Below, in pieces: positions 1-64,000 of a DNA stretch of 64,000 nucleotides. Source of the DNA: Flavobacterium sp. ZT3R18 (lineage in GTDB: Bacteria > Bacteroidota > Bacteroidia > Flavobacteriales > Flavobacteriaceae). Location of the stretch: NCBI RefSeq assembly GCF_007097385.1, contig NZ_VJZS01000003.1:124001-188000 (forward strand), written 5' to 3'. The translations under genes were made by a program, and so were the position numbers. Every line of letters begins with the position of its first letter. The stretch's first letter is position 1. The notes under the pieces were generated by a model, which was given only the letters and a program-made list of their open reading frames with translations, searched no databases and was not told the DNA's origin.

Positions 1-40
1 ACATATATTGAAAAAACGTTCTTAACTTAAAAAAACATAA

Positions 41-80
41 AAAAAACCTGCAAAATGACTCTTGCAGATTTCTTTCTATT
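41..80 (-). terminator. Terminator-like hairpin, copy 1 of a direct repeat
   Basis: A CTGCAA/TTGCAG stem is flanked by an A-run on the left, which becomes a T-run on the minus strand. It follows the minus-strand gene at 164-430. The same 40 bases recur at 541-580 with one mismatch. Confidence 0.6.
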
Positions 81-163
81 TTCTCACCTTTAAAAATAAC
101 ATATTAAATATGGTAAATACCATAGCTACATATTCAACAAAATGCTTTTGTTAAACTTTTTAA

Positions 164-430
164 TTACTTTAACAAAACAGTAGCATAAAGACCCAAAATC
201 ATTAAAACTAATGTGATAAAAAAAGCAAAAAACCATTTTATCATATCTGTTTTAGCTTCTTTTATTTCTAATCTCACTTCGCTAATATCCTGTTTAGTTG
301 CTAAAATTTTATCGGAATTAACTCGCTTCTCTTCACTTCTAAAATCAATAAACTCAATTAATTCCTTGGCTTCTGCTTCTCCAATTTTAGCTTTTAATTT
401 ATTGTACAAGTTGATTTCTAGTGTACTCAT
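164..430 (-). CDS. Small coiled-coil protein with C-terminal membrane anchor (DUF1640-like)
   Basis: This 88-residue protein has a charged, Glu/Lys-rich helical region at about residues 5-62, probably a coiled coil, followed by one hydrophobic segment at about 65-86. That layout resembles the DUF1640/CCDC90 class of small membrane-anchored coiled-coil proteins, which is a pattern-based call and not a firm family assignment. No catalytic motif is visible. It stands alone downstream of ychF on the same strand. The gene is bracketed by two near-identical 40-base terminator copies, so it may have arrived as a cassette or by a local duplication. The function is unknown. Confidence 0.7.
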   Translation of the reverse strand: MSTLEINLYNKLKAKIGEAEAKELIEFIDFRSEEKRVNSDKILATKQDISEVRLEIKEAKTDMIKWFFAFFITLVLMILGLYATVLLK

Positions 431-540
431 CTTATTGGATTTTAATATTTTATTCTAAACTTATTAGAAATAATTTTAACAAATATAAATAATTTTAATC
501 AAATTTTCTGTCCCAACTTTAAAAAAAGGCGGTCCAAATA

Positions 541-580
541 AAAAAACCTGCAAAATGACTCTTGCAGGTTTCTTTCTATT
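541..580 (-). terminator. Terminator of ychF, copy 2 of a direct repeat
   Basis: The perfect stem AACCTGCAA/TTGCAGGTT with an A-run on its left (T-run on the minus strand) lies just after the ychF stop. It matches positions 41-80 except for one base at 568 versus 68. Confidence 0.75.
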
Positions 581-612
581 GCTTTTTGCTTTATTACCTT
601 TTGTCCAAAAAT

Positions 613-1707
613 CTACACATTAAATCTAAAATGCATTACGTCTCCATCTTTTACGATATATTCTTTTCCTTCTACTTTGAATTTCCCAGCCTCTTTACAC
701 TTAGCTTCCGATCCGTAGTGAACGAAATCTTCATAAGCAATCACTTCGGCGCGGATGAATCCTTTTTCAAAATCGGTGTGGATAACTCCAGCAGCTTGCG
801 GTGCAGTTGATCCTATGTTAATTGTCCAAGCGCGAACTTCTTTGACACCAGCCGTAAAATAAGTTTGTTGTTTCAATAATTTGTAAGCCGCACGAATCAA
901 TACAGATGCTCCAGGCTCTTTTAACCCCATATCCTCAAGAAAAACTTGACGCTCTTCGTAGCTTTCCAATTCTGTAATATCAGCTTCGGCACCTACAGAA
1001 AGTACAATTACCTCAGCATCTTCATCTTTTACCAATTCGCGAACTTGATCCACGTATTTATTTCCTGTAACTGCTGAATTTTCATCGACATTACAAACGT
1101 ACAATACTGGTTTTGCAGTAATCAACTGAAAACTTTCTAACAATACTTCCTCATCGTTATTTTCAGGGATAACAATTCTAGCTGATTTTGCCTGCAAAAG
1201 TGTTTCTCTGATTCTGTCTAAAAGTGCTTTTTCTGTTTGTGCTTCTTTATTACCTGTTTTGGCAGCGCGATTTACTTTTTCTAAACGCTTTTCTACGTTT
1301 TCAAGATCTTTCAATTGCAATTCAATATCAATCGTTTCTTTATCACGAATTGGGTTTACATTTCCATCAACGTGTACAATATTGTCATTGTCAAAACAAC
1401 GCAAAACGTGAATAATAGCATTACACTCTCTAATATTTCCAAGAAATTGATTTCCTAAACCTTCTCCCTTACTGGCTCCTTTTACCAACCCTGCAATATC
1501 TACGATATCAACAGTTGCCATTTGCACGCGTTCTGGTTTTACTAATTCTTCCAGTTTTTCCATTCTTGAATCTGGAACGCTTACAACACCTATATTAGGT
1601 TCGATGGTACAAAAAGGAAAGTTAGCACTTTGCGCTTTTGCATTCGATAAACAATTGAACAATGTTGATTTTCCAACATTTGGTAACCCTACGATTCCTG
1701 CTTTCAT
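613..1707 (-). CDS. ychF: Redox-regulated ATPase / GTPase YchF
   Basis: YchF is an Obg-family P-loop protein that prefers ATP and associates with ribosomes. The 364-residue length is the family norm. The G1 loop GLPNVGKST is at residues 7-15, a DIVDIAGLVKGAS segment follows as G3, and a central coiled-coil insert leads into a C-terminal TGS-type domain ending in the family-typical DVMHFRFNV. The gene is monocistronic. Its leader (1708-1820) carries a structured inverted repeat shared with two other genes in this window, here interrupted by a small palindrome, which points to possible post-transcriptional or operator control. Confidence 0.97.
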   Translation of the reverse strand: MKAGIVGLPNVGKSTLFNCLSNAKAQSANFPFCTIEPNIGVVSVPDSRMEKLEELVKPERVQMATVDIVDIAGLVKGASKGEGLGNQFLGNIRECNAIIHVLRCFDNDNIVHVDGNVNPIRDKETIDIELQLKDLENVEKRLEKVNRAAKTGNKEAQTEKALLDRIRETLLQAKSARIVIPENNDEEVLLESFQLITAKPVLYVCNVDENSAVTGNKYVDQVRELVKDEDAEVIVLSVGAEADITELESYEERQVFLEDMGLKEPGASVLIRAAYKLLKQQTYFTAGVKEVRAWTINIGSTAPQAAGVIHTDFEKGFIRAEVIAYEDFVHYGSEAKCKEAGKFKVEGKEYIVKDGDVMHFRFNV

Positions 1708-1822
1708 GTGAAGATAATATTTGATTTTTTAATGATCCCGATAGCTCCCGATAATTATCGGGACGGGAGGTATTCGCCATTCTTTATGCTTTTTTTCATT
1801 TGAATCTTGGCGATTTCATGTT
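1708..1822 (-). promoter_or_regulatory. Shared inverted-repeat leader, copy A (ychF)
   Basis: Read on the minus strand, this region holds ATGAAATCGCCA, later AATGGCGA, then CATTAAAAAATC running into the ychF start. The same arrangement precedes serC and the gene at 31195-31695. The stem TCGCCA/TGGCGA is kept. A TCCCGATAATTATCGGGA palindrome interrupts the 3' part of the leader. Confidence 0.6.
1746..1763. repeat. 18-bp palindrome TCCCGATAATTATCGGGA, copy 1
   Basis: This is a perfect palindrome inside the ychF leader. Exact copies lie at 30131-30148 and 60926-60943. Confidence 0.8.
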
Positions 1823-2180
1823 ATGTATGTTTACAAATAACAACCTCCTGTTATTTGTTTTTAGTAAATCCTTTTTTAAAGTTTGCAAATATAAGATATA
1901 ATGGCATTACTCCGCAAATTTTAGGACTCCCTTTTCAGTAACGGATTAGGGCTTATAGAGATTTTATGAATTACATCCTATTTATACAGTAGCGCTTTAG
2001 CCAATATTGCAAAATATACTATTTTTTCAGACCCTTCAAATTCCAAACCACCACCATCACTATAAATTGAATATTCATACCTCCTATACAAGCAAGGAAG
2101 TAAAATATTTACAAAAAAAAATACTTCAACAAAATTTAGATATTTTTTAACATTATTATTTTATGATGTTAAAATTTTGT

Positions 2181-2188
2181 TATATTTG
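2181..2188 (+). promoter_or_regulatory. Putative -7 element TATATTTG
   Basis: TATATTTG fits the Bacteroidetes -7 consensus TAnnTTTG and lies 38 bases before the TonB-dependent receptor start. No clear -33 TTG is visible. The rest of the 520-base gap before it holds the ychF leader and no gene I can support. Confidence 0.5.
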
Positions 2189-2226
2189 AACACAAACAAA
2201 ACCAATAACCAATCAATTCACAAATT

Positions 2227-4935
2227 ATGAAAAAAATCACATTATTATTCTTTTTACTCAACGCCACGTTTATGCTGGCGCAAAAAGAAATATCAGGAAT
2301 CGTAAAAGACAACACTGGAAACGCTTTACCAGGCGTTAACATTGTAGAAAAAGGAACCTCAAACGGTGTTTCTACCGATATGAATGGATCGTATAAAATA
2401 TCCGTACAAGAAGGATCTTCATTAATTTTTAGTTATGTTGGTTACAACAGTATTACACGTGTAGCTGACAACTCAGTAATTAATGTTTCCCTGTCCGAAG
2501 AAGGCGGTCAAAATCTAAACGAAGTTATTGTTACAGGTTCCAGAACAGCAGCAAGAACCAACACTACTTCGGCCTTACCAATTGATGTATTATCCGCAAA
2601 AGACTTAACCTCTACTGGACAAGCCTCTTTCGATAAAGCATTACAGTACAGAATCCCATCATTTAACACGGTAAACACACCTGTAAACGATGCGACTTCA
2701 TTGCTTGATCCCTACGAAATAAGAAATATGGGACCAAGCAGAACCTTAATCCTTATTAACGGAAAGCGTAAAAACTTAAGCGCCTTAGTTTATGTACAAA
2801 CGTCTCCAGGACGAGGTGAAACGGGAGCAGATATTTCTGCCATTCCTACAGACGCCATCGAAAGAGTAGAAATCCTAAGAGATGGTGCGTCTGCTCAATA
2901 CGGTTCTGACGCTATTGCAGGGGTAATGAATATCATCTTAAAAAAGAGTAATAATGCTGGTTCAGCCACTCTTAGAACTGGTGTTACAAGTGAAGGTGAT
3001 GGAGAAATGTTTGGTCTAACCATTAACAATGGAACAACTGTTGGCGATAATGGATTTGTAAATTACACTTTAGACTTCTCTAAAACAGAAATGTCAAATC
3101 GTCCTGGTACAGTAGATGCTGATGGAGAATTTAATTACTGGGGAGGAACTACTGCTGGAGTAAACACTTTAACAGATATTAAAAACTTTTTAGCAAAAAA
3201 TCCTGATGCAGGAAATATCAACGGAGCTCCAGAAACTGCAGCTGCAAAATTCCTTATCAATGGTGGCAAAGACATCAACGATCACACACAACTATATTAC
3301 AATGCAGCCTATGTTTACAAAAAAGTAAATTCATTTGCCAATTACAGAACTCCATATTGGAGAACTGCTACTGATTACCCTTACTTACCATCTTTATTCG
3401 GAAATGGTACATTGGCTTCTTACCAAGGTTACGTGCCAACTTTTGAAGGAGAATTAAATGACTACAATGCAACTATAGGCTATAAATTTGAAAAAGACGG
3501 CTGGAATGCAGATGCGAGTTTCACAACTGGTGGAAACCAACAAAACTACACCATTTCAAATTCTCACAACCGCTCTAAAGACAACCTAGGAAACTTTATT
3601 TACGCTCCTAACCCAAACGTCTATAGTGGCCCAATTAGCTTTAACCCAGGTGGTGTAGGTTTTACACATTATGTAGGTAACATCGACATCAACAAAAAAG
3701 TTTTTGATAATTTCAGCATTGCATTAGGTTCTGAATTTAGAACAGAAACATTTGAAGTTAGAGAAGGAGACGAAGCTTCTTATATTGGATTAGGTGCAGA
3801 TTCTTATCAAGGTAATATGCCAGAAAACACTGGTAAATTTAACCGTTATAACATTGGTTTTTACCTTAGTGGTTCATTGGACGTAACAAAAGATTTACTA
3901 TTTGAAGGAACAGTACGTTATGAAGATTATAGTGATTTTGGAAATAAAACAGTATGGAAATTGAGTTCAAGATATAAATTCTTGGATGACAAAGTTACAT
4001 TAAGAGGTTCTGTATCTACAGGATTTAGAGCACCTACTTTACACCAAATTTATACTCAAAAAGTTCAATCCTCATTTGGTGGGGGGGGAATTCAGCTAGA
4101 AGGAATTATAAATAACGTTTCATCTGCTGCTAGATTAAGAGGAGTTCCAAATTTAAAAGCAGAAAGCTCAACCAACTACACTGTTGGAGCTGGAATTAAA
4201 CCAAGTAAAAACTTTAGTGCTACTTTAGATTATTATTACATTAGCGTTAAAGACCGTATCGTTTTAGGAGATAAAATCACATTTAGTCCTGGTAACATCC
4301 AATCATTCTTTACAAATGCAATTGACACTAAAACATCTGGTTTAGATCTTGTCGCTAATTATAGAAATATAGAATTAGGACCTGGTAAATTAGCCATAAA
4401 CCTTTCTGGAAACTATACTATTGAGAATGCTTTAGATGGAGATGTTCGTAACATTGCAAGTGTAGAAGCTGTTGGTCAATCTGTATTTGGTAAAACTTCA
4501 GAAGCATTATTACTTACTTCTCGTCCAGAGTTCAAAGTTATTCTTGGAGCAGACTTCGAAATAAGCAAATTCACATTTTCACTAAACAATACCGTTTTTG
4601 GTCCAGCAAAATTCAAAAATGCTGATTTATATGACAAAAACCTTACTGTTGAGTTCTTAACAAAAATAGTTACTGATTTAGGTATTTCTTATAGAGCTAC
4701 TGATAAAATTAGCTTAGCTTTAAATGTAAACAACTTGTTTAATGTACTCCCAGAATGGAAATTAAAGTCAGACGGTTCTGCTGGAGCTGAAGCAGTTATG
4801 AACAACCCTGTAACATTAAAAAACCAAATCAATGATTTAACCTTCAATGGTCGTTATTCTCAAATGACTTATGATGGTTCTCATTTCAGTCAATTGGGAA
4901 CAATGATGAATTTATCTTTAAACTATAAATTCTAA
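2227..4935 (+). CDS. TonB-dependent receptor with N-terminal regulatory domain
   Basis: This outer-membrane receptor would import a siderophore, vitamin or other ligand using TonB energy. The 902-residue protein starts with a signal peptide (about residues 1-18), then a carboxypeptidase-like regulatory domain (about 20-95), a plug domain containing EVIVTGSR and the RVEILRDGASAQYGSDAIAG signature, and a long beta-barrel ending in aromatic NYKF. No SusD partner follows, so it is not a typical SusCD glycan system. The ligand cannot be read from sequence. An 8-G run at 4081-4088 lies inside the coding region and could slip during replication. The gene ends at a strong terminator. Confidence 0.95.
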   Translation: MKKITLLFFLLNATFMLAQKEISGIVKDNTGNALPGVNIVEKGTSNGVSTDMNGSYKISVQEGSSLIFSYVGYNSITRVADNSVINVSLSEEGGQNLNEVIVTGSRTAARTNTTSALPIDVLSAKDLTSTGQASFDKALQYRIPSFNTVNTPVNDATSLLDPYEIRNMGPSRTLILINGKRKNLSALVYVQTSPGRGETGADISAIPTDAIERVEILRDGASAQYGSDAIAGVMNIILKKSNNAGSATLRTGVTSEGDGEMFGLTINNGTTVGDNGFVNYTLDFSKTEMSNRPGTVDADGEFNYWGGTTAGVNTLTDIKNFLAKNPDAGNINGAPETAAAKFLINGGKDINDHTQLYYNAAYVYKKVNSFANYRTPYWRTATDYPYLPSLFGNGTLASYQGYVPTFEGELNDYNATIGYKFEKDGWNADASFTTGGNQQNYTISNSHNRSKDNLGNFIYAPNPNVYSGPISFNPGGVGFTHYVGNIDINKKVFDNFSIALGSEFRTETFEVREGDEASYIGLGADSYQGNMPENTGKFNRYNIGFYLSGSLDVTKDLLFEGTVRYEDYSDFGNKTVWKLSSRYKFLDDKVTLRGSVSTGFRAPTLHQIYTQKVQSSFGGGGIQLEGIINNVSSAARLRGVPNLKAESSTNYTVGAGIKPSKNFSATLDYYYISVKDRIVLGDKITFSPGNIQSFFTNAIDTKTSGLDLVANYRNIELGPGKLAINLSGNYTIENALDGDVRNIASVEAVGQSVFGKTSEALLLTSRPEFKVILGADFEISKFTFSLNNTVFGPAKFKNADLYDKNLTVEFLTKIVTDLGISYRATDKISLALNVNNLFNVLPEWKLKSDGSAGAEAVMNNPVTLKNQINDLTFNGRYSQMTYDGSHFSQLGTMMNLSLNYKF

Positions 4936-4954
4936 TTCAATTTTTGAATAATTA

Positions 4955-4988
4955 TAAAAAGGCTATCTTTTGATAGCCTTTTTTTTTA
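4955..4988 (+). terminator. Rho-independent terminator
   Basis: AAAGGCTATC and GATAGCCTTT pair around a short T-rich loop and are followed by a T-run. It lies 20 bases after the receptor stop. Confidence 0.9.
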
Positions 4989-5026
4989 TTTAATTTCATA
5001 AATTTATATGTACCAATAATTATACC

Positions 5027-5773
5027 ATGGCAAATTTATACGACGGGAAAATGGCAGCTATTTTTGATGCCATGTACCAATCCTTCATTGATTATGATGA
5101 GGAATATGAATTTTACAATCACTTAATTCAAGAAAACAATTGTAATACTATTCTGGAAATAGGAAGCGGAACTGGAAATCTAGCCAAACGTTTTCGAGAA
5201 AACAATCAAGAGTACATAGGGCTTGATTACAGTCTAAGTATGATAGCCATTGCTCAAGAAAGAAACAAAAACAGCGTCTTTATACATGGAGACATGCGCA
5301 GTTTTGAACTAAAAAATCCGGTTGACGTCATTATAATCACGGGAAGATCTACTAGTTACCTCATTAGCAATGAAGACATCAATAACACTTTTGACTCACT
5401 TTACAAAAATTTGAATCCTCAAGGCGTAATTATTTTTGATTTCATAGATGCCAATAGGTTTATTCCTTTTATAAAGAAAAACAAAACCATTATACACCAA
5501 GCTACTTATGAAAAAATAAACTACATCCGGGAAAGCCACTGGAATACCACTTTACTCGAAAATTTCATGCTCGAATGGACTGCGCAATATTACACTATAG
5601 TGAATGGTCAAAAAGAAATTATTACGAATGATTTTTCTACAGTTCGGGTTTTTACATTAAATGAGATTCAACTTTTTCTATATCTCAACAATTTTGAAAT
5701 CATCAAGACTATAGACCGCAAAACATACGCTTATGACACTTATGTAATCATGGCTAAAAAGAAGAGTCTATAA
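5027..5773 (+). CDS. Class I SAM-dependent methyltransferase
   Basis: The Rossmann-fold glycine motif LEIGSGTGNL lies at residues 43-52. It is followed by YIGLDYS as the acidic motif II and by a FIHGDMRSF segment as motif III, which is the expected order for a class I methyltransferase of 248 residues. The substrate is unknown; the C-terminal half resembles small-molecule methyltransferases of the UbiE type. The ATG is preceded by an AT-rich leader. The last 6 bases overlap the end of the convergent gene at 5768-6931. Confidence 0.88.
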   Translation: MANLYDGKMAAIFDAMYQSFIDYDEEYEFYNHLIQENNCNTILEIGSGTGNLAKRFRENNQEYIGLDYSLSMIAIAQERNKNSVFIHGDMRSFELKNPVDVIIITGRSTSYLISNEDINNTFDSLYKNLNPQGVIIFDFIDANRFIPFIKKNKTIIHQATYEKINYIRESHWNTTLLENFMLEWTAQYYTIVNGQKEIITNDFSTVRVFTLNEIQLFLYLNNFEIIKTIDRKTYAYDTYVIMAKKKSL

Positions 5774-6931
5774 TTTATTTATCACTTTATTTATTACCTC
5801 TAATTCTTTGGCAGTAGGAGTTAGTCCTGAAACATTCCAATAATCTGTCAATATAGAATTTTTTATATTAAAAAGAGTTCTGTCCTTAAAAACATCACTT
5901 TCTTTATAGGTGTAACTTTGGATATTAAAGTTTGTTGTCACTAAATTATTTAGCACTTCTATATTTTTTATCTCATTCCCTAAATCAACTTCATAATTAA
6001 TCTCTTCTTTTGAACTAACTAAATAATAGTTATTTAAATCAACTCTGTAATTGGTTTTAAACACAGATCTAATTATATTTTTTGAGCCTTTCCCCATTTC
6101 TTTTTTAACTTCGGCCAATGAACTAGGAGAAACTTCCGCATTTATCTCAATAATTAATTTTCTTTTAACGTCATAAACAATTTTAAAATCATCCAACAAC
6201 TCATTTGAACCTTCTATAGGAATTGCTATTATTTCATTATATGCCTCATTTAATGGAGACACCTTAACAATAAAAGTAAATTTCTTTTTTGATTTCACAT
6301 CTAATAATGGTCTTAAAGCTGTAAAAACGTAATATTTCTCCATCATTACATTTAAATTATACCCTAAAAGATCTGAACTAATTTCGTCATCTATTAAACC
6401 AAAAGATCGATTTTGTTCTACTAATAAAGTCGATTTTACTTTTTTTTGATCTTTATACAATTGAAAATTTATGAGTCCGTCATTAAAATAAGCATAAATC
6501 CCATTCAATTTAAAAAACTCTCTTGAATAGACCTTCAACCTAGCGGGTACATCTAGCTTTTTAATCGAATTTTCAACTAATTCTTTAATTATTTCTTGAG
6601 GGTGTTGTTTTGTCACAACAATATCATCAAGAGTAGTTATTTTACTCTTTAAATAGATACTATTTTCTGTTTGTTTTAACGAAGCCCATTTTATAGTAAC
6701 TGGCAAATAAGAGGTATGCATCACTTTTACATTTGAACCTCCTTTTAGTTCAAAAACAACCTTTCCTTCACTATTAGACATTAAAACTTGTTTTGTTTTT
6801 AAAACTAATACCACGGCATCTTCTATTGGCAGATTAGAATCACTGTCCAATAGTACTAATGTTCTTTCATTAGTTTGCGAAAAAACATTAAAACATAAAA
6901 CAAACAGAAGTAAAACAAGGATTTTTTTCAT
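5768..6931 (-). CDS. Secreted protein with carboxypeptidase-like regulatory domain
   Basis: This 387-residue protein begins with a signal peptide (about residues 1-18, KKILVLLLFVLCFNVFSQ). A beta-sandwich of the CarboxypepD_reg/DUF4480 type follows at about 20-105, in the usual order of polarity and Gly spacing. The remaining 280 residues are a mixed alpha/beta region without a motif I recognise. Such proteins are periplasmic or outer-membrane associated in Bacteroidetes and are of unknown function. The convergent 6-base overlap with the methyltransferase gene leaves no room for a separate terminator between them. Confidence 0.8.
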   Translation of the reverse strand: MKKILVLLLFVLCFNVFSQTNERTLVLLDSDSNLPIEDAVVLVLKTKQVLMSNSEGKVVFELKGGSNVKVMHTSYLPVTIKWASLKQTENSIYLKSKITTLDDIVVTKQHPQEIIKELVENSIKKLDVPARLKVYSREFFKLNGIYAYFNDGLINFQLYKDQKKVKSTLLVEQNRSFGLIDDEISSDLLGYNLNVMMEKYYVFTALRPLLDVKSKKKFTFIVKVSPLNEAYNEIIAIPIEGSNELLDDFKIVYDVKRKLIIEINAEVSPSSLAEVKKEMGKGSKNIIRSVFKTNYRVDLNNYYLVSSKEEINYEVDLGNEIKNIEVLNNLVTTNFNIQSYTYKESDVFKDRTLFNIKNSILTDYWNVSGLTPTAKELEVINKVINKL

Positions 6932-7054
6932 AATTAATTAAATACAAATGATAAATTCCTAAAATAATTATTTAAAAATAGAAAAAAAAATCAATTAAAC
7001 ACTATCATTTCTAAAGAAGAGAGAAAAGTACCTAAAAACGCATCATACATATAT

Positions 7055-7086
7055 AAAAAAACCTGCGTAAAGACACAGGTTTTATA
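7055..7086 (-). terminator. Terminator of the ferredoxin gene
   Basis: AACCTG/CAGGTT form a stem with an A-run on the left (T-run on the minus strand), just beyond the ferredoxin stop. The stem has only six base pairs. Confidence 0.6.
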
Positions 7087-7107
7087 ATTCTAACAGGAAC
7101 CTAAATA

Positions 7108-7458
7108 TTATTCATTGTGTAGAAAAGCTTGTCTATTCAACAGCGTCTCTTCATCTTCAACATGATTATCATCTGGAATACAACAATCTACAGGACACAC
7201 AGCCGCACATTGAGGCTCATCGTGAAACCCTTTACATTCAGTACATTTACCTGGAACAATGTAATACACATCATCAGAAATTGGTGTTTGTGCCTCATCA
7301 GAATCAACTTCTGTACCATCAGGTAAAATTACTTTTCCTTTTAGTTTTGTTCCATCTTTATATCTCCAATCGTCAGCTCCTTCGTATATTGCCGTATTTG
7401 GGCATTCTGGTTCACAAGCGCCACAATTAATACATTCGTCGGTTATTATAATTGCCAT
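7108..7458 (-). CDS. 2[4Fe-4S] ferredoxin
   Basis: This small electron carrier has 116 residues from the start [12 protein letters not shown]. Cluster I cysteines are C9, C12, C15 and C19 ([12 protein letters not shown]). The second motif is CTEC, eight residues, then C-x3-C-P. The spacer between the clusters is longer than in clostridial ferredoxins, as in the YfhL/Allochromatium type. A further in-frame start lies 63 bases upstream, but the intervening residues are encoded by the degenerate AATCTAAA repeats, so the shorter form is preferred. It is divergent from the acyl-CoA reductase gene. Confidence 0.93.
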
Positions 7459-7500
7459 TCTTTTTAATTTTAGATTTATGATTTTAGATTTTAGATTCTG
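7459..7500 (-). repeat. Degenerate AATCTAAA repeats before the ferredoxin start
   Basis: Read on the minus strand, AATCTAAA-like units recur four times immediately upstream of the start codon. The same motif precedes several other start codons in this window. Confidence 0.6.
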
Positions 7501-7540
7501 CCTGCTAGGAGAATCTATCATCCATAACTCTTATTATCTT

Positions 7541-7570
7541 TTGTCTATAACTTTATATAGCTTATTTTTG
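7541..7570 (+). promoter_or_regulatory. Bacteroidetes-type promoter (TTG-N19-TATTTTTG)
   Basis: TTG at 7541-7543 and TATTTTTG at 7563-7570 match the -33/-7 consensus with a 19-base spacer. The acyl-CoA reductase ATG follows at 7609. Confidence 0.7.
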
Positions 7571-7608
7571 TGCAAAATTACAATCAAAACATTTCATAAA
7601 CAAACATT

Positions 7609-8667
7609 ATGACATTAGAAACAAAAAAAATTGCATTTACTGAATTAGGAAAATTCTTAAGCCAATTTAACGAAGGGAATTGCATCAAGAAAGAAACTGT
7701 GTTTGGTAATGATTTGTTTTTTGAAAAATTCACGGATTTAATTCAACTTTCTCAATCTCACAACGGCTGGTTCACTCCAGAACAAGTCTTTTTTTCTATT
7801 CAATCTTGGGCCAAAGCCTTGACCAAAGAGAACTTGGACCAATGGCTTTCTAAATATGATTTTAGCGAAGTAAAACCTAAAAAGGTGGCATTAATCCTTG
7901 CGGGTAATATTCCCCTTGTTGGTTTTCATGATTTCTTGTCGGTATTAATAACAGGACATACTGTTTTGATAAAAACCTCTTCAAACGACCAACATCTCTT
8001 GCCTTTTATGGCCAATTACCTTATTGCCTTTGAACCTCAATTTGCCAACAAAATCGAATTTGTAGAAGGGAAATTAGAGAATTTTGACGCGGTAATTGCA
8101 ACTGGCAGCAATAATACTGCCCGTTATTTTGAGTACTATTTTAAAGACAAACCTTCTATCATTAGAAAAAACAGAAACTCAATTGCAGTATTGAATGGCG
8201 AAGAAACCACAGCACAATTAACCGCATTGGGCGAAGATATTTTTAGGTATTTTGGTTTGGGTTGTAGAAGTATATCCAAACTTTTTGTACCCAAAGACTA
8301 TTCCTTTGTTCCGTTTTTTGAAGGTATTTTCAAATACCAAGATGTGATTCATTATGAAAAATATGCCAATAATTACGATTACAACAAAGCCGTTTTCTTA
8401 ATGAGTAATTTCAAATTACTGGACAATGGATTTTTGACCATCAAAGAAGATTCGAGTTATGGTTCTCCTATTTCGAGTGTGTTTTATGAATATTATGACA
8501 ATTTAGATGATTTGCAAAAACGTTTAGAAAATGAAAACGAGCAAATACAATGCATCACAAGCAACAATTTAGTAAAAAACAGCATCGATTTTGGACAAAC
8601 ACAGCAACCAGAACTATGGGATTACGCCGATAATGTTGATACTGTTTCGTTTTTGATGCAACTTTAG
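7609..8667 (+). CDS. Acyl-CoA reductase (LuxC family)
   Basis: LuxC-type enzymes reduce acyl-CoA or acyl-protein thioesters to aldehydes using an active-site cysteine. The 352-residue protein has a nucleotide-binding region around LAGNIPLVGFHDFL and VLIKTSSNDQ, a glycine-rich ATGSNNTARYFEYYF segment, and the likely catalytic Cys in FGLGCRSISKLF. It is slightly shorter than LuxC of luminous bacteria. In relatives it is commonly found beside the ferredoxin and serC genes, as here, but the physiological substrate is not evident. The final bases abut the remains of the Uma2-type gene. Confidence 0.88.
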   Translation: MTLETKKIAFTELGKFLSQFNEGNCIKKETVFGNDLFFEKFTDLIQLSQSHNGWFTPEQVFFSIQSWAKALTKENLDQWLSKYDFSEVKPKKVALILAGNIPLVGFHDFLSVLITGHTVLIKTSSNDQHLLPFMANYLIAFEPQFANKIEFVEGKLENFDAVIATGSNNTARYFEYYFKDKPSIIRKNRNSIAVLNGEETTAQLTALGEDIFRYFGLGCRSISKLFVPKDYSFVPFFEGIFKYQDVIHYEKYANNYDYNKAVFLMSNFKLLDNGFLTIKEDSSYGSPISSVFYEYYDNLDDLQKRLENENEQIQCITSNNLVKNSIDFGQTQQPELWDYADNVDTVSFLMQL

Positions 8668-8668
8668 A

Positions 8669-9241
8669 TTATTCAAATTTTACATTTTCATAAAGATCAA
8701 CCAAAGAAAGTTCAACAGCGATAGACTTTATAAAAAAAGCATCTTCAATAGATTTGTATTCTACGAGCAACCAGCTGCCATCCTCGTTTTTGGAGTGTTT
8801 TATCACTTTTACGACTTGGCTATCAATCAAAATATATTCTTTTAGAGAGTCTATTTCTCGGTACAAATTATACTTTTCTCCTTGATCGTAATTCCGAGTC
8901 GATGCTGATAGAATCTCAATAATTACCGTAGGATTTGTAGCCGTATCGTTTTCAGGATCCAAGGTTTCGGGATCTGTACAAAAAACACTAATATCTGGTT
9001 AGGTATAGAGTGTGTTTTTAGGGATATTCACTCTAAAATCACTACCATAAGGGCGGCAAGGTTTCCCTTTTAACCGAATGATTAATTCTCCAAAAGCATT
9101 GGTGAAAATTTCGTTATGCGCTTTAGAAGCCCCACTCATAGCAAAGATTTTCCCTTGAAAATACTCGTGCTTTTCGGTAGCCAATCGTTCGGCGGTCAGG
9201 TATTCTTTTTCTGTGATGTATTTTATTTCTGGAAGTCCCAT
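8669..9241 (-). pseudogene. Uma2-family (DUF820) endonuclease-like gene with one nonsense codon
   Basis: Two open segments, 8999-9241 and 8669-8998, lie in the same reading frame and are separated only by a TAA at 8999-9001. Reading through would give a 190-residue protein of normal Uma2 length. The N-terminal part has the KHEYFQGKIFAMSGASKAHN motif and a GSDFRVNI strand. The second part has PDISVFC, a PTVIIEILS strand and KYNLYR, all typical of this PD-(D/E)XK-like family. The stop replaces a residue that is usually Tyr before PD, so one base change (TAY to TAA) explains it. A GTP/TTG restart at 8962 would make only a fragment. Confidence 0.85.
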
Positions 9242-9447
9242 GTTTTTGAATTATTTTCAAACATTTACTTATACAAATATATTTATTTTTAATGACATAA
9301 AAACAGTGTTTATTTTATAAATTCGGAATACTACTAAAACGTTATTGTTAACAACATAAAGAAAAACTTTATAAATATCGAGAATAATTTAACGTTTTTC
9401 GACTCCTATTCCCGAAATTTGCATTTTTAAAATTTGGATATCAACTA

Positions 9448-9538
9448 CACCATGAAATCACCATGATTCAAAAATCATAACCATATAACGAGAAATGGTG
9501 ATTCCATGTTCTAATAAACAAGCAAAAATTAACTACAC
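9448..9538 (+). promoter_or_regulatory. Shared inverted-repeat leader, copy C (serC)
   Basis: ATGAAATCACCAT, the small hairpin ATGATTCAAAAATCAT, then ATGGTGATTCCATG precede the serC start. The 8-bp stem ATCACCAT/ATGGTGAT differs from copy B (ATCGCCAT/ATGGCGAT) by a paired G-to-A and C-to-T change. The rest of the gap from 9242 is AT-rich with no gene. Confidence 0.65.
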
Positions 9539-10609
9539 ATGAAAAAACACAACTACAGCGCAGGTCCTTGTATTTTACCACCAGAAGTATTCGAAAAGTC
9601 AGCACAAGCTATTTTAAATTTTAACGACTCAGGATTATCTCTTTTAGAAATCTCGCATCGAAGTAAAGATTTCGTTACTGTGATGGATGAAGCAAGAGCA
9701 ATTGTTCTTGAACTTTTAGGATTGGAAGGTAAAGGATACCAAGCTCTTTTTCTAGCAGGAGGAGCAAGTTTAGAATTTCTAATGGTTCCTTACAACTTAC
9801 TAAAAGAAGGTGGAAAAGCGGCTTACTTAGACACTGGAACTTGGGCTGCGGCTGCTATAAAAGAAGCACAATCTTTCGGAAACACTGCAATCGTAGCTTC
9901 TTCAAAAGAGGAGAATTACAATCATATTCCAAAAGGATATACAGTACCCGCCGATGCAGATTATTTTCACTGTACTAGTAACAACACCATTTTTGGAACA
10001 CAAATGAAAGAATTCCCATCATTAGACATGCCTATTGTTTGTGATATGAGTTCTGACATCTTTTCAAGAGAATTAGATTTTTCTAAATTTGACATTATCT
10101 ATGCTGGAGCTCAAAAAAACATGGGCCCTGCAGGAACTACTTTGGTGGTTATAAAAGAAGAAGTTCTAGGCAAAAATGGTCGTAACATTCCAAGTATGTT
10201 AGATTATGCTAAACATATTAAAGCAGAAAGTATGTACAATACTCCACCCGTTTTTCCAGTATATGCGTCGTTATTGACTTTACAATGGTTAAAAAATCTA
10301 GGAGGAATAGCTGCTATCGAAAAAATTAACAATGCCAAAGCAGCCTTGCTTTATGCAGAAATCGACAGAAATCCATTATTCAAAGGAGCCGCAGCTGTTG
10401 AAGATCGTTCGAATATGAATGCTACCTTCTTGTTAAATGATGAAGCACATGCTGCTACTTTTGATGCTATGTGGAAAGCCGCAGGAATCTCCGGATTACC
10501 GGGACATCGTTCTGTAGGCGGCTACAGAGCCTCTATGTACAATGCATTACCATTAGAAAGTGTACAAGTATTGGTAGATGTAATGAAAGATCTTGAGAAA
10601 AGTATTTAG
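9539..10609 (+). CDS. serC: Phosphoserine aminotransferase
   Basis: SerC converts 3-phosphohydroxypyruvate and glutamate to phosphoserine, the second step of serine synthesis, and also acts in the pyridoxal phosphate pathway. The 356-residue length is typical. It opens with the family start HNYSAGPCILP. The PLP-binding Lys is K193 in GAQKNMGPAGT, and GLPGHRSVGGYRASMYNA near the end binds substrate phosphate. It is followed 97 bases later by serA, so the two probably work and are transcribed together. Its leader carries the covarying inverted repeat shared with ychF. Confidence 0.97.
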   Translation: MKKHNYSAGPCILPPEVFEKSAQAILNFNDSGLSLLEISHRSKDFVTVMDEARAIVLELLGLEGKGYQALFLAGGASLEFLMVPYNLLKEGGKAAYLDTGTWAAAAIKEAQSFGNTAIVASSKEENYNHIPKGYTVPADADYFHCTSNNTIFGTQMKEFPSLDMPIVCDMSSDIFSRELDFSKFDIIYAGAQKNMGPAGTTLVVIKEEVLGKNGRNIPSMLDYAKHIKAESMYNTPPVFPVYASLLTLQWLKNLGGIAAIEKINNAKAALLYAEIDRNPLFKGAAAVEDRSNMNATFLLNDEAHAATFDAMWKAAGISGLPGHRSVGGYRASMYNALPLESVQVLVDVMKDLEKSI

Positions 10610-10706
10610 TAATTAGTTTCGATAGTTTTTAGGATAGCGCCAAAAAACAAAATAATAAATCAACTATGAGGATGAGATAAATTTGATCCTCACAATGACA
10701 TAAATA

Positions 10707-11657
10707 ATGAGAGTATTAGCAAACGACGGAATTTCTAAAAGTGGAATTCTAGCTTTAGAAAAAGCTGGATTTGAAGTTATAACTACAAAAGTGGCTCAAG
10801 AACAAGTAGCTAATTTTGTAAACGAAAACAATGTAGGTGTAGTTTTGGTTCGTAGTGCTACCAAAGTTCGTAAAGATATTATTGATGCTTGCCCAGGATT
10901 AAAGATTATTGGTCGTGGTGGTGTTGGTATGGATAATATTGATGTTGATTATGCAAAAAGCAAAGGAATTCATGTAATTAATACACCCGCTTCTTCCTCT
11001 GAATCAGTTGCTGAATTGGTATTTGCGCACTTATTTTCTGGTGTTCGTTTCTTGCACGATTCTAACAGAAACATGCCGCTAGAAGGAGATTCAAACTTTG
11101 ATGGTTTGAAAAAAGCATACGCAAATGGTATTGAATTAAGAGGAAAAACTCTTGGTATTGTTGGTATAGGTCGTATTGGTCAAGCTACTGCAAAAATGGC
11201 ACTTGGTTTGGGTATGAAAGTTATCGCTGCCGATAGTTTTATTCCGCAAGTAGATGTAAAAGTTGAATTTTTTGATGGTCAATCTATCACTACAACTATT
11301 GTATCACAATCATTAGAATCTTTATTTCAAGAAGCTGATTTCATTACCTTGCACGTTCCTGCTCAAAATGGTTACATCGTTGATGAAGCTGCATTAGCAA
11401 CTATGAAAGATGGCGTAGGTATTGTAAACTGCGCTCGTGGTGGGGTAATTGATGAAGTTGCACTTGTAAAAGCATTGGATAGCGGAAAAGTATTATTTGC
11501 AGGATTGGATGTTTTTGAAAGCGAGCCAAAACCAGAAATAACAATTTTAATGCACCCAAAAATTTCATTGACTCCGCATATCGGTGCAGCTACAGAAGAA
11601 GCTCAAGATAGAATTGGTACAGAATTAGCACAACAAATCATTGGATTACTAAACTAA
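10707..11657 (+). CDS. serA: D-3-phosphoglycerate dehydrogenase, short form
   Basis: This NAD-dependent enzyme makes 3-phosphohydroxypyruvate, the substrate of the SerC encoded upstream. The 316-residue protein has the Rossmann motif GIVGIGRIGQA, the CARGGVIDE segment and the catalytic His in HIGAATEEAQ, in the order expected for the D-2-hydroxyacid dehydrogenase family. It lacks the C-terminal ACT or intervening domains of long SerA proteins, so feedback inhibition by serine through an ACT domain is not expected. The position after serC supports this over other 2-hydroxyacid dehydrogenases. A strong terminator follows. Confidence 0.93.
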   Translation: MRVLANDGISKSGILALEKAGFEVITTKVAQEQVANFVNENNVGVVLVRSATKVRKDIIDACPGLKIIGRGGVGMDNIDVDYAKSKGIHVINTPASSSESVAELVFAHLFSGVRFLHDSNRNMPLEGDSNFDGLKKAYANGIELRGKTLGIVGIGRIGQATAKMALGLGMKVIAADSFIPQVDVKVEFFDGQSITTTIVSQSLESLFQEADFITLHVPAQNGYIVDEAALATMKDGVGIVNCARGGVIDEVALVKALDSGKVLFAGLDVFESEPKPEITILMHPKISLTPHIGAATEEAQDRIGTELAQQIIGLLN

Positions 11658-11678
11658 CCCACTGACCTTAATTGTTTT

Positions 11679-11723
11679 AGTGGAGATTTATTAACATAGC
11701 TTAATAAATCTCCACTTTTTTTT
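11679..11723 (+). terminator. Strong terminator after serA
   Basis: A perfect 16-bp stem has arms at 11679-11694 and 11701-11716 around a 6-base loop, followed by a T-run. It ends 9 bases before the apparent start of the DUF937 gene. Confidence 0.92.
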
Positions 11724-11731
11724 GATTAAAT

Positions 11732-12316
11732 TTGATTTCTAATTTTAACCAAAAACCAATATTTGAGCAATTAACACAATTAGTACAGCAATATGGTCAA
11801 GAAACTGTTGTGAAAAACGATGCAATACCAAATGAACACAATGAGGCTGTACTGGAAGAGGCTGGAAGTTCTATATTTTTTAGTTTACAAAAAATGGCTT
11901 CTGATGGTGGTGTCGAAAAACTAGCAGGATTGCTTCAAGGCAACAATGCCCAAGAACCCTCGAATCCAGCTGTGCAACAAATCACGCAACAGCTTACTGA
12001 AAGTTTGGGAGAGAAATTTGGATTGAATACTAGAGCGGCCGCAGGTGTTGCAGGAAGTCTAATTCCGCAAATACTGGGAGGACTTGTAAACAAGACCAAC
12101 GATTCTAATGACAGTTTTCAAATTACCGATTTGGTAGAGGCTATTACTGGTGGAGGCGCACAATCAGCAGGTATTATGGATGCCATTTCAAAATACGGAA
12201 CCCAATTTGGATTGGATCAAAACACAGATGGCAAACTCGATATGCAAGATGCCTTAGCAGTGACAAAAAGCAGCGGAGGAATTAGCGGACTTCTAGGGAA
12301 ATTATTTGGAAAATAA
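11732..12316 (+). CDS. DUF937-family protein
   Basis: This 194-residue protein is of unknown function. It has the DUF937 pattern: N-terminal FEQLTQLVQQYGQ, PNEHNEAVLEEAGSSIF, glycine-rich helices, and a C-terminal DQNTDGKLDMQDAL segment resembling a calcium-binding EF-type loop. The only usual start codon before the conserved region is TTG at 11732. The family normally starts at the Phe-Glu-Gln segment, where this sequence has ATA at 11759-11761 instead of ATG. Either TTG is used or the start has been damaged. There is no clear promoter between the upstream terminator and the start. Confidence 0.75.
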   Translation: MISNFNQKPIFEQLTQLVQQYGQETVVKNDAIPNEHNEAVLEEAGSSIFFSLQKMASDGGVEKLAGLLQGNNAQEPSNPAVQQITQQLTESLGEKFGLNTRAAAGVAGSLIPQILGGLVNKTNDSNDSFQITDLVEAITGGGAQSAGIMDAISKYGTQFGLDQNTDGKLDMQDALAVTKSSGGISGLLGKLFGK

Positions 12317-12341
12317 AATTAATTATGACTCAACAATCTAC

Positions 12342-12379
12342 AAAAAAAGACATTTACAAACCCGTAAATGTCTTTTTTT
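12342..12379 (+). terminator. Terminator after the DUF937 gene
   Basis: A 9-bp perfect stem GACATTTAC/GTAAATGTC with loop AAACCC is followed by a T-run. The remaining gap to 12697 is AT-rich with no gene seen. Confidence 0.9.
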
Positions 12380-12696
12380 ATTTACACACACCACTCATTA
12401 ACAAGTATTTACTTTTTTCCGTACCTTTATATAGGTTTTTGTCTTTTTTATAAAAAAAAGAAAGGATCCTTGTGCGCACAAACCCTTGAAAATTATTTTT
12501 AGAAAATCTTTGTTTTCTTCTTTTTTTCAATTATAAAATGGCAAACGATCACTGTATCTGGCTTCTAACTTACTATTTTTTTTACATAAAATTACGGCAC
12601 GATAATTGGTACAGACCTTAAAAACTACTTTTCACTAAAACATTTTTAAGGCTATTTAGAGTTATAAATTCTTTCAAAAACCATATTCTTTCTTTA

Positions 12697-14796
12697 ATGG
12701 AAAAAATCGAACCCAAAAAATCGAACCCCAAAATAATATTACTAATTGCAGGTATCAATGTTTTCTCGATACTATTAGTTATAACTCTTCTGATATACAC
12801 TTATAATATCAAGAAAAGCATTTTATCCGATTATAGTACACAATTTCAAAATGAAGTTTCTAGAATGGTGCAACTTGAGTACAATCAGATTAGCACTTCT
12901 ATGGAAAGTGAAGCCAATTGGAATGATTTTGCAGATTACACTATAAACAAAGATGCCAACTGGTATAACGAAATGTATGCTAACCCAAAGCTGTACAAAT
13001 CCGATTATATTGGGGTGTATGGTTTAGACAATAAAATCATCAATCATACCAATGGTTCAAAGATAAAAGAAACCGACTTCGTACCGAAAGAAGCATTAAT
13101 TGCACTAAAAAAATCAAAAAAAACACATTTTTATTTAAAAACATCAGACGGGATAATTCAAGTATTTGGTATTACAATCACAAAATCTAACGACACAAAC
13201 TATAGTAAACCAACTGGTTATTTTATTTTGGCTCGAAAAATTGATCAATCGCTTAAACAAAAAATTGAAAAAATCACCCGTTCCACAATAACGGTATTCG
13301 ATCATCCAAAAAACAAAGAAATAGGAGATTATACACTTCATTACAAAGTCGATTTAAAAGACAACCGAGGTAATTTTATCTCTCAAGTTTATTTTGAAAG
13401 ACCTTTTGGTAAGTTTATCATAACCATTTTAAACGGCCTTTTTACGATACTCTTTATCGCTTTAGCACTACTAATGCTAAGTATTATATACACCAAAAAA
13501 TGGGTTTCTATCCCTTTGAACGCAATTACCAAAGCACTTGAAACTGGAGATAAAGAATCTATCGCAATTTTAAAAAATACTGAAGGTAATTTTAAAAATA
13601 TTGGCTCTCTCTTTGAAGAAAATACCAGACAAAAAAACAAATTGGTAAAAGCAAAATTAAAAGCTGAAGAAAGTGACAAGCTAAAATCTTCCTTCTTATC
13701 AAATTTATCGCATGAGATTAGAACACCTATGAATGCTATAATTGGTTTTACTGAATTGCTCTTGAATACGGAAGTCGAAAAAGAAGAACAATTAGAATAC
13801 TTATCGGCTATTGACAAAAGTGGAAAAAATTTAATTGCAATTATTGATGACCTTATCGAAATGTCAAAAATAGAATCGCATCAAACAAAACCCAATTATA
13901 CCGCAGTAAATCTAGAATCTTGCATAAATGATTTGTATGAAAGCATCAAAATCACTAATAAAAAATCAAAAAAAATAGATTTTAAAATTATAGAAAGCAA
14001 AAATCCAGCTTTACATCCCATAAAAACGGATGAAGTAAAACTCAAACAAATAATCACAAATTTGATAACCAATGCCCTAAAATTTACAGAACAAGGCTCA
14101 GTTGCCTTTGGTTATGAAATAGATAAAAAAAACAATCAATTAAAATTTACAGTAAAAGATACTGGATTTGGAATAGAAGAGAGCGATCAAAAACACATAT
14201 TTGACCGTTTTAGAAGAGTTGGTGGAGATCAATCGATCAAAGTTCGCGGACTCGGATTAGGACTGGCAATATCTAAGGCATATGTAGAAATGCTGGGAGG
14301 AACAATCGCATTAGAATCTAAATTAGGAAAGGGTTCTGAATTTTCTTTTATCATTCCGCTAGAATACATCGTAACCCCAAAAATTACGGTTCAACCAATT
14401 AATCAAATTCCGCTATCCAAAGGCGAAGAAGAAGGAACCATACTAATTGCCGAGGATGATAATATTAATTTCTTGCTGTTTCAAAAGGTAATGAAAGCCA
14501 AAAACTACAAGATCATTCGCGCCCTGAATGGGCAAGAAGCTGTCGATATTTGTCTAAGCAACCCAAACATTGATTTGGTGTTAATGGATATAAAAATGCC
14601 CCTAATGAATGGTTTTGAAGCTCTTAAAAAAATACAACCCATACGTCCTGATTTACCCATAATTGCTCAAACTGCCTTTTCTACGAATGAAGATAAAGAG
14701 TTAATTTTTAAAGCTGGGTTTTATGATTATATCTCAAAACCAATAAATAGAGGCCAATTATTTGAGATGATTGATCACTTTTTTCAGAAAAAATAA
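12697..14796 (+). CDS. Hybrid sensor histidine kinase / response regulator
   Basis: This is a membrane sensor kinase with an attached receiver. In order: a short cytoplasmic tail, TM1 (about residues 13-35), an extracytoplasmic CHASE4-like domain (about 36-240), TM2 (about 245-270), a coiled linker, a HisKA domain with phospho-acceptor H339 in SHEIRTPMNAIIGF, a HATPase domain with ITNLITNALKFT (N box), DTGFGIEE (G1) and GLGLGLAISKAYVEM (G2), and a C-terminal receiver with phospho-acceptor D631 in LVLMDIKMP. The total is 699 residues. No cognate DNA-binding regulator is adjacent, so phosphate probably passes to a distant partner. The ligand is unknown. Confidence 0.94.
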   Translation: MEKIEPKKSNPKIILLIAGINVFSILLVITLLIYTYNIKKSILSDYSTQFQNEVSRMVQLEYNQISTSMESEANWNDFADYTINKDANWYNEMYANPKLYKSDYIGVYGLDNKIINHTNGSKIKETDFVPKEALIALKKSKKTHFYLKTSDGIIQVFGITITKSNDTNYSKPTGYFILARKIDQSLKQKIEKITRSTITVFDHPKNKEIGDYTLHYKVDLKDNRGNFISQVYFERPFGKFIITILNGLFTILFIALALLMLSIIYTKKWVSIPLNAITKALETGDKESIAILKNTEGNFKNIGSLFEENTRQKNKLVKAKLKAEESDKLKSSFLSNLSHEIRTPMNAIIGFTELLLNTEVEKEEQLEYLSAIDKSGKNLIAIIDDLIEMSKIESHQTKPNYTAVNLESCINDLYESIKITNKKSKKIDFKIIESKNPALHPIKTDEVKLKQIITNLITNALKFTEQGSVAFGYEIDKKNNQLKFTVKDTGFGIEESDQKHIFDRFRRVGGDQSIKVRGLGLGLAISKAYVEMLGGTIALESKLGKGSEFSFIIPLEYIVTPKITVQPINQIPLSKGEEEGTILIAEDDNINFLLFQKVMKAKNYKIIRALNGQEAVDICLSNPNIDLVLMDIKMPLMNGFEALKKIQPIRPDLPIIAQTAFSTNEDKELIFKAGFYDYISKPINRGQLFEMIDHFFQKK

Positions 14797-15017
14797 ACCA
14801 TTAGCAACTGTACATGAATAGTCCTTACTGATTAGCGTTTAATCGTTATTATAAGATGCATCCCTTCGCAATTAGACTAAAAAACTTCAACTGAAATATT
14901 TTTTATTGATGAAAGACACCTATTTTTGGGCACGTCCAAAGGCTAATCACTTTTTACTAATTACTAAGGGCTGAATAGTTCCAATCTTAGTATATTTGCA
15001 TTCATGATAAATTAATA

Positions 15018-15320
15018 ATGGGAGGATTAAGACAGCGTTGGGGATTAACATCCAATTTTCAACTTACACTAATTATTATTGTTTTTGCAATAACAGGATC
15101 TGCATCAGCTTGGTTGTCAAAACCATTCTGTGTGTGGTTGGGGATAACTAAAGAAGATTTAGGCTTTTGGTTTACCCCTATCCGATTGCTACTTATTTTC
15201 CCGATCTATCAAGTTTTATTAGTAGCGATAGGGTTCCTCTTCGGACAATTTAAATTCTTTTGGGCTTTCGAGAAAAAAATGCTTAAAAGTATGGGCTTGG
15301 GATTTTTATTTAAAAAGTGA
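15018..15320 (+). CDS. Small two-helix membrane protein (DUF6787-like)
   Basis: This 100-residue protein has two hydrophobic segments (about residues 15-37 and 55-76), a conserved-looking N-terminal RQRWGLTSNFQL and a basic C terminus with FWAFEKKMLKSMG. It resembles the small DUF6787 family, which is sometimes misnamed diacylglyceryl transferase in databases; this is a recollection, not a search result. No catalytic residues are evident. It stands alone, and TTTTCAGTTTTCAG repeats follow its stop. Confidence 0.7.
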   Translation: MGGLRQRWGLTSNFQLTLIIIVFAITGSASAWLSKPFCVWLGITKEDLGFWFTPIRLLLIFPIYQVLLVAIGFLFGQFKFFWAFEKKMLKSMGLGFLFKK

Positions 15321-15401
15321 TAAAAAGTTTTCAGTTTTCAGCTTTTTAAACCTCCTTTCTACTAAAAACAACTATTCTCAGACTATCTGATTTTCTATTT
15401 T

Positions 15402-15800
15402 CTATTTTCTATTTTCTATTTTCATTTTGCCATTGAAATTGTTATTGCTATTGTTATTGTTATTGCTATTGTTATTGCTATTGCTATTGAATTTCCCATT
15501 GTCAGTTCTCTTTACCCAATACGTGTACATCCACGTTAGCGTAAAAGAAGGTATGACATCTGTAAAAGGGATTATTTCTTCAACAAAAGTCAAAATACCT
15601 GCTACCTTCCCTACTCTGCCTTCGTACATTTTGGTCATCAAAAAACCTGCCAATGGTGCCCAAACAACATCAGCAAATTCACCAATATATGGAATCGTAA
15701 ACGACAGCATTCCAATACTATCAAACAACAACCCCAAAAGGAGTTTTTTAGTTTTCAAATTATTATTCAAAACAGCCGTTTTTTGTATATCTTTATTCAT
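15402..15800 (-). CDS. Small membrane protein with an Asn/Ser-rich tail encoded by a microsatellite
   Basis: Starting at MNKDIQKT, the protein has about 132 residues. Two hydrophobic segments lie in the first two-thirds (LLLGLLFDSIGMLSF and the WAPLAGFLMTKM region), and the core is followed by the strand TLTWMYTYWVKR. The last 30 residues are almost only Asn and Ser and are encoded by degenerate CAATNN hexamers (15427-15487). That tail is probably recent and variable in length. A longer start at 15827 exists but adds only nine residues. The family core is of unknown function. Confidence 0.7.
   Translation of the reverse strand: MNKDIQKTAVLNNNLKTKKLLLGLLFDSIGMLSFTIPYIGEFADVVWAPLAGFLMTKMYEGRVGKVAGILTFVEEIIPFTDVIPSFTLTWMYTYWVKRTDNGKFNSNSNNNSNNNNNSNNNFNGKMKIENRK
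15427..15487 (-). repeat. CAATNN hexamer array inside the gene tail
   Basis: About ten degenerate hexamers (AATAAC, AATAGC on the minus strand) are in frame with the gene. TCTATTT-like heptamers follow it at 15390-15421. Related hexamers occur at 22137-22188, 34929-35010 and 52674-52721. Confidence 0.8.
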
Positions 15801-16030
15801 ATTTATCATTATAAAATTAACTCCCAACTATCCTAATCTCATTTAGACAAAAAAGTGTAATACTCTAAGCTAAAAGCTTTGGTTAATTAAGTCTAATTTA
15901 CTCAAAATTTAAATACATTAATAAAACAAACACAAATACTATTTAGAAATAAAAAGACAGTTATCTTTAAAAAAATAAAGCAAAACCTTACTTTTATCGA
16001 CAGAATCTTTGTTTCTTTGTAAAAACAGTT

Positions 16031-16095
16031 TGATACCGATTAGGGATTCAATATAGTCTAATAAAAATCAGACTATATTTATACCATATCGGCAT
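16031..16095. repeat. Nested inverted repeat before the ABC ATPase gene
   Basis: A perfect 10-bp stem, AATATAGTCT (16050-16059) with AGACTATATT (16070-16079), sits inside weaker outer arms around TGATACCGAT and ATCGGCATTATATCA. It lies 37 bases before the ATG. The gap from 15828 otherwise holds only AT-rich sequence. Confidence 0.6.
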
Positions 16096-16131
16096 TATAT
16101 CAAAAAAACAGGCTATCCTTAATGATATAAA

Positions 16132-16830
16132 ATGATACACGCAAAAAACATACATAAATATTACGATCAGCTCGAAGTATTAAAAGGAGTCGATTTACAC
16201 ATTAAAAAAGGTGAAATTGTTTCTATTGTAGGTGCTTCGGGTGCAGGAAAAACAACACTTTTACAAATTTTGGGAACATTGGATAAACCAAGTCCAATAA
16301 AAACGGAAGTAGAAAATCAAGATACCGAAACCCAAACTTCATTACGAATAAATGAAGAAGATATTTTGAATATGAATGACAAATCATTATCAAAATTCAG
16401 GAACTTAAATTTGGGATTTATTTTTCAATTTCATCAATTATTACCCGAATTTACGGCTTTAGAAAACGTTTGTATCCCCGCTTTTATAGCCAATAAATCT
16501 AAAACTGAAACTGAAAAAGAAGCCCTAAAACTATTAAATTATTTGGGATTATCCCATAGAATTCATCATAAACCCAACGAGCTTTCGGGAGGGGAACAAC
16601 AACGTGTTGCTGTAGCTAGAGCATTAATCAACAAACCCGATGTTATTTTTGCCGATGAGCCATCTGGGAATTTAGATACTCATTCTGCCGAAAATCTACA
16701 CCAATTATTTTTTCAACTTCGAGATGAATTCGGACAAACTTTTGTGATCGTAACCCATAATGAAGAGCTGGCCAATATGGCCGATAGAAAGCTAGTCATG
16801 GTAGATGGACAAATTACCATAAACCCATGA
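16132..16830 (+). CDS. ABC transporter ATP-binding protein (LolD/MacB-like)
   Basis: This cytoplasmic ATPase subunit has 232 residues. Walker [10 protein letters not shown] is at residues 34-42, the Q-loop lies in [19 protein letters not shown], the signature is [15 protein letters not shown], Walker B is [12 protein letters not shown], and the switch His is in VTHNEELA. The [16 protein letters not shown] pattern is typical of LolD-type lipoprotein or MacB-type exporters. No FtsX/LolC-type permease is adjacent. The stop overlaps the start of the next gene (ATGA), so the two are translationally coupled, although that neighbour is not a standard ABC permease. The segment after Walker A is slightly longer than usual. 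Confidence 0.92.
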
Positions 16831-18518
16831 TACTTATCCTGATTAGTTGGATGATTCTAGCCTTCTTTTTTCTGACGGCTGGAGTTTTTTTGCAATCAAT
16901 TTTAGGAATTAAAAAAAGAGTCATTTCTATCACCTTATTTTTAGGTATTTGTACCCAATGCTTCGTTTTAAATATATTCAGTTTATTTTTCAAAATTGGA
17001 ATTGAAGTCTTTATAGTAAATTTAGCCGTTTCCTTTTTATTGTTTTATTACCAAAGGAAAGTAATCTATCAATATTGGGAGGAAACAAAACTAAGTTTCA
17101 ATTCACTTTCATTATTTTCAAAAAGCACTCTTGTAGTCCTACTATTATTATCTCTTTTGAAATGTGCTCAATCGCCAATTCTTACCGATAATGAAAGTTA
17201 CTATATTCAAACTATTAAATGGATAAACGAATATGGCTTTATAAAAGGATTAGCTAACTTGCACATCTTTTTTGCTCAGACATCCCCTTTTCATGTACTT
17301 CAAGCAGGATTTAATTTTAATTTCATATCCAATCGAATCAATGATCTAAATGGTTTTATATTGATTATTAGTTCTTTTTACTACTTAACAATTTTTGAGA
17401 AAAGAATGAAAGAAAAAAAAGAAATCCATTGGATTGGTCTTATAATGCTCTTTAATGTCTTATTCTTACAATTTATAAATTCTCCTTCTCCAGATTTTAT
17501 TCTTTTAGTACTTTCACAGATTATTTTTTATCTTTTTTTAGAAGAAAAAAATTCTGATGAGAATTTTAAAATAATAACACTCTTAATTCTATTATTGATT
17601 TTTATAAAAATCACAATTGCATCATTTATATTAATCCCTTTATATTTGGTTGTTCGAGAAAAAAAAGGACTTCTTTTTTTCATTAGCGCAGGTACAATAA
17701 CGACCTTACTTTTTATCCTAAAAAACAGCATCACTTCGGGTTATCCATTTTATCCTTTAAATTTATTCCCTCTCCCTGTTGATTGGAAAATCCCAGAAAC
17801 AATACTCGCATTTATTACTGAAGCAACAAACAATACAGGTTATTTCGAAAATTTAAAATTAGATCAACCTAGTTATTTATTCAAAATAAATTCTTGGTTG
17901 CACCTAGGAGGAATCAATAGAATTTTCAATTGGGGAATACTACTTCTTTTTGTTTTAGTCCTTTTTACAAAAAAAACACAAAAACAAAATAATTATAAAA
18001 TTTTATATTTCATATTAGTAATACATTTCATAATTATACTTTCAGTCTCTCCGCAATTTCGATTTTTCTTGCCTGAATTTATTTTTTTAACAGCATTATT
18101 TATAAGTGATTTTTGTGAACGTTTACAAATAAGCAAAAAAATGATTAGCTACTTATTACTATATCTTTCCATATTACCCATAGTTGCAATTGAATTCGTT
18201 AATTTTAAATATTTAACAGAAAACAAATTACATCAAAGAAAGGCAAATTTAAATTGGACACAAATTTTCATCCCTAGCGAAAACTCTTCATTATCTAAAA
18301 TTCCATTCGAAAAAAGAAAATGTAGAAATATGGAATATTATTCTCCAAAAGAAAATTTCTTTTTTTGGGGAACGGCAAACGGACCACTACCCTGTGTCAA
18401 TAAAGTGCAGTTAGATTATTTTGAAAAATACTATCATATAATCCCTCAACTCCGAACTTCTTTACTCAAAGATGGCTTCTATTCAAAGAGAACTGTAACT
18501 AAAAATCATAAAAACTAA
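16827..18518 (+). CDS. Large multi-pass membrane protein (LIC_10190-like)
   Basis: This 563-residue protein has roughly 11-13 hydrophobic segments through residue 460, then a soluble C-terminal portion of about 100 residues. The pattern, including [17 protein letters not shown] near residue 125, resembles LIC_10190-type membrane proteins and, more distantly, GT-C glycosyltransferases, whose catalytic Asp/Glu pair sits in the first extracytoplasmic loop. The family name is from memory and the function is not established. It is coupled to the upstream ATPase gene by a 4-base overlap. Codon use is very AT-rich. Confidence 0.7.
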
Positions 18519-18551
18519 GTAGTTATTTAGCTAACCTTATTATTTATAAAA

Positions 18552-19316
18552 ATGAATTCCTCAGAACTCAAATCTTTCCTCGATGAGAAAGTTGTACTAT
18601 ACAACAACACGAATTTCATCGAGAGTGATCCAGTGCAAATTCCGCATTTGTTTTCTCAAAAAGAAGATATCGAAATTGCAGGATTCCTGAGTGCCACCAT
18701 TTCTTGGGGAAATAGAAAAATGATCATTAAAAATTCGCATCAAATGATGGAATTGATGGGAAACGCACCCTATGATTTTGTAATGTCACATCAGGAAACC
18801 GACTTAGAGCGATTAGAGTCCTTTGTTCATCGTACCTTCAACGGGCAAGATTTCATTGGGTTTATAAAAGGCTTACAGCATATTTATAAAAATCATGGTG
18901 GATTAGAAACTGTCTTTAGCAACAACTTAGGCGAAGATAATTTACAAAAAAACATACACGAATTCAAAAAGTTTTTTTTTGAAATTCCACATCTAAATAG
19001 AACCCAAAAACACATTTCGGACCCTTTGAAAGGATCTGCTGCCAAAAGAATAAACATGTACCTGAGGTGGATGGTTCGACAAGACAACAAAGGAGTAGAT
19101 TTAGGTATTTGGAAATCCATATCACCCGCACTCTTATCCTGTCCGCTAGATGTACATTCTGGAAATGTGGCCAGAAAACTGGGTTTGCTTACCCGAAAAC
19201 AAAACGATGGAAAAGCATTAACTGAATTGGATTTAAAACTTCGAGAATTGGACCCAACTGACCCCGTAAAATATGATTTCGCGTTATTTGGATTAGGCGT
19301 TTTTGAAGGATTTTAG
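18552..19316 (+). CDS. TIGR02757 family protein
   Basis: This 254-residue protein matches the Bacteroidetes-rich family TIGR02757 (DUF2400), whose function is unknown. Its conserved features include the early VQIPHLFSQKEDIEIAGFL, the ATISWGNRKMIIKN segment, KRINMYLRWMVRQ in the middle and the CPLDVHSGNVARKLGL stretch. The last two resemble the DNA-glycosylase helix-hairpin-helix region, and the Asp in LDVH aligns with the catalytic Asp region of such enzymes; that link is an inference. The gene follows the membrane protein by 33 bases, so co-transcription is possible. Confidence 0.85.
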   Translation: MNSSELKSFLDEKVVLYNNTNFIESDPVQIPHLFSQKEDIEIAGFLSATISWGNRKMIIKNSHQMMELMGNAPYDFVMSHQETDLERLESFVHRTFNGQDFIGFIKGLQHIYKNHGGLETVFSNNLGEDNLQKNIHEFKKFFFEIPHLNRTQKHISDPLKGSAAKRINMYLRWMVRQDNKGVDLGIWKSISPALLSCPLDVHSGNVARKLGLLTRKQNDGKALTELDLKLRELDPTDPVKYDFALFGLGVFEGF

Positions 19317-19522
19317 AAAAAAAAGGTCAAATCGAGTTACCCTTTAATTTTGGCAAAGAACCTATATTTTGTTTTTTTTGAACCTCTAATAATTATTTTC
19401 TTAAGTAATATGCAAAAGTATTTTCTTGTAAACATATTAAGGGATATTTGTAATGCACGAGCAAAAAGCTTTCAAAAAACGCAAAGTTAGCCTCCTCTTT
19501 CAATCCTTAGTTTCAAAAAACC

Positions 19523-19530
19523 TATCTTTG
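19523..19530 (+). promoter_or_regulatory. Putative -7 element TATCTTTG
   Basis: This TAnnTTTG match lies 18 bases before the preferred helicase ATG at 19549. It argues against the longer reading frame starting at 19453. Confidence 0.5.
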
Positions 19531-19548
19531 CACAAAATTAAAATACAA

Positions 19549-20901
19549 ATGAGCACTTTCGAACAATTCAATCTCCCTAAATCAGTCCAAAAAGCAATTG
19601 ACGATTTAGGTTTTACTTCCCCTACTCCTATTCAGGAAAAAACTTTTTCTGTGATAATGTCTGGTCGTGATATGATGGGAATTGCACAAACGGGTACTGG
19701 TAAAACATTTGCCTATTTATTGCCTTTATTAAAATTATATAAATTCACTCCAGGTCATACTCCTAAAATAGTAATCCTAGTTCCAACTCGTGAACTTGTG
19801 GTTCAAGTAGTTGAGGAAGTAGAGAAATTAACCAAATACATGTCGGTTCGTACGGTTGGTATTTTTGGTGGTGTTAATATAAACACCCAAAAAACAACGG
19901 TTTATCAAGGATGTGATATTCTTGTGGGGACTCCTGGAAGAATCATGGATTTAACATTGGATAATGTCATCCGATTTGAAGAAATGCAAAAGTTGGTTAT
20001 CGATGAGTTTGACGAAATGCTGAATTTAGGTTTCCGCACCCAATTGACCGCTATTTTGGCTATGATGCCAAAAAAACGCCAAAACATACTCTTTTCGGCA
20101 ACGATGACCGATGAAGTCGATGCTATTTTGAATGACTATTTTGATTATCCAGAAGAGGTTACCCTATCAGCATCAGGAACTCCTTTAGAAAACATTACAC
20201 AAATTACCTATCAAGCTCCTAATTTCAATACCAAAATCAATCTTTTAAAACACTTATTACAAACCAACGAAGACATGAGTCGTGTACTGGTTTTTGTGAA
20301 TAACAAGAAGATATCCGATATGGTTCACGAACGAATCGAGGAAGATTTTGAAGGTCAGTTTGGGGTTATTCACTCCAATAAATCCCAGAATTACCGTTTG
20401 AGTACTATGGCTTCCTTTCAAGAAGGAAATTTACGCGGTTTGATCACTACCGATATTATGGCGAGAGGTTTGGATATTTCGAATATTACACACGTAATCA
20501 ACTTTGAGATGCCCGAATTACCAGAATTGTACATGCACCGTATTGGTAGAACGGGTCGTGCCGATGCTACTGGAACGGCTATAAGTCTTATTGCTCCTCG
20601 TGAAGAAGAATCAAAAGTGGCTATTGAAGTATTAATGAATACCGAATTAACCGTTGAAGCTTTCCCAGAAGAAGTTGAAGTTTCAGCTAAACTAATCGAA
20701 CCTGAAAAAGACAGACAGCCAATTAAGTTTTTGATGAAAAAACAAAAACTAGACGGTGATGGTGCTTTTCAAGAAAAAAGCAAAAAGAATAAGAAAGTCA
20801 ATTTGGGTGGGCCTGGTGTTACCAAGAAAAAAACACACGGTTCTGTAAATAGAAATATGTTGAAGACCAGAGATAAAAAGAGAAAAGACAAGAATAAGTA
20901 G
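19549..20901 (+). CDS. DEAD-box family RNA helicase with DEFD box
   Basis: This ATP-dependent RNA helicase of 450 residues starts at MSTFEQFNLP. The Q motif is followed by Walker A AQTGTGKT, PTRELVVQV (Ia), VGTPGRIMD (Ib), motif II as DEFD rather than DEAD (VIDEFDEMLNLGF), SAT (III), and the C-terminal domain with RGLDISNITHVINFE and HRIGRTGRAD (VI). A Lys-rich tail without an RGG box probably binds RNA. The DEFD form is seen in some Bacteroidetes homologues. The in-frame upstream extension is rejected because a -7 promoter element lies inside it. Likely roles are cold adaptation or ribosome assembly. Confidence 0.93.
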   Translation: MSTFEQFNLPKSVQKAIDDLGFTSPTPIQEKTFSVIMSGRDMMGIAQTGTGKTFAYLLPLLKLYKFTPGHTPKIVILVPTRELVVQVVEEVEKLTKYMSVRTVGIFGGVNINTQKTTVYQGCDILVGTPGRIMDLTLDNVIRFEEMQKLVIDEFDEMLNLGFRTQLTAILAMMPKKRQNILFSATMTDEVDAILNDYFDYPEEVTLSASGTPLENITQITYQAPNFNTKINLLKHLLQTNEDMSRVLVFVNNKKISDMVHERIEEDFEGQFGVIHSNKSQNYRLSTMASFQEGNLRGLITTDIMARGLDISNITHVINFEMPELPELYMHRIGRTGRADATGTAISLIAPREEESKVAIEVLMNTELTVEAFPEEVEVSAKLIEPEKDRQPIKFLMKKQKLDGDGAFQEKSKKNKKVNLGGPGVTKKKTHGSVNRNMLKTRDKKRKDKNK

Positions 20902-20927
20902 TTTTCAGTTTTCAGTCTTCAGTCTCT

Positions 20928-20970
20928 TAAAAAAACAGCCAATGGTTTAAAAACCATTGGCTGTTTTTTT
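20928..20970. terminator. Bidirectional terminator
   Basis: The perfect stem ACAGCCAATGGTTT/AAACCATTGGCTGT has A- and T-runs on its two sides. It lies between convergent genes and serves both. TTTTCAG-type repeats flank it, each in sense orientation for its own gene. Confidence 0.92.
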
Positions 20971-20998
20971 AAGATAAAATCACACTGCTGAAAACTGA

Positions 20999-22129
20999 TT
21001 ACTTTTTTACATTACTAAACACCAAACAAACAGGAGAACACAAGTCTATCTTTTTTCCAGTATCCGTTAGCGTTCCTTTTCGTTTATGAATCTTAAAAAT
21101 CATAATATCGTTAGTATATTGATGTGCTACCAAAAGAAATTTTCCCGTTGGGTCAATCACAAAATTTCTTGGACCTTTTCCTAAAGTACTTATTTGGCCT
21201 CTTGATTCTAATTTCCCTTTTTTCGAAACTTTAAAAATCGAAATTGTATTGGCGTCTCCTCTATTCGAAGCATATAAAAATTTTCCGTTAGGCGAAATAT
21301 GAATATCCGCTGAGCCAAAAGTTCCTTTAAAATCTTTAGCCAAGATACTCGTTTCATTGATTTGGGTTAACTTTCCGTCTGCATAACTAAAGGTGGTCAA
21401 TGAAGCATCTAATTCTTGCAATAGATAAACGAATTTCCCATTCTTGCTAAACGTTAAATGTCTTGGTCCACTTCCCGCTTTTACCGAAACACTATCTTTT
21501 AATGTTAAAATTTCGGCAGTCGTCCCGACGCTTCGGGATGGATCATAATTGTACACATACACTTTATCATTTCCTAAATCATTACTTAAAACATATTTTT
21601 TATCTGGCGAAAAATAAACCATGTGTGCATGAGCCTTTTCTTGTCTGTCTGCATTTGCTCCTTTACCATAATGCTGTACAACCTGCTTGGCTTCGGTTAT
21701 ACCTCCATCCTGCTTTATCCCAAAAACTGAAATATTACCCCCAGAATAATTGGCAACAATCACATTTTTATCATCATTGATAATATAGCAGGGATCAGCC
21801 CCTTTGGAACTTTCTTTATTGATAAAACTGGGTTTTCCGTTTACTTGATCAAATGCAAAAGAGCTTACGGTACTTTCTCCTCCGTTTTCATTTACAGCAT
21901 AAATAAATTTATTATCCTTAGAAACCGCTACATAGCTAGGATTAACGATACTGTCCGAAGATTTCTTTAATCTCATTTGAGCATTATTGGTGTCAAATTC
22001 ATATACATAAATCCCTTTACTATAGCACGTATTAGTATAGGTACCAACGATAAGATTGAGTAAGTTTTTTTGCGCTTGTGTTGAAGCTACAGTAAAAACT
22101 AAGAGAAGAAAAAGAAAGGTCTGTTTCAT
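20999..22129 (-). CDS. Secreted lactonase-family beta-propeller protein
   Basis: This 376-residue protein belongs to the 6-phosphogluconolactonase-like seven-bladed propeller family (PF10282). It has a signal peptide (residues 1-19, ending STQAQ), the opening strand NLIVGTYTN, and repeated blade motifs such as YIYAVNE-, YVLSNDLGNDKVYVY and FLYASNRGDANTISIF. The signal peptide places it outside the cytoplasm, which argues against a direct role in the pentose phosphate pathway. Its substrate is unknown. It converges on the helicase gene across a shared terminator. Confidence 0.88.
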   Translation of the reverse strand: MKQTFLFLLLVFTVASTQAQKNLLNLIVGTYTNTCYSKGIYVYEFDTNNAQMRLKKSSDSIVNPSYVAVSKDNKFIYAVNENGGESTVSSFAFDQVNGKPSFINKESSKGADPCYIINDDKNVIVANYSGGNISVFGIKQDGGITEAKQVVQHYGKGANADRQEKAHAHMVYFSPDKKYVLSNDLGNDKVYVYNYDPSRSVGTTAEILTLKDSVSVKAGSGPRHLTFSKNGKFVYLLQELDASLTTFSYADGKLTQINETSILAKDFKGTFGSADIHISPNGKFLYASNRGDANTISIFKVSKKGKLESRGQISTLGKGPRNFVIDPTGKFLLVAHQYTNDIMIFKIHKRKGTLTDTGKKIDLCSPVCLVFSNVKK

Positions 22130-22136
22130 ATGTTAT

Positions 22137-22188
22137 TGATATTGATTTTCTATTGTAATTGAAATTGCTATTGCCATTGATATTGTTA
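22137..22188 (-). repeat. CAATNN hexamer repeats
   Basis: Degenerate hexamers (CAATAT, CAATGG, CAATAG, CAATTT on the minus strand) fill the gap between two minus-strand genes. Confidence 0.65.
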
Positions 22189-23013
22189 CTACTTTTTATT
22201 ATCTAAAAGTTTTTTCGCAGAAACACTCGTCACTACTTTCTTTCCAGTTTTTGCTTCCAATTCTATCATGGCCACTTTGGCAACATTACCGCCTTGTTGA
22301 GCAACTGTTTGGCTTTCTCCAAAAGTTTTTGGATTAACTGCTTGTGAAATATCTTTGGTAGAAGCCTCCGCCAACATATTCAAAATTAATTCTGTATTGG
22401 TCATATTATCCCGAAGATTCTCTTTTTTCAACCCTTTCAGAATTTTATATTCTTTGGTGGTTTTCTCAGACCACGCTTTGGTTATGATATCGGTCAATAT
22501 GGCAAATTGCGTTCCTTCTTTTAATCCTCTGCTTTTCCATTCATCCGTAAGCTCTTTCCTGATTTCAATGCTTTTTAAACGCTGATTAATCCAACTTTCA
22601 GAATAACCCAATTGCAAATAGTGTTGTAATGCTCTGTCAATACCTATTTCTGGGTCTTGCATTTCATCAAGACGTTCACTCCCCACTTGAGCCAACCAAA
22701 GTTTGAATGGTTCAGCTTTTGGAGATGGGACAGATTGAATTAATCGAAATAATTGTTCTGTATCAGCAACGTCCGTTTTATAATATTTACCATCAGACGA
22801 AACCATTTTCAGTTGGTTACAATTTGTAACCAACTGACTTCCCTCTTTTTTCAAACGATTTTTTAATACTTTCCAATAATTATTCGGGTTTGGACTTTCT
22901 GACAATATCCCAATAACATCCACAATAGAAAAATACCATTTCTCTTCCTCTTCATTCCATAAAGAACGAACTTGCTTTTGTTCAAATAATTGTAATGCGG
23001 TTTCTTTTGTCAT
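22189..23013 (-). CDS. Bro-N domain antirepressor-like protein
   Basis: This 274-residue protein starts at MTKETALQLFE. Residues 8-110 match the Bro-N fold of phage antirepressors (QVRSLWNEEEEKWYFSIVDVIG, then DTEQLFRLIQSVPSPKAEPFKLWLAQVG). The rest is the helical C-terminal half seen in chromosomal Bro-N proteins of Bacteroidetes, with QHYLQLGYSESWINQRLKS. These are thought to derive from phage regulators, but there are no phage genes nearby. An upstream in-frame extension to 23070 lacks family similarity. A role in DNA binding is inferred only. Confidence 0.85.
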   Translation of the reverse strand: MTKETALQLFEQKQVRSLWNEEEEKWYFSIVDVIGILSESPNPNNYWKVLKNRLKKEGSQLVTNCNQLKMVSSDGKYYKTDVADTEQLFRLIQSVPSPKAEPFKLWLAQVGSERLDEMQDPEIGIDRALQHYLQLGYSESWINQRLKSIEIRKELTDEWKSRGLKEGTQFAILTDIITKAWSEKTTKEYKILKGLKKENLRDNMTNTELILNMLAEASTKDISQAVNPKTFGESQTVAQQGGNVAKVAMIELEAKTGKKVVTSVSAKKLLDNKK

Positions 23014-23191
23014 TTTACATTCATTTATAAGTAAAAGAGCTAGGTCACATTCTCTCCTTAAAAAAAACAATAATTTATCTGTAGTGGTATTTTTGCAAAA
23101 GCTAAAATACTTATTATCTTTCAGAATTACCCTATTTGTTTCCTCTTTTGAAAAATTATAGTAACATCATGAGAAACTGTCAACAAATTTG

Positions 23192-23199
23192 TATTTTTG
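23192..23199 (+). promoter_or_regulatory. Putative -7 element TATTTTTG
   Basis: This TAnnTTTG match lies about 60 bases before the BatA-type gene at 23260. No clear -33 element is seen. Confidence 0.4.
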
Positions 23200-23259
23200 A
23201 CACACAAAATTCAATGAACTTCATTGTAAAAAATCCTGTGAAGCAAACAAAACTTTAGA

Positions 23260-25188
23260 ATGCACTTTAAACAACCCGAAATTTTATACTTTCTATTCTT
23301 GTTGATTGTTCCAATTTTGGTGCATTTATTTCAATTAAGAAGATTCAAAAAAGAATATTTCACTAATGTTCGTTTCCTAAAAGCCCTTTCTATTCAAACC
23401 AGGAAAAGTTCCAAAATCAAAAAATGGTTGCTTTTAGCTTGTAGAATGCTTTTACTGACTTGTATCATTCTTGCCTTTGCTCAACCTTTTTTTGAGTCTA
23501 AAGACAGTAAAAATGCCAGCAATGAAATGTATATTATCCTAGACAATTCCTTTAGTATGCAAGCCAAAGGAAAAAAAGGCGAATTATTAAAACGTGCCAT
23601 TCAAGAACTGCTTGAAGAAACACCAGAAAATGCAAATTTTTCTTTGCTTACCAATACTGATAATTACTGGAATACAGATATAAAAACCATTCGTACTGAA
23701 TTGCAAAACCTAAAATATAGCGCAACTCCTTTTCAATTAGACAATATAATAGCCAAAGTAAAAGCACATAAATCGGCATTCAAAAAAGACATTGTAATCA
23801 TTACCGATGCCGTAGGTTTGACTCCAAACCAATTAAAAAACATGGGCACCGATAACATTCCGTATTTTATTATTCCGAAGGCAGAACAAAAAAACAATGT
23901 AGCTATCGACAGTGTTTTCATTCATCAAACACTGGATGATTTTTACGAATTAGGTATTATTGCAACAAATTACAGCACTGATTTAAAGCCCGTTCCAATG
24001 GCTTTGTATAATCAAAACAAACTGATTGCCAAAACCATTATAAATTTTAAGGACAAAAAAGAAACCATTAATTTCACTATCCCCAAACAAGCTTTTCATG
24101 GCTATGTTTCCATTGAAGACAATGATTTGATGTATGACAATAAACTGTTTTTCAGCATTTCAAAAATCAAAAAAACCAATATTATCAGTATTGGAGCACC
24201 CGAAAAAAGCAATTTCATGGGCCGAATTTATACTGCCGATGAATTCAATTACAGTGCTGCCACATTAAGCACTTTAGATTACAACAGCATCGACAAGCAA
24301 GACGCCATTGTTCTAAATGAACTGGACGAAATCCCACAAGCTTTACAAACTACTTTAAAATCCTTCGTGAGTAAAGGCGGGAATCTTATTGTAATTCCAT
24401 CGGAAACGGCTACAATATCCAATTTGAATGCATTAATGAATCAATTTGGTTCCGCTCAATTCAAATCATTAGATTCGAATGAAAAACTGATTACCAAAAT
24501 CAATTTCAGTCATCCATTATTTACTGGTGTATTCGAAAATAAAACCAATAATTTTCAATATCCAAAAACAAAAAAAGGTTTTACCATTTCGAGTACAAGT
24601 CCTGCTGTTTTAAGTTTTGAAGATCAATCCCCATTTTTAATAGGGCTTCGAAATGCCGTTTCATCCGTTTATGTATTTTCGGCTCCATTAAACACATTAA
24701 ATTCTAATTTTCAACAATCTCCTTTGATTGTTCCTGTATTTTATAAAATGGCTTTGAGCAAGACAAACAACGGAATTAATGCCAACACCATTGGCAACAA
24801 CGCCTCTTATCTTGTCCCTGTTTTGTTATCTAAAGATGAAATTCTAACGGTAAAAAATCAGGAAGAGCAATTTATCCCAGTACAACAATTATTGAACAAT
24901 AAAGTACAATTATTTTTTAATGATTACCCCCAAAAAGCAGGTAATTACACGATTTATGATTCCAAAAAGCCAATAGAAAACATCAGTTTTAATTATCCCA
25001 GAACCGAAAGTGATCTAGACCAAATCAACGAAAGTATACTATCCGATTACAAAACAAGTGATTCCATTGCAACTATTTTTGACACGTTACAAACCAGTCG
25101 AACTGACAATCAAATTTGGAAATGGTTTATTATCTTTGTACTGTTATTTTTAGCATTAGAAATGGCAATTATCAAATTTGTGAAGTAA
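23260..25188 (+). CDS. BatA-type membrane protein with N-terminal double-TM domain
   Basis: This 642-residue protein starts with the aerotolerance BatA-type hairpin of two membrane segments (residues 7-25 and about 57-75, separated by RRFKKEYFTNVRFL). A von Willebrand A-like domain follows, with YIILDNSFSMQ as the start of a partial MIDAS site (D-x-S-x-S). A long extracytoplasmic region with a GATase-like core around SKGGNLIVIPSE comes next, and there is a C-terminal TM helix. It is usually beside a dihydroorotase-like gene in flavobacteria, but here three extra genes separate them. The function is unknown and probably concerns the cell envelope. Confidence 0.88.
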   Translation: MHFKQPEILYFLFLLIVPILVHLFQLRRFKKEYFTNVRFLKALSIQTRKSSKIKKWLLLACRMLLLTCIILAFAQPFFESKDSKNASNEMYIILDNSFSMQAKGKKGELLKRAIQELLEETPENANFSLLTNTDNYWNTDIKTIRTELQNLKYSATPFQLDNIIAKVKAHKSAFKKDIVIITDAVGLTPNQLKNMGTDNIPYFIIPKAEQKNNVAIDSVFIHQTLDDFYELGIIATNYSTDLKPVPMALYNQNKLIAKTIINFKDKKETINFTIPKQAFHGYVSIEDNDLMYDNKLFFSISKIKKTNIISIGAPEKSNFMGRIYTADEFNYSAATLSTLDYNSIDKQDAIVLNELDEIPQALQTTLKSFVSKGGNLIVIPSETATISNLNALMNQFGSAQFKSLDSNEKLITKINFSHPLFTGVFENKTNNFQYPKTKKGFTISSTSPAVLSFEDQSPFLIGLRNAVSSVYVFSAPLNTLNSNFQQSPLIVPVFYKMALSKTNNGINANTIGNNASYLVPVLLSKDEILTVKNQEEQFIPVQQLLNNKVQLFFNDYPQKAGNYTIYDSKKPIENISFNYPRTESDLDQINESILSDYKTSDSIATIFDTLQTSRTDNQIWKWFIIFVLLFLALEMAIIKFVK

Positions 25189-25213
25189 CCCATTTTCTAT
25201 AAAGTTAACTCAT

Positions 25214-25244
25214 TTGTTAAAATAAATAAGATTGCCTATTTTTG
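25214..25244 (+). promoter_or_regulatory. Promoter of the DUF262 module (TTG-N20-TATTTTTG)
   Basis: TTG at 25214-25216 and TATTTTTG at 25237-25244 match the Bacteroidetes consensus with a 20-base spacer. The module therefore has its own promoter, 43 bases before the preferred ATG at 25288. Confidence 0.7.
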
Positions 25245-25287
25245 TCAAAATAGCATTTTAATAAATAATTTGCAACCCATTTCAACT

Positions 25288-26433
25288 ATGACCAATACAA
25301 GCTTAAGTGAAAAATCTTTAAACAATGGAACTTCAGATATTGAAAAGGAAGATTTGGGTGATGAAATTTCTTTAGAACCTTATGACCCTAGTAAAATAAG
25401 TATTGATCACCAAAATGTGAATTTAGGTTCTATTATTGAAAATTTACAACACAATGAAATTCGTTTAGACCCTGAATTTCAGCGATTAGGAGATTTATGG
25501 TCTGACTCCAAAAAAAGCCAGTTGATTGAATCTATCCTTTTAGGGCTACCTCTTCCTTCTTTTTATTTTAGTGAAGAAGACTCGGGAAGATGGGAAGTGG
25601 TTGACGGATTGCAACGTCTTTCTACTTTTAAATCTTTTATTGTTGATAAAACTTTATCACTACACGGATTAGAGTTCCTAAAAGAATACGAAGAAAAAAA
25701 ATATGACGATTTATCTAGAGAAGACAAGAGAAAAATAAGTGGTTTCAAAGTCAATCTTTATCTAATAAAAAAACAAACACCTAAAAATGTAAAGTTTTTG
25801 ATTTTTAAAAAGGTTAATACTGGAGGGATTATCCTTACTCCTCAAGAAATGCGCCATGCTCTTAATCAAGGAACTCCTGCAATACTCATAAAAGAATTAG
25901 CCGAATCAGACGAATTCAAAAAAGCTACCGATAACAAAGTCCCTTCTAAAAGACAAGAAGACCGTGACTTTGTGAACAGATTCGTTGCTTTTTATATATT
26001 AGGATATACCGATAAATATGGAGGTAATTTAGATGAGTTTATGAATACTGGCATGGGTGAAATTTCAAAATTAAGAGAAAACGAACTTAATAGCTTAAGA
26101 GAAAATTTCAAAGCAGCTATGACGTTATCCCACAAAGTTTTTTACAGAGATGCCTTTAGAAAAAAACTTACGCCAAAAGATAATAGAAAACCTATCTCTA
26201 AAGCTTTGTATGATTCCATAAGCGTTAACTTTGCATGGCTTTCATCCGAAGAGAGAAAAAAATTACTATTCAAAAGAGAAGAGTTCAAAAAAAATCTTAT
26301 GCTGTTATATGCTGATAATGAAGAAACATTCCTGAAATCAATATCAACAGGAACCGCTTCAACGACGAGTGTAAAAAACAGATTTGAAAAAATAAAATCA
26401 ATCATTATAAAAACCTTAGCTAGTGATAACTAA
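25288..26433 (+). CDS. DUF262 (GmrSD N-terminal / ParB-like) protein, module gene 1
   Basis: DUF262 domains use a ParB/sulfiredoxin-like fold and bind or hydrolyse nucleotides in defence proteins such as GmrS and BrxU. Here residues 40-190 hold the whole signature: LDPEFQRLGDLWS, then QLIESILLGLPLPSFYF, then the DGLQRLSTF box, where most members have DGQQR. The FKKVNTGG segment follows at about 175. No GmrD-type HNH domain is attached to the C terminus, so this is a stand-alone 381-residue sensor or switch. It overlaps the next gene by 11 bases. The ATG is preferred to an upstream TTG. A nucleotide-dependent regulatory role is inferred. Confidence 0.9.
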   Translation: MTNTSLSEKSLNNGTSDIEKEDLGDEISLEPYDPSKISIDHQNVNLGSIIENLQHNEIRLDPEFQRLGDLWSDSKKSQLIESILLGLPLPSFYFSEEDSGRWEVVDGLQRLSTFKSFIVDKTLSLHGLEFLKEYEEKKYDDLSREDKRKISGFKVNLYLIKKQTPKNVKFLIFKKVNTGGIILTPQEMRHALNQGTPAILIKELAESDEFKKATDNKVPSKRQEDRDFVNRFVAFYILGYTDKYGGNLDEFMNTGMGEISKLRENELNSLRENFKAAMTLSHKVFYRDAFRKKLTPKDNRKPISKALYDSISVNFAWLSSEERKKLLFKREEFKKNLMLLYADNEETFLKSISTGTASTTSVKNRFEKIKSIIIKTLASDN

Positions 26434-27532
26434 ACTTATTATAGAAAACTTCAAATCACATTCTAATACCGAATTAAATCTTTCGAAAATAAACATTTTG
26501 ACTGGCTTAAACGGAATGGGAAAATCATCTGTTATTCAAGCATTATTACTACTAAGACAATCTTCAAAATTATCTCAAGGATTGGAACTAAATGGTGACT
26601 TATGCTCTGTTGGAATAGTCGAAGATGCTGTTTATCAATCTGCAAACGACGATTTTATTAGATTTTCTATAAGCTCCGATCATACTAACCTCAATTTTAA
26701 ATTTCTTGCTAACCCATCAAACATTAATGATACTTTTTTAAAAACGTTGGAATTAAATCCATCAAAATTTGATGATTCTAATTTTAAATTATTTGAAAAT
26801 AATTTTCAATACATTAGTGCATATAGGAATGGTCCTATTGATAATTATACAAAACACACTTCGGTTGTAGAATACGAAAATCAAATCTCAAAAATTGAAG
26901 GAAAATGTGAATTTGTAGCACATTATTTAGATTTTTTCGGGAAATCAATTATTAGCGATTCATTAAAAAGAAATGAAAATGATGATGCTACTTTAATATT
27001 TCAAGTTGAACAATGGATGAGAGATATAAGTCCTAATATTAATATAAAAATTAAATCCTCTGGACTAAATTACAAAATAGATTATAGTTTTGATAGAGGG
27101 CAAGGACAAACTCCAACTCTTGATTTTAAAGCGAAAAACATAGGTTTTGGCGTTTCTTATGTTTTGCCAATAATCGTTGCAGCGCTGCATTCTAAGCCCG
27201 AAAGTATCGTAATTATAGAAAATCCTGAGGCTCACATTCATCCTGGTGCACAAGCAAAATTAATGGAATTGATCTGTAAATCAGCCAAAAATGGAGTGCA
27301 ATTTATTATAGAAACCCATAGTGATCATATTATAAATGGGATTTTAGTTGCTACTAAAAAAGATATTATTTCTAAAGACGATAGTTCTATTTATTACTTT
27401 GATAGAAATGAACAAAAACACGCAACCGAAGCCATTCATTTACCCGTTCTTGAAGGAGGTAAAATACAAAGGCCTCCGAAAGGGTTCTTTGATCAGTTGG
27501 ATATTGACATGGACACTTTAATGGGGTTTTAA
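26423..27532 (+). CDS. AAA/ABC-type ATPase with DUF3696 C terminus, module gene 2
   Basis: This is an SMC/ABC-like ATPase of 369 residues starting with GTG. Walker A is GLNGMGKSS (about residues 28-36). The signature region is degenerate, and Walker B with the following acidic residue is IVIIENPEAHIHPGAQAKLMEL. The switch His is in ETHSDHII. The C-terminal GFFDQLDIDMDTLM matches the end of DUF3696 proteins. No TOPRIM nuclease domain is present, which separates it from OLD nucleases. The long helical insert of SMC proteins is also absent. Translational overlap with the DUF262 gene and 1-base spacing to the third gene suggest a fixed-stoichiometry complex. Confidence 0.9.
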   Translation: MITKLIIENFKSHSNTELNLSKINILTGLNGMGKSSVIQALLLLRQSSKLSQGLELNGDLCSVGIVEDAVYQSANDDFIRFSISSDHTNLNFKFLANPSNINDTFLKTLELNPSKFDDSNFKLFENNFQYISAYRNGPIDNYTKHTSVVEYENQISKIEGKCEFVAHYLDFFGKSIISDSLKRNENDDATLIFQVEQWMRDISPNINIKIKSSGLNYKIDYSFDRGQGQTPTLDFKAKNIGFGVSYVLPIIVAALHSKPESIVIIENPEAHIHPGAQAKLMELICKSAKNGVQFIIETHSDHIINGILVATKKDIISKDDSSIYYFDRNEQKHATEAIHLPVLEGGKIQRPPKGFFDQLDIDMDTLMGF

Positions 27533-27533
27533 G

Positions 27534-28352
27534 ATGAGTCAAGCCAATCTATTTATATTAATTCCAGAAAATAATCCAAAATTTCATTGGATTAACAATC
27601 TTGATATACTTATAAATGAAAAAAATGTGGTTTCATATCTTGAAAATCTAAAATCCCTCAAAGAAACAGTCCAATTCGAAAATTACAATGGGTATTACGA
27701 TAGTGAGTCTTACACTAATTTATTCAAACATTTTGAAATAATTGAAGACTGCTTCCCTAATCCAATTAAAAGAAGATTACACTCGCTTTTTTCTGATTTT
27801 TTTGATTGGAGAAAAAACACTGCTCAATTAAATCAAAATAATTATACAATTTTCAATCAAGGAATAGAAAACCATACGTTATGCGAAGTTACTCAAAGAC
27901 AAAATAATGATAGCGGAAATCCTTTCGCTTTGCTAAACCATCAAGCAATTTCAACAGCAAACTCATCAATCGAAATCACGATTAACGAACGAACTACAGA
28001 ATCAATAGAAGTCTTATCAAATATAGAAGAAATGACACAGTGGTTTTCAGAGAATCGAATTCCTAAAAGAAATTTCCAACCAATTCCTAAGCACAACATT
28101 CCTAATCCAATCCATCGAAAGGGAGAATTAATAAGTCCTTTGTACGGTAGTCCCGAAAACGCAACGGCAATATTAAAAAAGGCAATTGGAATAAATTCAA
28201 GAGAACTTTTTGGCTATGATGAATCAAATGAAATGGTGATTGTTTTCAAATTTGAAAATAACACACCCCAAAATCAATATCACGGGTATCACGTAACCCA
28301 AGATTCGGAAGAAATTCCTAAAGAAATAAAAAACAAATTATTCAATAACTAG
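27534..28352 (+). CDS. Unrecognised protein, module gene 3 (candidate effector)
   Basis: I do not recognise this 272-residue protein. The start lies one base after the stop of the ATPase gene. The N-terminal part (about 1-130) is helical and aromatic, with FFDWRKNTAQL near its end. A linker region rich in Asn, Thr and Pro leads to a compact C-terminal segment (about 195-272): HRKGELISPLYGSPENA, a short helix AILKKAIG, a YDESNEMVIVFKF strand and YHGYHV. Such a small alpha/beta end with His, Asp and Tyr residues looks like an RNase-like or toxin fold, which is inference without a family match. No signal peptide or membrane helix is seen. Confidence 0.75.
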   Translation: MSQANLFILIPENNPKFHWINNLDILINEKNVVSYLENLKSLKETVQFENYNGYYDSESYTNLFKHFEIIEDCFPNPIKRRLHSLFSDFFDWRKNTAQLNQNNYTIFNQGIENHTLCEVTQRQNNDSGNPFALLNHQAISTANSSIEITINERTTESIEVLSNIEEMTQWFSENRIPKRNFQPIPKHNIPNPIHRKGELISPLYGSPENATAILKKAIGINSRELFGYDESNEMVIVFKFENNTPQNQYHGYHVTQDSEEIPKEIKNKLFNN

Positions 28353-28364
28353 AAACCGAATTCT

Positions 28365-29618
28365 ATGAAAATAATCATCCGAGGCGCCAAAATTATCGAT
28401 TCGAAAAGTCCCTTTCACAACCAGACTGTAGATCTTTTAATTGTAGATGGTTTTATAAAAAAAATGGGGGCGGCACTTCCAAATACCGATAACGCCGAAG
28501 AAATAAAACTAGAGAACCTACATATTTCCCAAGGATGGTTTGACAGTAGTGTTTCCCTTGGAGAACCAGGTTTTGAAGACAGAGAAACGATCTCAAATGG
28601 ACTGGATGTAGCTGCCAAAAGTGGTTTTACCGCCATAGCATTGCAACCCAACTCCTTCCCGATTATAGACAATCAAGCGCAAGTTAATTTCGTAAAAAAC
28701 AAAGCCAATGGTTTTGCCACAGAACTTTATCCAATTGGTGCTTTAACCAAGGAAAGCGAAGGTAAAGACATGGCCGAATTGTATGATATGAAAAATTCGG
28801 GTGCTGTTGCCTTTGGCGATTATACCAAAAGTTTAGACAATGCCAATTTGCTAAAAATAGCTTTGCAATACGTACAAGATTTTGATGGTTTGGTTATTGC
28901 TTTTGCACAAGACGACAAAATAAAAGGGAATGGTGTTGCCAACGAAGGTGTTGTTTCGACTCGATTAGGACTGAAAGGTATTCCTAATTTGGCCGAAGAA
29001 CTGCAAATTGCCAGAAACTTATTTTTATTAGAATATACAGGGGGAAAAATGCATATTCCAACTATTTCTTCAGCAAAATCGGTGCAATTAATTAAAGAAG
29101 CTAAAGCAAAAGGATTGCATGTTACTTGTAGCGCAACCGTTCATCATTTGGTTTTAACCGATGAAAAACTAGAAGAATTTGACACCCGATACAAAGTAAC
29201 TCCGCCATTGAAAACCGAAAGCGATAGACAAGCATTACTTAATGGAGTTCTGGACGGAACCATCGATATGATCACATCCGACCATAATCCGATAGACATA
29301 GAACACAAAAAAATGGAATTTGATATGGCCAAAAACGGAACTATCGGACTAGAAAGCGCTTTTGGTGCTTTATTGACCGTACTTCCATTAGAAACTATAA
29401 TCGAAAAATTCACAGTAGGAAAAGCGATTTTCAGCATTGCAAACCACAGTATTAAAGAAGGTGAAATTGCCAATATTACTTTATTTAATCCCGAAGGAAA
29501 TAGTGTTTTCACCAAAGAAAATATACTTTCAAAATCAAAAAACTCTGCCTTTCTAGGTACCAATCTAAAAGGTAAAGCGTATGGGATTTTGAATCAAGGA
29601 AAATTAATTTTAGGATAA
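28365..29618 (+). CDS. Dihydroorotase-like protein lacking metal ligands
   Basis: This 417-residue amidohydrolase-fold protein is clearly of the type I dihydroorotase family in length and layout (VDLLIVDGFIKKMG, LGLKGIPNLAEELQIARN, TSDHNPI near the end). The metal-binding residues, however, are replaced. Where active enzymes have D-x-H-x-H followed by REPG, it has WFDSSVSLGEPG. The HCED position reads AQDD, and the CHVST position reads PTISS. Only the late Asp in TSDHNP remains. It is therefore unlikely to be catalytic. The family is conserved in flavobacteria, so a non-catalytic role (for example with aspartate carbamoyltransferase) is plausible. Another gene would have to supply dihydroorotase activity. 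Confidence 0.85.
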   Translation: MKIIIRGAKIIDSKSPFHNQTVDLLIVDGFIKKMGAALPNTDNAEEIKLENLHISQGWFDSSVSLGEPGFEDRETISNGLDVAAKSGFTAIALQPNSFPIIDNQAQVNFVKNKANGFATELYPIGALTKESEGKDMAELYDMKNSGAVAFGDYTKSLDNANLLKIALQYVQDFDGLVIAFAQDDKIKGNGVANEGVVSTRLGLKGIPNLAEELQIARNLFLLEYTGGKMHIPTISSAKSVQLIKEAKAKGLHVTCSATVHHLVLTDEKLEEFDTRYKVTPPLKTESDRQALLNGVLDGTIDMITSDHNPIDIEHKKMEFDMAKNGTIGLESAFGALLTVLPLETIIEKFTVGKAIFSIANHSIKEGEIANITLFNPEGNSVFTKENILSKSKNSAFLGTNLKGKAYGILNQGKLILG

Positions 29619-29669
29619 TAAATAGATTTATCCTCAACAGTGTGAGCAGCCTTAAATTAAAGAAAAAAG

Positions 29670-29754
29670 TTAGCCACGAATTACACTAATTTGCACAAAT
29701 TTCTTGAAATTTAAATGAATTAATTCGTGACTAATTCGTGAAATTCGTGGCTAA
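29670..29754. repeat. GCCACGAATT inverted repeat
   Basis: Perfect 13-bp arms TTAGCCACGAATT (29670-29682) and AATTCGTGGCTAA (29742-29754) enclose further AATTCGTGA units. It lies between the dihydroorotase-like gene and the following membrane protein gene. Confidence 0.75.
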
Positions 29755-29797
29755 ATAAAATTAACCCAAGATAACTGTGGTAGAACCACTAAATAGC

Positions 29798-30124
29798 ATG
29801 AACAACACTATCGAAGCTGGAAAAACAGCAGCCATTACCAGTTATATTTTAGGAATTGGTGTATTTATAGCGATGTCTATGAATGCCGAAGACAAAAATG
29901 AATTCGCCTCTTTTCATATCCGTCAAGGATTGGGACTTACCCTTACTTTTATTTCCTTGGGATTAATCATCAGCAATTTCAACAGTTTAATGATTTCAGC
30001 ACCTATGTGGGTTTTCATTTCTGTTTTATGGTCTTATGGCATTTTCAGTGCTATAAAAGGGGAAACAAAACCCGTTCCATTGTTGGGAATTTATTTTCAA
30101 AAATGGCTCAAAAGCATTTCTTAA
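29798..30124 (+). CDS. Small integral membrane protein (DUF4870-like)
   Basis: From the preferred ATG (MNNTIEAGKTAAI) the protein has 108 residues. Three hydrophobic segments lie at about residues 8-27, 48-65 and 70-90, and the FASFHIRQGLGL motif between the first two is typical of small DUF4870-like membrane proteins, which are of unknown function. The C-terminal GIYFQKWLKSI is amphipathic. A GTG 21 bases upstream would add seven residues and is not favoured. It sits between the dihydroorotase-like gene and the esterase gene, as is usual in flavobacteria. Confidence 0.8.
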   Translation: MNNTIEAGKTAAITSYILGIGVFIAMSMNAEDKNEFASFHIRQGLGLTLTFISLGLIISNFNSLMISAPMWVFISVLWSYGIFSAIKGETKPVPLLGIYFQKWLKSIS

Positions 30125-30130
30125 TTTTAG

Positions 30131-30148
30131 TCCCGATAATTATCGGGA
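30131..30148. repeat. 18-bp palindrome TCCCGATAATTATCGGGA, copy 2
   Basis: An exact copy of the palindrome in the ychF leader, located between the small membrane protein gene and the esterase gene. Confidence 0.8.
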
Positions 30149-30206
30149 GTAGATTAACGATTTATGATTGAAGATTTAAAAAAAAACTAACAATACAAAC
30201 AAAAAA

Positions 30207-30848
30207 ATGTCTTTAGAATATAAAATAAGAGAACCCAAAGTAATTTTAGACAAAAACCCACTTATACTCATGCTTCACGGCTATGGAAGCAACGAAGCCG
30301 ATTTATTTTCGTTTGCTCCTGAATTACCTGATGAGTATTATGTTATCTCCGCTCGCGCTCCTTATGACTTACAATATGGGAGTTACGCTTGGTATGCGAT
30401 CAATTTTGATGCCGATCAAAACAAATTTTCAGATAACGATCAAGCCCGAATATCCAGAGATACAATTGCTGGCTTTATTGATGAATTAACAAGCAACTAT
30501 CCTATTGATTCTAATGATGTAACGCTTTTTGGTTTCAGCCAAGGATCGATCTTGAGTTATGCTGTAGCACTTTCGTATCCAGAAAAAGTGAATAAAGTAG
30601 CAGCCATGAGTGGTTACCTCAATTTAGAAATCGTAGCCGAAGATTACCTAAAAAACAACTTAAGCAAACTTAAAATATTTGCTTCACACGGAACGGTAGA
30701 TCAAGTAATTCCTGTGGATTGGGCTAGAAAAACACCGGGAATACTAGAGAAATTAGGAGTAGCCATTACCTATAAAGAATACCCTGTGGGTCATGGAGTT
30801 GCTCCACAGAATTTTTATGATTTAAAGAATTGGCTTAGCGGTAAATAG
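30207..30848 (+). CDS. Alpha/beta hydrolase, phospholipase/carboxylesterase type
   Basis: This serine esterase has 213 residues. The oxyanion segment is LMLHGYGSNEADLF (about 22-35). The nucleophile Ser is in GFSQGSIL, the catalytic Asp is in HGTVDQVIPVDW, and the catalytic His is in YPVGHGVAPQN, in the order expected for the YpfH/acyl-protein thioesterase-like branch. No signal peptide is present, so it is cytoplasmic. The physiological ester is unknown. A dense repeat array starts directly after its stop codon. Confidence 0.92.
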   Translation: MSLEYKIREPKVILDKNPLILMLHGYGSNEADLFSFAPELPDEYYVISARAPYDLQYGSYAWYAINFDADQNKFSDNDQARISRDTIAGFIDELTSNYPIDSNDVTLFGFSQGSILSYAVALSYPEKVNKVAAMSGYLNLEIVAEDYLKNNLSKLKIFASHGTVDQVIPVDWARKTPGILEKLGVAITYKEYPVGHGVAPQNFYDLKNWLSGK

Positions 30849-30849
30849 T

Positions 30850-31193
30850 CTTCAGTCGCAGTTTTCAGTTTTCAGTCACTACCGAGATGGGAATAAGTTT
30901 TCCAGTCGCAGTCTCAGTTTTAAGTTACTACCGAGATGGGAATAAGTTTTCCAGTCGTAGTCTCAGTTTTCAGTCACTACCGAGATGGGAAATAGTTTTC
31001 AGTCGCAGTTTTCAGTTACTACCGAGACTGAAAACTAAAAGCTTTTTTATACGATTTCTACAAACTGAAAACTGCGACTGAAAACTGAAAACTTTTTTAT
31101 ACGATATCTACAGACTGAAAACTGAGACTGAAAACTGAAAACTTTTTTATACGATATCTACAGACTGAAAACTGAGACTGAAAACTGAAAACT
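30850..31193. repeat. Two-sided intergenic repeat array
   Basis: The left part has four units marked by ACCGAGA at 30881, 30930, 30979 and 31021, with CAGTTTTCAG-type stretches between them. The right part has three units of about 50 bases marked by CTTTTTTATACGAT at 31042, 31092 and 31142, with ACTGAAAACTG stretches. The two halves are roughly inverted to each other, and each is in sense orientation for the gene it follows. Confidence 0.85.
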
Positions 31194-31194
31194 C

Positions 31195-31695
31195 CTATTT
31201 CTGATATAGAAAAGACTGATTTACTTCAAAAGAAACACTTTCATCTTCGTTGATAAAATATTTCAGCAGCACTTCTCCCCAATATTCTCCGTCGCTATAA
31301 TCAGCAATTATCCAACGGTGGTTCAAGACTTTTACTTTATTGATCAAAAATTTATTGGCTCCCAATTGTTCTTGCCCAGTATAAGGATTTCCTTTTGGAT
31401 TCGAATTTAAATCCAATAGTTGTGCCGTAACATACGGAATTAAGGTAGCATAATTTCGAATTTTATCCGACTTAGCCGATTCAAAATAATTTTGGGCGTT
31501 TTCATTTTTTTCTAATGAAAAATAATTCGCATCAGACAATTTATTGCTAACGGATTGCAAACTGTCTTTTAATCTGGTTGTTGTTTTTTTATATTTTTCT
31601 TGCTCAAAAGTCACCTCTTTGCTTAAAAACATATAGGTATAAACATTAAAGACTAAAGACAAAATTAAAGCGTAAAGGAGTAATGAATTTTTCAT
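31195..31695 (-). CDS. Membrane-anchored protein of unknown function
   Basis: This 166-residue protein has one N-terminal hydrophobic segment (residues 4-23) that anchors it to the inner membrane, a short coiled region (about 28-60), and a globular C-terminal domain with HRWIIADYSDGEYWGEVLLKY, which looks like a small beta-rich fold. No enzyme motif is evident, and I do not assign a family. Its leader is copy B of the structured inverted repeat shared with ychF and serC. Its 3' end runs into the two-sided repeat array. Confidence 0.75.
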   Translation of the reverse strand: MKNSLLLYALILSLVFNVYTYMFLSKEVTFEQEKYKKTTTRLKDSLQSVSNKLSDANYFSLEKNENAQNYFESAKSDKIRNYATLIPYVTAQLLDLNSNPKGNPYTGQEQLGANKFLINKVKVLNHRWIIADYSDGEYWGEVLLKYFINEDESVSFEVNQSFLYQK

Positions 31696-31790
31696 GTGAA
31701 GATAATATTTGTTTTTTAATGGAACATGGTATCGCCATTCTTAGTTCCAATTTATGATTTTTGAATCATGGCGATTTCATATATTTATTG
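31696..31790 (-). promoter_or_regulatory. Shared inverted-repeat leader, copy B
   Basis: On the minus strand ATGAAATCGCCAT, the hairpin ATGATTCAAAAATCAT, then ATGGCGATACCATG are followed by CATTAAAAAACAAA running to the start codon. The 8-bp stem ATCGCCAT/ATGGCGAT is perfect. The 3' end is nearly identical to the ychF leader. Confidence 0.65.
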
Positions 31791-31796
31791 ATTCAA

Positions 31797-32561
31797 TTAA
31801 ATTGTAATTTCTAAATTATCGTAAGCCAGGAAAACATTGTTTGGAAGTTCTTTTTGCACTACTTCATGAAAACCTAAAATATGGCTAATGTGTGTAATAT
31901 AGGCCTTTTGGGGTTTGACCAAAGCTATAAAATCTAATGCTTCTTGCAAATTAAAATGACTATCATGAAGCTCTTCGCGTAAAGCATTGACCACCAAGAC
32001 TTTTAAATTTTTTAATTTTTCAATTTCAATTTCTTCAATAGTTTTAACATCAGTTAAATAGGCAAAATCATCAATCCTGTACCCAAATACCTGAAGATTA
32101 CCATGCATAACATTGACAGGAATTGCCATTTTATCACCAATTAAAAAAGGTCGGTCATTTTCGACTTCAATCGTTTTTACAGAAGGGGCTCCTGGGTATC
32201 TATTTTCGGTTTCAAAAATATAATCAAAACGTTTTTTAAGGTTTTCAATAACTCGTTTATGAGCATAAACAGGCATCACTCCTTGCCTAAAATTAAAGGG
32301 GCGAATATCATCTAAACCAGCAGTATGGTCAGAATGTTCATGCGTAAAAAGAATTTCATCTACTTTTTTACAATTGCTAGTCAGCATTTGTTGTCTAAAA
32401 TCAGGACCGCAATCGATAACGCAAGAATGACTATCCCAAGATATCCAAACCGAAACTCGAAGCCTTTTATCCTTACTATCAGCACTTTTACATACTTCAT
32501 GGTCACTCCCTATAATAGGAATTCCTTGCGATGTACCTGTTCCTAAAAAATATACCTTCAA
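31797..32561 (-). CDS. MBL-fold metallo-hydrolase (PhnP-like phosphodiesterase)
   Basis: This metallo-beta-lactamase-fold enzyme has 254 residues. The metal motif HEHSDH is at residues 74-79. The N-terminal FLGTGTSQGIP strand and the CGPDFRQQM segment are typical of the PhnP / phosphoribosyl cyclic phosphate phosphodiesterase branch. A later His in NVMHGNLQVFGYR and a final His in YITHISH complete the expected ligand set. There is no phosphonate operon nearby, so the substrate in this organism is open. It lies downstream of the 31195-31695 gene on the same strand but is separated by the leader region. Confidence 0.9.
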   Translation of the reverse strand: MKVYFLGTGTSQGIPIIGSDHEVCKSADSKDKRLRVSVWISWDSHSCVIDCGPDFRQQMLTSNCKKVDEILFTHEHSDHTAGLDDIRPFNFRQGVMPVYAHKRVIENLKKRFDYIFETENRYPGAPSVKTIEVENDRPFLIGDKMAIPVNVMHGNLQVFGYRIDDFAYLTDVKTIEEIEIEKLKNLKVLVVNALREELHDSHFNLQEALDFIALVKPQKAYITHISHILGFHEVVQKELPNNVFLAYDNLEITI

Positions 32562-32621
32562 CTGTGTTTCTTTTTTTTACAAAAATAGAATTAATTCTCT
32601 TTCATTAGCTGCCTATTTCAT

Positions 32622-32629
32622 TAACTTTG
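32622..32629 (+). promoter_or_regulatory. Putative -7 element TAACTTTG
   Basis: This TAnnTTTG match lies 31 bases before the start of the 487-residue protein gene. No clear -33 element is seen. Confidence 0.5.
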
Positions 32630-32660
32630 TAACATAATTACCGTATTTAAACAAAAAAAA

Positions 32661-34124
32661 ATGGAAGCCAAAAAGATAAAACTAAAAGGAGATAAATTTA
32701 TCGAACAAATCCCTTCTTTAAAGGACAAAGCACTTCGTATCAATTTGAATGAAAACATATACGGAACTTTTGCCGAAATTGGGGCTGGTCAAGAAACAGT
32801 AAGACATTTTTTTAGATCAGGTGGATCTTCTGGAACAATCGCAAAAGCCATGTCTGCTTATGATAAGGACTTTAGTGATGCTGTTTATGGAATTGAAGAA
32901 GACGGTCGTTATGTAACAGAAAGCAGACTCAAAAAGATGCTTACTTTTGAAGGTAAGTTGATTGAAGAACGATTAAGTAGAACAAAACATCCTAACAAAA
33001 TGTTTTTTAGTTATGCCAATACAGTTGCCACTATAGACTTTGCCAAACAATTTAAAGGACATGGATGGGTCGGAATTAGATACCAACTCGATCCAAACGA
33101 AGCCTACAATGAGATTATTATCCACATTCGTTTCAAAGAAACGGATTCTAGATTACAACAAGAAACCCTTGGAGTACTTGGAGTGAATTTAATTTATGGT
33201 GCCTTTTATAAATACAACGATCCCAAAAAATTATTACGCTATTTATACGACCACTTAGACAAAGACCAATTAGAAATTGACACTATCAATTTCTCAGGCC
33301 CACGTTTTGCCGATGTTGACAACCGATTGATGAGCTTACAATTGGTAAAAAATGGCATGACCGATGCAGTAATGTTCAATCCCGAAGGTAAAAACATACT
33401 TCCAGCCGCAATTTTATACAAGAAAAACATCCTTGCTTTTAGAGGTAGTTTCCGTCCGGTTACCAACGTAAATATGGACATGTATGAAAAGTCATTAAAA
33501 ATGTTTCTGGAAGAAAATAAAGTAGAAAAAGAAAATACTTTAGTGATTTTTGAAATTACGTTATCCAATCTTCGTTCTGATGGTGAAATTGACGAAAGAG
33601 ACTTTATGGATCGAGCCGAATTACTTTGTTCATTAGGTCAAACCGTAATGATTTCAAATTTCCAAGAATATTACAAAGTAGTCGAATATTTCTCTAATTA
33701 TACCAAGGCCAGAATGGGTCTTGCTATGGGAGTAAATAACTTGATTGACATCTTTGACGAGAAATACTATCGTCACTTAAGCGGTGGAATACTAGAAGCT
33801 TTCGGAAAATTATTCTACCGTGATATGAAAGTATTTTTATATCCAATGCTAGGGGAAGACGGAGAAACCATAACCTCTGAAAATCTAAAAGTACATCCTA
33901 GAATGAAAGAGCTCTATAAATTCTTTAAATTCAATGGAAAAGTAGTAGATATTGACGATTACAATCCTGATATTTTACAAGTGTTCTCTCGCGAAGTATT
34001 AAAAATGATTAGCGAAGGAAAACCAGGTTGGGAATCTATGTTACCGGCTGGGGTTTCGGAAATTATCAAAGAGCAACACCTTTTTGGATATCATCCCAAT
34101 ACACTTTTAAGTGCTAATAACTAA
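32661..34124 (+). CDS. Conserved cytoplasmic protein of unknown function, 487 residues
   Basis: This is a large soluble protein with no signal peptide and no transmembrane segment. Notable stretches include ENIYGTFAEIGAGQETVRHFF near residue 32, which looks like a glycine-rich loop, RSGGSSGTIAKAMSAYDKDF just after, and the late EAFGKLFYRDMKVFLYPM. Such proteins appear in many Bacteroidetes and cyanobacteria-like genomes and are often labelled as TonB receptors or nicotinate-nucleotide adenylyltransferases. I see no support for a receptor (no barrel, no signal peptide) and no HxGH motif of adenylyltransferases. It is a conserved orphan. Confidence 0.85.
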   Translation: MEAKKIKLKGDKFIEQIPSLKDKALRINLNENIYGTFAEIGAGQETVRHFFRSGGSSGTIAKAMSAYDKDFSDAVYGIEEDGRYVTESRLKKMLTFEGKLIEERLSRTKHPNKMFFSYANTVATIDFAKQFKGHGWVGIRYQLDPNEAYNEIIIHIRFKETDSRLQQETLGVLGVNLIYGAFYKYNDPKKLLRYLYDHLDKDQLEIDTINFSGPRFADVDNRLMSLQLVKNGMTDAVMFNPEGKNILPAAILYKKNILAFRGSFRPVTNVNMDMYEKSLKMFLEENKVEKENTLVIFEITLSNLRSDGEIDERDFMDRAELLCSLGQTVMISNFQEYYKVVEYFSNYTKARMGLAMGVNNLIDIFDEKYYRHLSGGILEAFGKLFYRDMKVFLYPMLGEDGETITSENLKVHPRMKELYKFFKFNGKVVDIDDYNPDILQVFSREVLKMISEGKPGWESMLPAGVSEIIKEQHLFGYHPNTLLSANN

Positions 34125-34151
34125 GTAATAATAACCTGTTCGTACTAAACA

Positions 34152-34194
34152 TAAAAATCCAAGAAAGACAAATTGTTTTTCTTGGATTTTTTTT
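34152..34194 (+). terminator. Terminator
   Basis: The stem AAAATCCAAGAAA/TTTCTTGGATTTT with a T-run follows the 487-residue protein gene. Confidence 0.88.
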
Positions 34195-34212
34195 GAAAAA
34201 TTCCACTTCAAA

Positions 34213-34352
34213 ATTGTCATTCCGAGGAACGAGGAATCTCCACAAGTAGCTCGACAATCCCAATATAATCAGCTCTTTTACTCATAACATAACGGCAAAG
34301 ACAATATTGTCGAGTTACTTGCGAAGATCCTTCCTTCGTCAGGATGACAATA
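34213..34352. repeat. Imperfect long inverted repeat
   Basis: The arms at 34213-34258 and 34306-34352 each begin or end with ATTGTCAT-like and CTCGACAAT-like sequence (TCATTCCGAGGAACGAGGAA, versus TTCCTTCGTCAGGATGA). They lie between convergent genes. Similar GAGGAATCTC-type sequences are common in Bacteroidetes intergenic DNA. Confidence 0.65.
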
Positions 34353-34381
34353 TTGAGGAATCGGTACTGATCACTGAACAC

Positions 34382-34834
34382 TTATTTCAATATCTGATCA
34401 GCGTGGGCTTTGGTCTTAACTTCTGAAATCACTTCGTCTATAACTCCATTTTCGTCAATTACAAATGTCGTTCTATGAATTCCATCGTATTCTCTTCCCA
34501 TAAACTTTTTGGGTCCCCAAACTCCAAAGGCATTGATAACCGATTTATCCTCATCAGCTAGTAATGGGAATTGAAATTCGTATTTATCTTTAAACTTGGC
34601 TTGTGCTTTTGCACTATCGGCACTTACCCCTAAAATTGCGTAATTATTGGCTTGAAAACGTTCGAAATTATCTCTTAAATCACATGCTTCTGCCGTACAA
34701 CCTGGAGTCGAAGCTTTTGGATAAAAGAAAACCACTAATTTTTTTCCTGTATAATCTGCCAATTGATGCAATTTCCCATCTTGATCTAAGCACGAAAAAC
34801 TAGGTGCTTGATCTCCTTTTTTTAATGTGGTCAT
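34382..34834 (-). CDS. bcp: Thioredoxin-dependent thiol peroxidase (BCP/PrxQ)
   Basis: This peroxiredoxin of 150 residues reduces hydroperoxides. The peroxidatic Cys is C46 and the resolving Cys is C51 in STPGCTAEACDLRDNF, which is the BCP pattern with a five-residue separation. It begins with KKGDQAPSFS and has the FYPKASTPG loop. It would act in the cytoplasm with thioredoxin. AATCTAAA-like repeats precede the start codon, and CAGTGATCAG-type sequence follows the stop. Confidence 0.95.
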   Translation of the reverse strand: MTTLKKGDQAPSFSCLDQDGKLHQLADYTGKKLVVFFYPKASTPGCTAEACDLRDNFERFQANNYAILGVSADSAKAQAKFKDKYEFQFPLLADEDKSVINAFGVWGPKKFMGREYDGIHRTTFVIDENGVIDEVISEVKTKAHADQILK

Positions 34835-34841
34835 AATTTAT

Positions 34842-35026
34842 TTTAGATTTTAGATTACAAATTTAGATTTTAGAAAATAGAAAATAGAGTATCGAGTAAA
34901 GATTTTAGGATTAAAAATTCACCATTCTCATTGTAATTGAAATTGAAATTGAAATTGACATTGAAATTGCTATTGTAATTGAATTTTGACATTGCAATTG
35001 CCATTGAAATAGTTTTTCTTTACATC
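34842..35026. repeat. TAGATTT heptamers and ATTGNN hexamers between divergent genes
   Basis: TTTTAGATTT-type units at 34842-34890 are followed by ATTGTAATTGAAATTGAA-type hexamers at 34929-35010. They fill the gap between bcp and nth. Confidence 0.75.
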
Positions 35027-35035
35027 TCAAATCTA

Positions 35036-35692
35036 ATGAAAATGACCAAACAGGAACGTGTAACATTTGTTATCAATACATTAAAAGAATTATACCCTAC
35101 GATTCCTATTCCGCTAGACCATAAAGATCCTTATACTTTGCTGATTGCCGTTTTGCTTTCGGCTCAATGTACAGATGTGCGGGTAAATAAAATCACACCA
35201 ATACTTTTTGCCAAAGCAGATAATCCGTATGATATGATCAAAATGTCGGTGGAGGAGATTAAGGAAATAATTCGTCCTTGCGGCTTATCACCTATGAAAT
35301 CGAAAGGAATTCATGGATTGTCTCATATTTTGATTGACAAACATAACGGCGATGTACCTCAAAGCTTTGAATATCTAGAAGAATTACCAGCGGTAGGTCA
35401 TAAAACTGCCAGCGTGGTCATGTCGCAAGCTTTTGGAGTTCCTGCATTTCCGGTGGACACTCACATTCATCGATTGATGTATCGTTGGAATTTGACCAAT
35501 GGTAAAAATGTGGTTCAAACCGAAAAAGATGCCAAACGCATTTTTCCTGAAGAATTATGGAATGATTTACACCTACAAATTATTTGGTACGGACGTGAGT
35601 ATTCGCCTGCGCGAGGCTGGGATCTGGAAAAAGATATAATCACCAAAACGATTGGAAGAAAAACAGTATTGGATGACTATCTAAAAAAGTAA
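35036..35692 (+). CDS. nth: Endonuclease III-like DNA glycosylase lacking the Fe-S cluster
   Basis: This base-excision repair enzyme removes oxidised pyrimidines. The preferred ATG at 35036 gives 218 residues. The helix-hairpin-helix with catalytic Lys is ELPAVGHKTASVV, and the catalytic Asp is in FPVDTHIHRL. The C-terminal region where Nth proteins carry four cysteines for a [4Fe-4S] cluster reads GREYSPARGWDLEKDIIT, with no cysteines. The cluster is therefore absent, as in some flavobacterial homologues. The longer frame from 34979 is encoded by ATTGNN repeats and starts with TTG, so it is rejected. Confidence 0.93.
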   Translation: MKMTKQERVTFVINTLKELYPTIPIPLDHKDPYTLLIAVLLSAQCTDVRVNKITPILFAKADNPYDMIKMSVEEIKEIIRPCGLSPMKSKGIHGLSHILIDKHNGDVPQSFEYLEELPAVGHKTASVVMSQAFGVPAFPVDTHIHRLMYRWNLTNGKNVVQTEKDAKRIFPEELWNDLHLQIIWYGREYSPARGWDLEKDIITKTIGRKTVLDDYLKK

Positions 35693-35708
35693 ACCTATTA
35701 TAAAAAAC

Positions 35709-35750
35709 AAATTTCACTAATCTTTTAAAAAAATTAGTGAAATTTATTAT
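35709..35750. terminator. Bidirectional terminator
   Basis: The perfect 13-bp stem AAATTTCACTAAT/ATTAGTGAAATTT is flanked by A- and T-runs between nth and the convergent 47-codon gene. Confidence 0.85.
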
Positions 35751-35806
35751 TCAAGTCTAGCATTTCTAAAACTTGAAATTCTTTCTTTAAGATCTGAAAG
35801 GAGATA

Positions 35807-35950
35807 TTAATTGACTATGATTTCAAAAACCTCCCCATCAATTTTGACAATTTTCAATGCCTTAGAGTAATTTAATAAAAAAGAAACGACCTCTTTATTT
35901 GGTTTCATTTTTTTTGGGGTTTTTGACTTTTTAAAGTAATTCTTTTCCAT
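35807..35950 (-). CDS. Short conserved-looking protein, 47 residues
   Basis: On the minus strand an ATG at 35950 opens 47 codons ending in TAA at 35807. The product begins MEKNYFKKSKTPKKMKPNKE and continues with VVSFLLNYSKALKIVKIDGE before ending VFEIIVN. It has a strongly basic N terminus and a short hydrophobic or amphipathic C-terminal half. Very similar short proteins occur in flavobacterial genomes, as far as I recall. It lies between nth and the ECF sigma factor gene, 51 bases beyond the sigma gene stop and on the same strand, so it may be co-transcribed with it. The function is unknown. Confidence 0.8.
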   Translation of the reverse strand: MEKNYFKKSKTPKKMKPNKEVVSFLLNYSKALKIVKIDGEVFEIIVN

Positions 35951-36001
35951 AAGTATAAAAAATTTATTTTATATTACAACGGAAGAATTCTCTATTTATT
36001 A

Positions 36002-36586
36002 TCAATTCGTCAAAACAATTTGATTTTTATCTATTATTTTTCTCAAATTCATTAAAGCATAACGCATTCTACCTAAGGCCGTATTGATACTTACACCCGT
36101 TATTTCTGAGATTTCTTTAAAACTAATGTCGTGATACATTCGCATAATCAATACTTCTTTTTGATCTGCAGGAAGCCCTTCTATTAATTTTCTAATATCC
36201 TTTTCTACTTGATCAGCAATGATCTTATTTTCAATAGTTAACGAATCGTCAGACATGATTGAAAAAATAGAAAACTCTTCTGTTTCTCTAAACAAAGGCA
36301 TTTTTTTGGCTTTTCGAAAATGGTCAATAATTAAATTGTGAGAAATTCGCATTACCCAAGGCAAGAACTTCCCTTCTTCGTTATAGGAATTGGTTTTTAA
36401 AGTTTTTATCACTTTAATAAATGTATCTTGAAAGATATCATTTGAAACATCTCTATCTGAAATTTTGGAATATATAAATCCATAAATTTTAGACTCATGT
36501 CTTTTGATTAGTGAAGCCAATGCACTTTCGTCACCAGCAACATAATCCTTTACCAATAAAGCGTCTGATACTTGAATATTAGCCAT
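36002..36586 (-). CDS. ECF-type RNA polymerase sigma factor
   Basis: This sigma-70 family protein of 194 residues has region 2 (about 20-90: DVSNDIFQDTFIKVIK, then FLPWVMRISHNLIIDHFRK) and region 4 (about 130-185: LPADQKEVLIMRMYHDISF, then EISEITGVSINTALGRMRYA). The lack of region 1 and 3 domains and the size make it an ECF or group-4 sigma factor. No anti-sigma gene is adjacent. It is followed on the same strand by the 47-codon gene. The 400-base gap upstream (36587-36984) holds AT-rich sequence with no gene that I can support. Confidence 0.92.
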   Translation of the reverse strand: MANIQVSDALLVKDYVAGDESALASLIKRHESKIYGFIYSKISDRDVSNDIFQDTFIKVIKTLKTNSYNEEGKFLPWVMRISHNLIIDHFRKAKKMPLFRETEEFSIFSIMSDDSLTIENKIIADQVEKDIRKLIEGLPADQKEVLIMRMYHDISFKEISEITGVSINTALGRMRYALMNLRKIIDKNQIVLTN

Positions 36587-36959
36587 AACATTTCCTTTTA
36601 GATATAATTAAGTTTGGGGAATTTTCTAAAAAGTAGTTTTGCTGTATAGGCCTTGTGAATTATTACAGGTTAATGGAGTCACAAATTTAACACAATTTTA
36701 TCTTATTACACAATAAAAAACATGATAAATGTTATTTTATTTAAAACAACACCCCTTCTTCGAGATTATTTAGAGACAAAAATTCACTGCTTTTATTTTG
36801 CCTGCTTTTTAATTCATTAAACATTAAAAAAATCTTCCAGATTATTAAAGAAAACATCCAGATTTTAAGATTGGCAAATCATCCCATTTTAGACTCCCTA
36901 CTCCATATAAATTTCGAGTGTAGTTCATAATTGATAGACATTCACATACTAAAATTAAG

Positions 36960-36967
36960 TACTTTTG
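36960..36967 (+). promoter_or_regulatory. Putative -7 element TACTTTTG
   Basis: This TAnnTTTG match lies 17 bases before the preferred uvrA ATG at 36985 and inside the longer alternative frame. It therefore supports the shorter start. Confidence 0.5.
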
Positions 36968-36984
36968 TGGAAATTCATTTTAGT

Positions 36985-39780
36985 ATGCCAATTGACATTT
37001 CCAAACTCGACCCGAAGAAAAACATCATTATAAAAGGAGCGCAAGTACATAATTTAAAAAATGTAGATGTGGCCATTCCCAGAAATAAACTTGTGGTTAT
37101 TACTGGACTTTCGGGATCTGGAAAATCAAGTTTGGCTTTTGATACTTTGTATGCCGAAGGACAACGTCGCTATGTAGAAAGTTTATCTTCCTACGCTAGA
37201 CAATTCTTGGGTCGATTGGATAAACCAAAAGTAGAATACATCAAAGGGATTGCGCCAGCTATTGCCATAGAGCAAAAGGTAAATACCACCAATGCGCGTT
37301 CTACAGTAGGAACATCAACAGAAATTTACGATTACATCAAATTACTATTTGCTAGAATCGGCAGAACATATTCACCAATTTCAGGTCTAGAAGTCAAAAA
37401 AAACACCGTTACTGATGTGGTTACGGAAGTCAAAAAATTTGTGCTTGACAGCAAATGGCTACTCCTCGCCCCTATTCATCTCGAAGAAGGAAGACAATTG
37501 GAAGACAAACTAAAAGTCTTATTGCAACAAGGATTCGCAAGGATTTTGGTCAATAATGAGATGGTTCGTTTGGATGATTTTACCACTGCAGAGCAACATA
37601 CTTTAGATCATAAAGATATTCTACTCATAATTGACAGAATCGTAGTCAAAGAGGAAGAAGAGTTTTACAATCGATTATCAGATGCTGTACAAACTGCTTT
37701 TTTTGAAGGAAAAGGGATTTGCTATTTACAAGAATTAAATTCAGATAATAGGCTTTCGTTTTCGAATAATTTTGAATTGGATGGCATTACTTTTCTAGAA
37801 CCTAACGTTCATTTATTTAGTTTCAACAATCCGTATGGAGCTTGCCCTGCTTGTGAAGGCTACGGAAACATTATAGGAATCGATGCAGAGTTGGTCGTTC
37901 CCAATACTTCGCTCTCTATTTTTGAAAATGCCATATTTCCTTGGCGTGGCGAAAGTATGGGCTGGTTTCGAGACGAATTGGTCAACCATGCCTATAAATT
38001 TGATTTCCCTATTCACAAACCTTACTTTCAACTGACCGAAGAGCAAAAAGACTTGATTTGGACGGGAAACAAATACTTTCAAGGGCTGAATGACTTTTTT
38101 AAAGAATTGGAAGAGAAAAATTATAAGATTCAAAATCGAGTAATGCTTTCTCGTTATAGAGGCAAAACCAAATGCCATGTCTGCAAAGGAAAACGCTTGA
38201 GAATTGAAGCATCTTATGTGAAAATTAATGGCAAAACGGTTTCTGATTTGGTTGATTTACCAATCAAACACTTGGTTGAGTTTTTCAAAAACATTGATTT
38301 GGATGAATACGAAAAACAAATTGCCAAACGATTATTAATAGAAATCAATAATAGACTGTCTTTTTTAACCGAAGTGGGTTTGAATTACTTGACCTTAAAC
38401 AGAAATTCAGCAACACTTTCCGGCGGGGAATCACAACGTATAAACTTAGCAACTTCTTTAGGTAGTAGCCTTGTGGGGTCTATGTACATTCTGGATGAGC
38501 CAAGTATTGGTTTACACCCAAAAGACACCGAACGCTTGATAAAAGTGCTGTTGTCTTTGCGTGATTTAGGCAATACCGTGATTGTGGTTGAACACGATGA
38601 AGACATTATGAAAGCGGCCGATATGATTATCGACATTGGCCCCGAAGCGGGAACACTGGGCGGAAATCTAGTAGCACAAGGTACTTATGACGAAATCCTC
38701 CGTTCGACTTCGCTCACGGCACAATACCTCAATGGCAATTTAGAGATTGCTGTTCCCAAAAAACGAAGACCTTTTAAAAATTTTATCGAAATAAAAGGCG
38801 CCAGAGAAAACAATCTCCAAAATATTGACGTTACTTTTCCGCTTGATGTTTTAACAGTCATTACAGGAGTTTCGGGCAGTGGAAAAAGCACACTTGTCAA
38901 GAAAATCCTTTTTCCTGCCATGCAGAAAAAACTGGATAATGCTGGAGAAAAAGCAGGGCAATTTAGCGAGCTTTCTGGTTCTTTTTCGCAAATTAAACAC
39001 ATTGAATATGTAGATCAAAATCCTATTGGTAGAAGCTCTCGATCCAATCCTGTAACCTACATCAAGGCCTATGATGACATTCGGGAATTGTATGCCAAAG
39101 AAAAATTGTCTAAAGTAAGAGGTTATCAAGCCAAACATTTCTCCTTTAATGTCGATGGCGGAAGATGTGAAACCTGCAAAGGGGAAGGATCCATAAATGT
39201 CGAAATGGTTTTCATGGCCGATGTACAATTGCCTTGTGAAACCTGCAACGGAAAACGTTTCAAAAAAGAAGTCTTAGAAGTCGCTTTTGATGGCAAGAAC
39301 ATTCATGATATTCTAACAATGACCATCGATGATTCTATAGCATTCTTCGAAAAAAATAAACAAACAAAAATCACCCAAAAACTACAGCCCTTGCAAGATG
39401 TAGGTTTAGGTTACGTACAACTGGGACAGTCCTCATCGACACTTTCTGGAGGAGAGGCTCAACGTATCAAACTCGCTTCGTTTTTAGTCAAAGGAGCTAC
39501 CAAAGAGAAAGCGCTGTTTGTATTTGACGAACCTACAACAGGATTACACTTTCATGACATTAAAAAACTATTAAAATCCTTTGATGCCTTGATAGAAAAA
39601 GGACATTCTATACTGGTAATAGAACACAATCTTGACTTAATAAAATGTGCGGACTGGGTAATTGATCTTGGCCCTGAAGGAGGCGAAAATGGCGGATTAT
39701 TATTAGCCGTAGGAACTCCCGAAGAAATCGTAAAAAACAAAAAATCAATTACAGCAAAATATTTAAAGGAAAAATTATAA
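36985..39780 (+). CDS. uvrA: Excinuclease ABC subunit A
   Basis: UvrA recognises DNA damage with UvrB in nucleotide-excision repair. From the start [13 protein letters not shown] the protein has 931 residues, the usual length. The first Walker A is GLSGSGKSS, and the first zinc module has CPACEGYGN plus CHVCKGKR. The first signature is [12 protein letters not shown] with DEPSIGLHP. The second half has GVSGSGKST, a second zinc module CETCKGEG and [20 protein letters not shown] and DEPTTGLHF. All domains are intact. The in-frame extension to 36931 has no family match. Confidence 0.97.
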
Positions 39781-39805
39781 CCGAATACTTTTTATTTATT
39801 TGAAA

Positions 39806-39848
39806 TAAAAAAGCCACTTCACAACTAGTATTGAGTCGTGGCTTTTCT
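39806..39848. terminator. Bidirectional terminator after uvrA
   Basis: The stem AAAAGCCAC/GTGGCTTTT, with a longer imperfect inner pairing, lies between uvrA and the convergent 39868-40167 gene. Confidence 0.8.
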
Positions 39849-39867
39849 ATAAAATCTAAAAAATGCA

Positions 39868-40167
39868 TTATCCCATATAACAATTCTCTTCGAAAATATT
39901 TCCGTCTTCATCTATAGCAATCAATATTTTTTTAGTTCTAGAAGATACCTGAGTTAAATACAACCACGGCAATGACCACATTCCAAAAGTAGCACAACAA
40001 ACAAAAAAATTAAAACCATGATTTACTTTTTTTCCTTCTTTGACTAGAATGGTAAAAGGCATTTTATCATTTCGTTCTACAATAACAAAACCATTTTTGA
40101 TTTTATCAGCAATTGTGTTTGTAAACTTGTTTAATTTATTTTGATTAATAAATTGATTTTTTATCAT
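39868..40167 (-). CDS. Small protein with one membrane-like segment, unknown
   Basis: This 99-residue protein is not recognised. The N-terminal half is polar and basic, a hydrophobic stretch at about residues 53-72 (FNFFVCCATFGMWSLPWLYL) could span the membrane, and the C-terminal half has the acidic IAIDEDGNIFEENC. The family-like features are a VIVERNDKMPFTILVKEGKK strand pair before the hydrophobic part. It converges on uvrA across a terminator. The 270-base gap upstream to 40441 holds no other gene I can support. Confidence 0.6.
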   Translation of the reverse strand: MIKNQFINQNKLNKFTNTIADKIKNGFVIVERNDKMPFTILVKEGKKVNHGFNFFVCCATFGMWSLPWLYLTQVSSRTKKILIAIDEDGNIFEENCYMG

Positions 40168-40441
40168 TTAAGTATTTATTTGATTACACTTTTATAATAT
40201 CTGTTAGAATATTGCAAAATTACATCCTGCAAATAGAACAGGCAATACCCACTTTTAGTGATATTTCAAAACATGAAACGCAACTACCTAACAATCAATA
40301 GATTGCAAAATAAAATAAAAATTAAAAACAAAAATTATCGCTACAAAACACATTATAAAATAATTCATCAATATTAACTTACATAAATTAGTGGTGAAAT
40401 AGGCGCTAAAAACAGAAAACAAACCAAATTACCCCTAAAAA

Positions 40442-42133
40442 TCATTTTTTTGTGACATCAACATTAAAGGCAGGTGATTTATATTCGGAATTTAAATAAT
40501 TATTCGGCGTAGTGGTTTTATTTCCATCACGAAGCGCATTGTAATGAGGAGACATGATTTCGAGACCTGCTTCATTAAAACAGTCCTGAATATTTTGATG
40601 CAGTTTAGAATAAATTAAAGGCTGTTGAGTAGGCTGCTTTGTGTACCCATTAATTTCATACGAAACATAAAAATCATCAAGACTGGTCTGCAATACAAAC
40701 GGAGCAGGAATTGACTCTAACAAATCAGTTCTTGTAGCGGCATTAATAAGGGCTTTATGAACTTCTTTCCAATCAGTATCATAGCCTATCGTAACAGTAG
40801 TGTGAATGACCAGACCATTTGAATCGTCTTTTGTATTAGACGAATAATTTATGGACGAACTGGATAAAACAGTCGCATTAGGAATGGTAATATCTTCAAA
40901 TTTAGAAGTTCGAATCCTCGTAACCAATGCTGTTTTTTCGAGTACAGTTCCGCTTACATCACCAATTTTAATAAAATCACCCGTTTTAAAAGGTCGCATA
41001 TACGTAATTACTAATCCAGCAATCATGTTAGCGATAGCATTAGAAGAACCTAAAGAAAACAAAATTCCTATAAAAACCGAAACACCTTGAAAAATAGGAG
41101 AATTAGATCCCGGCAAATACGGAAAGATGATCACCACCATAAAAGCATACATCAAAATCTTAATGATATTAAAAGTAGGGATAGCCCAATCACTATAAAA
41201 CCCATCTATTTTTATTTGTCCCTTATGTATTTCATTTACAAAAAACTTAATTGCTTTTATGAGGTAGACAAACAGCAGTACAATTACAATAATAGAAAAC
41301 AAATTAGGCAAGAAATGAACAAATCCCATCAATGCAGATTTAGCCGGAGAAAAAATCCATTTTAAAAGTATAGTTGCATAGTGCTTTGTTGCCGGAAAAA
41401 CACTAAAAAGCACGGGTAATGAAATATAAAGCACAAATACTAAGACAACAATTCGGATTATACCAATTATTCTCAAAACAAATTCAAGCTGTTTATCAGG
41501 AGAAAAGACGTAGGATTCCTTTACTTTAAGACCTGTTAGATGTTTTTCTTTATTCCTGATTACATACAATTTAAACCATCTAAACAATCTATTTATTATC
41601 CATACTATTAAAATGATTATTACCAGAAGTAGTACCGACAATCCAATACGTTTCAACCAATTACGCTCCGAATTATACTCTTGTTGATAGAGAATGGTTT
41701 TATTAATTATAGAACGATTTTTTTGAGCCAAAGAAAAACTATTATCTCCCACCACTTTGGCATCTGATTCTGTAACTGACATAATTATAAAATCTCTTTT
41801 ATAAACGACATCAACACTTCCGTCAGATGTACTTACTAGCAAAGAATCCGGGCTATAGAATGGATCATTATAAAGCGAATCAATTCTACTAGCAATTGCA
41901 GTAGCACGATTTTCGGCCTTAAAAGATCCAATTTTATTGTAGATAAAGAATAAAGTATCCTTAAATGGAGCAACTGGATATCCAACTAATTCATTCTTTT
42001 TTTCGGGTGGTATTGGTTTATCAAGTTTGCCTTTCTCTATTATACGTTTTTTGCTGTCACTAACTTGTGCAAATAATATCGTTGAAGACAAAAGAAATAA
42101 AAACAGTAGGACTACACTTCTAAACTTTTTCAT
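40442..42133 (-). CDS. Mechanosensitive ion channel (MscS family)
   Basis: This 563-residue protein begins with a signal peptide (residues 1-22, ending LFAQ), then an extracytoplasmic region of about 140 residues and several TM helices (about 165-360). The MscS core follows, with pore-lining helix and beta domain: GVSVFIGILFSLGSSNAIAN, then GLVITYMRPFKTGDFIKIGD, then VLEKTALVTRIRT and ITIPNATVLSS. These are the diagnostic MscS segments. It probably opens under membrane tension during hypo-osmotic shock. The C-terminal tail continues past the usual domain. Confidence 0.94.
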   Translation of the reverse strand: MKKFRSVVLLFLFLLSSTILFAQVSDSKKRIIEKGKLDKPIPPEKKNELVGYPVAPFKDTLFFIYNKIGSFKAENRATAIASRIDSLYNDPFYSPDSLLVSTSDGSVDVVYKRDFIIMSVTESDAKVVGDNSFSLAQKNRSIINKTILYQQEYNSERNWLKRIGLSVLLLVIIILIVWIINRLFRWFKLYVIRNKEKHLTGLKVKESYVFSPDKQLEFVLRIIGIIRIVVLVFVLYISLPVLFSVFPATKHYATILLKWIFSPAKSALMGFVHFLPNLFSIIVIVLLFVYLIKAIKFFVNEIHKGQIKIDGFYSDWAIPTFNIIKILMYAFMVVIIFPYLPGSNSPIFQGVSVFIGILFSLGSSNAIANMIAGLVITYMRPFKTGDFIKIGDVSGTVLEKTALVTRIRTSKFEDITIPNATVLSSSSINYSSNTKDDSNGLVIHTTVTIGYDTDWKEVHKALINAATRTDLLESIPAPFVLQTSLDDFYVSYEINGYTKQPTQQPLIYSKLHQNIQDCFNEAGLEIMSPHYNALRDGNKTTTPNNYLNSEYKSPAFNVDVTKK

Positions 42134-42266
42134 CTTTTTTTTTATTTAAATACTTAGCATAAAAGCGCTTAATCATACTAATAAAGCGTCTATACTAACA
42201 AATATAAATAAAAGTGAATGACTAATTTTTAAAATGAGTACATAAAAAAAGAAATTGTTTGGCTAT

Positions 42267-43730
42267 TTACTTTATAAATTTCTGAATCAATTTATCAAGA
42301 ACTTGATTAATCTCTACAGAAATCACAAATTTATAATTGACATAAATATAGACTACCGTCACTAAAAACGATTTTAATACAATACCAACGATAGGATGAA
42401 AAGGAAATTGCCAAAAGTAAAACAACAAAAATAGTACAAACGTAATTGCCAAAGAATGTAACGTTTGATTGGTAAATGGATACAAATGCAGTTTTTTTAC
42501 AACAAATAATAATTTGGCTAAACTATATAAAGTGATCGACAATAAGGTAGCAAATGCCGAACCTATAATCCCAAAAACAGGAATAAAAATCATATTTAGA
42601 CCAATAGTCAAAGCGACTAATCCAACACCCAAAAACAAAACGGTTCTATAATATTTTGTATTAAAAATAATAGCATTGTTGTTCCCTAATATCAAATCAA
42701 AATATTTAGACAAACCAATCATAAACACTACCATAATACCACCACTATACTCTTTTGGCACCATTTCATATAGTTGGTCAATATTGACAAAAATACAAAG
42801 CATCACAAATCCCCCAACCATTTGAAGATTAATAGATGTTTTTTTATACAAGTTATTCAATTCGTCATGCTTGTCTTCATGCATTAATTTTGCCGTAATT
42901 GGATATACAATTTGATGCATCGCCCGACTGGGTACCGATATTACTAAAGCGATATAGGTTGCTACCGAATAGAATGCGATATTCTCAATCTTCATGTATT
43001 GATTGAGCATAATCTTATCTCCATCCAAAAGTAAATTAGCGACACTGCCTGATAAGATAATATAAAAAGTATATTCTAAAATTCCTTTGACATTTTCTGG
43101 AATTTCAAATTGGAAAACTGGTTTTTTAATTCGAAATGCATAAAACATAGTTGTCAAAAAAGCTACAAAATAAATACCCGCAGTTAAATAAATAAAATCA
43201 ACGGCTGTAATCCATTTAAAATAGATGCCTAAAAGAGCTACTAACGAAAACAACCGCAAGCCTACTTCCTTAATAAAATTACCAAAAACGGAATGCATAT
43301 GTACTCTAGACCATGCATAGAAAATTTCAAAATAGGCCATGCAAAGACCAATGAAAGGAATAAGCCAAATGAAATTTTTTACTATTGGATTTTTCTTAGT
43401 TACAAAAAATGCAATCTCATCATAAAAAAATAAACCAATTAAGATGATTGGAATACTTAACAAAATAGGAAATAATACAGTAAAAGATAAAAACTGATTT
43501 TCCTCTTTCTCTGTTTTGCATTGCGAATAAAACTTAACCAATGTGTTTTGCATTCCAATAGCAAACAAAGGCATTATTACATTTGCACAAGACAAAATAT
43601 AATTAGATAATCCATAAAATGTTTTACCTAAAATGGGAGGGAATAAAAAAAGTGTACTAATACCTCCAATTGCAAAACCGATATAAGTGATTATTGTGTT
43701 TTTTAAAGACTGATTTAAGACTATGCCCAT
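42267..43730 (-). CDS. Polysaccharide flippase (Wzx/MATE-type)
   Basis: This 487-residue protein has about 12-14 TM segments and belongs to the oligosaccharide flippase group of the MVF superfamily, which moves lipid-linked glycans across the inner membrane. Visible features are the N-terminal SLKNTIITYIGFAIGGISTLFL, a repeated helix pattern, and charged loops of the MATE-like type. It lies 30 bases downstream of the glycosyltransferase gene on the same strand, so the pair probably forms an envelope-glycan operon. The repeat-rich 30-base spacer uses the AATCTAAA motif. Confidence 0.9.
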   Translation of the reverse strand: MGIVLNQSLKNTIITYIGFAIGGISTLFLFPPILGKTFYGLSNYILSCANVIMPLFAIGMQNTLVKFYSQCKTEKEENQFLSFTVLFPILLSIPIILIGLFFYDEIAFFVTKKNPIVKNFIWLIPFIGLCMAYFEIFYAWSRVHMHSVFGNFIKEVGLRLFSLVALLGIYFKWITAVDFIYLTAGIYFVAFLTTMFYAFRIKKPVFQFEIPENVKGILEYTFYIILSGSVANLLLDGDKIMLNQYMKIENIAFYSVATYIALVISVPSRAMHQIVYPITAKLMHEDKHDELNNLYKKTSINLQMVGGFVMLCIFVNIDQLYEMVPKEYSGGIMVVFMIGLSKYFDLILGNNNAIIFNTKYYRTVLFLGVGLVALTIGLNMIFIPVFGIIGSAFATLLSITLYSLAKLLFVVKKLHLYPFTNQTLHSLAITFVLFLLFYFWQFPFHPIVGIVLKSFLVTVVYIYVNYKFVISVEINQVLDKLIQKFIK

Positions 43731-43760
43731 TAATAGATTTTAGATTGTTGATTAACGATT

Positions 43761-45056
43761 TTAGATTTCTGATTGATTAATCAATTGTGCCAATTCTTTG
43801 GTTAAATGCTGCCTGGAATATTTTTGCAAACCTACAGCATACGATTGTAAATTCCCCTCTAAAAACTGATTATAATACTTTAAAATCAAAGTTTTCAATT
43901 TCAATTTCTCGGTATATTCAAAAAATACTCCTGTGTTGGTCTCTTTAATAATTTCAGCAAAATCAGATTCGGCTGGACCAATAGCAATAATAGGTCTGTT
44001 AGAAACCATATACTCGAATAACTTTCCGGGAATTATACTTTTGGTTTCCTCCGAATCAATTTCGATCAGCAACAAAACCTGTGAATTCCTTTGATGCATT
44101 ACGGCTTCTGAATGCGACACATAGCCTAAATTATGCAAATAAGAATTCAACCCAAACTGTGAAATCGTTTCTAATACTTCTTGACTAACCGCCCCTATCA
44201 ATTTTATCTCCAAATGAGACTTAAAATCTGGAACTTCCGCCAAAAGTTCAATCAAACTTTCCCATAAAATAGCTGGATTTCTTTCCGAAAGAAAGGAACC
44301 AATATGCGCCAAACTAAACTTTGTATCCAGACTTAACTTTACTACTTCCTCCGTATCATATCCATTGGTGATAATAGCGATAGGTTTATTGGTAATATCT
44401 TCAAATTCGGTTTTGGTCGTTTTGCTGGTCACAATAATAGTATCTGCAGTATTCAAAACCTGATATTCTAACGCTTTGTGTTTTCTGGCAGCTCTTGTCG
44501 ATAGTTTCAAGGATTTATGATATCCTATGGTGGTCCAAGGATCACGAAAATCTGCAAACCAAGTAAGGTTTAACTTTTGCTTTAAGCTTAAACCAATCAA
44601 ATGCAAACTATGGGGTGGTCCAGACGTAACAATGGTATCGATATTATTTTCTACTATATATTTTTCTAAATAGGAAACCGATGGTTTTACCCAATACACT
44701 CGTGCATCAGGTATAAATAAGTTTCCTCGAATCCATAACAAAGTCTTATCCAGAAAAGATTGTTTCTTCTGATTTGGAATAATACCCGAACTGATTTTTT
44801 TGGTTTTATTTTTAGAAAAAAACGAAGCCAGTTGATAAGGTTCGAAAATTTTGTTTTTTAAAATAATTGCCTTTTCCGAAACTTCACTTTCTAAATTAGC
44901 ATCAATAATGGGATAGGTTGGATTTTCGGGTATGTAAACTATCGGCTGAATATCAAAATCAGGTAAATATTTTACAAACTTAAGCCAACGCTGTACCCCT
45001 GGCCCACCTGCTGGTGGCCAATAATACGTTATGATGAGGATTTTTTTTGAGTTCAA
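43761..45056 (-). CDS. Glycosyltransferase, GT4-like
   Basis: This GT-B glycosyltransferase has 431 residues. The N-terminal domain opens with ILIITYYWPPAGGPGVQRW, which is typical of GT4-type enzymes. The C-terminal domain holds SLAHIGSFLSERNP, LHNLGYVSHSEAVM and the terminal nucleotide-sugar site IIPGKLFEYMVSNRPIIAIG with Glu in KLFEY. The donor and acceptor are unknown. It is followed by the flippase gene. The last residues and the stop codon are supplied by AATCTAAA-type repeat sequence (INQSEI, TAA at 43761-43763). Confidence 0.9.
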   Translation of the reverse strand: MNSKKILIITYYWPPAGGPGVQRWLKFVKYLPDFDIQPIVYIPENPTYPIIDANLESEVSEKAIILKNKIFEPYQLASFFSKNKTKKISSGIIPNQKKQSFLDKTLLWIRGNLFIPDARVYWVKPSVSYLEKYIVENNIDTIVTSGPPHSLHLIGLSLKQKLNLTWFADFRDPWTTIGYHKSLKLSTRAARKHKALEYQVLNTADTIIVTSKTTKTEFEDITNKPIAIITNGYDTEEVVKLSLDTKFSLAHIGSFLSERNPAILWESLIELLAEVPDFKSHLEIKLIGAVSQEVLETISQFGLNSYLHNLGYVSHSEAVMHQRNSQVLLLIEIDSEETKSIIPGKLFEYMVSNRPIIAIGPAESDFAEIIKETNTGVFFEYTEKLKLKTLILKYYNQFLEGNLQSYAVGLQKYSRQHLTKELAQLINQSEI

Positions 45057-45080
45057 TTTTAATGGTTTTGTGATATTGAA

Positions 45081-45542
45081 TTATAAATTTCTATTTAATT
45101 TCTCAAGCTCTTCAATATCTAACAAATCTTTTGGACGATTTGCAGCTTTCTTGGCAATGATTAAATTTTCATAATCTATAAAATAAACTGGAATATCACT
45201 AATTTCTGTAATGTATGCTTTTTCTAAAAGTTGTTCAAACGTGGTGTTTTCTAAACCTTTTACGGAGGTCATAATATCTAATCGCAAATTAAAATTCAAT
45301 GTAATATCTGTCCATCCAGGAATAAATTGCATTGTATTTAAATTTTCAAAATCTCCTATTCCCGCCTGTTTTAAGGCCTCTCTTAAATTTTCTCTATTCT
45401 CGATTGAATCTTTTATAAAAATATCGATATCACCCGTATTTCGTCCATAGCCATAGATATTCACAGCAAACCCGCCTATAGTCAAATATTTAACTTTATT
45501 TAAAAAGAAGTATTTCCAAATTTCTACTATTTGACTATTCAT
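45081..45542 (-). CDS. Nucleotidyltransferase (MNT/DUF6036-like)
   Basis: This 153-residue protein has the nucleotidyltransferase signature YLTIGGFAVNIYGYG followed by TGDIDIFIK (G-G ... D-x-D), a later VYFIDYENLIIAKKAA helix and RPKDLLDIEELEKL, the usual layout of minimal nucleotidyltransferases such as MNT and AbiEii relatives. The third acidic residue is probably in LRLDIMT. The upstream 51-codon gene ends 4 bases before its start, so the two form a tight pair that may act as a toxin-antitoxin or AMPylation module. That role is inferred from layout only. Confidence 0.85.
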   Translation of the reverse strand: MNSQIVEIWKYFFLNKVKYLTIGGFAVNIYGYGRNTGDIDIFIKDSIENRENLREALKQAGIGDFENLNTMQFIPGWTDITLNFNLRLDIMTSVKGLENTTFEQLLEKAYITEISDIPVYFIDYENLIIAKKAANRPKDLLDIEELEKLNRNL

Positions 45543-45546
45543 TGAA

Positions 45547-45702
45547 TTAATTAGTTTTTTTAACGGTTTTCAAAAGATAAGAAATTTCTATAATAGCCAT
45601 CAATTTTTCAAAACGTTGTTGTGGTGTCATTTTTTTTATCTCTTCGATATACCTTGCTTCCATTATAGAAGGATGAGCATGATTTAATATAGTTGCTTTC
45701 AT
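45547..45702 (-). CDS. Small partner of the nucleotidyltransferase
   Basis: This 51-residue protein starts at MKATILNHAHPS and has two predicted amphipathic helices, with the conserved-looking MTPQQRFEKLMAIIEIS. A longer frame to 45768 exists, but the -7 element TAATTTTG (45729-45736, minus strand) lies between the two starts and favours the shorter one. It precedes the nucleotidyltransferase by 4 bases. I infer an adaptor or antitoxin-like role; no DNA-binding domain is visible. Confidence 0.65.
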   Translation of the reverse strand: MKATILNHAHPSIMEARYIEEIKKMTPQQRFEKLMAIIEISYLLKTVKKTN

Positions 45703-45728
45703 TTTTTTTAAATAACTAATCAAATTTA

Positions 45729-45736
45729 CAAAATTA
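45729..45736 (-). promoter_or_regulatory. Putative -7 element TAATTTTG (minus strand)
   Basis: This TAnnTTTG match lies 26 bases before the 51-codon gene and would drive the small gene and nucleotidyltransferase pair. Confidence 0.5.
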
Positions 45737-45858
45737 ACTTTATCTATTTTCCTAAAGTCGCAAGTCATAAAGTAAAATACATAAAAGTCTCATTATCATT
45801 GAATTAAAATCATTTCCAACTACTCCTTTTAGCTTGACTTGAGGACAATTAAGACCTT

Positions 45859-48288
45859 TTACTTGTAACTTTTAAATATTTTAATTCTTTTCTTTCTCTC
45901 AAAGTAAATCCCACCAACTAAAAGAAACAACATCCCAATACAACTTAAAAGCGTAATCGCACTTCCGGTTTTCACAACCTGAGGGTCAAACTTGAACTCT
46001 ATAGTGTGTTTACCCGCAGGAACCACAATCGCTCTCAAAGCATAATCGGCTCTCATAATTGGAGTTTCTTTACCATCTACAAGGGCTTTCCAACCTTTTT
46101 CATAATACATTTCAGAGAAAACAGCCAAACCATCTTTTGAATTGGTTGATGTGTACTTCAAGTTATTCGGCTTATAAGAATCTAAAGTTATAGTTGCCGA
46201 ACTGTCTTTGGCGAAAGCCTTATTTTTAATGGCAGCAAATTCAGTTTCATTAACAACCGCCACCGCTTTAGAATTTAATTTATCCAAAGCTTTCATTTCT
46301 GCATCCGAATTTTGAACCCATTTTACCTGACTCACAAACCAAGCATTTCCATTGGCATCTGGATTGATAATTGGATATTCTTTCCCTTCTTTATCCGTTT
46401 GAATCACATACTTAACATTCAACATATTAAGCACTTCAGTGTTATTTTTGGCGATTTGATAATCAAACAATTGTTGCATTCTTTGAGGTTTTACTGCGCT
46501 ATATCCACCAATTGCTTTATGAAAATAAGATGTTCTGGCTTGCATCAAACCCTGTATATCAAACACACGATAATTTGTTGGGTCTTTTAAAATTTCTGTA
46601 TCAGTAGGGGTTTCTTGAAAAGGAACTTCAACTTCTCTAGAATTTATAAAATCTTTATTAGAAACATAATTCTTATCCACAAAAAACAAATCGGAAACCA
46701 TAAACAAACCAACTAAAATAATTGCAGTATTTTGGGCCATCTTATTTTTAATAAACAACCATAACACGCCAACTGCAATCAGAATAAAAAATCCTGAACG
46801 CAATAAATCAGCACTGTACAACGATTTTCGATCGGATTTTAAGGCATCTACGAAATCAGGTCCATAACTTTGAAGAAAATAACTGTCGTTAGCTGCTGAA
46901 AAACTGAACAAACTTTTAGACAAAAACAGAACCAAAATCAGTCCTAAACCAACTGCTCCAGATTGCATCAAGGGTTTTAATTGCTTTTCTTTTTCTAATT
47001 TAAAAAAAGATTGCAATCCCATAATGGCCAATACAGGGAAACACAATTCCAAAATAACTTGAATGGAGGACACCGCCCTAAACTTATTGTACATCGGAAT
47101 ATAATCGATACAAAAATCCGTTAATGCAGGGAAGTTTTTCCCCCAAGAAAGGATTAAAGTAACAATCGCACCACCTAGGAATGCATATTTAATTTTTCTT
47201 TCATCAATAAACAAAGCTAAAACTCCCAAAAAGAAAACCACCGCTCCTATGTATGCAGGAGCAGACACACCTGGCTGATCTCCCCAATAGGTTGGCATGG
47301 CAGAAACAAAATCAGTTGCTTGTGCTTCTGGCACTCCTTGTGAAATCATAAACTCAAACATACTGCTGTCTGTTCCGACCTTTTCATTATTAGAACCTCC
47401 AAAAAGTCTAGGTGCAATCAAGTTAAAACTTTCGGCAATTCCATAGCTGTATTCCGTAATATAATCACGAGACATAGCCACGTCAGTAGTTCTTTTGGTT
47501 CCATCAGGATTAAAGCTTAAATTACTTTTCCCACGAGTGCTAAAATTAGCATATTCGGCTGTTGCCAATAAGTTAGTTGCATTGGCACCAATAGCAAAAA
47601 TTCCAGCGATGAAAAGCGTCCCAAGGGAATACATTAAAGTTTTATATTCCTTTGCTTTTATTGCTTCGTAAATAAAATAACCAGAAAGGATCAATAACAA
47701 AATCAATAAATAATAAGTCATTTGAAAGTGATTGGCATTTACTTCTAATGCAACCGCAAACATGGTAAGCAATCCTCCCCAAATGTATTTTTTTTGAAAA
47801 ACCAAAATAAAACCAGCAACAACCAGTGGCATATAAGCAATGGCGTGTGCTTTGGCATTATGACCCACTCCAAGAATAATGATCAAATAGGTTGAAAGAC
47901 CAAAAGCCAAAGCGCCGAAAAAGGCTTTTAGCGGATCAGCTTTTAGAACCAACAGTAAGCCATAGAACCCAAGAAAATAAAGGAATAAATAATCGGCAGG
48001 ACGTGGCAAAAATCGCAATACATCATCAATTGCACCAATATAATCGTGAGGATACTTGGCTCCCAATTGATACGTTGGCATTCCTCCAAAAGCGGAGTTT
48101 GTCCAATAAGGTTCCTCTTGGTGGGTTGCTCTAAAATCATTTTGTTCTTTGGCCATTCCCGTATATTGGGCAATATCCGATTGAAAAATTTGTTTTCCTT
48201 GCAAAACAGGAAAGAAATAAAGGGTAGAAACTAGTACAAAACCAAGTATGGCCAGTGCATGCGGAAAGAACTTTTGAAGTTGCTTCAT
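45859..48288 (-). CDS. YfhO-family multi-pass membrane protein
   Basis: From the preferred start MKQLQKFFPH the protein has 809 residues. There are about 12 TM segments in the first 560 residues and one near the C terminus (about 780-800). A large extracytoplasmic domain between them includes NYRVFDIQGLMQARTSYFHK and the motif EMYYEKGWKALVDGKETPI, both characteristic of the YfhO family of GT-C-fold proteins, probably lipid-linked sugar transferases. It is not in an operon with the glycosyltransferase gene. AATCTAAA-type repeats precede the start codon. The in-frame upstream region to 48360 is repeat-derived. Confidence 0.92.
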   Translation of the reverse strand: MKQLQKFFPHALAILGFVLVSTLYFFPVLQGKQIFQSDIAQYTGMAKEQNDFRATHQEEPYWTNSAFGGMPTYQLGAKYPHDYIGAIDDVLRFLPRPADYLFLYFLGFYGLLLVLKADPLKAFFGALAFGLSTYLIIILGVGHNAKAHAIAYMPLVVAGFILVFQKKYIWGGLLTMFAVALEVNANHFQMTYYLLILLLILSGYFIYEAIKAKEYKTLMYSLGTLFIAGIFAIGANATNLLATAEYANFSTRGKSNLSFNPDGTKRTTDVAMSRDYITEYSYGIAESFNLIAPRLFGGSNNEKVGTDSSMFEFMISQGVPEAQATDFVSAMPTYWGDQPGVSAPAYIGAVVFFLGVLALFIDERKIKYAFLGGAIVTLILSWGKNFPALTDFCIDYIPMYNKFRAVSSIQVILELCFPVLAIMGLQSFFKLEKEKQLKPLMQSGAVGLGLILVLFLSKSLFSFSAANDSYFLQSYGPDFVDALKSDRKSLYSADLLRSGFFILIAVGVLWLFIKNKMAQNTAIILVGLFMVSDLFFVDKNYVSNKDFINSREVEVPFQETPTDTEILKDPTNYRVFDIQGLMQARTSYFHKAIGGYSAVKPQRMQQLFDYQIAKNNTEVLNMLNVKYVIQTDKEGKEYPIINPDANGNAWFVSQVKWVQNSDAEMKALDKLNSKAVAVVNETEFAAIKNKAFAKDSSATITLDSYKPNNLKYTSTNSKDGLAVFSEMYYEKGWKALVDGKETPIMRADYALRAIVVPAGKHTIEFKFDPQVVKTGSAITLLSCIGMLFLLVGGIYFERKKRIKIFKSYK

Positions 48289-48498
48289 TAATATGATTTT
48301 AGATTTTAGATTGAGGATTAACGTCCCGATAGCTATCAGGATTGAATTCAGATTTATCACGATATCGAAGTTTCGGGACGGGAGATATTTTAGATTAAAA
48401 ACTTATGAATTAATGATTTAGATTTCGTGATAACAACAACATTGCCTTCTTCAGGAGATTCAACACATCTTAAATCAGAAATCGTTAATCAGAAATCA
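48289..48498. repeat. Intergenic AATCTAAA-type and GTCCCGATAG-type repeats
   Basis: Minus-strand AATCTAAAATC units next to the YfhO start are followed by GTCCCGATAGCTATCAGGA and TCGGGACGGGAGATA fragments related to the TCCCGATAATTATCGGGA palindrome. TGATTTCTGATTAACGATT units follow the DUF4834 stop. Confidence 0.7.
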
Positions 48499-48780
48499 TC
48501 AATCAATTTCCTCATAATCTACATAATCCCCCACTTTTTTTGTTTCGCGAGGATTTTTGTCATTAGCGGTATTGATTATAATTTCATCATTATTGGGCGT
48601 TTTATTCCAAGTCGTATTCTGAGTTTGCTGCTGTTGCTGCTGAAAATTTTGCCCTGCTTTTTCTACCACCTTTTTAACTAATAAAGGTAAAAACAATCGA
48701 GCCAAAAATTTAAAAATATAATAGAAAGCGATCATGTAAAATATCGCTTTTATAAAACCCGAAAAAGAGGCTGTTTGCAT
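48499..48780 (-). CDS. DUF4834-family small membrane protein
   Basis: From MQTASFSGFIKAIFY the protein has 93 residues. One hydrophobic segment (about 10-33, FIKAIFYMIAFYYIFKFLAR) is followed by a charged helix and a Gln-rich stretch with five consecutive Gln, then an acidic tail KKVGDYVDYEEID. This matches the DUF4834 layout known from Bacteroidetes, whose function is unknown. The longer frame to 48852 overlaps the promoter zone and lacks the family start. It is divergent from the outer-membrane protein gene. Confidence 0.82.
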   Translation of the reverse strand: MQTASFSGFIKAIFYMIAFYYIFKFLARLFLPLLVKKVVEKAGQNFQQQQQQTQNTTWNKTPNNDEIIINTANDKNPRETKKVGDYVDYEEID

Positions 48781-48872
48781 AATCATATAATTTTTGGACA
48801 AAATTAATAAATCCAACTCGAAACTTTGGGACAAAATAAAAATATCATTCATAAATAAATGATAAAATATAG

Positions 48873-48880
48873 TACATTTG
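48873..48880 (+). promoter_or_regulatory. Putative -7 element TACATTTG
   Basis: This TAnnTTTG match lies 36 bases before the outer-membrane protein gene start at 48917. Confidence 0.5.
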
Positions 48881-48916
48881 AAATGCGTTATCCCTTTTCA
48901 ACTCAAATAATTTAGT

Positions 48917-49867
48917 ATGTTCACTATCAAAAATTTATTTATTGCAGCAGTTTTTTTGATTCCAACAATTCATTACGGACAACACACCGATCAAATCAAT
49001 TCGAATAGACCAGGCGAATCCATGTCGGCTTTTGCCGTCGGAAAAACCGTTATTCAGGTAGAGACTGGTGTTTTTGGGATCCAAGAAAGTCATAATTTAT
49101 CAAAATATGATGCCAACGGGTTTGGGATTGATATGGAATTAAGATATGGAGCATTCCTAGAAAGTCTCGAATTTATAGCTGATATTCAATATGTAAACGA
49201 AAGATTTACCTACCCGATGAGAATTGACGATAGAGCCGATTTTAAACAAAGCGTTTTGGGAGCGAAATATTTAATTTATGACCCTAATAAAGGGTATAAA
49301 AAAGAAGTGGATTTATACAGTTGGAAAGCCAATCATAAATTCAATTGGCATCAAGTTATCCCCGCAGTAGCCGTATTTGCAGGTGCCAATTATACAGGTG
49401 CCAATAATCCATTCTATTTCTCACCTCAATCGAGTTTCTCCCCAAAAGCCGCTTTGATTTTACAAAACCATTTAGGCGATGGAAGCTGGGTTTTTGTAAC
49501 CAATATTATTTATAATTATATAGCAACCGATTACCCTAGTTTGAGTTACATCGTTACACTAACCAAAGGAATTAATCCTAAATGGTCTGCCTTTGTAGAA
49601 AACCAAGGGATAAAAAGTGATTTTTATAGCGATGCAATCGTTCGAGGTGGCGCTGCTTATTTGATCAACAAAAACCTGCAAGTAGATGCTTCCTTAAGCA
49701 CCAATTTTAAGAATACCCCTTCTATTCTTTACGGAGGAGTGGGCGTATCATGGCGTTATGATGGCCGTTATAAAGAAGTTCATCTCTTAAGCAAAGAAGA
49801 ACAAGCAGCCGAAAAAATGGCGAAAAAGACCCATTCAAGAAAACAAAGCAAAAAATCTAAGAAATAA
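48917..49867 (+). CDS. Outer-membrane transporter-like beta-barrel protein
   Basis: This 316-residue protein begins with a signal peptide (residues 1-21, ending HYGQ). The DQINSNRPGESMSAFAVGK start and alternating polar/aromatic strands match the PF13557 (phenol-degradation MetA-like) transporter family of outer-membrane barrels. The tail after residue 285 is Lys/Glu-rich and ends in KKSKK, unlike a classic barrel C terminus. The substrate is unknown. The next gene (GNAT) starts 20 bases later on the same strand, so they may form an operon. Confidence 0.85.
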   Translation: MFTIKNLFIAAVFLIPTIHYGQHTDQINSNRPGESMSAFAVGKTVIQVETGVFGIQESHNLSKYDANGFGIDMELRYGAFLESLEFIADIQYVNERFTYPMRIDDRADFKQSVLGAKYLIYDPNKGYKKEVDLYSWKANHKFNWHQVIPAVAVFAGANYTGANNPFYFSPQSSFSPKAALILQNHLGDGSWVFVTNIIYNYIATDYPSLSYIVTLTKGINPKWSAFVENQGIKSDFYSDAIVRGGAAYLINKNLQVDASLSTNFKNTPSILYGGVGVSWRYDGRYKEVHLLSKEEQAAEKMAKKTHSRKQSKKSKK

Positions 49868-49887
49868 AAACATAGTTCCCGAAAATA

Positions 49888-51006
49888 ATGATTACCATAC
49901 AAGAAGCCAAGACAAAAAACGAGCTAATCGAATTTATAAAATTTCCTTTTTCCTTATACAAAGACAATCCGTATTGGGTGCCGCCAATTATTGCCGATGA
50001 ATTGGAAACGTTTGACAAAACCAAAAATCCCGCTTTTGAAAGTGCCGAAGCAAACTTTTATGTCGCTTATAGAAACGATACAATTGTAGGTCGAATTGCG
50101 ACAATCATCAACTGGGACGAAGTCAATCACCAACAAAAAAGAAAAGTTCGTTTTGGTTGGTTTGATGTTATTGATGATCTAGAAGTAACCAAAACATTGC
50201 TTGAAAAAGTATATGAATTGGGAAAAAAAAACAATCTTGAATATGTAGAAGGCCCAATGGGATTCTCCAATCTGGACAAAGTAGGAGTTCTTACCGAAGG
50301 CTTTGACGAATTAGGAACTATGATTACATGGTACAATCATCCTTATTATGCCACCCATTTTGAACAATTAGGCTACGTAACCGAGAAAGAATACCTAGAA
50401 AACAAATTCCCATTTGCCAATGCCAAACCTGAGTTTTTCGAAAAAATAAATGAGTTAGTCAAAAAAAGATACCAACTCAAACCCATCAATTTTAAATCGA
50501 CCAAAGCCGTGATGCCTTACGTCGATAAGATGTTTGATTTATTTAATGAATCGTATGCGAACTTATCTTCGTTTGTAGCCATTTCAGACGTTCAAAAAGA
50601 ATACTTCAAGAAAAAATACATCAGTTTCATTAATCCAGAATACATCAAATATGTAGAAGACAAGGATGGAAATCTAGTGGCTTTTGCTATTGTGATGCCT
50701 AGTTTTTCGAAAGCATTACAAAAAGCCAACGGTAAATTATTCCCTTTTGGTTTCCTGCATTTACTAAATGCAAGACGCAACAGTAAAGATGTTGTTTTCT
50801 ACCTTATTGGCGTACATCCAGAATATCAAAACAAAGGAGTAACAGCCGTAATTTTTAGTGAATATCACAAAACATTTACCGAAAAAGGAATTGAAAACTG
50901 TTTCAGAACCCCTGAATTATCAGACAATATAGCGATCCAGTTAATTTGGAAAAATTTCAATCCTGTAGTGCATTGCAGAAGAAAAACGTTTAGAAAAGAG
51001 TTGTAG
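49888..51006 (+). CDS. GNAT-like N-acetyltransferase family protein
   Basis: This 372-residue protein has an N-terminal GNAT-like region with FPFSLYKDNPYWVPPI and the AYRNDTIVGRIATIIN strand. The second GNAT-like half carries LIGVHPEYQNKGVTAVIFSEY, where the P-loop-like PEYQNKGV resembles the acetyl-CoA binding motif A (R/Q-x-x-G-x-G/A). The substrate is unknown; similar proteins are sometimes labelled GTP cyclohydrolase, which the sequence does not support. Sense-oriented TTTTCAGTCGCAG sequence follows its stop. Confidence 0.83.
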   Translation: MITIQEAKTKNELIEFIKFPFSLYKDNPYWVPPIIADELETFDKTKNPAFESAEANFYVAYRNDTIVGRIATIINWDEVNHQQKRKVRFGWFDVIDDLEVTKTLLEKVYELGKKNNLEYVEGPMGFSNLDKVGVLTEGFDELGTMITWYNHPYYATHFEQLGYVTEKEYLENKFPFANAKPEFFEKINELVKKRYQLKPINFKSTKAVMPYVDKMFDLFNESYANLSSFVAISDVQKEYFKKKYISFINPEYIKYVEDKDGNLVAFAIVMPSFSKALQKANGKLFPFGFLHLLNARRNSKDVVFYLIGVHPEYQNKGVTAVIFSEYHKTFTEKGIENCFRTPELSDNIAIQLIWKNFNPVVHCRRKTFRKEL

Positions 51007-51037
51007 TTTTCAGTCGCAGTCGCGGGTTGTCAAAAAT

Positions 51038-51074
51038 AAAAAAATCCATTCACAAAGCGAATGGATTTTTTTAA
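51038..51074. terminator. Bidirectional terminator
   Basis: The stem AAAAATCCATTC/GAATGGATTTTT is flanked by A- and T-runs between convergent genes. Confidence 0.9.
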
Positions 51075-51119
51075 ATGCAATCTTAAGTACTGAAAACTGA
51101 GACTGAGACTGAAAACTAT

Positions 51120-52382
51120 CTAAGCGTCCAAATCAACTTTAGTTCTGCTAGCGATTTCTTTATACGTTCCGTTTTCTAATCTTTCACGAATGTCTTCAAA
51201 TGCTGTAAGTGTTTCATCAATATCAGATAAAGTATGCGAAGCAGTTGGTATCAATCGCAATAAAATCATCCCTTTTGGAATAACTGGGTAGATTACAATC
51301 GACAAGAAAATACCGTAATTCTCTCTCAAATCATTCACCATCACCATAGCTTCTGGTACACTTCCTTCAAGATAAACCGGAGTCACACAAGTATTAGTAT
51401 CCCCAATATTGAAATTTCTAGTTCTCAAACCACTTTGCAATGCATTAACATTTACCCAAAGTTTGTCTTTCAATTCAGATGAGTTTCTTAGCAATTCCAA
51501 ACGCTTCAAAGAACCAATGGTTTGAATCATAGGCAACGATTTAGCAAACATTTGAGAACGCAAATTGTATTTTAAGTAATCAATAATGTCTTTATCGGCA
51601 GCAACAAAAGCACCAATGTTAGCCATTGATTTTGCAAACGTAGAGAAATAAACATCAATTCCGTCTTGACAATCTTGCTCCTCACCTGCTCCAGCACCTG
51701 TTTTACCAAGTGTACCAAAACCATGTGCGTCATCAACAAGTAAACGGAAATTGTATTTCTTTTTCATTTCTACAATCTCTTTCAACTTCCCTTGTTGTCC
51801 GCGCATTCCAAAAACACCTTCAGTGATAAACAAAATACCACCACCAGTTGTTTCGGCTAGTTTTGTAGCACGCTCCAGGTTTTTCTCCATGCTTTCGATA
51901 TCGTTATGACGGTATGTAAAACGTTTTCCGCTATGCAAACGAACCCCGTCAATAATACAGGCATGTGCATCAACATCATACACAATCACATCATTTCTAG
52001 TAACCAAAGCATCAATGATAGACACCATTCCTTGGTAACCAAAATTCAACAAATAAGCTGATTCTTTCATTACAAAAGCTGCCAATTCTTCTTCTAGTTG
52101 CTCATGATATTTCGTGTGACCACTCATCATTCTTGCTCCCATTGGGGCAGCAGCACCAAACTCGATAGCCGCATCAGCATCCGCTTTACGTACTTCAGGA
52201 TGATTTGCAAGACCTAAATAGTCATTTAAACTCCAGTTCAAAATATCTTTACCTTGAAATTTCATTCTTGGCCCTAATTCTCCTTCTAATTTTGGAAATA
52301 CAAAATAACCTTCTGCTTGTGAAGCCCATTTTCCTAGTGGACCTTTATTGTTTTGAATTCTTTCGAATAAATCTTTTACCAT
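51120..52382 (-). CDS. PLP-dependent acyltransferase, serine palmitoyltransferase-like
   Basis: This alpha-oxoamine synthase-type enzyme of 420 residues condenses an acyl-CoA with an amino acid. The motif LLVDDAHGFGTLGKTGAG carries the PLP-ring Asp and His. The PLP-binding Lys lies in STFAKSMANIGAF. LNWSLNDYLGLANHPEVRKA is the usual N-terminal segment. In Bacteroidetes this family member is commonly the serine palmitoyltransferase of sphingolipid synthesis; 8-amino-7-oxononanoate synthase or KBL remain alternatives. It is monocistronic with its own -7 element at 52420-52427. Confidence 0.9.
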   Translation of the reverse strand: MVKDLFERIQNNKGPLGKWASQAEGYFVFPKLEGELGPRMKFQGKDILNWSLNDYLGLANHPEVRKADADAAIEFGAAAPMGARMMSGHTKYHEQLEEELAAFVMKESAYLLNFGYQGMVSIIDALVTRNDVIVYDVDAHACIIDGVRLHSGKRFTYRHNDIESMEKNLERATKLAETTGGGILFITEGVFGMRGQQGKLKEIVEMKKKYNFRLLVDDAHGFGTLGKTGAGAGEEQDCQDGIDVYFSTFAKSMANIGAFVAADKDIIDYLKYNLRSQMFAKSLPMIQTIGSLKRLELLRNSSELKDKLWVNVNALQSGLRTRNFNIGDTNTCVTPVYLEGSVPEAMVMVNDLRENYGIFLSIVIYPVIPKGMILLRLIPTASHTLSDIDETLTAFEDIRERLENGTYKEIASRTKVDLDA

Positions 52383-52419
52383 AATATATCTATGTACTAG
52401 TATTAATTTTAAGAAGTTG

Positions 52420-52427
52420 CAAAATTA
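52420..52427 (-). promoter_or_regulatory. Putative -7 element TAATTTTG (minus strand)
   Basis: This TAnnTTTG match on the minus strand lies 37 bases before the start of the PLP enzyme gene. Confidence 0.5.
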
Positions 52428-52532
52428 ATTATTTAAATTTTATTAGCGTATTGAAAGCAAAATTATTTTTTCTATCCAAAAACCACTTAAAAAAAAATGG
52501 CTGTATTCTAAAATAAGCAGCATTTAATTCCA

Positions 52533-52603
52533 ACCATATAAGAAATATAAGATCATTTAAGCTAAATAAAAAAACTTATCTGTTCTTATATTTCTTATAT
52601 GGT
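52533..52603. repeat. ACCATATAAG-type inverted repeat, copy 1
   Basis: Perfect 20-base arms at 52533-52552 and 52584-52603 (ACCATATAAGAAATATAAGA and its complement) enclose CATTTAAGCT. A second copy with changed but still paired bases is at 61882-61946. Confidence 0.85.
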
Positions 52604-52663
52604 AAACTTTTTATATCTATCAGGGTTAATGCGGTAATCAACAACTTTTTTCAATAAAAACCG

Positions 52664-52671
52664 TATATTTG
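52664..52671 (+). promoter_or_regulatory. Putative -7 element TATATTTG
   Basis: This TAnnTTTG match lies about 120 bases before the NYN gene. The transcript leader would then contain the CAATNN and CTAAAATC repeats at 52674-52781. Confidence 0.45.
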
Positions 52672-52673
52672 AA

Positions 52674-52781
52674 TCAGAATCAGAATCAATGGCAATGGCA
52701 ATATCAATTTCAATATGAAAATCTAAATTCTAAAAATTGACAATCAAAATAATCTAAAATCAAAAGTCTAAAATCAAAAAT
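52674..52781 (+). repeat. Leader repeats: CAATNN hexamers, then CTAAAATC units
   Basis: GAATCA units (three), CAATGG/CAATAT/CAATTT hexamers and CTAAAATC-like heptamers follow one another up to the NYN start codon. Confidence 0.75.
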
Positions 52782-52790
52782 AATTTAGGT

Positions 52791-53579
52791 ATGTCTCAAA
52801 ATACAAAAGAACTAAAACTCGCTGTACTCATTGATGCCGACAATGTTCCCTACAGCAACGTAAAAGGAATGATGGAAGAAATCGCCAAGTTTGGAACCCC
52901 AACAACCAAACGTATTTATGCTGATTGGACCAAACCCAATGCCGGAGGTTGGAAATCGGTTTTACTCGAACACGCTATTACACCCATACAACAATACAGT
53001 TACACCGTAGGGAAAAACTCCTCCGATTCGGCTATGATTATTGATGCGATGGATTTACTGTATTCGGATAAAGTAGATGGTTTTTGCATTGTTTCCAGCG
53101 ATAGCGACTTTACAAGATTAGCCATCCGATTAAGAGAATCCGGCATGAAAGTCATCGGAATTGGCGAGAAAAAAACGCCTAATTCCTTTATTGTAGCTTG
53201 CGACCGTTTCATTTATATCGAAGTTTTGGATGGCGCCATCAAAAAGAAAAAACCAAAAGCAACCGCTTCAACTACTGCCGCAGATACCAAAGACACAAAA
53301 AAAACTACCGAAAAAGAAGTCTCCATAAAAATCGACAATCAAACCATAGAGCTAATAGAAGACACCATCGATGCTATTGGTGATGATGATGGCTGGGCTT
53401 TCTTGGGTGATGTGGGAAACCTAATCGTAAAGAAAAAACCCGAGTTTGACCCTAGAAGTTACGGTTTCAATAAACTGACACCTATGTTAAAATCCCTAAC
53501 CGATATTCTGGAAATAGACGAAAGAGATTCAGATAAAAAAGGAATCAAGCACGTATATGTGCGATTGCGTTATACATAG
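52791..53579 (+). CDS. NYN-domain protein with C-terminal OST-HTH (LOTUS) domain
   Basis: NYN domains are PIN-like nucleases, and LOTUS domains bind RNA or partner proteins. Residues 8-150 form the NYN domain: LAVLIDADNVPYSNV with the acidic D-x-D, VGKNSSDSAMIIDAMDLLYS, and FCIVSSDSDFTRLAIRLRES with paired Asp. A Lys/Thr-rich linker (about 152-180) joins the C-terminal OST-HTH domain (about 182-260: LIEDTIDAIGDDDGWAFLGD, then FDPRSYGFNKLTPMLKS). The architecture suggests an RNA nuclease with a targeting domain. It stands alone, and its leader is long and repeat-rich. Confidence 0.93.
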   Translation: MSQNTKELKLAVLIDADNVPYSNVKGMMEEIAKFGTPTTKRIYADWTKPNAGGWKSVLLEHAITPIQQYSYTVGKNSSDSAMIIDAMDLLYSDKVDGFCIVSSDSDFTRLAIRLRESGMKVIGIGEKKTPNSFIVACDRFIYIEVLDGAIKKKKPKATASTTAADTKDTKKTTEKEVSIKIDNQTIELIEDTIDAIGDDDGWAFLGDVGNLIVKKKPEFDPRSYGFNKLTPMLKSLTDILEIDERDSDKKGIKHVYVRLRYT

Positions 53580-54064
53580 CCAATTGTATTTTTTTAAAAT
53601 AGACTTCAATAGTTACAGACATGGGGATGAATTTTCACATCTTTCTAATCAAAATTTCCCCTAATATAACGAGACATTAGACTATATCACAAAAAAGGAG
53701 GGCGTATGTACCACCCTCCGATTTGTAAGTTCTGATTCATCATTATCTAACTTATACCCTAAACCCGTATAGCTGACTATTGAGATACTTTTTCTAATAT
53801 TGAAATATTTGTGATATTATATGCTCAAGTAATTAATCAAAACCACAATCAAATGTACAACATGTTTCATTCTAAATGTATATTTATCAATACTTTAACC
53901 GTTATTTAACTCGTTTTAATAGACAAACTAAATACTAACAATACAATTCCTAATATTATAGTGTAAATTGATTTAGTTCAATAATTTGTATGCTTGTCCG
54001 TGTGTTTACCAAAAATTGTTTTGAATCACGAATTCAAAAGCCAAACCGTAATATTAGATTGAAA

Positions 54065-54125
54065 TCTGCGGAAGTCTGCGAGTTCCGCGCGGAAATTTCA
54101 CGCAGAACTCGCAGACTTCCGCAGA
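54065..54125. repeat. Perfect 21-bp inverted repeat
   Basis: The arms at 54065-54085 and 54105-54125 are exactly complementary (starting TCTGCGGAAGTCTGC) around a 19-base loop. It lies 40 bases beyond the KilA-N stop. The rest of the 53580-54164 gap holds an AT-rich stretch and a GGAGGG/CCCTCC stem at 53697-53719, with no gene that I can support. Confidence 0.85.
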
Positions 54126-54164
54126 AAAGAATCAGTAACAATCATTTCGATACAAACCCTATTT

Positions 54165-54989
54165 TTACTTCAAATTCTTAATTTGTTTACTATTGACCAA
54201 TGCTTTCATTTGAGTAATCGCAATGGCATTGAGTTGCAAAAGTCTTTCTGGTTGCGTTTGACCTTGATGTATAAAAACCGCATTTACGCTTTCTAGATTC
54301 GACAAAACCACCAATTGCTCTATCGTAGCGGCATCTCTGATATTTCCTTCGGTGTCTAAATTTTCTGCTCTCCATTGTTTTGCCGTCATACCAAATAAAG
54401 CTACATTCAGTAAATCGGCCTCATTAGCGTAAACAAAATTAATTTTACTCTTATCGAGCACTACTGGAATTAGATTGTGTTTTATGGCATCCGTATGAAT
54501 ATGATAATTCACTTTTGCCAAAGTTCTCTGAAAACTCCATTCTAGTTTTAGTCGGTCATTTTCGTCGTCTTTTAAACGTTGGAATTCTACTATTAGATAT
54601 AATTTAAATTCAGACGAAATCCAAGACGCAAACTCAAAAGCGATATCTTTATGAGCAAAGGTGCCGCCATATCTTCCAGATTTAGAAATGATTCCTACTG
54701 CATTTGTTTCTGAAATCCACCGTTGTGGCGAAAGAACAAAGTAGTTACTTCCAGCTTCATTTTTAAACCTCTCGAATTCGAGAGGTTTAAAATCTGGGTT
54801 GCATAGTTTTTCCCATAGACCAATAAACTCAATAGTGCTTCGACTGCGCATCCAGTTATTGATAACGGCGAAAGGTTCTGAACTATTCCGAGATTTTGCA
54901 ATATCCGTTAACGAAATATAATCACTGGTTCCGTTCGATACTAATGTAACACTTGTTCCTTTTACATTTATTATTTTACTTTTTGCCAT
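54165..54989 (-). CDS. KilA-N domain protein
   Basis: The KilA-N domain is a phage-derived DNA-binding fold. This 274-residue protein carries it at about residues 10-125: GTSDYISLTDIAKSRNSSEP, then NWMRSRSTIEFIGLWEKL, then SGRYGGTFAHKDIAFEFASW. The helical C-terminal half (ANEADLLNVALFGMTAKQWR and QLVVLSNLESVNAVFI) is typical of chromosomal KilA-N proteins in Bacteroidetes. It is a lone gene without phage neighbours. A 30-base perfect palindrome lies within the coding sequence (54762-54791) and encodes FKPLEFERFK. The DNA target is unknown. Confidence 0.9.
   Translation of the reverse strand: MAKSKIINVKGTSVTLVSNGTSDYISLTDIAKSRNSSEPFAVINNWMRSRSTIEFIGLWEKLCNPDFKPLEFERFKNEAGSNYFVLSPQRWISETNAVGIISKSGRYGGTFAHKDIAFEFASWISSEFKLYLIVEFQRLKDDENDRLKLEWSFQRTLAKVNYHIHTDAIKHNLIPVVLDKSKINFVYANEADLLNVALFGMTAKQWRAENLDTEGNIRDAATIEQLVVLSNLESVNAVFIHQGQTQPERLLQLNAIAITQMKALVNSKQIKNLK
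54762..54791. repeat. 30-bp perfect palindrome inside the KilA-N gene
   Basis: The sequence is its own reverse complement over 30 bases, centred on GAATTC at 54774-54779, with the half TTTAAACCTCTCGAA. It encodes residues of the KilA-N domain region. Confidence 0.9.
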
Positions 54990-55242
54990 AGCGTCATTTA
55001 TTTACAACCATCTCGTTTTATAATGTACGTTTTAAGAGTGTTCTTTTCTTCCAAAAGCATTTAAAATTTGGTTGTCAGGAACCGCTTATTCATTTTTATA
55101 GGAATAAAATTTCTTCGTGGCGGTTTCAACTTTAAAACAATAACTTTGCTAAAATAAGAATAAATCAATTCATTGCAATAAGAATTTTCTTCATTTACCA
55201 CATGCCATTTAAGTCAATTACACTAAAAAAACTGAATCATCC

Positions 55243-55497
55243 ATGAAAATCGTATTCGCCACCAACAACGCCAATAAAATCCTAGAAATACAAAGCATGC
55301 TTCCTGAAAGCATTGAAATAATTAGTCTCGAAAGCATTGGTTGTTACGAAGAAATCCCCGAAACGGCTGATACTATTGAAGAAAATGCCATAATGAAAGC
55401 CAATTATGAAACCAAAAAATACTGTTATGCTTGTTTTACCGATGATACTAGACTCGAATCTGAAATTGAGAGAAGTGAAATCAAATATAAACAGTAG
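55243..55497 (+). pseudogene. Truncated, decayed copy of rdgB
   Basis: The first 55 codons are nearly the same as those of the intact rdgB at 56237-56818, including a stretch of more than 70 identical bases in the middle. Similarity then fades: YETKKYCYACFTDDTRLE replaces YITEKYGYDCFADDTGLE, and the frame soon ends after SEIERSEIKYKQ, losing two-thirds of the enzyme including the catalytic centre. It has an ATG in the right place but would be inactive. A lipoprotein gene lies between the copies. Confidence 0.88.
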
Positions 55498-55517
55498 AAA
55501 TCATAAATTTTTGCCAT

Positions 55518-55548
55518 AAAAAAAACCAACATTACTGTTGGTTTTTTT
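55518..55548. terminator. Bidirectional terminator
   Basis: The stem AAACCAACA/TGTTGGTTT has A- and T-runs on its two sides and lies between the rdgB fragment and the convergent lipoprotein gene. Confidence 0.85.
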
Positions 55549-55568
55549 ATTCGATACAAAATAAACTA

Positions 55569-56000
55569 TTATTTTGTAAAAATGTCATTTACAAGAAAAG
55601 ACTGTCCAGATAGAGTTAATGTATATCTAAGAGTCAAACCAGAATCTGTTACACTCACTATTTCATAAATATCAGTATCAGTACCTAATTTAATTGTGAT
55701 TTTATTTCCCTCTTTAGACCATGTCCCAGTTTCTTTTGAAAGAGTACAAGCTGAACCTTCGTAATCACCATAGACAACAACACCTCCAGTTTTAATTTCT
55801 AAATAATTTTTAGTACAGCCTACAGTATTTTCAGGGTTGTCCTCCTCTTTAGAAGTTACTCCATTCGCTGTCATACTCATTTTGCTCAAATTCCATTTTC
55901 CTTCAATAGAAGCCTCAGCTGTATCATCATCTTTACTACAAGACACAAAAGACATTCCCAAAGCTAAAACAGATACAAATAAAATACTTAATTTTTTCAT
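55569..56000 (-). CDS. Lipocalin-like lipoprotein
   Basis: This 143-residue secreted protein has a signal peptide ending in the lipobox FVSC (Cys at residue 21) and a following SKDDDTAE acidic patch, as in Bacteroidetes lipoproteins that reach the outer membrane. A beta-rich domain begins with EGKWNLSKMSM, the lipocalin-like (DUF5004-type) start, and includes the GTWSKEGNKITIKL strand pair. Two Cys may form a disulfide. The ligand is unknown. It lies between the two rdgB copies. Confidence 0.85.
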   Translation of the reverse strand: MKKLSILFVSVLALGMSFVSCSKDDDTAEASIEGKWNLSKMSMTANGVTSKEEDNPENTVGCTKNYLEIKTGGVVVYGDYEGSACTLSKETGTWSKEGNKITIKLGTDTDIYEIVSVTDSGLTLRYTLTLSGQSFLVNDIFTK

Positions 56001-56213
56001 TATTTTTTAAATTTACAATTATTAAAGTGCAATATTATATATAAAAAACTTAATAAAAAAAATATTTTTCAGATAATTTTACCTACAGACAAGTTTTATT
56101 AAATAAAAGCCAACATGAATTATTTACCCAATTTTGATCAATCATTTAAAATCAAATTATTACAAAACAAAAAAATATTGAGAATAAAAAACAAACGCAT
56201 TTTAAAAACTGTG

Positions 56214-56221
56214 TAATTTTG
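56214..56221 (+). promoter_or_regulatory. Putative -7 element TAATTTTG
   Basis: This TAnnTTTG match overlaps the upstream possible start at 56219 and lies 15 bases before the preferred rdgB ATG at 56237. Confidence 0.55.
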
Positions 56222-56236
56222 TCTCAAAAAAAGAAA

Positions 56237-56818
56237 ATGAAAATTGTATTCGCAACCAACAACGCCAATAAAATCCTAGAAATACAAAGCATGCTTCCTG
56301 AAAGCATTGAAATAATTAGTCTCGAAAGCATCGGTTGTCACGAAGAAATTCCCGAAACGGCTGATACTATTGAAGAAAATGCCATAATGAAAGCCAATTA
56401 TATAACCGAGAAATATGGTTACGATTGTTTTGCAGACGATACAGGGCTAGAAGTGGATGCACTTAATGGTGAACCAGGCGTATTCTCGGCTCGCTATGCG
56501 GGAGAACAACGCTCGGCAGAAGACAATATGACGCTGTTACTTTCAAATTTGGAGGACAAAACCAATAGAAAAGCCCAATTTAAAACCGTCATTGCTTTAA
56601 ACCTTAAAGGAAAACAATATCTTTTTACGGGTATTGCACGAGGCGAAATCACTTTGGAGAGAGCAGGAAATCAAGGTTTTGGTTATGATCCCATCTTTAG
56701 ACCTGAAAATCACCAAGAAACTTTTGCTCAATTGCCATTGGAAACCAAAAACAAAATCAGCCATAGAGGAAAGGCTACGGTGGAACTTATTGCTTTTTTG
56801 ACTAATAATCAAATCTAA
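56237..56818 (+). CDS. rdgB: dITP/XTP pyrophosphatase (Ham1 family)
   Basis: RdgB hydrolyses non-canonical purine triphosphates such as dITP and XTP to monophosphates and so protects DNA. The 193-residue protein has the N-terminal FATNNANKILEIQ, the catalytic segment FADDTGLEVDALNGEPGVFSARYAGE (Asp pair at about 68-69), GFGYDPIF and the SHRGKA end motif. All are intact. A -7 promoter element overlaps the upstream start at 56219, so translation begins at the ATG at 56237 with a very short leader. A truncated copy lies 1 kb upstream. Confidence 0.95.
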   Translation: MKIVFATNNANKILEIQSMLPESIEIISLESIGCHEEIPETADTIEENAIMKANYITEKYGYDCFADDTGLEVDALNGEPGVFSARYAGEQRSAEDNMTLLLSNLEDKTNRKAQFKTVIALNLKGKQYLFTGIARGEITLERAGNQGFGYDPIFRPENHQETFAQLPLETKNKISHRGKATVELIAFLTNNQI

Positions 56819-56966
56819 GAGAAAATGGCACGCAGATTTTGCAGATTTACGCAGATTTTTTTTATTTCATAAGGTCTTCTTTAAACCCAAATTCCACATT
56901 AAAAATCATTGGCTTTTTTGATGGTTACAGGTCAAATACAATCTTTTATGTCTTCTGAAAATCCTG

Positions 56967-57151
56967 AAAGGGTGAAATGATTATAGAATAAGTAATTACA
57001 GCGTCCCAAAACCCCGAAGGGGTGATATTTTCGCATCTTAATGTTTTGATTATTAAGATGTGTTTTTTCAATTAAAAAAAATTAAATAATTTCATCCCTT
57101 CGGGATTTACTCGCCGATGCCATGCGTTTTCTATAATCATCACACCCCTTT
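56967..57151. repeat. Imperfect inverted repeat with GGGGTGAT/ATCACCCC cores
   Basis: The outer arms are 56967-56988 (AAAGGGTGAAATGATTATAG) and 57129-57151 (its imperfect complement). Inside lie ACCCCGAAGGGGT (57011-57023) and ATCTTAAT/ATTAAGAT. Confidence 0.7.
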
Positions 57152-57352
57152 CGGGGTTTATACCAATTGTATTTGTTAATCTAATAATTCCAAAAGTTTC
57201 GGGACTGGTAGCGCACTCATTATAATTTGTCTTCGACATGAAGTCTAATGCGGATTCTGGGTTAAAAATATAATTTGTTGCCCCCCCGTAGCTTTTGCAA
57301 AGGTCTTATGAAAATAAAAAGTGGTAGAATAGCCCCGACAGAAGGGAAAATC

Positions 57353-57398
57353 CTTTCTGGTCTCGTCCCGTCTTTTTTGACGGGACGAGACCAGAAAG
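57353..57398. repeat. 20-bp perfect hairpin (GACGGGACGAG family)
   Basis: The arms at 57353-57372 and 57379-57398 are perfectly complementary (inner GTCCCGTC/GACGGGAC) around a TTTTTT loop. AGCCCCGACAGAAGG lies upstream at 57331. No gene is seen in 56819-57651, and AATCTAAAATC-type repeats fill 57500-57560. Confidence 0.85.
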
Positions 57399-57622
57399 AT
57401 TGGAATGATGGCGGGACGGATTTTGTTATGGAAAGAAAAATGTTCTGCTCCTAAAAACCATTATTTTCTGATCAAAATTTCTTCTTTAAAAACCCTTCTT
57501 AGACCTCAAAATCCAAAATCAAAATTCTAAATTCTAAAATCTGAAATCTAAAATTCTGATTATCAAATACTAATAAAACATTAAATCTTAAAATAGCATT
57601 AGTTTATATGAATTATAAACAG

Positions 57623-57630
57623 TAATTTTG
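57623..57630 (+). promoter_or_regulatory. Putative -7 element TAATTTTG
   Basis: This TAnnTTTG match lies 21 bases before the preferred helicase ATG at 57652 and overlaps the longer alternative frame at 57628. Confidence 0.5.
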
Positions 57631-57651
57631 CACCCTATTTTAAAAATACAT

Positions 57652-59589
57652 ATGAATAAATTTGAACAATTAGGATTGAGTGAATCGTTACTGAAGGCGA
57701 TTTTAGATCTAGGATTTGAGAATCCGACCGAAGTACAGGAGAAAGCGATTCCCCTATTATTGGAAAAAGACACAGATTTAGTTGCGTTGGCTCAGACAGG
57801 GACAGGGAAAACGGCAGCTTTTGGTTTTCCAGTTATTCAGAAAATTGATGCCGACAACAGAAATACACAAGCATTGATTTTATCTCCAACACGTGAATTG
57901 TGTTTGCAGATTACCAACGAAATTAAAAACTACTCTAAATACGAAAAAGGTATTAATGTGGTAGCAGTTTACGGTGGGGCTAGCATTACAGAACAAGCGA
58001 GAGACATTAAGAGAGGCGCACAAATTATTGTGGCGACTCCAGGAAGAATGCAAGATATGATAAACAGAGGATTGGTAAACATTTCTCAAATTAACTATTG
58101 TATCCTTGACGAAGCAGACGAAATGTTGAACATGGGTTTCTACGAAGATATCGTAAACATCCTTTCTACTACGCCTGATGAAAAAAGCACATGGTTGTTT
58201 TCTGCAACTATGCCTGCTGAAGTAGCACGAATTGGAAAACAATTCATGAAAGATCCAATTGAAATTACAGTTGGAGCTAAAAATTCAGGTTCTGCAACGG
58301 TTTCTCACGAATTTTACCTAGTAAATGCACGTGATCGTTACGAAGCTTTGAAACGTTTGGCAGATGCTAACCCTGATATTTTCTCAGTAGTTTTCTGTAG
58401 AACAAAACGTGATACACAAGCTGTTGCCGAAAAATTGATCGAAGACGGATACAGCGCTGCTGCTTTGCACGGAGATTTATCTCAAGCGCAACGTGATGGT
58501 GTTATGAAATCTTTTAGAGGAAGACAAATCCAAATGCTTGTAGCTACTGACGTTGCTGCGCGTGGAATTGACGTTGATAATATTACTCACGTAGTAAACT
58601 ACCAACTTCCTGACGAAATCGAAACGTACAACCACCGTTCTGGTCGTACTGGTCGTGCTGGTAAATTAGGAACTTCTATCGTAATTGTTACTAAAAGTGA
58701 ATTGCGCAAGATTTCTTCTATCGAAAGAATCATCAAACAAAAATTCGAAGAAAAAACGATCCCTTCCGGAATTGAAATCTGCGAAATCCAATTGTTGCAC
58801 TTAGCCAATAAAATTAAGGATACTGAAGTTGATCACGAAATTGACAACTATCTTCCAGCTATCAACAATGTACTTGAAGGTTTATCGAAAGAAGAATTGA
58901 TCAAGAAAATGGTATCAGTAGAATTTAACCGTTTTATTGCTTACTACAAAAAGAACAGAGACATTACGAATCAGTCTTCAAATTCTGAAAGACGTGATCG
59001 TGATGATAGAGATGGTGCTCCAAGAGAAAACAACAATAGCGGTGCTACAAGATATTTTGTAAACATTGGTTCTAGAGACAATTTCGACTGGATGTCATTA
59101 AAAGATTACTTGAAAGAGACATTAGACTTAGGTCGTGATGACGTTTTCAAAGTAGATGTAAAAGAAGGTTTCTCTTTCTTTAACACAGATCCAGAACACA
59201 CGGATAAAGTTATGGAAGTATTGAACAACGTACAATTAGAAGGACGTCGTATCAATGTTGAAATCTCTAAAAACGACGGTGGTGGAAGAAGAGATCACAA
59301 CGGAAGAGATTCTAGAGGTGGTGGAAGCGGATTTGGTGGTGGAAGAAGTTCTGCTCCAAGAAGAGAAGGAAGTTTTGCTCCTAGAAGAGAAGGATCTGGC
59401 GGATTTGGTGGCGGAAGAAGTTCTGCTCCTAGAGAAGGTGGTTTTGGACCAAGAAGCTCATCAGCTCCAAGAACAGGTGGTTTTTCATCTGACAGAGCAC
59501 CAAGAGAAGAAGGTTCATCTGATAGAGCTCCAAGACGTTCTGAAAGCTTTGGTGATGCGCCAAGACCTAGAAGACCAAGAAGAGACTAA
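57652..59589 (+). CDS. DEAD-box RNA helicase with DbpA-type RNA-binding domain and RGG-like tail
   Basis: This ATP-dependent RNA helicase has 645 residues from MNKFEQLGLS. The Q motif, Walker A AQTGTGKT, PTRELCLQI, ATPGRMQD, motif II DEADEMLNMGF, SAT and HRSGRTGRAG are all present. A DbpA-type RNA-binding domain follows (about 460-545: RYFVNIGSRDNFDWMSLKDY). The final 110 residues are Gly/Arg/Ser-rich, with repeated GGGRSSAPR units, an RGG-like tail for RNA binding. The shorter start is chosen because the longer frame overlaps the -7 element. It probably helps ribosome assembly or cold growth. Confidence 0.95.
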   Translation: MNKFEQLGLSESLLKAILDLGFENPTEVQEKAIPLLLEKDTDLVALAQTGTGKTAAFGFPVIQKIDADNRNTQALILSPTRELCLQITNEIKNYSKYEKGINVVAVYGGASITEQARDIKRGAQIIVATPGRMQDMINRGLVNISQINYCILDEADEMLNMGFYEDIVNILSTTPDEKSTWLFSATMPAEVARIGKQFMKDPIEITVGAKNSGSATVSHEFYLVNARDRYEALKRLADANPDIFSVVFCRTKRDTQAVAEKLIEDGYSAAALHGDLSQAQRDGVMKSFRGRQIQMLVATDVAARGIDVDNITHVVNYQLPDEIETYNHRSGRTGRAGKLGTSIVIVTKSELRKISSIERIIKQKFEEKTIPSGIEICEIQLLHLANKIKDTEVDHEIDNYLPAINNVLEGLSKEELIKKMVSVEFNRFIAYYKKNRDITNQSSNSERRDRDDRDGAPRENNNSGATRYFVNIGSRDNFDWMSLKDYLKETLDLGRDDVFKVDVKEGFSFFNTDPEHTDKVMEVLNNVQLEGRRINVEISKNDGGGRRDHNGRDSRGGGSGFGGGRSSAPRREGSFAPRREGSGGFGGGRSSAPREGGFGPRSSSAPRTGGFSSDRAPREEGSSDRAPRRSESFGDAPRPRRPRRD

Positions 59590-59644
59590 GGAAAAGTTTG
59601 CAGAAAGCAGGTTGCAGGAAGCAGGTTTTAGATTACCATAATAA

Positions 59645-59680
59645 GAAAAAAATCCCAAACTCGTTTGGGATTTTTTTTTG
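59645..59680 (+). terminator. Terminator after the DEAD-box gene
   Basis: The stem AATCCCAAAC/GTTTGGGATT with a T-run follows the helicase stop by about 55 bases. Sense-strand TTTGCAGAAAGCAGGTTGCA repeats lie between stop and hairpin. Confidence 0.9.
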
Positions 59681-59830
59681 TTTAATGCCGATTATGTACA
59701 CAATATACAGTCCAATAACGATTGGACAATTAAAAGTACGACTGGTATAGAATGAGGCTTATTTTATAGTCAACATCATTTTACTACTCTACATTCTGTA
59801 ACCTGCTTGATGTTTCTGTTTTTCTGTTTT

Positions 59831-59869
59831 CTGCCCTCTGCAATCTGCCCTCTGCAATCTGCCCTCTGG
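59831..59869. repeat. 14-base tandem repeat (CCTCTGCAATCTGC)
   Basis: The unit CCTCTGCAATCTGC occurs two and a half times. It lies in the gap before the 59967-60734 gene, which holds no other gene; a GTCCAAT/ATTGGAC hairpin lies at 59712-59729. Confidence 0.75.
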
Positions 59870-59966
59870 TTTGCACTTTATATCTACTGTTAATTTTCTT
59901 ATAATTATACTGGAACTACAAAATATTTAATCCTGTTTTATTACTTTTAAAGTTTTAAATCAGTTT

Positions 59967-60734
59967 ATGAAATATTTTGTAGTTTTTTTATTTTTAATAG
60001 CCTCCATAAGTACAGTTGCCCAAACCACTGATACTCCCGTAAAAGTTTCTGGTACCATCATCAGCGACAACACTGGCACCCCGCTAGCCAATGCAAATAT
60101 CATCAACATCAATCAAGTTACCGGTACTACTACTGATGACAAAGGTAATTTTGAGATTGCAGTTACTCAAAGTGACACCTTGCACATTACCCTTCTTGGT
60201 TATCAATCCTTACGAGTTAGAGTAACCAATGACTGGGTGAAAAACAAAAAAACAACCATTCAATTGACCCAAAAAGCAATCGCTTTAGAGGAAGTGGTCA
60301 TAAGCCCATACTATCTTACCGGTTATCTAGAAATTGACTCCAAATTAATCCCCATAAAAGAAGATTACCGTTATAGTATTTCTGGATTAAATCAAGCTTA
60401 TGAAGGTGGACAATACGCCCCTGAAGCTTTTGGAAAAGTGCTCGGGTCCATATTCAATCCTGCCGATATGCTCTATAATGTCTTCGGGAAGAAACCCCAA
60501 CAGCTCAAAAAACTCAAAGAGATGCGAAAAGACGACACCGTGAGAAACCTTCTAGAAACCAAATTTGACAGAGAAACCATTTCATTACTATTAGGTGTTA
60601 CTAAAGACGAGATTGCCGAAATATTAACCAGATGTAGCTACTCCGAAGCTTTTATCAAAACCGCTAATGACCTTCAAATCATGGACGCTATAAGTGGTTG
60701 TTATGAACAGTATAAGGTCTTGAAGAAAAAGTAA
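59967..60734 (+). CDS. Secreted protein with carboxypeptidase-like regulatory domain
   Basis: This 255-residue protein begins with a signal peptide (residues 1-19, ending TVAQ). A carboxypeptidase-like regulatory beta-sandwich follows (about 24-105: VKVSGTIISDNTGTPLANAN, then TTTDDKGNFEIAV). The remaining 150 residues are mostly helical with EEVVISPYYLTGYLEID and a region with many Lys. It may be a periplasmic adaptor or TonB-related accessory, with no enzyme motif. Sense-oriented CAGTCGCAGTTTTCAG repeats follow the stop. Confidence 0.82.
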   Translation: MKYFVVFLFLIASISTVAQTTDTPVKVSGTIISDNTGTPLANANIININQVTGTTTDDKGNFEIAVTQSDTLHITLLGYQSLRVRVTNDWVKNKKTTIQLTQKAIALEEVVISPYYLTGYLEIDSKLIPIKEDYRYSISGLNQAYEGGQYAPEAFGKVLGSIFNPADMLYNVFGKKPQQLKKLKEMRKDDTVRNLLETKFDRETISLLLGVTKDEIAEILTRCSYSEAFIKTANDLQIMDAISGCYEQYKVLKKK

Positions 60735-60835
60735 AGCTAGTTTGCAGTCTATTCAGTCGCAGTTTTCAGTATAGAACGAGTAAAAAAGTTTTCAGTCGCA
60801 GTTTTCAGATTGCAGTATTCAATAACAAGTCTAGT
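60735..60835 (+). repeat. 3' CAGTCGCAGTTTTCAG repeats
   Basis: Two TTCAGTCGCAGTTTTCAG-type stretches follow the stop in sense orientation. The gap 60735-61118 also contains the hairpin element at 60861-60914 and matching motifs for the minus-strand gene. Confidence 0.8.
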
Positions 60836-60860
60836 TTTCAAAATCATTTAGGCGTGCCAC

Positions 60861-60914
60861 CATAAAGAGAAGGGGCCAACTCATCGCACTGGTGAGTCGG
60901 CCCCTTCTCTTTAT
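60861..60914. repeat. Long hairpin element (GGGGCC/GGCCCC)
   Basis: The 16-bp perfect arms ATAAAGAGAAGGGGCC and GGCCCCTTCTCTTTAT are followed inward by ACTCA/TGAGT. It is flanked by AGGCGTGCCACC upstream and GTCGGGCTTCC downstream, a layout common in Bacteroidetes intergenic repeats. Confidence 0.85.
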
Positions 60915-60925
60915 GCTGTCGGGCT

Positions 60926-60943
60926 TCCCGATAATTATCGGGA
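60926..60943. repeat. 18-bp palindrome TCCCGATAATTATCGGGA, copy 3
   Basis: An exact copy of the palindrome in the ychF leader and at 30131, here immediately downstream of the long hairpin element. Confidence 0.8.
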
Positions 60944-61118
60944 TGGGCTACTTCGGTAGCTTCCGTCTATCCCTCACGTAGCATTTCCGTAATCTAAGAA
61001 CCTTAGTGTAAAACTAGAAAATAAAGTTTAACTTGAATTCTCCAATCTGAATACTGATGCTAAATTCACCAATCTGGAAACTGTGACTGAATACTGTGAC
61101 TGATCACTCAAAAACTGA

Positions 61119-61778
61119 TCACTGAACACTACTATAATACCGCTCCTCTATCCTCTTAATATCCTTAATCGACTTCTTAGCCCAATCCAGTCGTTTCTCC
61201 AAAATTTCTTCTTCAGACAATTTCCAATTGATATCAGAATTACGCAATCGATTCGTTAGGTTTTGAATAATAATAGCCGCCGAAACCGAGATATTCAAAC
61301 TTTCCGTAAAACCCACCATCGGAATTTTAAGAAAACCATCGGCTCTCTGAAGAATTTCTTCTGATAATCCGTCTCTTTCGGTGCCAAAAAACAATGCACT
61401 TGGTTTCGAGATATCAAAATCCTCCAGCAAACAATCATTCTCATGTGGCGTGGTGGCGATGATTTGATATCCTTTGTCTTTCAGCGTATCAATACAATTG
61501 GTAACACTGTCAAAAGTCGAAATATCAACCCATTTTTGAGCACCCATCGCGATTTCTTTGTCGATACTTTTACCATAACGTTCCTCGATTACATTCAGCT
61601 CCTGAATTCCAAAAACCTCACAACTGCGCATTACCGCAGAGGCATTATGCATTTGAAAAATATCTTCTACCGCTATCGTAAAATGTTTGGTTCTGGTATT
61701 CAAAACTTTCAAAAATTTCTCTTTCCGATTATCGGTTAAAATATTTTCTAGAAAAGTGAGGTAATCTATATCAATCAT
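61119..61778 (-). CDS. SPOUT-family RNA methyltransferase (TrmH/SpoU-like)
   Basis: This SAM-dependent RNA 2'-O-methyltransferase has 219 residues. The three SPOUT motifs are present in order: NASAVMRSCEVFGI (motif 1 with the catalytic-site Arg), SALFFGTERDGLSEEIL (motif 2) and IPMVGFTESLNISVSAAI (motif 3, the knot). TrmH acts on tRNA Gm18, and the size and motif set fit it, but other SpoU members cannot be excluded. It is monocistronic and lies in an intergenic zone rich in repeats. Confidence 0.93.
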   Translation of the reverse strand: MIDIDYLTFLENILTDNRKEKFLKVLNTRTKHFTIAVEDIFQMHNASAVMRSCEVFGIQELNVIEERYGKSIDKEIAMGAQKWVDISTFDSVTNCIDTLKDKGYQIIATTPHENDCLLEDFDISKPSALFFGTERDGLSEEILQRADGFLKIPMVGFTESLNISVSAAIIIQNLTNRLRNSDINWKLSEEEILEKRLDWAKKSIKDIKRIEERYYSSVQ

Positions 61779-61881
61779 TGCAATTATTTTTTCGGCAAAA
61801 ATACTAAAAAAGAGTAGTTTTATAAGCTAGACTAACAATCAAAAGAAATTATCTTTACACAACACACGAGAAAAAAAATTG

Positions 61882-61946
61882 AACCATATAAGTAATATAA
61901 GTCCATTTAAGCTTGACTTATTTGAACTTATATTACTTATATGGTT
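61882..61946. repeat. ACCATATAAG-type inverted repeat, copy 2
   Basis: The 21-base perfect arms at 61882-61902 and 61926-61946 relate to copy 1 at 52533, with paired A/T changes. The right arm falls between the -33 and -7 elements of the sirtuin gene. Confidence 0.85.
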
Positions 61947-61953
61947 ATTTTTG
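61922..61953 (+). promoter_or_regulatory. Promoter of the sirtuin gene (TTG-N21-TATTTTTG)
   Basis: TTG at 61922-61924 and TATTTTTG at 61946-61953 fit the Bacteroidetes consensus with a 21-base spacer. The spacer is the right arm of the inverted repeat. Confidence 0.65.
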
Positions 61954-62016
61954 ACAATACTTTATAAATGTATTTAAACGTTCTGAAAAACAGAACCTTT
62001 TAAACAAACACAACCA

Positions 62017-62706
62017 ATGAAAAAGAAATTAGTAGTCCTTACCGGAGCAGGAATTAGTGCCGAGAGTGGTATCAAAACCTTCCGTGATAGCGATGGATTA
62101 TGGGAGGGTCATAACGTGATGGATGTAGCTACTCCCGAAGGCTGGCATAAAAACCCTTCTTTAGTTTTGGATTTTTACAACCAAAGACGCCAACAATTAA
62201 AAGACGTACACCCCAACAAAGGACATCAGATTCTTGCCGAACTTGAAAATGATTTTGAAGTTTTCATCATTACCCAAAACGTAGATGATTTACACGAACG
62301 CGCAGGAAGCTTGAATGTTACCCACTTGCATGGCGAATTATTAAAAGTGAGAAGCATCAAAGACGAGAACTATATCTTAGACTGGCGACACGACTTGAAT
62401 TTTGGAGATGTTGACCAACAAGGAAATCAACTTCGCCCCCATATTGTTTGGTTTGGCGAGCAAGTTCCCGCCTTAGACGAAGCAATTGCAATAACAGAAC
62501 AAGCCGATTATTTTGTGGTAATTGGAACTTCCCTGCAAGTCTATCCAGCTGCGGGTTTAATTGATTTTACCAAAAAGGAAACTCCAATTTATTATATAGA
62601 TCCCAAACCCATAAAAATTCCAAATCTCAGAAATCCATTGGTCGTAATTCCGAATATTGCTTCCGAAGGAATGCTTATTTTAAAAGAAAAATTAAATCTA
62701 ATCTAA
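62017..62706 (+). CDS. NAD-dependent deacylase, Sir2 family
   Basis: Sirtuins remove acyl groups from protein lysines while cleaving NAD. The 229-residue protein has GAGISAESGIKTFRDSDGLW (NAD site), TQNVDDLHERAG and the catalytic His in THLHGEL. The Zn-binding four-cysteine region of most sirtuins is absent (ELLKVRSIKDENYILDWRHD), as in a known Zn-less class common in Gram-negative bacteria. VIGTSLQVYPAAGLI completes the NAD pocket. The gene overlaps the convergent channel gene by 9 bases at its 3' end. Confidence 0.93.
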   Translation: MKKKLVVLTGAGISAESGIKTFRDSDGLWEGHNVMDVATPEGWHKNPSLVLDFYNQRRQQLKDVHPNKGHQILAELENDFEVFIITQNVDDLHERAGSLNVTHLHGELLKVRSIKDENYILDWRHDLNFGDVDQQGNQLRPHIVWFGEQVPALDEAIAITEQADYFVVIGTSLQVYPAAGLIDFTKKETPIYYIDPKPIKIPNLRNPLVVIPNIASEGMLILKEKLNLI

Positions 62707-63660
62707 AATAACTTTATCAAACGAATTCAATTGATCCAAATCCAGAACGGTGCTTTGGTTATTTTTACTTTTGGTATACATCGGTATAAATTTGACTCCA
62801 TAAACTACTTCTTTAAAAGTATAAGAAGTTCGAGCAGCAACCGTTGTACTAAACATATCGTCAAACGTTTTAATAACCACAATAATTTCGCCCAAAATAG
62901 AGTCATAATCAGAAACTCCCAAGTCATATAAAGGACTCTCATTGGTTATGGGATGAACCAAAGTCCAACTCAGCACTAACGAACTTACTCTTTGAAATTC
63001 CAAATCCAAAGTAAAAAATTTGTTAGTCATAACACCATTTTCTTCTATTCGCATCCCGAGCGTTACACTAGCTTCGGCATCAATATAGTTGGTGTTTTTG
63101 AATGGAGCCAATCGCAACATCAATGCTTTTCCTTCATTATAAGGAGCAATGATAGCATTATGAGAAAATTTCAAAAAAATGGCTGGTTTACTAAATCTTC
63201 CAAAAAACAAACCTGTGGCAATAGCAAAACTCAACAATCCAATTAAAGCTTCGGCCGATGATAATGCGCTGGCATAAAAACCGGTTGGACTTATGTGTCC
63301 ATACCCTACGGTTGTAAAAGTTTGTGCACTAAAAAAATATGCCTGCCCGAATTGTACCCATTCGCTTTCCGTTTTTGCTATTCCGTTGAGATGCTCAATC
63401 CCAACACCAAAATAGATCGCCGCAAACAGAAAATTGATTCCAATATAAAACAATAATAAAATAGAAAGGAATTTCCAGGTAGAAAGATTCAACATGGTGT
63501 GGTACCAGCTTATTTTATCAAATAAACCAATTCCTTTTTTTACTACATTGGCCGATCCGTCTTTATTGATAAACCGCCCACCATAATTAGAGGCACTGCT
63601 ACCAAATCCGGTATTAGCGAGTGTTTTTGATTTGGAATTTAATCTATGAAATAATGCCAT
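62698..63660 (-). CDS. Inward-rectifier (Kir) type potassium channel
   Basis: This two-TM potassium channel has 320 residues. The N-terminal cytoplasmic segment (about 1-55) precedes TM1 (about 60-85). The selectivity filter TTVGYGH lies in a re-entrant loop, then TM2 (about 130-155), and a C-terminal immunoglobulin-like cytoplasmic domain of about 160 residues with VTLGMRIEENGVMTNKFFTL. That order is diagnostic of bacterial Kir (KirBac-like) channels. No ligand can be read. The gene end overlaps the sirtuin gene by 9 bases. Confidence 0.92.
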   Translation of the reverse strand: MALFHRLNSKSKTLANTGFGSSASNYGGRFINKDGSANVVKKGIGLFDKISWYHTMLNLSTWKFLSILLLFYIGINFLFAAIYFGVGIEHLNGIAKTESEWVQFGQAYFFSAQTFTTVGYGHISPTGFYASALSSAEALIGLLSFAIATGLFFGRFSKPAIFLKFSHNAIIAPYNEGKALMLRLAPFKNTNYIDAEASVTLGMRIEENGVMTNKFFTLDLEFQRVSSLVLSWTLVHPITNESPLYDLGVSDYDSILGEIIVVIKTFDDMFSTTVAARTSYTFKEVVYGVKFIPMYTKSKNNQSTVLDLDQLNSFDKVILD

Positions 63661-63956
63661 AATGTGTTGAGTTATTTAAGTGCAAATTAACCAATTTCAT
63701 TTACATAAATTACTCGCCGAAGATAAAGTACTACATTAAATCAAAAAACAAATTAAGAGACAGCAGTTACAATATAAAATTCAATAGTATCGCATCAAAG
63801 CACAAAATAAAATGATTAAAAAAGGAAAATTAAAACCCAGTATGATAATAACACGAATAATCTTGTTCAAAAAATATTTTTATCACTAGTACTACCATGA
63901 TAGCTAAATATTCAAATATTTTCATCTTTAAAAAGTCAATAAAATAAAAAAAAAGT

Positions 63957-63964
63957 TATATTTG
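63957..63964 (+). promoter_or_regulatory. Putative -7 element TATATTTG at the window edge
   Basis: This TAnnTTTG match lies 36 bases before the window end, so it probably serves a gene beyond it. The remaining 63661-63956 stretch is AT-rich and holds no gene I can support. Confidence 0.45.
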
Positions 63965-64000
63965 TTTCGACATAAAACCATCAATACCAATCAAATACCA

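Follow-up and report, generated by a model that had tools for sequence, protein, structure and literature searches.

Tandem CAGT arrays at the edges of Flavobacterium gene gaps point away from coding regions and often stand in inverted pairs

A short motif of the TTTTCAG(TC)CAG type recurs behind stop codons in Flavobacterium sp. ZT3R18, and its occurrence at 20902-20927 raises the question of what it is part of and what gives it a direction. The sequence analysed (the window) is a 64,000-nucleotide stretch of contig NZ_VJZS01000003.1, AT-rich (33% G+C), from a genome of 4.96 Mb. The initial annotation, made from the letters alone, held that the motif is locked to the sense strand after stop codons, appears once for each gene at convergent junctions, has terminators standing apart from it at some sites and is explained by no known feature. 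When the sequence of each named site was inspected, the motif was present at 10 of 10, on the plus strand at 15321, 20902, 30850, 51007 and from 60738 on, and on the minus strand at 20988-20997, 31193, 34367-34376, 51109-51117 and 61115-61124. It sits at 3' ends and is far commoner than chance would give: 24 motif words were counted in the noncoding DNA of the window, whereas 100 dinucleotide shuffles gave 0.82 on average and 4 at most, and the reversed motif occurs once. Genome-wide, CAGTTTTCAGT is found 120 times in forward and 121 times in reverse orientation, and its reversed control 3 and 2 times. A control made of GACT repeats is unfit, because GACT is found within the array when its other strand is read.

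Units of 7 and 6 nt (CAGTTTT and CAGTCK) are mixed in tandem to make up the motif. In chains of at least three CAG within 864 kb the commonest units are CAGTTTT (59), CAGTCT (34), CAGTCG (32) and CAGTCA (9). Arrays often abut the stop codon directly, and in many of them the first AG belongs to the stop itself (TAG|TTTTCAG): TAG terminates 33 of 61 array-bearing genes versus 228 of 1016 genes overall (Fisher test, 2.6e-8). Often the motif is one arm of an inverted pair, in which an S arm (CAGT on the strand read) is followed by a loop or a terminator and then by an A arm (ACTG). A full element comprises an S arm of about 15-40 nt built of CAGTTTT and CAGTCK units, a middle part and an A arm of complementary units. 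The middle is either a loop, mostly of 4-20 nt, or a longer insert, which can be a repeated core of about 97 bp or an intrinsic terminator. Loops of 72 distinct compact elements measure 0 to 60 nt, most of them 4-20. The core repeat is present in 16 copies, in both orientations; 15 copies have at least one arm, 11 have both and one has none.

The 20902 junction shows this arrangement clearly. Its S arm (20900..20926, plus strand) consists of two AGTTTTC units followed by AGTCTTC and AGTCTC, with the first AG ending the TAG stop codon at 20899-20901. An intrinsic terminator hairpin with a T-run occupies 20935..20970, and the A arm at 20984..20998, which is S on the minus strand, is in sense for the gene at 20999-22129. 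The junction at 51007 is built alike, with an S arm at 51005..51023 (plus; AGTTTTC and two AGTCGC units) after the TAG of the gene at 49888-51006, an intrinsic terminator at 51044..51073 and an A arm at 51090..51117 (S on minus, sense for the gene at 51120-52382). At the third such junction an S arm of two blocks (60738..60808, plus) follows the gene at 59967-60734, a GC-rich hairpin with a T-rich tail lies at 60872..60912, and the A arm at 61047..61124 (S on minus, units CAGTGAT, CAGTCA and CAGTATT) is in sense for the gene at 61119-61778, extends into that gene and contains its TGA stop. Terminators are indeed distinct from the motif, as had been noted, and at these three junctions (20935, 51044, 60872) they are enclosed by the arms.

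Other sites of the window vary this plan. At 30847..31015 (plus) an S arm is amplified as tandem blocks of about 49 bp and faces an A arm amplified as blocks of about 50 bp (31024..31193; minus, sense for the gene at 31195-31695). A comparable amplified S arm was seen in genome G000, contig C33, around 211900-212500 (locus L170). Single arrays also occur. The S array AGTTTTCAGTTTTCAG at 15326..15341 (plus; motif from 15321), after a 100-aa ORF at 15018-15320, has no recognised A partner, and the single S array AGTGTTCAGTGATCAGT at 34367..34381 (minus) stands after the stop of the gene at 34382-34834, with a terminator nearby at about 34156-34188. Between this terminator and the array, 34225-34350 is occupied by a palindromic repeat of the GTCATTCCGAGGAACGAGGAATC type. 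An Rfam scan of the window at gathering scores found no curated family at the arrays; its sole match was a Flavo-1 RNA (RF01705; 57327-57422, 55.3 bits).

The initial annotation had proposed counting the motif by strand and by position relative to stops. We counted it in 1.264 Mb, about a quarter of the genome, with 1016 genes called by our own procedure, which accepts ATG starts only and misses some small genes. Of 138 arrays 123 are noncoding; many arrays that appear as single in one array listing sit inside genes. Within 40 nt after a stop 67 arrays are sense and 5 antisense, so the copy adjoining a stop does read in sense, while the reversed pattern, with 22 noncoding occurrences, is found after stops in 0 sense and 3 antisense positions. 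Within 40 nt before a start the count is 0 sense and 7 antisense. Noncoding arrays fall into co-directional (80), convergent (42) and divergent (1) gaps, which total 138, 32 and 48 kb of DNA, respectively. Among 34 array-bearing co-directional gaps, 14 contain sense arrays only, 17 sense then antisense, 2 are mixed and 1 is antisense-only, its array lying, by eye, within coding sequence. Convergent gaps with arrays are paired in 14 cases and single in 8, and one divergent gap has an array. A second detector, limited to gaps of 30-600 bp, assigned the co-directional gaps of this genome to 12 paired, 11 S-only and 1 A-only cases, an S arm being visible by eye in the last.

For other genomes we used an exact 22-base array word, which retrieved at least 113 stretches from named genomes; a viral collection added 2, giving 115 listed loci. 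Here 57 long arrays (at least 22 nt) in the 40 nt behind a stop are sense and 22 antisense, most of the 22 being, by eye, second arms of short inverted pairs. The sense bias is thus less strict elsewhere than in the window's genome. Within 40 nt before a start 5 long arrays are sense and 33 antisense, and just 1 of 137 lies in a divergent gap. Among the 113 listed named loci co-directional gaps are paired in 54 cases, S-only in 23 and A-only in 7 (in 3 of the 7 a weaker S arm is visible by eye). At convergent junctions 8 are paired and 12 single, with one A-S case, and two cases are divergent.

These counts preserve one part of the proposed lock and change another. The direction at stops is real, but it is set by the edges of the gap and not by stops or sense as such: half of the array-bearing co-directional gaps (17 of 34) hold an antisense second arm, and before starts arrays of the CAGT family are antisense rather than sense by 7:0 in this genome and 46:7 in others. 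A single rule covers most cases: read 5' to 3', the CAGT strand leads away from whichever coding region is nearest. As this strand points away from genes, a gap has CAGT at its left and ACTG at its right, and the same rule explains why each gene of a convergent junction has its own copy of the motif. Adjacent arrays within 60 nt are S-A in 73, A-S in 2, S-S in 25 and A-A in 25 cases at the 115 listed loci, and in 11, 0, 20 and 12 cases, respectively, in the window's genome. Over all data, CAGT pairs within 150 nt are S-A 85 times and A-S once.

An excess of sense copies at stops could suggest an element acting as single-stranded RNA. The S array would then be an unpaired part of the sense 3' UTR, its fixed CAG triplets with a flexible spacing of 6-7 nt being recognised by Rho or a multi-site RNA-binding protein, and convergent pairs would be two 3' UTRs placed back to back. 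This would agree with the 67:5 ratio, with 14 sense-only co-directional regions and no true antisense-only one in the window's genome (11 and 1 with the second detector, the latter having its S arm) and with the 23 sense-only versus 7 antisense-only regions elsewhere. It would also fit the separate position of the arms at 51007, one on each side of a terminator. We nevertheless regard it as unlikely. S-A pairs, whose second arm is antisense, are the commonest arrangement in co-directional gaps (17 of 34 here, 54 of 84 elsewhere), the bias after stops in other genomes is no more than 57:22, the polarity holds at 5' ends too, and units differ among species at one and the same junction, so that a binding protein would have to change along with them. 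An RbpB-type RNA-binding protein was considered and dropped: in the part of PMC11697453 that we could consult, the motif is a 41-nt sRNA sequence, and no link to the arrays was found there.

Base composition was also considered as a source of direction. In array-free gaps the first 20 nt after stops contain A at 0.39 and T at 0.35, and arrays of all kinds pooled after stops divide into 41 with T over A and 41 with A over T. There being no general T-richness and no bias among the arrays, composition fails to explain the direction there. At starts it may help. The first 20 nt upstream, read outward, contain T 0.48, A 0.31, G 0.14 and C 0.08; the outward strand being T-rich, an A-rich arm beside the start fits the background. 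This is in line with what the consulted part of PMC6847099 states for F. johnsoniae, which does without Shine-Dalgarno sequences and in which A at -3 has a role.

The inverted pairing suggests a folded structure. In 61 compact elements the mean z-score of predicted folding is -6.3, and 98% of them lie below -2, so that they conform to the REP/BIME description of an imperfect palindrome able to form a hairpin. Intrinsic terminators, defined by a GC-rich hairpin with a T-run, are not what the compact elements resemble, since at least six T among the eight nucleotides right of the A arm (the side measured) were present in 7 of 71. The complementarity of the two arms of an element does not exceed that of permuted arms (p 0.76, n=31), nor did it in repeat tests (p 0.97, n=72; p 0.61, n=11). 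As arms match no better within an element than across elements, pairing is not visibly maintained, a point against a hairpin role, and arms that are not mutually adjusted are also what the single-stranded reading would expect. Local copying that keeps the arms complementary was rejected on the same result, matched arms scoring like permuted ones.

REP/BIME sequences are described as short, high-copy palindromic intergenic repeats tagged GTAG or CGTC (PMC3733652, PMC8266576), favouring co-directional or convergent gaps, with a hypothesised role in termination or message stability (PMC3733652). As far as the accessible parts of these sources go, the present element is similar in being a short, high-copy palindromic intergenic repeat with the gap preference given above. 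It differs from the listed REP/BIME sequences, judging by sequence, in having arms made of 6-7 nt tandem units, variable in number and order, and in lacking a constant GTAG foot: among 176 arms counted at a distance of over 6 nt from coding DNA, GTAGT occurs at the outermost unit in just 2, and about 19% of 58 stop-overlapping arms have G two bases ahead of the outermost AGT. Nor are the arrays neighbours of a transposase in the two cases examined, no link to a REP transposase having been found within 250 nt of 2 of the genome's 4 Y1_Tnp genes. The passages of PMC12306157 available to us include two Flavobacterium genomes in the RepRanger survey table and give nothing on unit grammar or order. 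The element was not recognised in any description within the open-licence literature searched, as far as its text was accessible; a term search of PMC2267715 returned nothing in the part covered.

From the anatomy, abundance, placement, order, predicted folding and distribution observed in the searched samples, we tentatively read the motif as one arm of a REP-like intergenic repeat of Flavobacteriaceae, dispersed, able to form hairpins and composed of short tandem units, that would act as a stem-loop at RNA 3' ends; we hold this with somewhat less than even confidence. Elements occupy the gaps behind stops, at convergent junctions and between same-strand genes. By analogy with REP/BIME, the transcribed element may form a stem-loop behind the upstream gene and protect or mark the 3' end of its message. 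Mostly it would not serve as an intrinsic terminator, and where a terminator lies in the loop the arms might add an outer stem around it. The order S then A may arise in co-directional gaps, where the second arm, standing ahead of a start, would have to present the A-rich, G-poor strand usual at that place here; copying of elements together with loss of arms could carry that order into convergent gaps and one-armed copies. Should such hairpins determine where messages end or how stable they are, promoters and terminators alone would not suffice to read operon expression in these species.

The statement that nothing explains the lock is softened accordingly, as inverted pairing accounts for much of it, but most copies with a single arm follow it as well. 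Such S arrays are common, with 14 co-directional regions in the window's genome and 23 at the listed loci, and speak against the hairpin reading, though some show a degenerate A-like partner by eye. These arrays and a polarity common to several unit families are the main facts that the hairpin reading leaves unsettled, and for this reason the sense-RNA and directional mutational readings remain under consideration.

The arrays might also be neutral tandem repeats that grow by slippage, are homogenised by recombination within the genome and survive wherever promoters and coding sequence are unharmed. The 218 kb of intergenic DNA contains 214 arrays of period 5-9 versus 17 in shuffled sequence, with period 7 the commonest (98 of 214); abundance is patchy among species, divergent gaps are depleted, and arms abut the stop as though coding sequence were their sole limit. 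All this would suit a neutral origin, which we still think improbable, as it predicts no direction (67:5 at stops, 73:2 in order, several families alike), draws no support from composition after stops and sits poorly with elements between ruvC and hemW that are about as conserved as coding flanks in close relatives. Heptanucleotide and other long simple sequence repeats are known from prokaryotes (Mrazek et al. 2007, via PMC4679880). To the extent that the consulted text describes them, the CAGT arrays are similar in their tandem units of about 7 nt and patchy occurrence across genomes, and differ in being degenerate, of mixed 7/6 nt period and arranged in inverted pairs of fixed order, and in the single polarity shared here by several unit families. 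The same source reports TAACTGA direct repeats from Beggiatoaceae, Cyanobacteria and five Bacteroidetes, likewise heptamers beside genes with a strong orientation bias; in the part seen, they have another sequence and lie mostly just upstream of starts, and they are direct with one indirect repeat, inverted pairs not being the rule (PMC4679880).

Several unit families beyond CAGT share the polarity, their S strand also reading away from the coding region. Sums over eight data sets, covering all fetched DNA and arrays no more than 80 nt from a coding edge (arrays inside genes and more distant ones are omitted), give the following sense:antisense ratios at 3' ends: CAGT 165:20, CTAAG 12:2, CAAAG 22:6, GATTTT 9:2, CACGAA 23:4, AGTG 10:0 and GCAGA 13:4. 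At 5' ends the corresponding ratios are 8:57, 1:18, 2:15, 2:23, 1:11, 0:2 and 0:1. Two families are thin, AAACTT (2:6 at 3' and 7:3 at 5' ends) and GAAG (3:0 and 0:1). Within 150 nt, S-A versus A-S order is 6:0 for CTAAG, 15:1 for CAAAG, 9:0 for CACGAA, 4:0 for GATTTT, 2:0 for AGTG and 6:2 for GCAGA; the GAAG and AAGTTT families form no mixed pairs within this distance. Counts for families other than CAGT are not independent, because the families were picked after the 20902 orthologues and a repeat scan had been seen. The two largest families of the tandem-repeat scan concur with the shared polarity: AGTTTTC is sense in 16 cases at 3' ends and its complement AAAACTG in 4 at 5' ends, and AAAATCT is sense in 14 cases at 5' and 3 at 3' ends, its complement in 5 at 3' and 2 at 5' ends. 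The idea that the polarity stems from stop codons in all frames was rejected, the unit sequences making this argument inconsistent among families.

This polarity could point to a directional process that lays arrays of short units at coding edges with one strand pointing outward, the two arms of a gap being independent. Such a process, which might be the templated extension of 3' ends where intergenic DNA breaks, would span units as different as CAGTTTT, CTAAGNTT, CAAAGGTT, AGATTTT and CACGAATT and act at either gene end. We give it little credence. If true, it would be a new kind of element or mechanism and not a copied palindrome, and a mutational rule would mean that DNA repeats can grow directionally in a way so far unrecognised.

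The 20902 junction itself shows how units change. A comparison of 20 loci, with both flanks present in 16 and units read by eye, found that the window's species has CAGTTTT, that G006, G008 and G015 have CTAAGNTT, that G004 has CAAAGGTT and that the unit of G031 is a GAAG heptad; in some species the terminator stands alone, and one has neither. At 51007, a terminator similar to that at 51044 stands without arms in five relatives (G002, G010, G021, G026 and G035, by eye), so the arms look like two additions flanking an older terminator rather than a single insertion. The element has turned over at both window junctions for which orthologues were available (20902 and 51007), and this turnover, like the apparent two additions, weighs against the hairpin reading.

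The gap between ruvC and hemW was followed in the genus sample rather than at the loci chosen by the 22-base word. Elements are present there in some species and absent in others. Of 101 genomes 93 were tabulated, the omitted ones being G037 (gap of about 67 bp), G016 (genes on different contigs) and genomes without a match to one of the genes. Gaps measure up to 2 bp in 18 genomes, 3-21 bp in none, 22-35 bp in 2, 41-130 bp in 51 and more in 22; in the window's own genome the gap is 81 bp and has two CAGTTTTCAGT matches. Among the matches listed there are at least 11 to the element, three full-length and eight partial (30-70 bases, 76-100% identity, some in opposite orientation), the partial ones counting against the hairpin reading. 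The full-length elements are identical at 96, 95 and 92%, compared with 88/92, 88/87 and 89/93% for the ruvC/hemW flanks, so in close species they appear to be conserved about like the coding flanks. Orthologous elements of named species are likewise close in sequence, although arm conservation at these loci is biased upward, as they were chosen by the exact 22-base word.

Gaps that are either nearly closed or 41-130 bp long, with few between, are what a non-autonomous mobile element of the foldback type might leave, with ends of inverted sub-repeats and a variable loop, moved by a putative enzyme. Foldback (FB) elements of Drosophila have inverted ends of short tandem sub-repeats with variable arm length and loop; they are eukaryotic and longer, and the CAGT elements resemble them in their sub-repeat inverted ends. 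Variation of both unit number and loop and the core family of about 97 bp, carried in both orientations and nearly always with at least one arm, would also accord with such an origin. It is nonetheless quite unlikely in our view. No sharp outer boundary of the arms was found and TA is not constant at the ends, the base preceding the outermost AGT being T in 0.31 of 3' edges (n=70) and 0.46 of 5' edges (n=78); no array lies within 250 nt of the two Y1 transposase genes covered, out of four in the genome, and at 51007 an older terminator seems to lie between the arms. Mariner-type insertion at TA targets, prompted by the TAGT...ACTA ends, was rejected for want of a sharp boundary.

A 15-base array word was found in 18 of 296 genomes of a phylum sample, comprising 15 of 18 in the genus, 3 of 12 in other members of the family and none of the 266 from elsewhere in the phylum. 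Some Flavobacterium species carry the array in dozens of gaps, and an 11-base word is frequent in some species of the genus and rare in others. A large, environmentally common genus seems to edge many of its gene gaps with arrays under one strand rule. The 80 listed matches to the 22-base word are mostly from Flavobacterium, others being in Olleya, Aequorivita, Winogradskyella, Gelidibacter, Marixanthotalea and, once, in Sunxiuqinia, which we take to be outside the family of the window. Typical Flavobacterium elements were seen in metagenome-assembled genomes labelled Limnohabitans and Bifidobacterium (L217, L258), probably misbinned contigs, and the array word is present on two viral contigs (L302, L303). 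In G016 the reversed control word TGACTTTTGAC has 65 copies and CAGTTTTCAGT just 3, perhaps reflecting another unit family.

Further arrays were noticed in the window. AAAATCT/TAAAATC heptads in A-type orientation lie just upstream of start codons at 52671-52784 and 57496-57568; taken together with its complement, AAAATCT forms the second large family in the tandem-repeat scan of the genome. Hexad arrays of ATTGAA, ATTGCA or CAATTT are located near gene starts (15427-15501, 22134-22185 and 34930-35010), and a 14-nt array of TCTGCCCTCTGCAA occupies 59830-59868, about 240 nt past the stop of the gene at 57652-59589.
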